From Clostridiales bacterium (GTDB taxonomy: Bacteria; Bacillota; Clostridia; Monoglobales; WRBX01): a stretch of DNA of 41,063 nt. How positions within the stretch are numbered: position 1 is the stretch's first letter; every line of letters begins with the position of its first letter. The stretch spans positions 1 through 41,063 of the forward strand of contig JAISFC010000024.1 in NCBI GenBank assembly GCA_031263785.1, read 5' to 3'. The notes beneath the pieces were generated by a model that saw nothing but the letters and a program-made list of their open reading frames with translations, searched no databases and was not told the origin of the DNA. Below are positions 1 through 41,063 of this stretch, in pieces. A program made the position numbers and the translations under genes.

Positions 1-2
1 AA

Positions 3-323
3 AGCTACCTTTGGGCGGACATTTATCTTGACGGGACGGGCATAAACGCGGGTGCAATTGACGAAGCGACGCCGCTGACCATCGGCGGCACGGCGTACCT
101 GTACGCGGGGGCATTCTACCTGCCGACCGCGAACAAACTCGCGCTATCAACGGCGGATTTAAACACGATGAAGGGGCAGGTTGGCAACAGAGACATTGAT
201 GGCATCACGACAATCTACAACATCAACGAACATCTGGGCGTCGATGCCGCGGACTACACCACCGTCCTCGGCTACATCGGCAAAACAAAGCTCCAGCCAC
301 TCCCGCTGGTGGTAAGCAATTAA
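3..323 (+). CDS. 3' end of a protein of unknown function (partial at window edge)
   Basis: Open frame from the window start to TAA at 321-323 (...KTKLQPLPLVVSN*), followed by a terminator-like hairpin; no recognised family. Confidence 0.6.
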   Translation, partial: SYLWADIYLDGTGINAGAIDEATPLTIGGTAYLYAGAFYLPTANKLALSTADLNTMKGQVGNRDIDGITTIYNINEHLGVDAADYTTVLGYIGKTKLQPLPLVVSN

Positions 324-342
324 AATAACGAATTAATCATAA

Positions 343-376
343 AAAACAAACGGTGTAAGTGCGCACCGTTTGTTTT
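343..376 (+). terminator. Rho-independent terminator
   Basis: Inverted repeat AAACAAACGGTG ... CACCGTTTGTTT followed by a T run, about 20 bp after the stop codon. Confidence 0.85.
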
Positions 377-395
377 TATGTGCTTGATTTAATTT

Positions 396-479
396 TTTCA
401 CGCGACGAAGTCGCGTGAAACTAAAGTTTAGGGTCAAGCCCTTTTTAAAGGGCTTGCAGGGTGCGGGACAGAGTCCCGC
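396..479. repeat. Composite palindromic element: three consecutive perfect hairpins
   Basis: TTTCACGCGAC-GAA-GTCGCGTGAAA (396-420); CAAGCCCTTT-TT-AAAGGGCTTG (435-456); GCGGGAC-AGA-GTCCCGC (463-479). Confidence 0.8.
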
Positions 480-518
480 TTAAATAAGAATAGTATTATT
501 TTTCCCTCTATCTAACCT

Positions 519-911
519 TTCTTAGCACTCCTGTAAGCCGAGTTCTGTATTGGACGGTCATCTATCTACGCCATGGATTTCGCCATAGCTTTAGCCACCC
601 TTCGAGAGTGAAACGCGGTAGCAAAACGGCAATTTTGCCGTTCTGTTCCCGCGTTTCGGGCGGGCAACCCTCTCGGTCGGTGTTGCTTCAGGTGGGGTTT
701 ACATAGCCGATTAGTCGCCTAATCGCCGGTGAGCTCTTACCTCGCCGTTTCACCTTTGCGCGCGCGGACAAGCCGAATGCGCCGTTTGCTTTCTGTTGCA
801 CTGTCCCTGGAATCGCTTCCGCTAGGAGTTACCTAGCACCCTGCCCTGCGAAGCTCGGACTTTCCTCACGAAATGTAATCATTTCCCGCGACCGTCTGGA
901 GTACTAAGAGA
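519..911 (-). ncRNA. rnpB: RNase P RNA (bacterial, type A-like)
   Basis: Minus strand carries conserved GAGGAAAGTCC (857-867) and ACAGAACTCGGCTTACAG near the 3' end; the ends pair as P1 (CTTAGTACTCC 898-908 with GGAGTGCTAAG 521-531). Exact termini approximate. Confidence 0.93.
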
Positions 912-996
912 GATTAGAGAGTGGAGGGGTAAACGCGATAATTGCCAAAATAGCGTCCGACGCCGCCGTTATCTACGCCGTGCGCCGCCGCGTTAA

Positions 997-1701
997 TCAT
1001 CGCACCGCCGTGCCGATTTCCTCCCCTGATATTGCTTTATATATGTTTTCAGGCTCGTTTAAGCCGAATATTAGCAGCGGAATGTTGTTATCCATGCAAA
1101 GGCTGGTTGCGGTCGAATCCATCACGCCCAGCCCGCGGTTTAAAACGTCCAAATACTTGATTTTATCGAATTTTATCGCGGTAGCGTTGATGTTCGGGTC
1201 GCTGTCGTACACGCCGTCCACTTTTTTGGCGAGAAGAATCAGCTCCGCGTCAATTTCGGCGGCTCGGAGCGCGGCAGCGGTATCGGTCGAGAAAAAGGGA
1301 CTGCCCGTGCCACATGCGAAAATCACCACGCGCTCTTTTTGCAAGTGGCGAATCGCGCGCCCGCGTATGTAAGGCTCAGCAATTGCCCTCATTTCGATTG
1401 CCGTCTGCACCCGCGTGGGTACTCCCTGCCGCTCTAGCGCGTCCTGCAACGCAAGCGCGTTTATCGCGGTAGCCAACATGCCCATTTGGTCGGCGCGGGA
1501 CCTGTCCATGTTTTTGCCGGAACGCCCGCGCCAGAAGTTTCCGCCGCCCACCACTATGGCGATTTCCGCCTTAAGCTCCCTGACCGCGCGCGCAATGACG
1601 CCCGTTATGCCCTCGATGGTGGGTTCGTCCAAGCCGAATCCCCGTTTGCCCGCCAACGCTTCACCGCTGATTTTCAGAATGACTCTTTTGTACTTCGCCA
1701 A
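997..1701 (-). CDS. pyrH: UMP kinase
   Basis: (L/M)[22 protein letters not shown]...[10 protein letters not shown]...; TTG start at 1701 proposed because AAAAGGGGTG SD lies just upstream and the 21 aa N-terminal extension in the ORF track is not typical. Confidence 0.95.
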
Positions 1702-1791
1702 AATACGCACCCCTTTTTTACGAAGGCGCGTGTTATATTTACGCTGCCCCGCGTGCTTGTTCACTATAAAAATAAGCGGAATACAACTGAT

Positions 1792-2442
1792 TTAATTAGA
1801 CATTTTTGCCACTTCATCCGCGAAATTATCATCTTTTTTCTCAATGCCTTCGCCGCGCTCAAAACGCGAGAAGCGTCGGATACTTATATTCTCCCCAATT
1901 TGACCCACTTTTGCGGACACCAAATCGCCCACCGACGTGTCGGGGTCCTTGATGAACGGCTGCTCCAGCAGGCATACCTCTTTGAAAAACTTGCCGATGC
2001 GCCCTTCAACAATTTTTTCGGCAATGTTCTCGGGCTTGCCTTCCGCAACCACCTGCGCCTTCAATATATCCCGCTCTTTTTCAACGATTTCCGTAGGCAC
2101 CTCTTCGCGGCGGATGTACTTAGGTGATAGCGCCGCGATGTGCATGGCAATATCGGTTGCCAATGCTTGAAATTCCGAATTTTTAGCGGCAAAATCCGTT
2201 TCGCAATTCACTTCAAGCAGAACGCCGATGCGCCCGTCGCCGTGAATGTACGAGAACACCCCGCCCTCAGCCGCAATGCGGTCCGCCTTTTTAGCAGCCT
2301 TTGCCAGCCCTTTTTCGCGCAAAATATCCCGCGCCTTCTCAAAATCGCCGTTCGCCTCAGACAGCGCCTGCTTGCAGTCCATCATGCCGCAGCCCGTCTG
2401 TTGACGTAAATCTTTAACTGATTGTGCTGAAACTGTACTCAT
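1792..2442 (-). CDS. tsf: Elongation factor Ts
   Basis: [29 protein letters not shown]...[14 protein letters not shown] at 2442 has GAAAGGAAG SD (ORF track start GTG 2448). Confidence 0.96.
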
Positions 2443-2484
2443 ATTCACAACTTCCTTTCAATTATAACGTTACGCCATGGCTGG

Positions 2485-3279
2485 CTAATCTTCCAAAATC
2501 ATGGGTTGAATTTTCGGTTTGCGCGCAACCGGCGGCATTTCCTCGACAATCACTATTTCCTCGGGGACCTCGGGAGCCGCCTGTTTGCCGACTTTACCGC
2601 CCTCATTCGCCTCGATAACTGCATTTGCAACTGCCTCGACAATTAATTTAACCGCGCGAATCGCGTCGTCATTGGCGGGAATCACATAATCCGCCTCCTC
2701 GGGGTCGCAATTTGTATCAACGATTGCCACGACGGGAATTCCCAATTTTTTCGCTTCGGAAATCGCGATATGCTCCTTGCGCGGGTCGACGACGAACAGC
2801 GCGCCGGGCAATTCCTTCATTTCTTTTATTCCGCCTAAATACCGCTCCAGACGGGTCTGTTCTTTCTTTAAATTCAATACTTCTTTTTTGGTCAGGAGCT
2901 CGAACGTGCCGTCCGTTTCCATCTTTTCCAGCTGATATAAACGGTCTATACGGCGTCTGATAGTCGAAAAATTGGTGAGCATTCCGCCCAGCCACCGCAC
3001 ATTAACGTAAAACATTCCTACGCGCAGCGCCTCGGATTCTATGGCTTCCTGAGCCTGTTTTTTTGTGCCGACAAACAAAATCGTTTTCTTTGCCGCCGCT
3101 ATGTCGCGGATAAAAGCGTAAGCTTCTTCGATTTTGCGCGCGGTCTTTTGCAAATCAATGATATGAATCCCATTGCGTTCGGTGAAAATATACTCTGCCA
3201 TTTTAGGGTTCCACCTGCGTGTTTGATGCCCGAAATGGACTCCCGCTTCCAAAAGCTGTTTCATCTGTACTACTGACAT
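2485..3279 (-). CDS. rpsB: 30S ribosomal protein S2
   Basis: [46 protein letters not shown]... Confidence 0.97.
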
Positions 3280-3430
3280 TTTTGCATCTCCTTTTTGTTT
3301 TTTGGCGTTTGGCGCGGTTACTTTTAACGTTTTTAAGACACGTAATTTACAAAAACGACAGCCGTTTTCTTACAAAAATTAGCTTATTAAATAACTGCCC
3401 GCCAAATCGCCCGTCCGCACTGATTTTTAA

Positions 3431-3466
3431 CGTGCCAACCCGCATTTCCGCGGGAACAACGGCACG
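3431..3466 (-). promoter_or_regulatory. Structured element in the rpsB leader (candidate ribosomal-protein leader)
   Basis: Nested stems CGTGCC/GGCACG and CCCGC/GCGGG with asymmetric internal loop (AA vs AACAAC), between the predicted promoter and rpsB. Confidence 0.4.
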
Positions 3467-3499
3467 AATCATGCGCGTGCATACTTATCCACAAAAAAT

Positions 3500-3528
3500 A
3501 GTATATCATATATTCAGCGCAATGTCAA
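3500..3528 (-). promoter_or_regulatory. Sigma-A-type promoter for rpsB
   Basis: Minus strand TTGACA - 17 bp - TATACT. Confidence 0.8.
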
Positions 3529-3653
3529 GCAGAAATTTTGCGCATAAAAGAGGCGGAAAAATGCACATTTGTTTTATAATTTCAAAGCGTAAAAATTGGC
3601 AACATTAAAATTTTTTTTTTGCAAAAACTAAATTTGATAAGAGGTGTTTAATT

Positions 3654-4451
3654 TTGAAAGCTATATATAAATTTTTGCAAATTTCAGTAATTATCTGCAT
3701 GATATCGGGCATTTGCGGCTGTACAACAGAGGTGCAGGGCGACACGTCCGGCGTGAGCAACAAGCTCCATGCGTGGGGATTCAAGCGGAATCCGAACGCC
3801 GCCCCGAATATTTTGGAAGAGGAGCGCGACCTGCTGGCTCGCAACGGAGGCATATATATAGGAAACGAACAGGAAAAACGCTTGTACCTGACCTTTGATA
3901 ACGGCTATGAAAAGGGCTATACGCCGAAAATTTTGGACACATTGCGCGAGCATAATGTAACGGCGACTTTTTTCATAACGGGGCATTATTTAGACGCTAA
4001 TGAGGACCTCGTACGCCGAATTGTCGATGAAAAACATCACATCGGCAATCACACCATCCATCACGTGGTAATGCCCAACGAGAGTGACGAAAAAAATCGG
4101 AAAGAGTTGGACGACCTGAAGATGAAATTTCGTGAAAAATTCGGTGAAAATGCGGAGATGAAGTATATGCGTCCGCCAAAGGGCGAGTACAGCGAACGTA
4201 CGCTCAAGCTCACGAAAGAGCTGGGATATACCACTGTTTTTTGGAGTAGCGCGTACGTGGATTGGGACGAATCCAAGGCGGGGGACCGCGACAACGCGTT
4301 TAAAATGATAACGTCGCAGTTTCATAATGGGAGCATAATTTTGCTGCACAACACGAGCCAAAACAATGCCGATGTTTTGGGCGATGTGATAAAAGCCGCA
4401 CGGGAAGCGGGTTTTGAATTTGGAAATTTGGACGAAATTGCCCAACTGTAG
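3654..4451 (+). CDS. pdaA: PdaA-like polysaccharide deacetylase (spore cortex), lipoprotein-like N-terminus
   Basis: LYLTFDNGYEKGYTPKILDTLREHNVTATFFITGHYL...IGNHTIHH...MRPPKGEYSERTL...TVFWSSAYVDW; TTG start with AGAGGTG SD; lipobox-like ICGC. Confidence 0.88.
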   Translation: MKAIYKFLQISVIICMISGICGCTTEVQGDTSGVSNKLHAWGFKRNPNAAPNILEEERDLLARNGGIYIGNEQEKRLYLTFDNGYEKGYTPKILDTLREHNVTATFFITGHYLDANEDLVRRIVDEKHHIGNHTIHHVVMPNESDEKNRKELDDLKMKFREKFGENAEMKYMRPPKGEYSERTLKLTKELGYTTVFWSSAYVDWDESKAGDRDNAFKMITSQFHNGSIILLHNTSQNNADVLGDVIKAAREAGFEFGNLDEIAQL

Positions 4452-4517
4452 AAAATTTTTAGCAGGATACCTTGCCTCGCTGTGGCAAAAATAAGTATAC
4501 GGTGGAGGGTAACTTAA

Positions 4518-5534
4518 ATGGCTAAAAAAGCGTGGAAATTTGGAATTTTGCTTCTTGCGGCATTGCTTATATCGGGCAGCGCCCAAATGGGCGCGACACA
4601 GTTGACAAATGCGCAAATAAGCGAAGAAATTCGCGTTATACCCGGCGGAACGGTGGTTGGGATAAAAATTTGGGCAGGCGGAATAATTGTTGCCGATGTC
4701 GAAAAAAAGTCCCCGGCGTCAAAGGCGGGACTAAGAAAAGGCGATTTTATCACTACAATTGGCGGAGAAAAGGTAGAAACGGTACAGGATTTTACGGCGA
4801 AGACACAAGCGATTGCGACGAATCAGACGGAATTTCTCGTGGAGCGTGAAGGGCGGCATTTGAGCATGAAAATTACGCCCGAGCAGGACCTCGCGAGCGG
4901 CGAATATAAGGTGGGCGCGTGGGTGCGCGACGCGGCGGCAGGCGTGGGGACGATGACCTATACTTGCCCTGAAACAGGCGAATTTGGCGCGCTGGGGCAC
5001 GCGGTGACGGACATTGATACGCATACTCTGGTTCCGCTTGGCAGCGGTAAAATCGTTTCCTGCGAGGTAATCGGCGTGCAAGCGAGTGAGGCGGGCGCTC
5101 CGGGCGAGCTTAGGGGAGTTTTTAGCAGCGCCGGAGACGCGCTCGGTGTGATTAACGAAAATAAAAGTGACGGGATTTACGGCAGTATCAGCGGAGAATC
5201 AGTTGCGGCGAGACCGTCGTTGCGGATAGCGAATCGGGATGAGGTGCAGACGGGCGTTGCGTACATTCTGGCGACGGTGGAGGGGCAGAACGTGCAGCAA
5301 TTTGAGATAGAAATCGAGCGAATAAACCCCTCGGACGGCGGCAATCGTGAGTTAATGCTCCGCGTGACTGATGCCGACTTGCTTGAAAAAACGGGCGGAA
5401 TTGTGCAGGGAATGAGCGGCTGCCCGATTATTCAGAACGACGCGCTGGTCGGCGCGATAACTTATGTTTTTATAAATGATCCGACTCGCGGATATGGAAT
5501 ATTGGCGGAAAACATGATAAATGACGGATTATGA
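4518..5534 (+). CDS. spoIVB: SpoIVB peptidase (PDZ + S55)
   Basis: PDZ region ASKAGLRKGDFITTIGGEKV; GALGHAVTDIDT; GMSGCPIIQNDALVGAITYVFINDPTRGYGI. Confidence 0.9.
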   Translation: MAKKAWKFGILLLAALLISGSAQMGATQLTNAQISEEIRVIPGGTVVGIKIWAGGIIVADVEKKSPASKAGLRKGDFITTIGGEKVETVQDFTAKTQAIATNQTEFLVEREGRHLSMKITPEQDLASGEYKVGAWVRDAAAGVGTMTYTCPETGEFGALGHAVTDIDTHTLVPLGSGKIVSCEVIGVQASEAGAPGELRGVFSSAGDALGVINENKSDGIYGSISGESVAARPSLRIANRDEVQTGVAYILATVEGQNVQQFEIEIERINPSDGGNRELMLRVTDADLLEKTGGIVQGMSGCPIIQNDALVGAITYVFINDPTRGYGILAENMINDGL

Positions 5535-5561
5535 TAACTGAATTTTTAAAAATAATTTAAG

Positions 5562-5599
5562 GAAAACTTGCGCTTCCTCATGTGCGGCGCAAGTTTCCT
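5562..5599. terminator. Hairpin between convergent spoIVB and anti-sigma genes
   Basis: GGAAAACTTGCGC ... GCGCAAGTTTCC inverted repeat; no strong T run, so termination is inferred from position. Confidence 0.5.
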
Positions 5600-5641
5600 C
5601 ATGTTATTCCCTCAAGCTGTCAGATAAAAATTTGCAAGCGT

Positions 5642-6388
5642 CTATTCGATATCTCCGCTCCAAATGAGTGTCGCGTTGCGGCGCTTTCCATCAAATTCGT
5701 TTGCGTCCTTAATCTTAGTTATTTCGCGGTATTCTTCCAAAGAGGCGTTGAGATAGTAAACCTCGGTCCTGACGTACGGCTCCTCATCCGGCTGCGGCTG
5801 GAATATGCGCGTGAAATCGTCGCTCGCTGATTTTGACCATCGGGTCGAGATTGTTTCGGAAAACAGCATGTATATCACATTCACGTTTTCGCCGTTCCGT
5901 TCAACAATTCGATTCGTGGCATACCTGCAGAATGTTTTTTTCGAGGACGTCACATCCAATACGGTAACGGTATAAGCGGCGCGATTGTCAAAGTCCGCCG
6001 ATATGATGTGCAGCGCCTGATTTCCGTCTTTAAAAACATTTGTGTAGCGTTTTTCTATTTTAACTAAGCCGGTTTCGTAGGCGATGGCGGTGTCGTGAAG
6101 AAACACGTAACTCCCGACGGCGGCGACTAAACCGATTGCCAAAATCCCCGCGATTACGGCGGTTATGACGTTTCTCTTGAAAATTTGACGCTTCATTATT
6201 TTGAATACGTTCACTTTTTCGCTGTCTGACGCGCGCAAATTTTCCGCAACTCTTTGTTGCATGGCGGCTAATTTTTCCCGACATTTCGTGCAAGTTTGGA
6301 TATGCGCCTCAACCTCGCTCATGGTGTCCGAGCTGCACGTCCCGCTGACATAAGGGACGAATAAATCTTGAATAATACTACATTTCAT
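5642..6388 (-). CDS. Zinc-finger anti-sigma factor, membrane anchored
   Basis: N-terminal HxxxCxxC (AHIQTCTKC), single TM segment (VITAVIAGILAIGLVAAVGSYVFL), overlaps the ECF sigma gene. Confidence 0.8.
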   Translation of the reverse strand: MKCSIIQDLFVPYVSGTCSSDTMSEVEAHIQTCTKCREKLAAMQQRVAENLRASDSEKVNVFKIMKRQIFKRNVITAVIAGILAIGLVAAVGSYVFLHDTAIAYETGLVKIEKRYTNVFKDGNQALHIISADFDNRAAYTVTVLDVTSSKKTFCRYATNRIVERNGENVNVIYMLFSETISTRWSKSASDDFTRIFQPQPDEEPYVRTEVYYLNASLEEYREITKIKDANEFDGKRRNATLIWSGDIE

Positions 6389-6932
6389 CGCTAACCCCTT
6401 CTTTCAATTTGAGTTTTGCGCGGTAAAAAGTCGTCCTCGCCCATCCCTCGGACTTGTCGAAGATTGCCCCGATTTCCGCAAATGATAATTCGGAAAACAA
6501 TCTCAAAGAAAAAACTTCTTTATAAGGCTCATTTAGGGCGTGCAGGGTTTTGTGAATTTCGAGACTTTGCGCTTTATTGATAAACTTTTGCTCAAGATTG
6601 TCATTGCTCGGCAATTCGTCGGGCATTTCAGACGTAAATTTGTTTTTCCGCGACATCGTAAAGTATGTATTTTTGGCAATTTGACAGAGCCAGCTATACA
6701 AACTGCAATCGCCCCTGAATTTGTCTATCGACTTTATCGCTTTCAGGAGAGTTTCGCTTGTCAAATCCTCCGCCATGTGTGAATTCCCGCAAAGCGAGAG
6801 GCAAAAACGATAAATGCCGTCTGAATAGACATTGTAAAGTTCCTCGAAATCCAACTTTTTCACCATGCTTTCATATATAAGACCGTCAGGATTGCGTTTT
6901 GTTACAAATTTTTTAATAATTTTTCGGGACAA
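6378..6932 (-). CDS. RNA polymerase ECF-type sigma-70 factor
   Basis: LYNVYSDGIYRFCLSLCGNSHMAEDLTSETLLKAI...LYSWLCQIAKNTY...EPYKEVFSLRLFSELSFAEIGAIFDKSEGWARTTFYRAKLKLKE; actual start may be ATG at 6866. Confidence 0.9.
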   Translation of the reverse strand: MSRKIIKKFVTKRNPDGLIYESMVKKLDFEELYNVYSDGIYRFCLSLCGNSHMAEDLTSETLLKAIKSIDKFRGDCSLYSWLCQIAKNTYFTMSRKNKFTSEMPDELPSNDNLEQKFINKAQSLEIHKTLHALNEPYKEVFSLRLFSELSFAEIGAIFDKSEGWARTTFYRAKLKLKEGVSDEM

Positions 6933-6967
6933 TTGCGTTTCTATGATTTTTATTACAATTACAAATA

Positions 6968-6996
6968 ATTATAGTCTTTTAATTTTAGTTTGTCAA
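6968..6996 (-). promoter_or_regulatory. Consensus sigma-A-type promoter upstream of the ECF sigma gene
   Basis: Minus strand TTGACA - 17 bp - TATAAT. Confidence 0.85.
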
Positions 6997-7114
6997 GGAA
7001 AAATAAAATAACGATGTTTATCGTGCTGCTTTAGGTAATAAAAAAACTTTTTTAGTTCAATGTTCATTCAAGCTTTATAATTTATAATGATATTATCAAA
7101 GCGGAGGTGGACTT

Positions 7115-7783
7115 ATGAACGAGGTTTTTTATACGGCGGGGAGGCACGAGCTTAAACACAGTCTGAACTACTGTGATTACACGGTTTTAAAAAGTAGGAT
7201 TCAGAACGTTTTGGCGGCGGACAGGGACGAATATACGGTGCACAGCCTGTATTTTGACACTCCCGGCGACCGCGCGCTTTTGGAGAAGATAAACGGCGTA
7301 AACAGGCGTGAAAAGTTCCGAATTCGATATTACGACGACGACACGAGCTTCATTCGGCTTGAAAAAAAGTCCAAAATAAACGGTCGCTGCCACAAGCAGC
7401 AGGAGATAATTACGGCGGACGAGGCAAAAATGCTTGCAACCGGCGATTTTGTGTGGAAGCATGGCGACACCCGCGTATTGCTTTTGGAGCTGTATGTCAA
7501 GATGAAAAGCGAGGTTTTGCGCCCTAAATCGGCGGTTGTTTACACTCGCGAGGCGTTTACGTACCCCGCCGCGAGGGTGCGCATCACCTTTGACCGCGAA
7601 ATTCAGCAAGTTATGAGTTTTTTTGCCAAAGATTCGCCGCGCGTTCCGGTTGGCGATGAGCTGGTTTTGATGGAGGTGAAATTTGACGCGTTTTTGCCTT
7701 CGCACATCGCGAAACTACTGCAAATCAGCGGCAGACGCGCGACTGCGTGCTCCAAATACGCGATGTCGAGAATTTACCGTTAA
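7115..7783 (+). CDS. VTC-domain protein (polyphosphate polymerase-like)
   Basis: RHELKHSLNYCDY...VHSLYFDTP...REKFRIRYYDDD...IRLEKKSKINGRCHKQ...LVLMEVKFD; followed by DUF4956 and CotH. Confidence 0.88.
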   Translation: MNEVFYTAGRHELKHSLNYCDYTVLKSRIQNVLAADRDEYTVHSLYFDTPGDRALLEKINGVNRREKFRIRYYDDDTSFIRLEKKSKINGRCHKQQEIITADEAKMLATGDFVWKHGDTRVLLLELYVKMKSEVLRPKSAVVYTREAFTYPAARVRITFDREIQQVMSFFAKDSPRVPVGDELVLMEVKFDAFLPSHIAKLLQISGRRATACSKYAMSRIYR

Positions 7784-7822
7784 TAAGGGCAAAAAATAAT
7801 AATCTATAAAAGGAGAATTTTT

Positions 7823-8473
7823 ATGAATTTTAACGACATTTTTAAATCAAATTTTTTACAAAACGTGACCGTCGTGTCGGTCATGGACATGGTGCTTGCG
7901 ATAACGCTTGCGTTTTGCATGGGGATATTCATATTTTTCGTCTACAAAAGGACTTTTAGGGGCGTGATGTACAGCTCGAGCTTCGGAATCACGCTCATAG
8001 CCATCACAATGATTTCCACCCTCGTCATTTTGGCGGTGACGAGCAATGTGGTTTTGTCGCTTGGGATGGTGGGCGCGCTGTCGATAGTGCGGTTCAGGAC
8101 TGCCATCAAAGAACCGCTGGATATCGCGTTTTTGTTCTGGTCGATAGCGGCGGGGATAGTGCTGGCGGCGGGCATGATTCCGCTGGCGATTTTCGGGAGC
8201 GTGATGATTGGGCTGGTTTTGATGATATTTGTCAACAAAAAAACGTACGATAACCCGTACATATTGGTTGTAAATTGCGCGAAAGAGGTGTCCGTTGGTG
8301 AGTATGTGGATAAAAGCGTGTTGAAGTCGAAGACTGTGACAGCGGACAATATCGAGCTGAATTACGAGGTGCGGCTGAAGAACGAAAACACGGATTTTGT
8401 GAATGAATTAAGCGAATTGCCCGACGTGAACAATGTCGTTTTAGTGAGCTATAACGGCGATTATATGGGCTGA
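7823..8473 (+). CDS. DUF4956 membrane protein
   Basis: Multiple TM helices; LVILAVTSNVVLSLGMVGALSIVRFRTAIKEPLDIAFLFWSIAAG signature. Confidence 0.88.
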   Translation: MNFNDIFKSNFLQNVTVVSVMDMVLAITLAFCMGIFIFFVYKRTFRGVMYSSSFGITLIAITMISTLVILAVTSNVVLSLGMVGALSIVRFRTAIKEPLDIAFLFWSIAAGIVLAAGMIPLAIFGSVMIGLVLMIFVNKKTYDNPYILVVNCAKEVSVGEYVDKSVLKSKTVTADNIELNYEVRLKNENTDFVNELSELPDVNNVVLVSYNGDYMG

Positions 8474-8487
8474 GGCGGGGTGAGAAT

Positions 8488-10182
8488 ATGGCGAAGCACA
8501 GGTACACAAATTTAGTTTGCATAGTTTTGACGATTGCGATGGTGAGCGTCACGTTTTTGTTGATGAAAGGCGGCGTTATGGCGAATTATCTGCCCGCGGA
8601 GTCCGTCGCCGAAAACCTCCCGGAGTACGCGCTGAAGCTGTTTTCCGACGACAAGGTGCACACGATAGACATACAAATTGAGAGGTCTTCGTGGGACGCT
8701 ATGATTGAAAACGCGGCAAATGAGGAGTATTACGCGGCGGACCTTGTGATTGACGGCGAATTTGTGGCGACGACGGGGATTCGCCCTAAAGGGAATTCTT
8801 CGCTTTCCATGATTCAGCGGTCGGATAGCGACAGATACAGCTTTAAGGTGGAGTTTGACCACTATATAAGCGGGCAGACGTTTCTGGGGCTGGATAAGCT
8901 GGCGCTTAATAACATCGCGCAGGACAACACTTACATGAAGGATTACGTTGCGTATAAGATGATGGACGCGTTTGGGGCGTACAGCCCGCTTTGCAGCTTT
9001 GTGAATGTGACGCTGAACGGGGAGGTTTGGGGGCTATATTTGGCGGTGGAAGGGATTGAGGAGGCGTTTGCCGAGCGCGCCGGAATTAACGGCGGCGAGA
9101 TTTATAAGCCGGAAAGTGTGGATATGGGCGGGCGCGACGGTCAGGAGGGGCAGCAAAATGGGTTCCCGCAAGATGGGTTCCCGCAAGGAGGATTTCTGCA
9201 GGGAGAAATGCCGCAGGACGGGTTCACGCGGGGCGAAATGCCGCAAAACAGCTCGCAGCCCGCAAGACAGCGCGACAACGGACAGCGTTGGCAAAACGGC
9301 GAAGACATGCCTAATGAAGATATGCCGAACGCAATTCCGCCGAACGCAGTTCCGCCGAATGCAGGGGAGTGGGGCGGAGGCGCGCAGGACGGTCAGCCTC
9401 AAAATTTCCCGCAAAATGGCGGATTTATGCAGGGCGGTATGCGCGGCGGCAACTCGTCTGTAGCCTTAAAATACATCGACAATGACCCCGAGAGCTACGC
9501 GGAAATTTTCGACAATAGTGTATTCAGTGTGACCAACGCCGATAAAGCCCGCCTTATTAGCAGCCTGAAGAAGCTTTCCGACGGCGATGACCTGCAAAAT
9601 GCGCTGGATATCAATGAAGTTATGGGGTATTTTGTGGTTCACAATTTCGTTCTCAATGGCGACAGCTACACGGGGCAAATGCTTCACAACTATTATTTGG
9701 CGGAAAATAGCGGCAAACTGGCTATGATTGCGTGGGATTATAATCTGGCGTTTTCCGGCATGGGCAGCGGGGATGTGAACTCGTCGATAATTTTGGACCT
9801 GCCTGACCGCCCGATGGTAGCGTGGATTTTTGGGAATGAGCGGTACACGGTGGAATATGAGCGGCTGTTCGGCGAATTTATGGAGTATTTTGATAGCGGC
9901 GAGTTCGGGGAGATGTATGACAACGCGATTGAGCTGATTTCGCCGTTTGTGGAGAGCGACCCGACGGCATTCTGCAGTTTTGCGGAGTTTGAGGCGGGGC
10001 AGGCGGCGTTGAAGCAATTCTGCCTTGCGCGGGCGGAGAGCGTGAAACGGCAGCTTGCGGGGGACGATGCGCCCGTGGATGTGAGCGGGATTGACACCTC
10101 CGCGATGGGCGGAAACATGCGCGGATTTAATCGCGGGAGACGGAGCGCGGACGGCGAGGTTGATTTTGAGGTTGATTTTTGA
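8488..10182 (+). CDS. CotH kinase family protein with low-complexity insertion
   Basis: YSFKVEFDHYISGQTFLGLDKLALNNIAQDNTYMKDYVAYKMM...VWGLYLAVEGIEE...LAMIAWDYNLAF; Gln/Gly/Pro/Asn-rich insert. Confidence 0.9.
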   Translation: MAKHRYTNLVCIVLTIAMVSVTFLLMKGGVMANYLPAESVAENLPEYALKLFSDDKVHTIDIQIERSSWDAMIENAANEEYYAADLVIDGEFVATTGIRPKGNSSLSMIQRSDSDRYSFKVEFDHYISGQTFLGLDKLALNNIAQDNTYMKDYVAYKMMDAFGAYSPLCSFVNVTLNGEVWGLYLAVEGIEEAFAERAGINGGEIYKPESVDMGGRDGQEGQQNGFPQDGFPQGGFLQGEMPQDGFTRGEMPQNSSQPARQRDNGQRWQNGEDMPNEDMPNAIPPNAVPPNAGEWGGGAQDGQPQNFPQNGGFMQGGMRGGNSSVALKYIDNDPESYAEIFDNSVFSVTNADKARLISSLKKLSDGDDLQNALDINEVMGYFVVHNFVLNGDSYTGQMLHNYYLAENSGKLAMIAWDYNLAFSGMGSGDVNSSIILDLPDRPMVAWIFGNERYTVEYERLFGEFMEYFDSGEFGEMYDNAIELISPFVESDPTAFCSFAEFEAGQAALKQFCLARAESVKRQLAGDDAPVDVSGIDTSAMGGNMRGFNRGRRSADGEVDFEVDF

Positions 10183-10259
10183 TGAAGAGTGTGCTATAAT
10201 TGCAATGTTAGGCGGAGCGGAATTAGCGTGGAAAATCTTAAACGAAGGCTTGGTTCGGG

Positions 10260-10943
10260 ATGAATATTTTGATTATTGAAGACGAGCGTGAGCTTGCCGA
10301 AGCGCTGGCGACGCTGATGAAGCAAAATAAATTTGCGTGCGATACCGTTTTTGACGGCAATGACGGGGTGGATTACGCGCTCACCGATATTTACGACGTG
10401 ATAATTTTGGATGTGATGCTCCCGCGCAAAAACGGATTTGAGGTGCTTAAAGAATTGCGTGTAAATAAGCTGGAAACGCCGATTTTAATGCTCACCGCAA
10501 AGGCGGACGTAGACGACAAAATTATGGGATTGGACTGCGGGGCGGACGATTATTTGACGAAACCGTTCAACAGCAGTGAATTATTGGCGCGGATTAGGGC
10601 GTTGAGCAGGCGTAAGGACGAATATACGGGGATTTTTTTGGAATTTGGCGATTGCAAATTAAATATTGCGACGGGCGAGCTGATTTGTGGGGAGAAGAAA
10701 ATCAGCTTAGGCGCGAAGGAATTCCAAATAATGGAGCTGCTCATGCAAAATTCCTCTAAAATAACATCAAAAGAGCGATTTAATGAGAAAATTTGGGGGT
10801 ACGACAGCGAGGCGGAATACAACACAATCGAGGTGTATATTTCGTTCCTGCGCAAAAAAATTATGGCGATAAACGCGCAGATAATCATAAAAACCACGAG
10901 AGGCATGGGGTACAGGCTGTATGATAAAAAGGCTGAGAATTAA
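10260..10943 (+). CDS. OmpR-family response regulator
   Basis: MNILIIEDERELAEAL...DVIILDVMLPRKNGFEVLKELR...LTAKADVDDKIMGLDCGADDYLTKPF; C-terminal winged helix ...TTRGMGYRL. Confidence 0.95.
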   Translation: MNILIIEDERELAEALATLMKQNKFACDTVFDGNDGVDYALTDIYDVIILDVMLPRKNGFEVLKELRVNKLETPILMLTAKADVDDKIMGLDCGADDYLTKPFNSSELLARIRALSRRKDEYTGIFLEFGDCKLNIATGELICGEKKISLGAKEFQIMELLMQNSSKITSKERFNEKIWGYDSEAEYNTIEVYISFLRKKIMAINAQIIIKTTRGMGYRLYDKKAEN

Positions 10944-11898
10944 ATTCGTAATAATATCAATGACCGCGATAATATGCGTGTTTTTTGCGATGCTTATCAC
11001 CTTGAACATATTCGTGCAGAGGGAAAATAAGCGGCAAATAGACCATTTTGTGGACATCGTAAGCCGTGAGCAGCAAATTAATCGCTCGCAATTTCCCATA
11101 GGTCCGCCCGCCGAGGATATGCGGCGCGGGATGATGAATCACCTGCTGCAGACGTCGGCGATAGTGGCGGCATTGAGCGGATTAGGCGTGTTTGTGCTGC
11201 TTATTTACTTCTCGAAATGGGCGGTGAGCCCGGTGGAGTCCTCGATGAAGAAACAGCGCGTTTTTATTTCGGACAGCAGTCACGAGCTGAAAACGCCGCT
11301 CGCAATCATCGCAACAAACGTGGATATTTTGGAAAAGAGGTACCCCGAAGCCGACAGAATCGCCCATATAAAGCCGCAAATTGCGCGTATGCAGGAGCTG
11401 ATACATTGCCTTCTGCAAATCGCGCGGGCGGACGAGGGCGAGCAAAAGATAGAAAAGGCGGAATTTAGCCTAAGTCAAGCCATTTTAGAGACGGCGTTGG
11501 AGTTTGAAAGTGTCGCGTACGAGGCGGGGCGGGAATTTTCGTACGAAATTGACAACGCGGTGAATTTCCATGGAAATGAAGGACAAATCCGCCAATTGTG
11601 CGGGATTTTGATTGATAACGCCGTGAGGCATTCGCGCGACGGCGAGCAAGTGAAAGTGAGCTTGAAAAATAAGATTTTAACCATATACAACACAGGTGAA
11701 GGCATCGGTATTGATGATAAAACGCGCATTTTTGACAGATTTTACAGAGCAGATAAAGCCCGCGGGCATAACAATCTAAGCGGCGGATTCGGGCTGGGGC
11801 TGTCGATTGCCCAATCCATAGCCGCCGCTCACCAAACAAAAATCAAGGTCGACGGCAAAAAAGGCGAATACGCGAAGTTTAGCGTGAAGCTAGGATAA
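10921..11898 (+). CDS. Sensor histidine kinase
   Basis: Two TM segments; FISDSSHELKTPLAIIATNVDIL (H box), LCGILIDNAVRHS (N box), GGFGLGLSIAQSIAAAHQ (G box); overlaps the response regulator gene. Confidence 0.95.
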   Translation: MIKRLRIKFVIISMTAIICVFFAMLITLNIFVQRENKRQIDHFVDIVSREQQINRSQFPIGPPAEDMRRGMMNHLLQTSAIVAALSGLGVFVLLIYFSKWAVSPVESSMKKQRVFISDSSHELKTPLAIIATNVDILEKRYPEADRIAHIKPQIARMQELIHCLLQIARADEGEQKIEKAEFSLSQAILETALEFESVAYEAGREFSYEIDNAVNFHGNEGQIRQLCGILIDNAVRHSRDGEQVKVSLKNKILTIYNTGEGIGIDDKTRIFDRFYRADKARGHNNLSGGFGLGLSIAQSIAAAHQTKIKVDGKKGEYAKFSVKLG

Positions 11899-14610
11899 AT
11901 GTATTTCGTTTTGCGTTTGATTTGATTGCGTTTCGTTTGATTGTGTTTGATTTATTTGTGTTTCACTCGTCTGAGTTTCAGTTGACGCGTCTGTCAATGC
12001 TCCGCCGGAAAGCTGACCATAATACGCGTTTTTATAAATCGTCGCCAAATCCTCGACCAGCGGATAGCGCGGGTTCGACGTAGTGCATTGGTCCTCAAAA
12101 GCCCGCTCGGAAAGCGTATTCAGCTTGGATAGGAACTCATTTTCGTCAATCCCGCAGTCCCGCAAATTAGACGGCACGCCCAAAGACGTCGTCAAATTGC
12201 GAATTGCGTTGATTAAATTGCGGATTTTCTCGTCGCGAGTTGCTCCGCCCAGCTCCAAACGGTCGGCAATTTTCGCGTAACGCTCATCCGCGACAAACTC
12301 GACATACTTCGGGAAAATCGGGAATTTTTCGGGCTTTTGGGCGTTATATTCAATCACATACGGCAGCAAAATCGCGTTCGCCCGCCCGTGCGCTATATGG
12401 TATTCCCCGCCCAATTTATGCGCCAAAGAGTGGTTTATGCCCAGAAACGCGTTGGTGAAAGCCATGCCCGCTATACATGAGGCGTTGTGCATTTTTTCGC
12501 GGGCTTCCTTGTCGTTTTCGTCCGCGAAGCTGCGGGGCAAATACTCAAAAACCAGCTCAATCGCCTTCATTGCCAGCGCGTCCGTGTAGTCGGAGGCAAG
12601 CACCGAAACGTATGCCTCCAGCGCGTGGGTCAGCACGTCCAGCCCGGTGTCGGCGGCGATGGTTTTCGGCATAGTTGCGGCGAATTGAGGGTCTATAATC
12701 GCGACGTCGGGCGTCAATTCGTAGTCCGCCAGAGGGTATTTGACGTTGCCGTTTTGCTTGTCCGTGATTACCGAGAAGGACGTCACCTCCGAGCCGGTCC
12801 CCGAAGTTGTCGGAACCGCCACAAATTGCGATTTTTTCCCCAGATTCGGGAAGTGGAACGCGCGCTTTCTGATATCCAAAAATTTCAGGCGAAGCCCCTC
12901 GAAATCCGTGTTGGGATGCTCGTAGAAAAGCCACATCCCCTTAGCTGCGTCAATCGGCGAACCGCCGCCTATAGCGATGATTACGTCGGGCTGAAAGGCG
13001 TTCATGGCGTCCACGCCGCGCTGTATCGTCTCCACGGACGGGTCCGGCTCGACGTCCGAAAAAATCTCACTATGCACGTAATCCTCGCGTTTGCGCAGGT
13101 AGTACAGCGCCTTATCGACGTACCCCAGCTTGACCATGACCGGGTCTGTAACTATAAAAGCACGGGTAATATTCGGCATTTTTTCCAGATACTGAATCGC
13201 TCCGTTCTCAAAATATATCCGCGGCGGAATCTTAAACCATTGCATATTTACTCTCCTTTTTGCTATGCGCTTTTTGTTTATGAGGTTCACGCTCGAGACG
13301 TTGGACGTAGTGGAATTGCGCCCGAAAGAGCCGCAACCAAGCGTCAAAGACGGGGTGTTCGTGTTGTAAATGTCGCCTATCGCGCCGTGGGATGACGGGC
13401 TGTTGATGATAATCCGCCCGACCTTCATCTCCTTGCCGTACCGGACGCACAAATCGTCGTCGTTGCTGTGTATCACGGCGGAATGCCCCAGCCCGCCCAA
13501 CTTCAGCATACGGTCGGCAAAATCAAAGCCCTCCCGCTCGCCGCTCACCACGAAGTACGCCAGCACCGGCATGAGCGTCTCGATAGACAGCGGATAATTG
13601 GTGGACGGCTCCGGCAAACGCGCGATTAATATCTTAGTTTTGGGCGGCACGCTAAGCCCCGCGCGCTCCGCAATCCAGCACGCGGACTGCCCCACGCATT
13701 CGCCCGTCACGGATAGCCTTTCGCGGTTTATCACGTAGTCGGTTAGCTTCGCGGTCTCGTATTCATTGAGGAAATAGCAGTTATTCTCGCTCATGCACCG
13801 CTCGAACTCCGCCGCAATCTCCCTGTCGACAATAACGCCCTGCTCGGACGCGCAAATCATGCCGTTATCAAAGGTTTTGGAAATCATCAAGTCCGTGCAC
13901 GCGCGCCGCACGTCGACATGCTTATTTATATAGCAAGGCACGTTGCCGGGACCGACGCCCAACGCGGGTTTTCCGCAGCTATAAGCCGATTTTACCATGC
14001 CCGCGCCGCCCGTTGCGAGAATCAGCGAGATGCCGTTGTGGTTCATGAGCGCGTTCGTCGCCTCGATGGACGGGCGCTCAATCCACTGAATGCAAAATTC
14101 GGGAGCGCCTGCCTCAATTGCCGCTTCACGAACGGTTTTTGCCGCCTCGACGGAGCACTGCTGCGCGCCCGGATGGAAAGCGAATATGATGGGATTACGC
14201 GTTTTAGCGCAAATAAGGGACTTGAAAAGAGTGGTTGACGTCGGGTTGGTGACAGGCGTCACACCCGCAACAATGCCCACCGGCTCGGCAATTTCGATGT
14301 ATCCCTCCGCCTCGTTGACGTCCACCGCCCCGACGGTTTTCTCGCGCTTGATATCGTGCCAGATATATTCGGTTGCAAATATGTTTTTGATGACCTTATC
14401 TTCCATGATTCCGCGCTTAGTCTCGGTCACGGCGAGCTTCGCGAGGTACATGTGCTTATCCAGCCCGGCGAGCGTCATTTCGTGGACTACCTTGTCAACC
14501 TGTTCCTGCGACATGTCCATGTATTGCGCGAGCGCGGCTTCGGCGTTTTGCACCAGCCGGTCTATATGCGCGTTTACGTTGACCTCGCCATTTGATTCAC
14601 TCATACTCAT
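11890..14610 (-). CDS. adhE: Bifunctional acetaldehyde-CoA/alcohol dehydrogenase
   Basis: ALDH half (GVTPVTNPTSTTLFKSLICAKTRNPIIFAFHP, FDNGMICASEQ) and iron-ADH half (IAIGGGSPIDAAKGMW, AVPTTSGTGSEVT, NHSLAHKLGG) joined by AKRRVNMQWF. Confidence 0.96.
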   Translation of the reverse strand: MSMSESNGEVNVNAHIDRLVQNAEAALAQYMDMSQEQVDKVVHEMTLAGLDKHMYLAKLAVTETKRGIMEDKVIKNIFATEYIWHDIKREKTVGAVDVNEAEGYIEIAEPVGIVAGVTPVTNPTSTTLFKSLICAKTRNPIIFAFHPGAQQCSVEAAKTVREAAIEAGAPEFCIQWIERPSIEATNALMNHNGISLILATGGAGMVKSAYSCGKPALGVGPGNVPCYINKHVDVRRACTDLMISKTFDNGMICASEQGVIVDREIAAEFERCMSENNCYFLNEYETAKLTDYVINRERLSVTGECVGQSACWIAERAGLSVPPKTKILIARLPEPSTNYPLSIETLMPVLAYFVVSGEREGFDFADRMLKLGGLGHSAVIHSNDDDLCVRYGKEMKVGRIIINSPSSHGAIGDIYNTNTPSLTLGCGSFGRNSTTSNVSSVNLINKKRIAKRRVNMQWFKIPPRIYFENGAIQYLEKMPNITRAFIVTDPVMVKLGYVDKALYYLRKREDYVHSEIFSDVEPDPSVETIQRGVDAMNAFQPDVIIAIGGGSPIDAAKGMWLFYEHPNTDFEGLRLKFLDIRKRAFHFPNLGKKSQFVAVPTTSGTGSEVTSFSVITDKQNGNVKYPLADYELTPDVAIIDPQFAATMPKTIAADTGLDVLTHALEAYVSVLASDYTDALAMKAIELVFEYLPRSFADENDKEAREKMHNASCIAGMAFTNAFLGINHSLAHKLGGEYHIAHGRANAILLPYVIEYNAQKPEKFPIFPKYVEFVADERYAKIADRLELGGATRDEKIRNLINAIRNLTTSLGVPSNLRDCGIDENEFLSKLNTLSERAFEDQCTTSNPRYPLVEDLATIYKNAYYGQLSGGALTDASTETQTSETQINQTQSNETQSNQTQNEIHLS

Positions 14611-14681
14611 TCTCCTTTTTCTACTATTTCTTTTTTATAAATATTTTTTCAACAAGTTTTCATAAAAAATCCTGTTTATAA

Positions 14682-14840
14682 TCATATACCCTCTGCATAA
14701 AACAGCTTGGATTTCATAGTTTCTAGAGGCAATAATGCAAGCATATGCGTCCAACTGAATTGTCGTTTCAGCAAAACGACAATTTGCCCATCATTGAATA
14801 ATTTTTGCTGCGTCTTCTCTAAATAGTATTTGTAATACAC
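14682..14840 (-). pseudogene. Remnant resembling the N-terminal domain of DUF1016/YhcG-type PDDEXK nuclease
   Basis: Minus-strand frame VYYKYYLEKTQQKLFNDGQIVVLLKRQFSWTHMLALLPLETMKSKLFYAEGI*; the QLSWSH..LLP....R.FYAE pattern is typical of that family; bounded by in-frame stops and below the ORF-track cutoff. Confidence 0.55.
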
Positions 14841-15003
14841 CTCAATTCAATAAAATTATTTTAACAGAATGCAAGCGCCGAATAAATATATGACACGATC
14901 GACGCATGAACGCTCAAAAGTCCACTTATAGATGTTTTTAACAGTTAGTCGGTATGCTTAATTACTCTTGAACTAACCAAATTTTAAAAAATATTACTGC
15001 ACT

Positions 15004-16086
15004 TTATGTCTTTTTATTCTGATTTGACCTTGTAAATATACTGAAAAAATTATTTCTATGTGATTTTTTGCTAATGACATTTTCTAAAAGTTCAATTTCG
15101 TTGGGGAGCTTTATTTTCTTAAATTCATCTATGTCGTATTTTCTTATTGGATTTATTAACTTCCCATTATCGTCAACGATTAAGCCATTGCTTCTATAAA
15201 CGCCGGCGCTTTCTATTGGGTTAAACTCACATATATCAAAGAATGTTTCTCCATTTTTATCATATTCAAAAAAATCGCATACATAGTTTTTGGGGAAACT
15301 TTCAACTTGCCCAAATCTAGCAATTTCTTCCTCGATTTTTATCGTTATATCGGATTCGATTGGAATTATGTAATCGGAGAAACGAGAAATTGATAAAATT
15401 TCGCCGGAAACAACAAATACACGCCATTCTCTTCTGACGGGAAAATCTTGTTCTTCTCGCACTTCACTATTAACATTAACAAAATTCGATATTAACCAAT
15501 CTTCGTTATTATTGCCGTGGCGAAATGAAACACCCGGAAAGCCTTCTACTTGATATTTTTTTATTGGTATAACCATATTCGGTCCGGAGCCTTGCATATT
15601 TTCAATAGAACAAGTTGTCTTGCCTGCAAAATTTTTCACAAGACTTTTCAAGAAAAATGGGTTGTCGAATTCTTGCATATGTTTTTCCATATTTTCTAGA
15701 ACGTCAATATGGTTTGTTTTCGCAATTCGGCGGTGTTGAGGCTGAATGTAGTCAAACCAACGCCGCACTTTTAACGTTTCGTCTAAACTGCCGATGATTT
15801 TACCACCGTGCTTTTCAATCGCTTCAAACATTTCTTCGGTATCGCCGACAGACGTCCTGCAAAATATCGTTTTCCCGGCTATATCAACTTTCTTTCCTTT
15901 GCTATTGATAAATTTTCCCTTTCTCAAATCAAATAACACAAGCTTCCCTAAACTTTCTGCCAACAAAAGATCTTCTTGCATACAAAACATATTAAAAGCT
16001 GTGTTTTTATCATACTTTGAAAAATCAAAGTAATCGTCTTTGCTACCTGTATAACTTAAAAAACAATAAAAATCAGGAATGATCAT
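15004..16086 (-). CDS. ATP-grasp domain protein (R2K-clade-like)
   Basis: FFLKSLVKNF..., REWRVFVVSGEILSISRFSDY..., FDICEFNPIESAGVY; AT-rich, monocistronic with its own promoter. Confidence 0.65.
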   Translation of the reverse strand: MIIPDFYCFLSYTGSKDDYFDFSKYDKNTAFNMFCMQEDLLLAESLGKLVLFDLRKGKFINSKGKKVDIAGKTIFCRTSVGDTEEMFEAIEKHGGKIIGSLDETLKVRRWFDYIQPQHRRIAKTNHIDVLENMEKHMQEFDNPFFLKSLVKNFAGKTTCSIENMQGSGPNMVIPIKKYQVEGFPGVSFRHGNNNEDWLISNFVNVNSEVREEQDFPVRREWRVFVVSGEILSISRFSDYIIPIESDITIKIEEEIARFGQVESFPKNYVCDFFEYDKNGETFFDICEFNPIESAGVYRSNGLIVDDNGKLINPIRKYDIDEFKKIKLPNEIELLENVISKKSHRNNFFSIFTRSNQNKKT

Positions 16087-16133
16087 ATATCATTCTCCCT
16101 TTTCAAAATGTTCGCGTATCTTCCTATGCATTT

Positions 16134-16162
16134 ATTGTACCCCATTTATCGGATACTGTCAA
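16134..16162 (-). promoter_or_regulatory. Sigma-A-type promoter for the ATP-grasp gene
   Basis: Minus strand TTGACA - 17 bp - TACAAT. Confidence 0.8.
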
Positions 16163-16205
16163 GAAATTTTTACCGGCGGCATGAGTGCGCGGTTTAAATT
16201 TTTAA

Positions 16206-16234
16206 TTGACAAGCGTGCGGAAATGATATAAAAT
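16206..16234 (+). promoter_or_regulatory. Sigma-A-type promoter for the Wzy-like/GT fusion gene
   Basis: TTGACA - 17 bp - TAAAAT, about 37 bp upstream of the GTG start. Confidence 0.75.
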
Positions 16235-16270
16235 GAAGGAAAGAGTGAAAACGGGAAGAGGTGAAGGCTT

Positions 16271-18895
16271 GTGATTGCATCGTTAGCCGCCGATATATGG
16301 CGCAAATTTAGCGTCGGGTACGGGGGGAGCATGATAGGGCGCGGATTGACGCGGGTTCAGCAACGTCTGCGCGGCGCGTGGGATCGTTCATTCTGCGGCT
16401 CGGTTATTGAGGACGGCACGCCTGCGCTCGCGATATCACAGTCGCGTTCATACGATATTTTCCGCAGAATCGGCGCATTTTTCTCGGGGAAGGTCCGCGG
16501 TGCAATCGCTGGAAGCGCAATCATGTCCGCCTTCGGGAAGATGCACATATTGCTGTTTTTCGCGCTTGTCGCGCTCGCGCCGTTTCTCCCTACCATGGTG
16601 TGCGTGGGGCTTGCCTTGCTTACAATCGTGAGTTCATTCGCCGCGCCGCGTGAGAGCAGAGGCGGCTCGCTGTCCTTCTTAATCGCGATGTTTATCCTCA
16701 TTTCCGCGCTTTACGCGTTCACGTCGGTTGCGCCTGTAGGCTCGGTCAAGGTGTGGGCGGTGTACGCCGTTTTCATAATAATGTATTTTATGACGTTGCG
16801 CACGATTAAGGACGCCCGCGGGCTCGCGATTATGGCGAATACGTTTGTCGCGAGCGGGATTTTGGTGTCATTATATGGAATATATCAGCAGTTTTTTGGT
16901 AATAATTTAGGACACGCGTGGCTGGATGAGGAGATGTTCACGGGCATAGCGGTGCGCGTCTATTCCACGCTGGAAAATCCCAATGTTTTGGGCGAATATT
17001 TGCTGCTGACGATACCGATGAGCGTGGCGTTATTGTGGAATGTTCGCGCGTATTCGGGGCGGCTGAAACGCGTATTTGCCGCCGCGTATTATATATTCGG
17101 CACGGGCGCGATGCTCCTTTGCATGATATTTACGCAGTCGCGCGGGTGCTGGCTGGCGTTGGTGGTGAGCGCGCTTATCTACGTAATTTTCATTGATAAG
17201 CGGCTGCTGGCGCTGTTTTTCATCGCGCTGGCGTTTGTGCCGAGCTTGCTCCCGCAGTCGATTATCGACCGTTTCGCGAGCATCGGCGACTTGAGCGATT
17301 CCTCAACGTCATACCGCGTGTTTATTTGGTTCGGGACGCTGAACATGCTGGGGGATTTTTGGGCGTACGGTATTGGATTAGGCGCGGCGGCGTGGGCGAA
17401 AATCTACCCGTTCTACTCATATAGCATGATAACCGCGCCCCATGCGCACAATGTGTACCTGCAGGTGATTAGCGAGATGGGGATAGTCGGGCTCACGGTG
17501 TTTGTGGGGATTATTGTGGTTTTTTTCGGCAAAATGCTGAGGGCGTACGTGCGGACGAAGCGCGGGGTGCGCACCCTCGGGACGCTAATATCGGTGGCGG
17601 CAATGGCGGGCGTGGCGGGGTTTTTGATGCAAGGCGCGTTCGACTATGTATGGTACAATTATCGCGTGTTTTTGATGTTTTGGGTTGCGCTGGGCATAGG
17701 CGCGGCGGCGGTGCGCGTTCAGGGCATTGACGATGGGAATACAGCGGAGGCGTCTAGCGGGAAGCGCAAGCTGGTCCACATAATTTCCGATACGAATATC
17801 GGTGGCGCGGGGCGGTATTTACTGCAATTTCTCAAGGAATGCTCGCGTGATAAATATGATGTCGCCGTGATTTTACCTCGCGGCAGCCAGCTTAAAGCGG
17901 CAATTGAGCGGGAAGGCGCGGAGGTGCGGGAAGTGGATGGATTGGCGGAAAAATCCTTCTCTTTTAAGGCGGTCTCCGAGATTGCGGCTATTTTGCGCGA
18001 GATGGGCGCGGGCAAGGCTGATTCGATAGTCCACACGCATGGCGCGCTTTCCGGCAGAATTGCGGCGAAGCTCGTCGGAGCGGGGCTGGTGGTTTATACG
18101 CGGCACAGCGTGTTTGAGCAGAGCGCGGTTCTGACAAGCGCGGCTGGGCGGATAATCAACAAAATTGTGAACAGCCTGACGGCGGATAAAATTATAGCGG
18201 TGGCGGAGGCGGCTAAGAAAAATTTGGTGGATACAGGGGTGCCGAGCCGGAAAATTTGTGTGATTTACAACGGGGTGACGCCGCTTGAGCGGGTGGACGC
18301 GTCCGAGAAAAAGGCGCAATTTGCGGAAAAATATGGGCTGCGCGACAACTGCCCGACGCTTGCGATAATCGCGCGGCTCACGGAGGTCAAGGGGCAGAGA
18401 TATGTGATTGAGGCGGCTAAAATATTGCGTGATAGAGGGGTTGACGCGCAGTTTATAATTGCCGGCACGGGCGAGGAAAAGGACGCGCTTAAGGAGCTGG
18501 CGGAGAAGCTGGATGTGCTGGATGGAAACGTCTTTATTCCGGGGTTTATTCGGGATGTCGAGGGGCTGATGAATATAATCGACATTCAGATTAACGCGTC
18601 GCACGGGACGGAAGCGGCGAGCCTGTCGTTGCTTGAAGGGATGAGCATCGGATTGCCCGCGATAGTGAGCGATTACGGTGGTAACACGGAGCTGATTGAG
18701 GACGGCGTGAACGGGATTGTCACGCGGCGGAGGGACCCCGAGGGCATAGCGAATGCGGTGGAAAAACTGCTGAATGATGAGGCTTTATATAGTAGTATGA
18801 GAGTGGACGGGAAGCGCATATTCGATGAGCGGTTTACGGCTAAAACGATGGTGAGGAACATGGAAAATTTTTACGAAAATCGGAACTTGACATAG
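16271..18895 (+). CDS. Fusion: N-terminal O-antigen ligase/polymerase-like membrane domain + C-terminal GT4 glycosyltransferase
   Basis: About 10 TM segments with VYSTLENPNVLGEYLLLTIP, QSRGCWLAL and APHAHNVYLQVISEMGIVGL; then KLVHIISDTNIGGAGRYLLQFL ... ARLTEVKGQRYVIEAAKIL ... SHGTEAASLSLLEGMSIGLPAIVSDYGGN in one frame. Confidence 0.9.
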   Translation: MIASLAADIWRKFSVGYGGSMIGRGLTRVQQRLRGAWDRSFCGSVIEDGTPALAISQSRSYDIFRRIGAFFSGKVRGAIAGSAIMSAFGKMHILLFFALVALAPFLPTMVCVGLALLTIVSSFAAPRESRGGSLSFLIAMFILISALYAFTSVAPVGSVKVWAVYAVFIIMYFMTLRTIKDARGLAIMANTFVASGILVSLYGIYQQFFGNNLGHAWLDEEMFTGIAVRVYSTLENPNVLGEYLLLTIPMSVALLWNVRAYSGRLKRVFAAAYYIFGTGAMLLCMIFTQSRGCWLALVVSALIYVIFIDKRLLALFFIALAFVPSLLPQSIIDRFASIGDLSDSSTSYRVFIWFGTLNMLGDFWAYGIGLGAAAWAKIYPFYSYSMITAPHAHNVYLQVISEMGIVGLTVFVGIIVVFFGKMLRAYVRTKRGVRTLGTLISVAAMAGVAGFLMQGAFDYVWYNYRVFLMFWVALGIGAAAVRVQGIDDGNTAEASSGKRKLVHIISDTNIGGAGRYLLQFLKECSRDKYDVAVILPRGSQLKAAIEREGAEVREVDGLAEKSFSFKAVSEIAAILREMGAGKADSIVHTHGALSGRIAAKLVGAGLVVYTRHSVFEQSAVLTSAAGRIINKIVNSLTADKIIAVAEAAKKNLVDTGVPSRKICVIYNGVTPLERVDASEKKAQFAEKYGLRDNCPTLAIIARLTEVKGQRYVIEAAKILRDRGVDAQFIIAGTGEEKDALKELAEKLDVLDGNVFIPGFIRDVEGLMNIIDIQINASHGTEAASLSLLEGMSIGLPAIVSDYGGNTELIEDGVNGIVTRRRDPEGIANAVEKLLNDEALYSSMRVDGKRIFDERFTAKTMVRNMENFYENRNLT

Positions 18896-18953
18896 CCTAT
18901 AGAATGTGATATTGTAGGAGATGAAGTAGATTGGAAAATGGGGGCGGAGCGGC

Positions 18954-19415
18954 TTGAAAAAAATTAATTGGGTAGACTATGCAATAATAGCGGTAGTAAT
19001 CGCGGTTTTGGCAGGCGGGGCGTACTATCTTTGGGGGCGCGAAGCCTCGACCGCGGCACAGACTAAAAAACTTTGGTTCCAGATTGAAACCGTTAAAGCA
19101 ACTCAAGAAATCGCCGAGCAGTTTACGGTGGGGACGCACGTTGTTTTCGGCGAAAAAAAGGTGGATAGAGGCATTATTACGGCGGTTGAGGTTGTCCCGT
19201 ACGAGGAAGAGATAGAGAATAAATTGACGGGCGAGTGGGTTATGGAGCCGGTCGCGGGGTATTATCAAGCGTTGGTCACGGTGGAATTTGACGGCTATGA
19301 GACGGAAAAGGAGTTTAGGGGCAGCCAGGAGCAGGTGAACGTGGGCAAGAGCACGATAATTGAGGGCAAGGGCTGCGCGTCGGAGGGATATATTTTGGGC
19401 GTCGGCAGTGTTTAA
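18954..19415 (+). CDS. DUF4330-like membrane-anchored protein
   Basis: KKINWVDYAIIAVVIAVLAGGAYYL N-terminal TM, followed by a small extracytoplasmic domain. Confidence 0.7.
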   Translation: MKKINWVDYAIIAVVIAVLAGGAYYLWGREASTAAQTKKLWFQIETVKATQEIAEQFTVGTHVVFGEKKVDRGIITAVEVVPYEEEIENKLTGEWVMEPVAGYYQALVTVEFDGYETEKEFRGSQEQVNVGKSTIIEGKGCASEGYILGVGSV

Positions 19416-19465
19416 CGGCAAAATTACACGGTCCCGGGTGCGGATATTCAAAGGAGGAGCTAATT

Positions 19466-21034
19466 ATGCTTAAAAAAATGTGGGCGCTATTTATTGCGGT
19501 ATCGTTGGTTTTGCCGATTGTTTCGGTCGCCGAGGAGGGGGCTCCGGGAGTGCCTCAGCCGGGGTATCAGCAGACCCCGTACATTATCACAAACGCTGAG
19601 GAATTTGCCGCTTTCAAAGAGCGTGCCGCAAGCGGGACGAGGTTGTATTATTTTTTCAAAATTGAGGGGAATTTCACACCTGACTATACGTTTAGCGGTG
19701 GGAAGTTTATTTCAATTAACTTCATGGATTACGTCTACCCCTCATGGCAATTAGTCGAGAGAGTACAATTTTTGCATGTGGAAACCCGCGAGAGCGAGCC
19801 TAATGAAACTTCGCCGCTGCCTTATATTTACGTTTACGCCCCGAAAGGGTATACTTTTGATGGAGCGAACACGATATATAAGTATTTTGTGGATGAACAG
19901 CTGCCTGTCGGTCCTACCAATAAGCTGAATGAGGGCGAAAATCAAATAGTTGTTGACCCCATAGCTCCGCCGAATCCGCAAATTATTACAAGCGCCGAGC
20001 AATTCCAAACCTTCAAAATGAGCTCATTTAACAAAGGCGGTGTGCATTGGTTCAAGGTTGAAGGCGATTTAACGCTGAACCGCACGTACACCTACGGAGA
20101 ATTTTACGCAATTAATTTCATTACTGCTGATGAGGAATTAGTTGATAGAATAGAGTTTTTGCACATATTTTTTCAGGAAAGTTCCCCTGATGTAGGTCTT
20201 TCGTTGTATAACATCACGCTTTTTGCGCCCGAAGGGTATGCCTTCGATGGGACGAACACCAGCCGTGCTTTTTCTGTGCAGAATCTATATGGTTTTGTGG
20301 AGTTGGTCGCGGGCGAAAATGAAGTGGAAGTTGAGCGCATGGTTACGCCGACGCCTACGACGGGAGGGTCAAGCGGTGGCGGCGGGTCTGCACCGAAAGT
20401 CACGCCTACTGCCACGCCCGGGTCGGGCGGAAATATTTCGCCGATTGAACCGCCTGAACCGCCTGTATCAGAAGGATTTGCGGACGCGTCCGGGCATTGG
20501 AGCGAGGATTACATAAACGAGCTTGTATCCCGCGGGGTAATAAACGGGTACGATAACGGAGACGGAACCTTTGTATTCCTGCCCGAAAACGATGTTACGC
20601 GCGCTGAATTTGTGAAAATGCTGGCAGGAATCGCAGAGGTGGATACAAGCGTTTATGTGGAAGAGATTTTCTCCGATGTTTTCGATGACTATTGGGCTTC
20701 GACGTATATTGCGTGGGCGTCTTCGAGCGGGTACATCGGCGGCTACGAGGACGGTGAGTTCCGCCCGGAGAATAAAATTACACGTGAAGAAATAGCGGTT
20801 GTTATGTCGCGTTTTCTGCAGCTTTCGCCGGACTTGTCCGAGCCGCCGCCGGGTGAGCTTGGCTGGAAAGATGAAGGGGAAATATCGGCGTGGGCGTACG
20901 ACGCAATGCAAATAATGAAATATAAGCAATATATCAACGGTGATGACCTCAATTACGTAAACCCGAAATACGCGGCGACCCGCGCTGAAACTGCCAAAAT
21001 ATTGTGTCAAGCGCTTTCGGGCGAATCCAATTGA
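19466..21034 (+). CDS. SLH-domain surface protein, copy 1
   Basis: Signal peptide MLKKMWALFIAVSLVLPIVSVA; Gly/Thr/Pro linker; SLH motifs FADASGHWSEDYINELVSRGVINGYDNGDGTFVFLPENDVTRAEFVKML and YIGGYEDGEFRPENKITREEIAVV; GGAGG-type SD. Confidence 0.92.
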   Translation: MLKKMWALFIAVSLVLPIVSVAEEGAPGVPQPGYQQTPYIITNAEEFAAFKERAASGTRLYYFFKIEGNFTPDYTFSGGKFISINFMDYVYPSWQLVERVQFLHVETRESEPNETSPLPYIYVYAPKGYTFDGANTIYKYFVDEQLPVGPTNKLNEGENQIVVDPIAPPNPQIITSAEQFQTFKMSSFNKGGVHWFKVEGDLTLNRTYTYGEFYAINFITADEELVDRIEFLHIFFQESSPDVGLSLYNITLFAPEGYAFDGTNTSRAFSVQNLYGFVELVAGENEVEVERMVTPTPTTGGSSGGGGSAPKVTPTATPGSGGNISPIEPPEPPVSEGFADASGHWSEDYINELVSRGVINGYDNGDGTFVFLPENDVTRAEFVKMLAGIAEVDTSVYVEEIFSDVFDDYWASTYIAWASSSGYIGGYEDGEFRPENKITREEIAVVMSRFLQLSPDLSEPPPGELGWKDEGEISAWAYDAMQIMKYKQYINGDDLNYVNPKYAATRAETAKILCQALSGESN

Positions 21035-21115
21035 GAGCAAGGGACTGTCGTCGGTAGTGTTTAACGGCGAAATTATGCGGTGCCGGTGTGCGGATATTCA
21101 AAGGAGGAGCTAAGT

Positions 21116-22702
21116 ATGCTTAAAAAAATGTGGGCGCTATTTATTGTGGTATCGTTGGTTCTGCCGATTGTTTTGGTCGACGGGATGGGAGCTGATCCGG
21201 GAACGCTTCAGCTGGGGACGCAGGCGAACCCGCATATAATCACGAGTGTTGAGCAATTTAATGCCTTCAAGGCGAGCGCGACAGGTCTGCAGTGGTTCAA
21301 AGTGGAAGGTGATTTAACGCTTGACCGTACAGTCAGCGGCGGACGGTTTTTCGCACTGAACTTTGAGTGTGAGGGCGAATTTGTGGAACGTGTGGAGTTT
21401 TTAAATATAGATGACACCAACGAAAAATTTCCGCTAGAAGAGGTTCGTGCTTCAGCACCCGAAGGCTATATTTTTAATAATGGTAACACGTATCGCTGGT
21501 TCTATGTAGACGGGAATCCCGTCCCCGGCGAAACCGGTTTTGTATGGCTTCATGAGGGAGAAAATCAAGTGGAAATTGTGCGCGTGATTGAGTTGAACGG
21601 CGAAGGCACAGCGGAGTTGCCGTATATGGTAACTGACATAGAACAATTGTATGTAATGGAACATGAAATTGGTCCCTACGTTGTTGATATGGGTGATGAT
21701 ATTTACAATGAATACATAAAGAGTTTCCGCTCCTTGGATATTTTTCGTCTGCGGTTCATGCAAGGCGAAACGCTTGTAAAAACATCTTATGTTGCGTACA
21801 GAGCTGTCGGTAATTCCGTCTGGGAAGAAAATGTTGTAATTAAGGTACCGACGGGTTATAAGGCAGACGGTGGATATGAGGAAGTTGTTCTATATTTCGT
21901 TATTGTCGGGACTGACAATAGCACTCCTTATTACGAAGGGCGACCGGTTTACAAAGACAACGATGTTGTGCAGGTTACGCAGGTAGCCGGCGGTTCGGGC
22001 GGTGGTGGCGGGTCAAAAACTACGCCGAATCCAGGCACAACGCCTACTCCGTCTCCTATATTAATCTCCGTGCCGCTTTTGTCCCCGGTGCCGGATGCGA
22101 CTTTCACCGATATATCGCAGCATTGGGGCGAAGAATACATAACCGAGCTTGCAGAATCGGGAATAATTAACGGTTATGATAACGGGGACGGGACCTTTGA
22201 TTTCCTGCCTGAAAATAATGTAACGCGGGCTGAATTTATAAAAATGTTGGTAGGAGTTGAGATGCTTCTCGCGAATGAAGAGCTGGAATTCTACGAAAAT
22301 CCCGATTTCCCGGACATTATTCCCAGACATTGGGCGTATGCGTATGTTGAGTGGGCTTCGTTGAAAGGGTACATCGGCGGCTACGAGGATGGCGAGTTCC
22401 GCCCGAATAATAAAATTACACGTGAGGAAATAGCGGTTATTCTGGCAAATTTTAAGGCATATTCGTATTATGCTCGAGACTATTATGAAGACGATGAATA
22501 TGCATCCATGCCCGCGTGGAACGACGAAAGCGAAATATCGCCGTGGGCACGTGAATCGATGAAAAAGGTGCAATTTTGGGGATACCTTGACGGCGACGAC
22601 ATGAATTATGTGCACCCGACGAGTGCTGCGACCCGCGCTGAAGCCGCGAAAATACTATTAGACGTTCTGAATTATCCGCAGTCGGGCGCCGCCGGAGCTT
22701 AA
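21116..22702 (+). CDS. SLH-domain surface protein, copy 2 (paralogue of copy 1)
   Basis: Nearly identical SD and signal peptide (AAGGAGGAGCTAAGTATG; MLKKMWALFIVVSLVLPIV); SLH motifs ITELAESGIINGYDNGDGTFDFLPENNVTRAEF. ORF track start 21080 replaced by ATG 21116. Confidence 0.92.
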   Translation: MLKKMWALFIVVSLVLPIVLVDGMGADPGTLQLGTQANPHIITSVEQFNAFKASATGLQWFKVEGDLTLDRTVSGGRFFALNFECEGEFVERVEFLNIDDTNEKFPLEEVRASAPEGYIFNNGNTYRWFYVDGNPVPGETGFVWLHEGENQVEIVRVIELNGEGTAELPYMVTDIEQLYVMEHEIGPYVVDMGDDIYNEYIKSFRSLDIFRLRFMQGETLVKTSYVAYRAVGNSVWEENVVIKVPTGYKADGGYEEVVLYFVIVGTDNSTPYYEGRPVYKDNDVVQVTQVAGGSGGGGGSKTTPNPGTTPTPSPILISVPLLSPVPDATFTDISQHWGEEYITELAESGIINGYDNGDGTFDFLPENNVTRAEFIKMLVGVEMLLANEELEFYENPDFPDIIPRHWAYAYVEWASLKGYIGGYEDGEFRPNNKITREEIAVILANFKAYSYYARDYYEDDEYASMPAWNDESEISPWARESMKKVQFWGYLDGDDMNYVHPTSAATRAEAAKILLDVLNYPQSGAAGA

Positions 22703-22762
22703 AATTTATTGTGAGGATATTAATAAAAAATACATTGAAAAACATGAAAAGGAGAGGGTAAT

Positions 22763-23308
22763 ATGTATGTAGCTTTAGGAATTATCGCACTGTTGGTGAT
22801 TATCTTTATCGCGCTTTACAACGGGCTTGTTAAGCAGAAAAATCAGGTGGAAAACGCACTTTCGCAAATTGACACCCAGCTGCAGCGGCGTTATGATTTA
22901 ATCCCGAATCTTGTGGAAACGGTCAAGGGATACGCGGCGCATGAAAAAGAGGTGTTTGAGCAGGTGACGGCGGCTCGTACGGCGACGGCAAGCGCGAATA
23001 CCCTGCAGGAAAAGGCGGAGGCGGACAACATGATGACGGGTACGCTTAAATCTCTCTTTGCGGTCAGCGAAAATTATCCTCAATTGAAGGCGAACGAGAA
23101 CTTCGCGCAGCTGCAGACGGAGCTTACGAACACCGAGAATAAGATAGCGTTCTCGCGTCAGTTCTACAATGACAGCGTAAATCGGTTTAACGACGCGATT
23201 GTTGTCTTCCCGCAGAACCTCGTGGCGGGCATGTTGGGCTACAAAAAGCATGAATATTTTGAGGTTAAGGACGAAACCGTCCGCGAAAACGTGAAGGTGA
23301 AATTTTAA
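22763..23308 (+). CDS. lemA: LemA family protein
   Basis: [55 protein letters not shown]; next to an HtpX-like gene. Confidence 0.94.
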
Positions 23309-23332
23309 AAAGTACGAAATTAGGAGAAGGTT

Positions 23333-24277
23333 ATGTTTGAGTCGATAAGGCACAATAAACGGAAAACGTATTTTATTGTTGCGTTAGTGTTTGCGCTTTT
23401 ATCTTTAATAGTGTATTTTTTCGCGGACTACACGGGGTACGCTGAAATTGCCCTGCCGATTGCGGTTATCGTGTCGTTTTTGACGGCGTTTTCCTCGTAT
23501 TATTTTAGTGACAGGATTATCCTCGGCGTGACGAAGGCGCATCCCGCGGACGAGGCGGCGGACCAAAAAATCCGCAATATAATGGAGGGATTGGTTATTG
23601 CCGCCGGGGTGCCGATGCCTAAGGTTTACGTTATAGAGGACGATTCGCTCAATGCCTTCGCGACGGGGCGGGACCCAAATCACGCGGTGGTATGCGTGAC
23701 GCGCGGCTTGGTCAGCAAGCTGGATTACTACCAGCTGGAGGGCGTTTTGGCGCACGAATTGGCGCATATTAAGAATTACGACATACTCCTCGCCACGATT
23801 GCGACGGTCATGATTGGGGTTGTGGTGATGCTGAGCCACATGTTCCAGCGCATGATGTTTTACGGGCGCAAGAGGAATAATGACCGCGGCGGGGGGAGTA
23901 TGCAGTTGATTTTGCTTATAGTTTCGGTAGTTTTTATAATTCTCGCGCCGATTTTCGGGCAGCTGCTTAAAATGGCGCTAAGCCGTAATCGTGAGTATTT
24001 GGCGGACGCGGCGGCGATTGAATTCACGCGTAATCCGGAAGGGCTGGCGACGGCGTTGGAGGCAATTTCCTACGACAGCGCGGTGGAATGCGCGGACCCG
24101 GCGACGGCGAGCATGTTTATCGCGAACCCGGTGCCAAAGAAGGGCGACAATGGGGAAATCGCGGGAGAAATGGCGGTAAAAGGAGCGGCGGGCGGCAAGC
24201 GCACAAAGGGCGGCTGGTTCGACACGCACCCGCCAATACAGGCGCGGATAGAGGCAATTCGCGGGATAACCGCGTGA
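23333..24277 (+). CDS. htpX: M48 family zinc metalloprotease, HtpX-like
   Basis: VLAHELAHIKNYDILLATIA (HExxH), NREYLADAAAIEFTRNPEGLATALEAI, TKGGWFDTHPPIQARIEAIR. Confidence 0.94.
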   Translation: MFESIRHNKRKTYFIVALVFALLSLIVYFFADYTGYAEIALPIAVIVSFLTAFSSYYFSDRIILGVTKAHPADEAADQKIRNIMEGLVIAAGVPMPKVYVIEDDSLNAFATGRDPNHAVVCVTRGLVSKLDYYQLEGVLAHELAHIKNYDILLATIATVMIGVVVMLSHMFQRMMFYGRKRNNDRGGGSMQLILLIVSVVFIILAPIFGQLLKMALSRNREYLADAAAIEFTRNPEGLATALEAISYDSAVECADPATASMFIANPVPKKGDNGEIAGEMAVKGAAGGKRTKGGWFDTHPPIQARIEAIRGITA

Positions 24278-24344
24278 GAAGGGATGTTCGGTGCGGCAAC
24301 GGCGGCAACACGCGGTGACAGAATAAACGGTATAGGAGAGGTTA

Positions 24345-24821
24345 ATGTCAATATCTATAGTGTTATGGACGTTTTTTATATCAATGCTCCCGATAGTGGA
24401 GCTTCGCGGGGCAATCCCGGTGGGCATGGTGGCGGGAATGTTGCCGTGGGAGGCTTTTGCGGTGGCGGTGATTGGAAACATGCTGCCCATACCCATAATA
24501 TTGCTGTTTTTGCGCAAGGTACTCAAATGGCTGAGGCGATTCCCGCGGTTCGCGCGTCTTGTGGACAAGCTGGAAGCAAAAGGCAGCAAAAGTGCGGAAA
24601 AGATACGTAAATACGAAAAATGGGGGCTGCTGATATTTGTCGCAATTCCGTTGCCGGGCACGGGCGCATGGACGGGTTCGTTGGCGGCGGCAATGCTGGA
24701 TATGAAGCTGAAAGACGCGTTAATCTACATATTCGGCGGAGTGGTGGTCGCGGGTGTGATTATTACGCTGATTATGTCGCTGGGGCTGCAAGCCATATTC
24801 CCGCTGTTTGTAAAAAGCTAG
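24345..24821 (+). CDS. Small multi-drug export protein family (COG2426-like)
   Basis: [44 protein letters not shown]...[22 protein letters not shown]. Confidence 0.85.
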
Positions 24822-24873
24822 AAGAATAGGCGCGTTTGCGGCACGTCAAGGAGAAGAGGAAGGGAAAGAATTA

Positions 24874-26007
24874 ATGAGGAAAAATTTATACACGCCGGAC
24901 TTATTTACCTCGGAATCGGTCACGGAGGGGCATCCCGACAAGCTGTGCGACCGAATTTCCGACGAAATTTTGGACGCGATTCTCGCGAATGACTCCGGCG
25001 GTCGCGTCGCGTGTGAAACGGCGGTTGCGCGGGGAATGGTCTTGATAATAGGCGAAATCAGCACGGAATGCTACGTTGACATCCCCAAAATAGTGCGGGA
25101 TGCCGTCGCGGACATCGGGTATGTGCGCGCAAAATACGGGTTCGACGCGCAAACGTGCAGTGTTATGACATCGATAAACGAGCAGTCGGCGGATATTGCG
25201 CTGGGCACGAACGACAGAATAGGTGGGGCGGGCGACCAGGGCATGGTTTTTGGATTTGCCTGCAACCAAACGCCGGAATTGATGCCGCTGCCCGTCAGCC
25301 TCGCGCACAAGCTGGCGAGGGAGCTGGCGAATGTGCGTAAAAGCGGCGTTATTCCGTACTTGCGCCCGGACGGAAAGACGCAGGTGACGGTGGAGTATGA
25401 GGGCGATAAGCCCGTCCGCGTGGATACGATTGTGGTTTCGGCGCAGCACAGCCCGGACGCCGCGCGGGACGAGATAAAGGCAGATATAATCGAGAAAATA
25501 ATCAAGCCGATTATCCCGGAAAGCCTGATGCGGGACACTAAAATTCTTGTTAATCCGACGGGGGCGTTCGTAAACGGCGGACCGACGGCGGATTGCGGGC
25601 TCACGGGGCGCAAGATAATCGTGGATACATACGGCGGGTACGCGCGGCACGGGGGCGGGGCGTTTTCGGGCAAGGACCCCACTAAGGTGGACCGCAGCGC
25701 GGCATATGCGGCAAGATGGGCGGCGAAAAACGTGGTTGCGGCGGGGCTTGCGGACGCGTGCGAGCTGCAGATTGCCTACGCGATTGGGGTGGCGGAGCCG
25801 GTGTCGGTCATGATTGAAACTTTTGGGACCGAAAAGACGGACAAGCGGGAGATAATAAAGAAGATACGCGATAATTTCGACTTGACGCCTCGCGGGATAA
25901 TAAACGCATTAAATTTGCGCCGTCCTATTTACAAAAACACAGCTTGTTATGGGCATTTTGGGCGCACGGATATAGAGTTTGAGTGGGAGAAAACGGGAGT
26001 AATTTAA
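24874..26007 (+). CDS. metK: S-adenosylmethionine synthetase
   Basis: [28 protein letters not shown]...[52 protein letters not shown]. Confidence 0.97.
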
Positions 26008-26049
26008 AGAAAGCGAAGGCTTAATAAGCCTAAAGAAAGGGTGAATTTT

Positions 26050-27078
26050 ATGGCGCAGGATATTGGGATTGATTTGGGAACGGCATCTGTTTTGGTGTAT
26101 ATTAAGGGGAAGGGGATTGTGCTGAAGGAGCCGTCGGTTGTCGCGGTGGATACTACGACGAACCGCCTTCTCGCCGTGGGGCTTGAGGCGCAGCGCATGT
26201 TGGGGCGCACACCCGGCAACATAGTGGCGATTCGTCCGCTCAGGGAGGGCGTAATTTCGGATTACCAAATGACGGAGCGTATGCTGAAGTATTTCCTCGA
26301 GCGCATTTGCAAGCGGCAGCTGTTCAAGCCGCGCGTGATTATTTGCGTACCAAGCGGCGTTACGGAGGTTGAGGAGCGTGCGGTCATGGACGCGGCGAGC
26401 CAGGCGGGGGCGAGCAAGGTATATTTGATTGAGGAGCCGGTGGCGGCGGCAATTGGCGCGAACATCGACATTTCCAAGCCTTACGGCAACATGGTGGTAG
26501 ACATCGGCGGCGGCACGACTGACATTGCCGTAATTTCGCTCGGGGGGATTGTAGAGAGCAATTCCATCAAAATTGCGGGCGACAAGTTTGACGAGGCGAT
26601 TGTGAAATATATTCGCAAGAAGCACAACGTGCTGGTGGGGGAGCGCACGGCGGAGGACATAAAAATGCGCATAGGGTGCGTCATACCGCGCGAAAATGAA
26701 CTGGGCAAAAAAGAAACGCTGCAAATTGAAACGCGTGGACGCTGCTTGATTACGGGGCTGCCGAAGGAGATAACGGTTTCGTCGGACGAGGTGTGCCTTG
26801 CGCTGGAAGAGTGCTCAAACGCGATTACGGAGGCGATAAAGAATCTGCTGGAGACGACGCCGCCGGAGCTGATAGGCGACATAGCGACTCACGGGATAGT
26901 CCTGACGGGTGGCGGCGCGCTAATTTGGGGGCTGGATAAGCTAATCCACGCGGAAACGGGAATCCCGTGCTACGTTGCGGACGACGCGATATCCTGCGTT
27001 GCCGTCGGGACGGGGAAAGCGCTTGAGAACATCGAAAGCCTCAAGGATACCATGGATAAACGGCGGAGAATATCTTAA
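26050..27078 (+). CDS. MreB/Mbl-family rod-shape protein
   Basis: QDIGIDLGTASVLVYIKGKGIVLKEPSVVA...MVVDIGGGTTDIAVISLGGIV...GIVLTGGGALIWGLDKLI; ATG 26050 preferred over the ORF-track GTG 26041. Confidence 0.94.
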   Translation: MAQDIGIDLGTASVLVYIKGKGIVLKEPSVVAVDTTTNRLLAVGLEAQRMLGRTPGNIVAIRPLREGVISDYQMTERMLKYFLERICKRQLFKPRVIICVPSGVTEVEERAVMDAASQAGASKVYLIEEPVAAAIGANIDISKPYGNMVVDIGGGTTDIAVISLGGIVESNSIKIAGDKFDEAIVKYIRKKHNVLVGERTAEDIKMRIGCVIPRENELGKKETLQIETRGRCLITGLPKEITVSSDEVCLALEECSNAITEAIKNLLETTPPELIGDIATHGIVLTGGGALIWGLDKLIHAETGIPCYVADDAISCVAVGTGKALENIESLKDTMDKRRRIS

Positions 27079-27128
27079 TTACGAATAATTTTACAATGCG
27101 TTAAAATTTGTTGGAGGGGGTCGGGTGT

Positions 27129-28394
27129 GTGAAAAAAAGCACGATTATTGCATGGAGTTTTGTGGCTATTATTGTGTTGAGTTTTGTATCTGTAATTGTT
27201 TTAAATTTCGCAAAAGGCGGTAGCGGCGGCGAGACCGCGAATAAAGATAATGCGCCTACATCTTTGGATTCAGACGTTAAGCTGATGAAAACGATTGATA
27301 ATGGCGGGAATATTATTTTCTCGCCGTTCAGCATAAAAATGGCGTTTATGATGGCGGCGAACGGCGCGTCGGGAGCGACTAAGCAGGAGATTTTGGATGC
27401 TTTTGGAGTGAGCGATTTGGATTCCTTTAACCAATCCGCGAAAAATGCGTCCGCGGTGATTGAAAGCGAGGAGCGTAGCGAATACGACACAGATAGGAAG
27501 ACTATGGCGTTTGAAATAGGCAATTCGATTTGGCTGAACAAGGATTATGAGGCGCCGACGTTTGCGAATGTGGTTTTTTCGCCGCAGTTTACGGCAAAGG
27601 TGCAGGAGTTTTTCCATGGGGTCAGCAATGTTGTGGGCAAGGCAAACAGGGTGACCGCGGTAAACGCGTGGATTGAAGAGAAAACTCACGGGAAAATCGT
27701 CGGGGCATTGCCGGATAGCGATGATTTTGACTATATGTCTGCGTTGGTGAACACGATTTATTTTAAGGCGGAATGGGCGAACCAATTCACAGAAGCGGCG
27801 ACGCAAAAGAGGATGTTTACGAACAAAAACGGCACGACGGCATCGGTGGATTTTATGAATAAAACCGAAGGTATGGGCTATTTTGAGAACGGTAAATTCC
27901 AAGCGGTTGAGATTCCGTATTATACCGGCAGTGACGCGCAAATTAGCATGTTTATTTTTCTGCCGAAAAAAACGTCGAGTGAGATAGACGCGAATGATAT
28001 GAGCGCGGTTTTCGCGAATAAAACGTCGGAGAATGTTAATCTAAGCATTCCTAAATTTAAGACGGAATTTAAAGATACGGGAATTAAGGATAAACTAGCG
28101 CAATTGGGGATTGTTGAGGCTTTTAATGGGGAGCGCGCTCAATTTGGCGGAACATATGATAATTTGCCTGCCGGATTTAACGCTTATATTGGTTTTGTGA
28201 TACATCAAGCGTATATTGAGATAGACGAGAACGGCACCGAAGCGGCGGCGACGACGATTATTGGGGGAAAGAATCTTGCTATTGCCATTCCGCCCACCCC
28301 GAAGGAGTTTGTGGCTGACCATCCGTTTACTTATGTGATTCGCGATAATAGCTCGGGCGACGTGTATTTTATGGGGAAGATAGTTTCTTTTTAA
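27129..28394 (+). CDS. Serpin family protein with N-terminal membrane anchor
   Basis: NIIFSPFSIKMAFMMAANGASGATKQEI, hinge EIDENGTEAAATT, FVADHPFTYVIRDNSSGDVYFMGKI; GTG start with GGAGGGGG SD (27113-27120). Confidence 0.93.
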   Translation: MKKSTIIAWSFVAIIVLSFVSVIVLNFAKGGSGGETANKDNAPTSLDSDVKLMKTIDNGGNIIFSPFSIKMAFMMAANGASGATKQEILDAFGVSDLDSFNQSAKNASAVIESEERSEYDTDRKTMAFEIGNSIWLNKDYEAPTFANVVFSPQFTAKVQEFFHGVSNVVGKANRVTAVNAWIEEKTHGKIVGALPDSDDFDYMSALVNTIYFKAEWANQFTEAATQKRMFTNKNGTTASVDFMNKTEGMGYFENGKFQAVEIPYYTGSDAQISMFIFLPKKTSSEIDANDMSAVFANKTSENVNLSIPKFKTEFKDTGIKDKLAQLGIVEAFNGERAQFGGTYDNLPAGFNAYIGFVIHQAYIEIDENGTEAAATTIIGGKNLAIAIPPTPKEFVADHPFTYVIRDNSSGDVYFMGKIVSF

Positions 28395-28408
28395 CTAGTT
28401 GGCGGCGG

Positions 28409-29371
28409 TCAAATGCTTAGTTGCAAGGCTAATTTTATCAATTCCTCGCTGTCATCGGGCGCGACGGAAAGCCCCTCGTTTACGTCGATGTCGTATATTT
28501 TGTTGTCCTTCATGCCCACGATTCGGTTGCCTATGCCGTTGCGCAGCAAATCCACCGCCCGCGCGCCCATTTGGCTGGCGAGGCAGCGGTCCATCGCAGT
28601 CGGGCTCCCGCCGCGTTGCATGTAGCCTAAAGTGTTAATCTTTGTCTCGATTTTAGTTTCCTGCTCTATGCGCCGCTTAAGCTCGTCCGCGCCGCCTACG
28701 CCCTCGGCAAGCACAATGATAAAATGCTTCTTGTTGCGCCTGATTCCGTCGTTTATCACGGAAACTATGTCGGGCGTGTTTTCGGGCTTCATCTCGGGGA
28801 CGTACACCGCCTCCGCGCCCGTGGCAATCGCCACATGTATGGCAATTTTGCCGGAATTGCGCCCCATAACCTCAATGATATTGCAGCGTTGATGGCTGGA
28901 CGCCGTGTCGCGAATTTTATCCACCGCGTCCTTCGCCGTGTTTATCGCGGTATCAAAGCCGATTGTGTATTCAGTGCAGGAGATGTCGTTGTCGATGGTG
29001 CCCGGGATGCCGATGGTTGGCAAGCCGGAAGCCGCAAGGTCGCGCACGCCGCGGAAGGAGCCGTCGCCGCCGATTACAACAAGACCGTCAAGGTGAAAGT
29101 ATTTCGCCTGTTCGACGGCTTTTTTAACGCCTTCAGGGGTGGCGAATTCCGTAGACCGCGCCGTTTGAAGCACAGTCCCGCCGCGTTGCAGGATGTCGGA
29201 CACATCCCGCGCGTTAAACTCGAAGAAGTCGCCGTGTAAAAGCCCGCTAAATCCGCGTCTTATGCCCAGCGCGCGCAGATTGTAAAATTTGGCGCTGCGC
29301 ACCACGGAGCGAATTGCCGCGTTCATGCCGGGCGCGTCACCGCCGCTTGTTAAAACTCCGATTGTGTTCAT
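28409..29371 (-). CDS. pfkA: ATP-dependent 6-phosphofructokinase
   Basis: MNTIGVLTSGGDAPGMNAAIRSVVR...GFSGLLHGDF...IGIPGTIDNDISCTEYTIGFDTAINTAKDAVDKIRDTASSHQR. Confidence 0.96.
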   Translation of the reverse strand: MNTIGVLTSGGDAPGMNAAIRSVVRSAKFYNLRALGIRRGFSGLLHGDFFEFNARDVSDILQRGGTVLQTARSTEFATPEGVKKAVEQAKYFHLDGLVVIGGDGSFRGVRDLAASGLPTIGIPGTIDNDISCTEYTIGFDTAINTAKDAVDKIRDTASSHQRCNIIEVMGRNSGKIAIHVAIATGAEAVYVPEMKPENTPDIVSVINDGIRRNKKHFIIVLAEGVGGADELKRRIEQETKIETKINTLGYMQRGGSPTAMDRCLASQMGARAVDLLRNGIGNRIVGMKDNKIYDIDVNEGLSVAPDDSEELIKLALQLSI

Positions 29372-29454
29372 AATATCATCCTTCCTGAAGGTAATGCGGG
29401 CATTGGTAATGCGAGCATTGGGTCAATCAACACCACGGGCGAAAACGCTGATTA

Positions 29455-30132
29455 TCAGCAGCTCATCAATATAGTTTCGTGCGCCTTTTCCATTTCCGTA
29501 GACGGCACAAGCACCTCGTGCATTTCGTTGCCGCTGTCGTAAACGCGCGCCAGCACAGCGCTTTTCTCCAGCGCGTTCCGCACCTTTTCAGCCATTTCGA
29601 GCGTTTGCGCCATGTATATGGAAGTCCACATCCCAATCAAATCCTTTCTGCCGTTAATTTGGCGTCCGAGCAGAGAACTCGCGGTTCTTGTGTTGCCTGC
29701 CGCCAGAAGCTTACGAATCCGCGTGCTCGAGACCAACGCCCCGCCGACCTTGAGAGGAGGCATCACCTTTAGCTCCACGCCGTATTCGTCGCACAATTCG
29801 GCTAGGAAAGCAACGTTGCCCTCTTTCCCTTTGCCGAAGGTGAAATTAAATCCCACGACGACCAAGCTTGCTTTCAGCTCTTGAACAATGCACTTCTCGA
29901 AAAAATCCGCCGCAGTCATATTTTTAAGGTTATCAAGCGGTTTTGCGATGACTTGATGCACACCTAAGCCCTTAAGGAGCCGCTGCTTTTCATCGGGAGT
30001 CGTAAGGCTCTCCGCGGAATTTTGAATCACCAGCGCGCACGTGGGCGATGACGAATTTACCGCAATTCTAACGAGCTTTCTATGCGCAATATGAACGCCG
30101 TCAAACGTACCGGCGACAACCCCTAAACCCAT
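29455..30132 (-). CDS. ribF: RibF-type FAD synthetase (adenylyltransferase) domain fused to a small MWT-type (DUF2007-like) domain; riboflavin kinase domain absent
   Basis: GTFDGVHIAHRKLVRIAV...VGFNFTFGKGKEGN...VSSTRIRKLLAAGNTRTASSLLGR then MWTSIYMAQTLEMAEKVRNALEK...EVLVPSTEMEKAHETIL. Confidence 0.8.
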   Translation of the reverse strand: MGLGVVAGTFDGVHIAHRKLVRIAVNSSSPTCALVIQNSAESLTTPDEKQRLLKGLGVHQVIAKPLDNLKNMTAADFFEKCIVQELKASLVVVGFNFTFGKGKEGNVAFLAELCDEYGVELKVMPPLKVGGALVSSTRIRKLLAAGNTRTASSLLGRQINGRKDLIGMWTSIYMAQTLEMAEKVRNALEKSAVLARVYDSGNEMHEVLVPSTEMEKAHETILMSC

Positions 30133-30989
30133 AATGCTTTCACCAACTTTAAAACTCCGCCTTCCGCACGGCTTATAGCCAATAATTCGCCGCCCGCGCT
30201 TTTCACTCTGTAAAATCCGTCAGGCAGGTCGGCCTCTATTTTTCCGCCGTTTATAATTGTGAATTCTTTTTCTTCCGGCACGATAAATTCGGCGAAATCC
30301 GCCAGCGCGCCGTCTATGGAAATCATCTCAAATTCCTTATTTTCCAACTGATTAGTCGTTATGCACTGCTCCAGCGCAAACCGCCCGACCCGCGTCCGTA
30401 TCAACGCGCTCATGCACCCGCCGCAGCCCAGACGATTGCCTATATCGTGGCAAAGTGTGCGCATATACGTGCCTTTGGAGCAGTCGACGAGCATCTCAAT
30501 TAAATCATTTGCAATTTTCAGCACTTCTATGCTATGTATACGTATTTTTCGCGGCTTGCGTTCCACCTCAATGCCCTTCCGCGCCAGCTCGTACAGCTTT
30601 TTTCCGCCGATTTTCAGGGCGGAATACATGGGCGGGATTTGCTCAATTTCGCCCACGAATTCCGCGATGACCTCACGGATTTGCGCGTCGCGGGGAAGTG
30701 GGATTCTGCCGAGGTTAAGCGCGATTCGCTTGCCCGTTATGTCCTGCGTGTCCGTCACGATGCCCAGCTGCATGCTCACGCGGTATTGTTTCCGCTCCAC
30801 CTGCAAAAACTCCGCTATTTTGGTCGCTCTGCCCACGCAAATGGGTAAAACGCCCGTCGCCATCGGGTCCAACGTGCCGACGTGCCCCGCTTTTTCAATC
30901 TTGAGGACCCGCCGCGTTTGAATCACGATGTCGTGCGACGTTATCATTTGAGGCTTATTTACTAAGATAATCCCTGCTTCTAATATAAT
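30123..30989 (-). CDS. truB: tRNA pseudouridine(55) synthase
   Basis: GIILVNKPQMITSHDIV...KAGHVGTLDPMATGVLPICVGRATKIAEF...MYSALKIGGKKLYELARKG; start extended upstream of ORF-track ATG 30947 to recover the GIINVxKP motif (start codon non-canonical, approximate). Confidence 0.92.
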   Translation of the reverse strand: MILEAGIILVNKPQMITSHDIVIQTRRVLKIEKAGHVGTLDPMATGVLPICVGRATKIAEFLQVERKQYRVSMQLGIVTDTQDITGKRIALNLGRIPLPRDAQIREVIAEFVGEIEQIPPMYSALKIGGKKLYELARKGIEVERKPRKIRIHSIEVLKIANDLIEMLVDCSKGTYMRTLCHDIGNRLGCGGCMSALIRTRVGRFALEQCITTNQLENKEFEMISIDGALADFAEFIVPEEKEFTIINGGKIEADLPDGFYRVKSAGGELLAISRAEGGVLKLVKALWV

Positions 30990-31968
30990 CCTCAGCCTCC
31001 CTAACTATAATTTCCCCGACGGCTTGAAGGTCAGTTTCGGTTGGAAATTCGCAGCCCGCCGCGCGCAAGTGTCCGCCGCCCCCGAACCGCGCGCAAAACT
31101 CCGAAACATCATAGATATCGCTGTTGGACCGCAGGCTCGCCTTAATGCTGCCGTCGTCTTTTTTGCGCAGGTAAATCGCTATTTTTACGCCGAGAATGTT
31201 GCGCGCAAAATTCACCAGCCCCTCAATATCCGACGATGTGCAATTGTGCTTGCTCATCTGCTCCGGAGACACGGTTATAAGTGAAACGCCCGTGTTTTTG
31301 CTGAATTTGAGCCCGCACAGCACCTCGCCGACTAAGCGCGTCCGCTCAATTGTGTTGGAAACGAAGAGAAGAGTGTTAATTTTGGCGGAATTTGCGCCCT
31401 TGCGAATGAGGTCCGCGGCGATTTCCAAGCTGCGCGGAGTGGCGTTAGCCTGACGGAATCCGCCGGTGTCTGAGGAAATAGCCAGATACAAATTATTCGC
31501 TATTTCAGGCGTAATTTCAACCCCATACAGCCGGCAAAATTCGTAAATCACCTCGCCGCACGCGCCAGCCTCGACGTCGACGTAATTTATCGCGCCGAAA
31601 CGAGTGCAGGTTTTGTGGTGGTCGAAGCAAATTGTATTTTCACCCGCGGCAAGGTAGAGCTCGGCACGAGTCCCCAGCCGCCCTAAATCCGAGCTGTCGA
31701 CGGCAATAACAAGGTCGTAATCCGTATTATTTTCGCCGTCAGTTTCAGAATCGCATACGACCGGCATGAGCTTGTGCGGCTCAATTTCTTCGGTTATAAC
31801 GCGCACCGCCTTTGGAGCGCCCGTCGCCGCGCCCATCTGCTCAATAACGAGCTTGAGCCCGTAAGCCGTCCCCAACGCGTCGCCGTCCGCGTCAACATGC
31901 GTCAAAATGGCAATATTGCCCGATGCCGCTATCTTATCAAAGGCTTTTTTTAAATCGTCCGTTTTCAT
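30955..31968 (-). CDS. nrnA: DHH-family phosphoesterase (NrnA-like oligoribonuclease/PAP phosphatase)
   Basis: IAILTHVDADGDALGTAYGL...DHHKTC...GGGGHLRAAGCEF; located between rbfA and truB. Confidence 0.92.
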   Translation of the reverse strand: MKTDDLKKAFDKIAASGNIAILTHVDADGDALGTAYGLKLVIEQMGAATGAPKAVRVITEEIEPHKLMPVVCDSETDGENNTDYDLVIAVDSSDLGRLGTRAELYLAAGENTICFDHHKTCTRFGAINYVDVEAGACGEVIYEFCRLYGVEITPEIANNLYLAISSDTGGFRQANATPRSLEIAADLIRKGANSAKINTLLFVSNTIERTRLVGEVLCGLKFSKNTGVSLITVSPEQMSKHNCTSSDIEGLVNFARNILGVKIAIYLRKKDDGSIKASLRSNSDIYDVSEFCARFGGGGHLRAAGCEFPTETDLQAVGEIIVREAEDYIRSRDYLSK

Positions 31969-31986
31969 CTTGTCATCTCCGTGGTT

Positions 31987-32331
31987 TCAACTTTTGTCCT
32001 GAATGTCCTTTAATATGCTATTAATTTTCGCGCCCGTCTCCATAGAATGGTCCAGGACGAAAATCAATTCAGGCGTAAAATGCAGGTCAATTCGTTCCCC
32101 AAGCTCGCGGCGTATGAACCCGCCGGCGCTTTTTAGCCCGTTCAAAGTCTCCTTTTGCTCGCTCTCGTTGCCCATCACACTGACAAACACCTTAGCCTGC
32201 TTCAAATCCTTAGTGGTCGCCACGCCGACAACGCTCGTCATTGCAGCCACGCGCGGGTCTTTCACCTCGCGGATAACCGCGGCAATATCCCGTTTAATCC
32301 CCTCGTTTATCTTATCCATTCTGTGCTGCAT
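31987..32331 (-). CDS. rbfA: Ribosome-binding factor A
   Basis: HRMDKINEGIKRDIAAVIREVKDPRVAAMTSVVGVATTKDLKQAKVFVSV; ATG 32331 with AGGAGG SD preferred. Confidence 0.94.
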   Translation of the reverse strand: MQHRMDKINEGIKRDIAAVIREVKDPRVAAMTSVVGVATTKDLKQAKVFVSVMGNESEQKETLNGLKSAGGFIRRELGERIDLHFTPELIFVLDHSMETGAKINSILKDIQDKS

Positions 32332-32405
32332 TGTCAAACCTCCTATAAGCATTGAATGTTCGTTGTCTTCCGTTAGCCTCGCGCCTCATCGCCTCTGATT
32401 TTGCG

Positions 32406-34652
32406 TCATTGCGCGACCTCGACCATCTCGAAATTCTCGATTATATCGCCTTCTTTTATATCGTTGTATTTCTCCAGCGTCAGCCCGCACTCGTACCCCG
32501 AGGCGACCTCTTTCGCGTCCTCCTTAAACCGCTTGAGCGAAGTCAGCGTCCCCTCGTACAGCACAATCCCGTCGCGAATCAACCGCGCCTGACTGTTCCT
32601 CTGGAGCTTCCCGTCGGTGACGTAACAGCCCGCAATGGTGCCTAAACTGCTGGCTTTGAATATCTGGCGGACCTCCGCGTGACCCGACACACTTTCCGTA
32701 TACACGGGGTCCAGCAAGCCTTTCATCGCCGCCTCGACTTCCTCAATCGCTTGATATATCACCCGATACAGGCGCATTTCCACCTTCATACGGTCCGAAG
32801 CCTCGCTCGCGGACGCCGTCGGACGCACGTTAAACCCGATTATAATCGCATTAGACGCCCCTGCAAGCATTATGTCGGAATCGTTTATCGCGCCCACGCC
32901 GCCGTGCACAATCCGCACCCGCACTTCCTCGTTGGACAGCTTCTCGAGGCTCTGGCACATCGCCTCAACCGAGCCCTGAACGTCCGCCTTGACTATCAAG
33001 TTCAGCTCCTTAATTTGCCCCTCTTTAATGCGCGTAAACAAGCCGTCGAGGGTCGCCACCTGCTGATTGGATTTATCCGCGTCCGTCTTAGCGCGGTGCT
33101 TGCGCTGTGCCACCACGTTCCGCGCGCGGCGTTCATCGTTTACCACATAGAATATGTCGCCGCCTTCGGGCGTTTCGGAAAAGCCCAAAACCTCAACGGG
33201 GACGCTGGGAGCCGCTGATTTAACGTTTTTCCCGAGGTCGTTGGTCATCGCGCGTATGCGACCGACCGCCGTCCCAGCCACGATAATATCACCTATGCGG
33301 AGCGTGCCGTTCTGCACGAGCACCGTCGCCACGGGACCCTTCCCCTTATCCAGGCGCGCCTCAATAATCACGCCTTTAGCGGCGCGGTGGGGATTCGCCT
33401 TTAGCTCCTTCATGTCCGCGACCAGCGCGACCATCTCCAAAAGTTGGTCGATGTTCGTGTTCTTTTTGGCGGAGACGGGGACGCAAATGGTGTCGCCGCC
33501 CCATTCCTCGGGGACAAGCCCGTGCTCCGTGAGGTCCTGGCGCACCTTGTCGGGATTCGCGCCCTCCTTGTCAATCTTATTAATCGCGACGATTATATGC
33601 ACTTCCGCCGCTTTTGCGTGGTCGATAGCCTCAATCGTTTGGGGCATAATGCCGTCATCGGCGGACACGACCAGAATCGCAATATCCGTCGCCTGCGCGC
33701 CCCTCGCCCGCATCGCCGTGAACGCCTCATGCCCGGGCGTATCGAGGAAGGTTATCTTTTTATCGTGAATCCGCACGCGGTACGCGCCTATGTGCTGCGT
33801 TATGCCGCCAGCCTCGGACGAAATCACATTTGTGTTGCGAATGGTGTCTAACAGCGAGGTTTTACCGTGGTCGACATGCCCCATAACCACCACGACCGGT
33901 GAGCGCGGGACCAGCTGCTCGGGGGAATCCTCCATATCATTAAACAGCAGCTCTTCCTCGGAAACGATTATCTCGGGCGACACGGCGGCGTCGAATTCCA
34001 GACCAATCAGCGCGGCGGTGTCGTAGTCGATAATTTGGCTGATAGACGCCATAATCCCCAATTGCATGAGGGCTTTCACCACGTCGGACGCGGGGCGTTT
34101 AAGCAACTGCGCAAACTCGCCCACGGAAATTTCCTCGGGGATTTGAATATCCATATGCTCGTGCTTGGGCTTCTCTTTTTTAATTTCAGGAGCCTTAGTC
34201 TGCGTTTTTTCTTGCTTACGCTGCCCCTTTTTAATAATTTTCTGCTTCTTAGAGAAATCCTCATCTTTTATGGTACTCGGGACGAGCTCATCTATCTTTT
34301 CGGTATCGAATTTCGTGAGGTCGACGGTGTCATTGCGAGTATCCACAACGCGCGACACCTTTTGCGTAGGAGTTTGCGCCTCTTCCAGCGCTTTCAAGAA
34401 CTCCTCCTCGGTTATTTCGGGCTGGGCGTTTTCCGCGTCGGTGTCAACTAATTTTTTCAAAAGAAAATCAAACTGTTCCACGGCGAATTTTTGCGTGAAA
34501 AAGTCTAGAATTATATCTATTTCACTATGCTCCAGCGCGCTCATATTATTGCGCTGCTTTGTGCCGTACGTTCTCAGCACGTTCACGAGTTCCTTGCTCG
34601 ACTGCCCTAAACGCTTTGCAAGCTCGTGCGTTTTTACCTTGGCTAATGCCAT
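32406..34652 (-). CDS. infB: Translation initiation factor IF-2
   Basis: [27 protein letters not shown]...[11 protein letters not shown]...[33 protein letters not shown]. Confidence 0.97.
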
Positions 34653-34736
34653 AAAAAAACTCCTTTGCTGTACTGCATCTTAGAAAGTGCGAAAATTCCT
34701 TCAAACTTATAAATAGCGGGTACTCAATGTTGCAAT

Positions 34737-35018
34737 TTACACGGAGCGGGCGCGGTCGTTGCCTTTGCCCTCCGCCAAACTTAAATATATTTCTTTTGGG
34801 ATTTCTCCCCTAAACGCCCTGTTAAATGCCTTTTTTTTGATTGCGGCGCTAATGCAGTCCGCGTTGTTGCACACATATGCGCTCCGCCCCTCGTGGTGAA
34901 CATTGGCGTCCACCAATTGAATATTGCCCGATTTGTCCTTGACAACCCGCAGAAATTCACTTTTTTCGCGCCGCGTCCTGCAGGCGACACACATCCTTAA
35001 AGGAGGCACATTGACCAA
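34737..35018 (-). CDS. ylxR: YlxR/RnpM (DUF448) family RNA-binding protein
   Basis: LRMCVACRTRREKSEFLRVVKDKSG...GRSAYVCNNADCISAAIKKKAFNRAF; position between nusA and infB. Confidence 0.93.
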   Translation of the reverse strand: MVNVPPLRMCVACRTRREKSEFLRVVKDKSGNIQLVDANVHHEGRSAYVCNNADCISAAIKKKAFNRAFRGEIPKEIYLSLAEGKGNDRARSV

Positions 35019-35124
35019 CTCCTAAACGAAAATTTCGGCGCAACGACGTCATTTTAAGCAGTTCCAAATGTCCGCGCCGCCGCTCGTGCAAAATCGGCTG
35101 CCGCTATCGACGCATACAATGAAT

Positions 35125-36159
35125 TTAATGCTCCGCAATGTAAGTTTCGCTTTTTATATCAATCTTGTATCCCGTCAATTTCGCGGCAAGACGCGCGTTC
35201 TGCCCTTCCTTGCCGATTGCGAGTGAGAGCTGGCTGTCCGGCACGATTACCGTGCAAATCTTCTCGGCATTGTTCACCCAGATGTTGGTGACGCTGGCGG
35301 GGCTCAACGCCTCGGACACAAATTCCGCCGCGTCCTCGCTATATTTAACGATATCGGCTTTTTCGCCGTTCACTTCGCTAACAATGTTTTTAACGCGGAC
35401 GCCGTTCGCCCCGATGCAGGCTCCGCGCGGGTCAACGTTCGGGTCGTTCGAGATAACCGCGACCTTACTGCGGCTCCCCGCCTCGCGCGCTATGGCTTTA
35501 ATATCGATGGTTCCGTCCGCAATCTCGGGGATTTCGCGCTCAAAAAGCTTCTCGATAAACCCGGGGTGCGAGCGCGAGATGTAAAGCTGCGCGCCTTGAC
35601 GCGTGCTGGTGACATCCACCACGTAGACCTTAATCCTGTCGCCGGGCTTGTAAGCCTCGGTGGGAATCTGCTCCGCGGGCGGGAGAATCGCCTCTAACTT
35701 GCCGATTTCCACGATTACGTTGGGTCTGTCTATGCGGTTGACGATGCCGTTCACAATTTCCCCTTGCTTGCCTTCAAATTCGGAAAAAAGCGCTTTCCGT
35801 TCCGCCTCGCGCAGCCCCTGCATGACAACCTGACGCGCCGTTTGCGCCGCAATTCTGCCGAATTCAGCGGGGTCCACCATGACATCAACAAAATCGCCGA
35901 TGTTATATTTATCGCTTATTTTATGCGCCTGTTCCAGCGATATCTGGGTGGAGAAGTCCTCGACCTCCTCCACAATCTCGCGGTGAGTAAACACCTGAAC
36001 CCCCCCCGTTTCGGGGTCAAAATTGGCTACGGTGAAGTGATTCACGCCTAAATGACGTTTGCCCGCGGCTGCCAAAGCGCGTTCTATCTTTTCGATTATA
36101 ACATCCTTAGGTATACCCTTTTCATTTTCGATTCCGTTCAAGATTTCAACAAAATTCAT
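35125..36159 (-). CDS. nusA: Transcription termination/antitermination protein NusA
   Basis: MNFVEILNGIENEKGIPKDVIIEKIERALAAAGKRHLG...DPRGACIGANGVRVKNIVSEVNGEKADIV...AIGKEGQNARLAAKLTGYKIDI. Confidence 0.96.
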   Translation of the reverse strand: MNFVEILNGIENEKGIPKDVIIEKIERALAAAGKRHLGVNHFTVANFDPETGGVQVFTHREIVEEVEDFSTQISLEQAHKISDKYNIGDFVDVMVDPAEFGRIAAQTARQVVMQGLREAERKALFSEFEGKQGEIVNGIVNRIDRPNVIVEIGKLEAILPPAEQIPTEAYKPGDRIKVYVVDVTSTRQGAQLYISRSHPGFIEKLFEREIPEIADGTIDIKAIAREAGSRSKVAVISNDPNVDPRGACIGANGVRVKNIVSEVNGEKADIVKYSEDAAEFVSEALSPASVTNIWVNNAEKICTVIVPDSQLSLAIGKEGQNARLAAKLTGYKIDIKSETYIAEH

Positions 36160-36250
36160 CTGTTATTCACCCTTTTCTATGTTTGCGCCTCAATTGACGT
36201 GTGTTTTTAAATTTAGCCGAAGCACCACAAGTGGCACTAATCAAAACCAA

Positions 36251-36272
36251 AGAGCGGGAATATTCCCACTCT
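36251..36272 (-). terminator. Terminator-like hairpin in the nusA leader (candidate attenuator)
   Basis: Minus strand AGAGTGGGAATATTCCCGCTCT followed by TTGGTTTTGATT, between the predicted nusA promoter and the nusA start. Confidence 0.5.
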
Positions 36273-36295
36273 ACGTCAATCGCTCATCAACTAAT

Positions 36296-36324
36296 ATACT
36301 ATCACATTACGCTTTATCTGTCAA
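36296..36324 (-). promoter_or_regulatory. Sigma-A-type promoter for nusA
   Basis: Minus strand TTGACA - 17 bp - TAGTAT. Confidence 0.75.
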
Positions 36325-36373
36325 GCTTTTTTGTAAAAAAATCTATAAGTCTCAAAATTTCTCTTAAAAGCTC

Positions 36374-36402
36374 TTGACAACTAAATTGCGTTACTATATA
36401 CT
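36374..36402 (+). promoter_or_regulatory. Sigma-A-type promoter for the R-M operon
   Basis: TTGACA - 17 bp - TATACT. Confidence 0.85.
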
Positions 36403-36435
36403 GAGAGTGTGAAAATTAAAAGAGGTGTTAGGCTG

Positions 36436-37200
36436 ATGCAGTATGATAAAATGAATTTCAAAATTCCAAAGGAAAGCAATACATACAACGATGATTCTAA
36501 GTTTGTAATTTCATCCCTCGAAAGTATCGTTAAATCAGCTATAGAAAAGGGTAATAACAAAATTGTGATTAATACTAATTTGAAACATGGTTTGCCTATG
36601 CAAAATATAAACAAAATAGCCGGTCCGATAGTCGAAGCGTGGGCTTATGAAGTATTTTGCGATATTAAAGATGATATTGGTAATAGGTTTAGCCTTATAA
36701 ATGTTGAATCGTGTCCTCGTTTAGACATGGCTGATATTCTTTTGCAATTCAAGAAAAGCAACACAGCGATTACCGCTAATGTTGATGTAAAATCCACTGC
36801 TGAAGATATAGAAAGCGCGGGGAAGGGTCCTAACATTACCTCTTATAGCAGAATAAGGACGGCTTATGTTGAAGACCCTGATTTTATGTTTGTGGTATTA
36901 TCACTAAAACACAGGGTATATTCTGAAAAGAATTCAACTAACAAGCTTATTGACAGCATAATGGAAATTGTGAAGTATAACGCTTACGATTTGAAGTTTA
37001 TTTCGGACGCGGATATAAATTATAATCCCGCGTTAGGAACAGGGCAAATACAAATAAAGGATATTCACTATGTGGAATATGAGGAAAGGACAACATGGGA
37101 ATTTTGCCGGCTTTTAGACAAAAAATATTTAGCTTCTTCCCGCAGAACGGTTGAAGATTGGTATAGGGAGGCGACAAAAAACAGATGGATAAAAGAATAG
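36436..37200 (+). CDS. Putative Type II restriction endonuclease (PD-(D/E)xK, HincII-like core)
   Basis: DMADILLQFKKSNTAITANVDVKSTAEDIESAGKGPNI resembles the D-TADI...DVK...APNI core remembered from HincII; overlaps a DNA methyltransferase gene; ATG 36436 preferred (SD AGAGGTG). Confidence 0.72.
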   Translation: MQYDKMNFKIPKESNTYNDDSKFVISSLESIVKSAIEKGNNKIVINTNLKHGLPMQNINKIAGPIVEAWAYEVFCDIKDDIGNRFSLINVESCPRLDMADILLQFKKSNTAITANVDVKSTAEDIESAGKGPNITSYSRIRTAYVEDPDFMFVVLSLKHRVYSEKNSTNKLIDSIMEIVKYNAYDLKFISDADINYNPALGTGQIQIKDIHYVEYEERTTWEFCRLLDKKYLASSRRTVEDWYREATKNRWIKE

Positions 37201-38114
37201 AAATTACATGTGGGGATTGTTTAGATATAATGAAAAAAATTCCGACCGAAAGTGTGGATTTAATCGTTACGGACCCTCCTTATAATTTATCGAAAGATTA
37301 TGGAAATGATAGCGACAAAATGGGGAAAGACGATTATATAACATTTTCTTGTGATTGGTTATCGGAAGCAAGCAGAGTATTAAAACCAACCGGAACTATG
37401 TATGTTTTTATGGGTGTTAGGTACATTTCTTATATCTATGAACTTATGGAGCGTAATTTAGGGCTGCATTTTAATTCCTGGATTTCTTGGTGCTATACTC
37501 AAGGAATTGGGAAAACAAAGGGATTTAGCCCTCGCCATGATGATATTTTGATGTTTACAAAAAGCAATAAATTTAAGTTCAACTTAGATAATATTAGAGT
37601 GCCGCAAAAGTATTACCGAAGCATAAACAATATGCGTGGAGCTAATCCGGGCAACGTTTGGGAGTTTTCGCATGTGCATTATTGTCAAGCTAATAGACAA
37701 AACCATCCTACGCAAAAGCCGGAAGCGCTTTTTGAAAGAATGATTTTAGCTTCTTCCGACGAAGGCGATTTAGTTCTTGACCCATTTTGCGGCTCCGGCA
37801 CGTCTCTCAGGGTGTGTCAGCAGACTAATAGAAACGGTATAGGAATCGAAATAAATCAAGAATATGTTAGCATGATACACGATAGATTACTTGCCCCATT
37901 TACAGGGTTTGATAGTATTGATGAGCGCATGGAGCGTATTCCGAATGATTTGAATGACTTCAATATCCGAGGCGAATATATAAAAAATCATATAAATTGG
38001 TTTCTTAATAATCACCCTGAATCGGTGCAAAGGTTTTTGAAAGAAGTGGAAAAAAAATACGGAAATAAGCAAATGGAAATTTGTTTTGAATTGCTTAACG
38101 AAGCTATCGGATAA
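37185..38114 (+). CDS. Site-specific DNA methyltransferase, beta-class (likely N6-adenine)
   Basis: CGDCLDIMKKIPTESVDLIVTDPPYNLSKDYG (motif IV) precedes HPTQKPEALFERMI and LDPFCGSGTSLRVCQQTNRNGIGIEI (motifs X/I). Confidence 0.92.
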   Translation: MDKRIEITCGDCLDIMKKIPTESVDLIVTDPPYNLSKDYGNDSDKMGKDDYITFSCDWLSEASRVLKPTGTMYVFMGVRYISYIYELMERNLGLHFNSWISWCYTQGIGKTKGFSPRHDDILMFTKSNKFKFNLDNIRVPQKYYRSINNMRGANPGNVWEFSHVHYCQANRQNHPTQKPEALFERMILASSDEGDLVLDPFCGSGTSLRVCQQTNRNGIGIEINQEYVSMIHDRLLAPFTGFDSIDERMERIPNDLNDFNIRGEYIKNHINWFLNNHPESVQRFLKEVEKKYGNKQMEICFELLNEAIG

Positions 38115-38146
38115 TCATTTTTTATTGCTTTTTTTCACGAAAAATG

Positions 38147-38175
38147 TTGACATATTCCAAAATTCGTGCTAAGAT
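38147..38175 (+). promoter_or_regulatory. Sigma-A-type promoter upstream of the DUF4364 gene
   Basis: TTGACA - 17 bp - TAAGAT. Confidence 0.7.
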
Positions 38176-38247
38176 AAAATTAATGATGTGTGCAATTCAC
38201 TTTGAGCGAGGCGATAACGGCGGAATCTATAGCGGGAGAATTGATGG

Positions 38248-38826
38248 ATGGAAAATAATCAAACGGTGGAGAGAACGGGGAAAAAGTTAATAGAGGAAAA
38301 GCGGGCGGCGTTGCTGTTTCTGCTCAAAGAGGTGAAGGTGTCGCTTTCGCTGACGCGGTTCATGGAGCTGATTTACGAAACCGAGCTTATAGACTATTTT
38401 AATGGGATGAATTCCATGGGCGATTTGGAAGATGAAGGGTTTGTAAACGTCACGACAATGGGCGACGAGCGGTATTTTCAAATAACGACGCAGGGCAGGG
38501 ACGCGGTGGAATTTTCGTCGGAGATATTGCCGGCTGCCGTCCGGGAGAGAATATCGGAATGTGCGTTGGAGATTCTGCGCGGTGAGCACGATTTGCATAA
38601 AACGTACACGAAGACGCTCCCTTTGCGCGACGGCGCGTTTTATTTTCAATGCGGGGCAATGGAGCACGGGGAGCCGATTTTTGAGTTGCGCGTCCGCACG
38701 GGGGACAAGGAGCAATCGCGGCGTATGAGCGAATATTTCCGCAGCCACACGATGGAGGTTTTCGCGAAGACGTTTGAAATTTTGGGGGAAGAGAAGGGGG
38801 AGCAAAATGCAGCAGCCGATAACTGA
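38248..38826 (+). CDS. DUF4364 family protein
   Basis: KRAALLFLLKEVKVSLSLTRFMELIYETELIDYFN...GFVNVTTMGDERYFQITTQGRDAVEFSSEILP...IR-like helical N-terminus typical of this family. Confidence 0.75.
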   Translation: MENNQTVERTGKKLIEEKRAALLFLLKEVKVSLSLTRFMELIYETELIDYFNGMNSMGDLEDEGFVNVTTMGDERYFQITTQGRDAVEFSSEILPAAVRERISECALEILRGEHDLHKTYTKTLPLRDGAFYFQCGAMEHGEPIFELRVRTGDKEQSRRMSEYFRSHTMEVFAKTFEILGEEKGEQNAAADN

Positions 38827-40963
38827 AACGTTGGAATCAAACTATATGCCGTACGCGATGAGCGTGATAATTTCGCGCGCAATTCCGGAAATAGACGGCT
38901 TCAAGCCCGCGCATCGAAAATTGCTGTATACGATGTACAAAATGGGCTTATTGAGCGGGGCGCGGACGAAATCGGCGAATGTCGTGGGGCAGACCATGCG
39001 TCTTAATCCGCACGGCGACCAAGCGATTTACGAGACGTTGGTGCGCCTGACCATGGGGAATGACGCGCTTTTGCACCCTTTTATCGACTCGAAGGGGAAT
39101 TTTGGGAAACAGTATTCGCGGGATATGGCGTACGCGGCGAGCCGTTATACCGAGGTCAAGCTTGCTGAAATTTGCACGGAAATATTCGGGGATATCGATA
39201 AAAACACCGTGGATTTCGTTGAAAACTATGATGCCACGACGACCGAGCCGTTGCTTCTACCCACGAAATTCCCCAATATTTTGGTTAATTCCAATCAGGG
39301 CATCGCGGTGGGGATGGCAAGCAACCTGTGCAGCTTTAACTTGAGCGAAGTGTGCAAAACCACGATAGAATACATAAAAAACGAGAATTGTGATATCGCC
39401 GCAACCCTGCTCGCGCCGGACTTTACGACGGGCGGCGAGCTGATTTACAACGAGGAGACGATTCGGACGATTTATCGCACGGGGCGCGGTTCGGTGAAGG
39501 TGCGCGCGAAATATGCGTACGACAAAGCCAATAATTGCGTCGACATCACGGAAATCCCGTACAGCACCACGGTGGAGGCGATTTTGGACAAGATTATCGA
39601 CCTCATCAAGCAGGGGAAAGTGCGGGAAGTTGCGGACGTTCGCGACGAAACCGACCTGTCCGGGATGAAGCTCACGATTGACCTAAAGCGCGGGGTTGAC
39701 CCCGAAATGTTGATGGCAAAATTAATGAAAATGACGACGCTACAGGATTCTTTTGGATGCAACTTCAACATTCTGATTGACGGGACTAAGCCGAAAGTGA
39801 TGGGAATCGCTGAGGTTTTAAAGGAATGGCTGAGGTTCCGCATGAGTTGCATTCGCCGCCAGCTGGAGCATGATATTGCCAAAAAGTCCGCGCGGCTGCA
39901 CCTTTTGCAGGGGCTGGAGAAAATTTTGCTCGACATCGACAAGGCGATTCGCATAATCCGCGGGACCGAGGTTGACGCGGAGGTTGTGCCCAATTTGATG
40001 GCGGGATTCGGCATTGACGAGCTTCAGGCTGAATTTGTCGCGGAAATCAAGCTGCGAAACCTGAATAAGGAGTATATTCTCAAGCATACGCAGGATATCG
40101 ACAATTTGCTGGACCAAATCGCTGAAATGAAGGCGATTTTGGGCGACGAAAAGCGGGTGCGCAAGCTAATAATCACGCAGTTGACGGAAATCGACAAAAA
40201 GTATGGCAAGCCGCGGCGAACCGCAATTGTGAACGACAGCGACGTTGCGGAGATAGATTTAGTCGAGCAAATTGAGGACTATCAGCTGAGATTTTTCATG
40301 ACGCGCGACGGTTATATAAAGAAGATTTCGCACGTTTCGTTGCGCGGCGGGAGCGAGCACAAGCTGAAAGAGAGTGATGAGATAATTTGGGAGTGCGATT
40401 CCACGAATAAGTCCGAATTGATGGTTTTCACCGACAAATGCAATGTGTACAAGCTCAAGGCGTACGACGTGCCGGACTGCAAGGCGAGCCAGCTGGGCGA
40501 ATTTTTGCCGTCATTAATGGACTTTTCCGATGATGAATCGGTGGTTGGCGCGGTTGCGACGCTCGATTTTTCGGGGCATGTTCTGTTTGCCTTCGAGAAC
40601 GGAAAAATGGCGAAAATCACGCTGAAAAGCTACGCGACCAAAAATAACCGCAAGAAGCTCGCCAACGCATATTTTGACGGGTCAAGGCTCGTGCAAATGC
40701 TGGAATTGAGCGGTGATTGCGAGCTTGTAGCTATTTCCACGATAAAAAAGGCGCTGGTCTTCAACACGTCCGCGATTCCCGAAAAAACGACGAGGGCAAG
40801 CCGCGGAGTGAACGTCATGACGATGAAAAAGGATTCGGGGCTTAGCCGATTGATAAGGCGCGAGGACGCGAAATTTGAGGATATAAATTACTACAAAACT
40901 AAGAATATTCCTGCCGTGGGTTGCTTTTTGAAGCAAAGCGACGAGCAGACGAGCTTTCTTTAG
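38807..40963 (+). CDS. Type IIA DNA topoisomerase subunit A (GyrA/ParC family, ParC-like)
   Basis: MPYAMSVIISRAIPEIDGFKPAHRKLLYTMYKMGL...RLNPHGDQAIYETLVRLT...GNFGKQYSRDMAYAASRYTEVKLAEI (catalytic RY); ATG 38807 preferred. Confidence 0.92.
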   Translation: MQQPITETLESNYMPYAMSVIISRAIPEIDGFKPAHRKLLYTMYKMGLLSGARTKSANVVGQTMRLNPHGDQAIYETLVRLTMGNDALLHPFIDSKGNFGKQYSRDMAYAASRYTEVKLAEICTEIFGDIDKNTVDFVENYDATTTEPLLLPTKFPNILVNSNQGIAVGMASNLCSFNLSEVCKTTIEYIKNENCDIAATLLAPDFTTGGELIYNEETIRTIYRTGRGSVKVRAKYAYDKANNCVDITEIPYSTTVEAILDKIIDLIKQGKVREVADVRDETDLSGMKLTIDLKRGVDPEMLMAKLMKMTTLQDSFGCNFNILIDGTKPKVMGIAEVLKEWLRFRMSCIRRQLEHDIAKKSARLHLLQGLEKILLDIDKAIRIIRGTEVDAEVVPNLMAGFGIDELQAEFVAEIKLRNLNKEYILKHTQDIDNLLDQIAEMKAILGDEKRVRKLIITQLTEIDKKYGKPRRTAIVNDSDVAEIDLVEQIEDYQLRFFMTRDGYIKKISHVSLRGGSEHKLKESDEIIWECDSTNKSELMVFTDKCNVYKLKAYDVPDCKASQLGEFLPSLMDFSDDESVVGAVATLDFSGHVLFAFENGKMAKITLKSYATKNNRKKLANAYFDGSRLVQMLELSGDCELVAISTIKKALVFNTSAIPEKTTRASRGVNVMTMKKDSGLSRLIRREDAKFEDINYYKTKNIPAVGCFLKQSDEQTSFL

Positions 40964-40978
40964 AGAAGGCGGATAATT

Positions 40979-41063
40979 ATGAAAATAGCGAAGATTGCGC
41001 TGCCTAACGTAAACCGATTGTTTGATTATGACGTCTCCGACGGGCTGGACGCGGAGGTACGCG
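40979..41063 (+). CDS. priA: Primosomal protein N' (PriA), N-terminus, truncated by the window edge
   Basis: MKIAKIALPNVNRLFDYDVSDGLDAEVR matches the start typical of PriA; no stop before the window end. Confidence 0.75.
   Translation, partial: MKIAKIALPNVNRLFDYDVSDGLDAEVR

Follow-up and report, generated by a model that had tools for sequence, protein, structure and literature searches.

Finding ribF in a genome is commonly read as evidence enough that the cell can convert riboflavin to FMN and FAD. The ribF gene in the window analysed here, positions 1 to 41,063 of a contig from a Clostridiales bacterium (JAISFC010000024.1, assembly GCA_031263785.1), raises the question of what such a gene supplies when its product lacks the FMN-making half and ends instead in a small, normally separate protein, and of how the gene came about. 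The genome that contains the window (G000) measures 1.45 Mb and is a draft in 92 contigs, 91.7% complete.

The open reading frame at 30132-29455 on the minus strand is one uninterrupted frame of 225 amino acids, which comprises, in order, a PF06574 domain, a 10-aa linker and a complete 58-aa protein that we call MWT (Table 1). The PF06574 (FAD_syn) profile matched residues 5-138 at 98.8 bits, against a cut-off of 27 (E 3.7e-28), and PF01687 (Flavokinase) had no match in the fusion protein, bearing out the sequence-only reading that the riboflavin kinase domain is absent. The best RibF equivalog model reached 113.6 bits against a cut-off of 295 and was matched to position 191 of 325 only. The adenylyltransferase part runs as far as ...LLGR, its last residue being number 157 at base 29662; in 12 two-domain relatives the kinase starts at this column. 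The MWT part begins at ATG 29631 with no stop codon between ribF and MWT, and the join is in frame and at a domain boundary, as had been claimed. The first 10 bases of ribF are shared with the end of truB, and a single minus-strand gene run leads from truB through the ribF half and MWT to pfkA, where truB and pfkA are names given from sequence. A scan for promoters and terminators was negative for the minus strand in the interval from ribF to pfkA. A serpin-like protein gene (27108-28394, plus strand) adjoins pfkA on the opposite strand, and elsewhere in the window 16271-18895 (plus strand) encodes an 874-aa protein with an apparent O-antigen-ligase-like membrane domain and a glycosyltransferase.

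Table 1. Features of the ribF-MWT locus, in window coordinates.
Feature	Position	Strand	Basis
truB, tRNA pseudouridine synthase	30123..30947	-	ORF; usual gene upstream of ribF
RibF FMN adenylyltransferase (FAD synthetase) part	29662..30132	-	residues 1-157; PF06574, AlphaFold2 model, PDB matches
Linker QINGRKDLIG, 10 codons	29632..29661	-	sequence; contains AGAAAGGA at 29642-29649
MWT domain, 58 aa + stop codon	29455..29631	-	homology to stand-alone 61-66-aa proteins
pfkA, 6-phosphofructokinase	28409..29371	-	70% identity with G001 PfkA; usual MWT neighbour

The remaining RibF domain is predicted to catalyse FMN + ATP to FAD + PPi, reversibly. An AlphaFold2 model of the fusion, built from a 34-sequence alignment in which the tail had no relatives, gave block-mean pLDDT values of 89-98 across the adenylyltransferase part and low confidence across the MWT part; its best PDB matches were crystal structures of bifunctional FAD synthetases, from C. 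ammoniagenes and T. maritima (Foldseek, 2.4e-15 to the C. ammoniagenes enzyme). Nucleotidyltransferase motifs were assessed as they are given in PMC2573891: N1 (GxFDGxHxGH), N2 (FxPHP), N4 (GxNxxFG) and N5 (SSTxIR). N1 is kept as GTFDGVHIAH, with a single G to A change that is found in the sister genome G001 too, N4 as VGFNFTFG and N5 as SSTRIR. The flavin-pocket motif N2 has been lost, the sequence being VIQNSA; replacement of the N2 prolines abolishes adenylylation in the C. ammoniagenes enzyme (PMC6829536), but N2 is absent also from several RibFs of this order that have both domains intact (L020, L023, L026). The ribF side of the locus has diverged, with 36% identity to G001, and its top-scoring matches among the fetched loci are not from G001.

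The tail is homologous, over nearly its full length, to stand-alone proteins of 61-66 aa in the class (33-53% identity at E < 0.001; best E 1.5e-10), encoded upstream of pfkA in ten relatives, which supports the earlier suggestion that the fusion ends in a small clostridial protein that is usually made on its own. It is complete and keeps the conserved residues of its family (the MWT start, VP, E and A). The further suggestion that it resembles DUF2007 (PF09413) received a weak indication from the family, 4 of whose 11 members matched the profile weakly (best E 0.0012), and none from the fusion member, which had no match. A search of solved structures with the MWT alignment returned weak, implausible matches only, and the single-sequence structure prediction was all-helical at a pTM of 0.38 and was treated as uninformative.

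Could the cell also make MWT on its own? The sequence-only reading had proposed dual translation on the strength of a Shine-Dalgarno-like stretch, and AGAAAGGA is indeed found 10 nt before ATG 29631. Its anti-Shine-Dalgarno pairing energy, -5.7 kcal/mol, is reached by 26% of the 215 internal in-frame ATGs in genes of the window, so that the stretch is present but its strength is not above chance, and the argument for dual translation drawn from it is no stronger than chance either. That free MWT is also produced by internal initiation at this ATG is, in our judgement, rather unlikely: the site is no weaker than that of ribF's own start (-4.9 kcal/mol), but every stand-alone MWT orthologue examined has a stronger one (-7.8 to -12.2 kcal/mol). 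The AGAAAGGA site may be a remnant, and the linker around it probably derives from the 5’ untranslated region that the MWT gene once had.

The consequences for flavin supply depend on whether the kinase persists elsewhere in the genome. A search for a separate riboflavin kinase, which had been suggested as a check, was negative: profile searches of the 91.7% complete assembly found one FAD_syn and zero PF01687, and the CTP-type riboflavin kinase PF01982 was found neither in G000 nor in nine other genomes. The relatives search covered 60 genomes, 52 of which have PF01687. One of the 60, G006 (96% complete), encodes a RibF of 181 aa that ends in ...FLGRPYK, at the same boundary as in G000, with no PF01687. 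A scan of named genomes added five more cases. In the clostridial genomes G060-G062 the RibF proteins are 182-188 aa long, having lost the kinase at the same boundary, and in G063 and its relative G064 the RibF C-terminus is degenerate, with no Pfam match (L053:5926-6762 and L056:5980-6762); PF01687 is missing from these genomes as well. Short peptides taken from P0001 served as seeds for the named-genome scan, so its counts are not frequencies. Among the other RibF architectures encountered, L164 and L165 (G147 and G270, two genomes of one family) encode proteins of 778-780 aa in which a complete two-domain RibF is fused in frame to a C-terminal domain that, from its sequence, looks like a peptidase of the M16 type.

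The kinase might instead have been split off, its gene now lying by itself in the ~8% of G000 that is not assembled, in which case riboflavin would still be phosphorylated. This has a precedent in the Bacteroidales genome G065, where the FAD_syn half is fused in frame to YggS at the ribF locus and a stand-alone riboflavin kinase, an ORF of 120 aa, lies elsewhere in the genome. (G065 is MAG Lab288P3bin130; the fusion is at L104:5941-7335, the kinase at C14:42459-42806, and YggS is PLP-binding.) That case also demonstrates that our search detects split kinases and that the adenylyltransferase half can gain foreign tails. The completeness of G000 leaves room for a missed gene, but the chance that any one gene is missing is roughly 8%, and six other genomes have the adenylyltransferase without any kinase; a completeness is stated for one of the six, G006 (96%), the other five having been reached through loci. 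We therefore regard a surviving separate kinase as unlikely.

Dus, the tRNA-dihydrouridine synthase, is an FMN-dependent enzyme, and its presence in 10 of 10 genomes examined indicates that FMN is needed; all seven kinase-less genomes keep it. RibH is absent from all seven (G000, G006 and G060-G064). It is absent also from G001 and G007, both of which have the kinase, so auxotrophy alone fails to explain the kinase loss. With FMN required, no capacity to make riboflavin and no kinase that we can recognise, the cell would probably import FMN and/or FAD, for which a RibU-like ECF transporter is a plausible route, and the remaining RibF domain would interconvert the two. An FMN riboswitch was found in only one of 11 genomes, G006, where it precedes the gene for an ECF S component with a match to the riboflavin-transporter profile PF07155. 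G000 encodes a related S component (C38:1083-1565; E 2e-11 to that of G006), which is RibU-like and has the broad PF12822 match only, with no PF07155. Such a way of life is documented: in Listeria monocytogenes, RibU imports FMN and FAD, RibF adenylylates FMN, and a ribC ribF double mutant lives on FMN/FAD (PMC12892937, PMC9973259). Some FAD synthetases, moreover, are able to run in reverse, from FAD to FMN (discussed in PMC12934955).

Because of Dus, the S components, the Listeria RibU route and the reversible FAD synthetases, import combined with a single interconverting domain is the simplest reading. Our best account, to which we assign a probability of roughly one half, is that the fusion gene encodes a monofunctional FMN adenylyltransferase, that the organism imports the FMN/FAD on which it lives, and that MWT is carried along as a passenger; here we infer both the enzyme activity of the fusion and the uptake of FMN/FAD. 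Several points count against it. At 91.7% completeness a kinase of G000 could have been missed; N2 is lost; the G000 S component matches PF12822 only; no FMN riboswitch was found in G000; and PF12822 had no match in G060-G062, where another uptake route would thus be needed.

A riboflavin kinase that is non-homologous to the described ones might, alternatively, serve the kinase-less genomes. Several genomes do have Dus and an FAD synthetase without PF01687 or PF01982, as such an enzyme would explain, but in Listeria the import of FMN/FAD has been documented to suffice. G003 and G055, in which both RibF domains are absent and Dus is kept, point to import as well, and we consider an undescribed kinase highly improbable. 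The pattern in G003 and G055 suggests full dependence on imported flavin coenzymes. These two and other genomes of the class, 0.8-1.4 Mb in size, are nearly complete and have no FAD synthetase.

The recurrence of riboflavin kinase loss in small clostridial genomes is a more interesting point than the fusion. As a tentative account, which falls somewhat short of being probable, several small-genome lineages of the Clostridia, many of them gut-associated, would independently have lost riboflavin kinase and kept FMN adenylyltransferase. They would then be natural FMN/FAD auxotrophs living on phosphorylated flavins from neighbours or the host, with the retained domain interconverting imported FMN and FAD. 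Since ribF is present though its FMN-making half is gone, such genomes could be mis-scored as riboflavin users. If the account is true, kinase-less bacteria depend on ready-made FMN/FAD, which is a different cross-feeding need.

How MWT came to stand behind the adenylyltransferase half can be approached by comparison with relatives. G001, a sister genome from the same family, carries a complete two-domain ribF behind truB on contig C1; its MWT gene, which encodes a stand-alone protein of 61 aa, is on contig C17, immediately upstream of pfkA. The truB-ribF order is the same in G001 and G006. MWT precedes pfkA in other relatives, in most of them between pfkA and a dnaE-like gene, presumably dnaE. 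Among the fetched loci, the best match to G000 PfkA is the protein from G001, at 70% identity, which suggests that the pfkA side of the locus is native to G000. The earlier proposal of a simple in-frame deletion between two neighbours does not fit these arrangements, ribF and MWT-pfkA being on separate contigs in G001. With the two loci apart there and the order dnaE-like gene, MWT, pfkA in most relatives, the fusion would have needed a rearrangement that placed MWT-pfkA behind ribF in addition to loss of the kinase, and not only a deletion. In the scenario that we propose, the kinase half of RibF would have been lost, leaving a monofunctional FMN adenylyltransferase, and a rearrangement, earlier or later than this loss, would have set the MWT-pfkA gene pair directly behind the adenylyltransferase half. 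The reading frame now continues through what was probably the leader of MWT and on to the end of the intact protein, so that MWT would be made as a C-terminal tail.

A second FAD_syn::MWT fusion was found neither in viral contigs, nor in contigs of named genomes, nor among 80 named loci or 60 relatives. In a plasmid search with the fusion protein, all matches were below 60% identity and the best was annotated as an ordinary RibF. The fusion, seen once only in these searches, is most simply a by-product of rearrangement, with MWT acting as a passenger or as an independently folding tail. It is very unlikely that the contig artificially joins a truB-ribF locus to an MWT-pfkA locus: the judgement is made from a draft assembly in 92 contigs, and the two halves are apart in G001, but the join is in frame and falls exactly at a domain boundary, with both partners otherwise complete. 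None of the G000 contigs carries an orphan kinase fragment, the junction shares no exact repeat of more than 12 nt with other parts of the window, and GC content is alike on the two sides (0.52 and 0.53). We give little credence to a functional fusion in which MWT would act as a regulator of the adenylyltransferase or would link glycolysis, through pfkA, to the supply of flavin, since, although MWT is complete with its conserved residues and pfkA is retained as its neighbour, no second such fusion was found among the 80 named loci or 60 relatives and kinase-less enzymes elsewhere have no tail or a different one.

The fusion shares with bifunctional RibF (TIGR00083; PF06574 + PF01687) the N-terminal adenylyltransferase, motifs N1, N4 and N5 and the place behind truB, and differs from it in having no kinase domain, no N2 and an MWT tail. 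With the MWT small-protein family it shares full-length homology and a pfkA gene directly downstream; members of that family are usually separate genes, whereas here MWT is a C-terminal fusion domain with no dnaE-like gene upstream. The RibF of Listeria monocytogenes (lmo0728), to which we liken the fusion by description only, adenylylates FMN in an organism that imports FMN/FAD via RibU (PMC12892937); Listeria also keeps RibC, which performs both steps, whereas G000 has no other RibF. A further parallel lies in the FAD synthetase relatives, noted by Frago et al. 2008 (PMC2573891), that have the N-terminal region only or join it to an unrelated C-terminus. A conserved N-terminal half, no kinase and an unrelated C-terminus make up exactly the architecture class of the fusion. 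The passage that describes those relatives does not name MWT as a partner; in G000 we can say which gene supplied the tail and where it lay ancestrally. Kinase-less RibF is thus a known kind of loss, and the G000 fusion is another example of it, with an odd tail.
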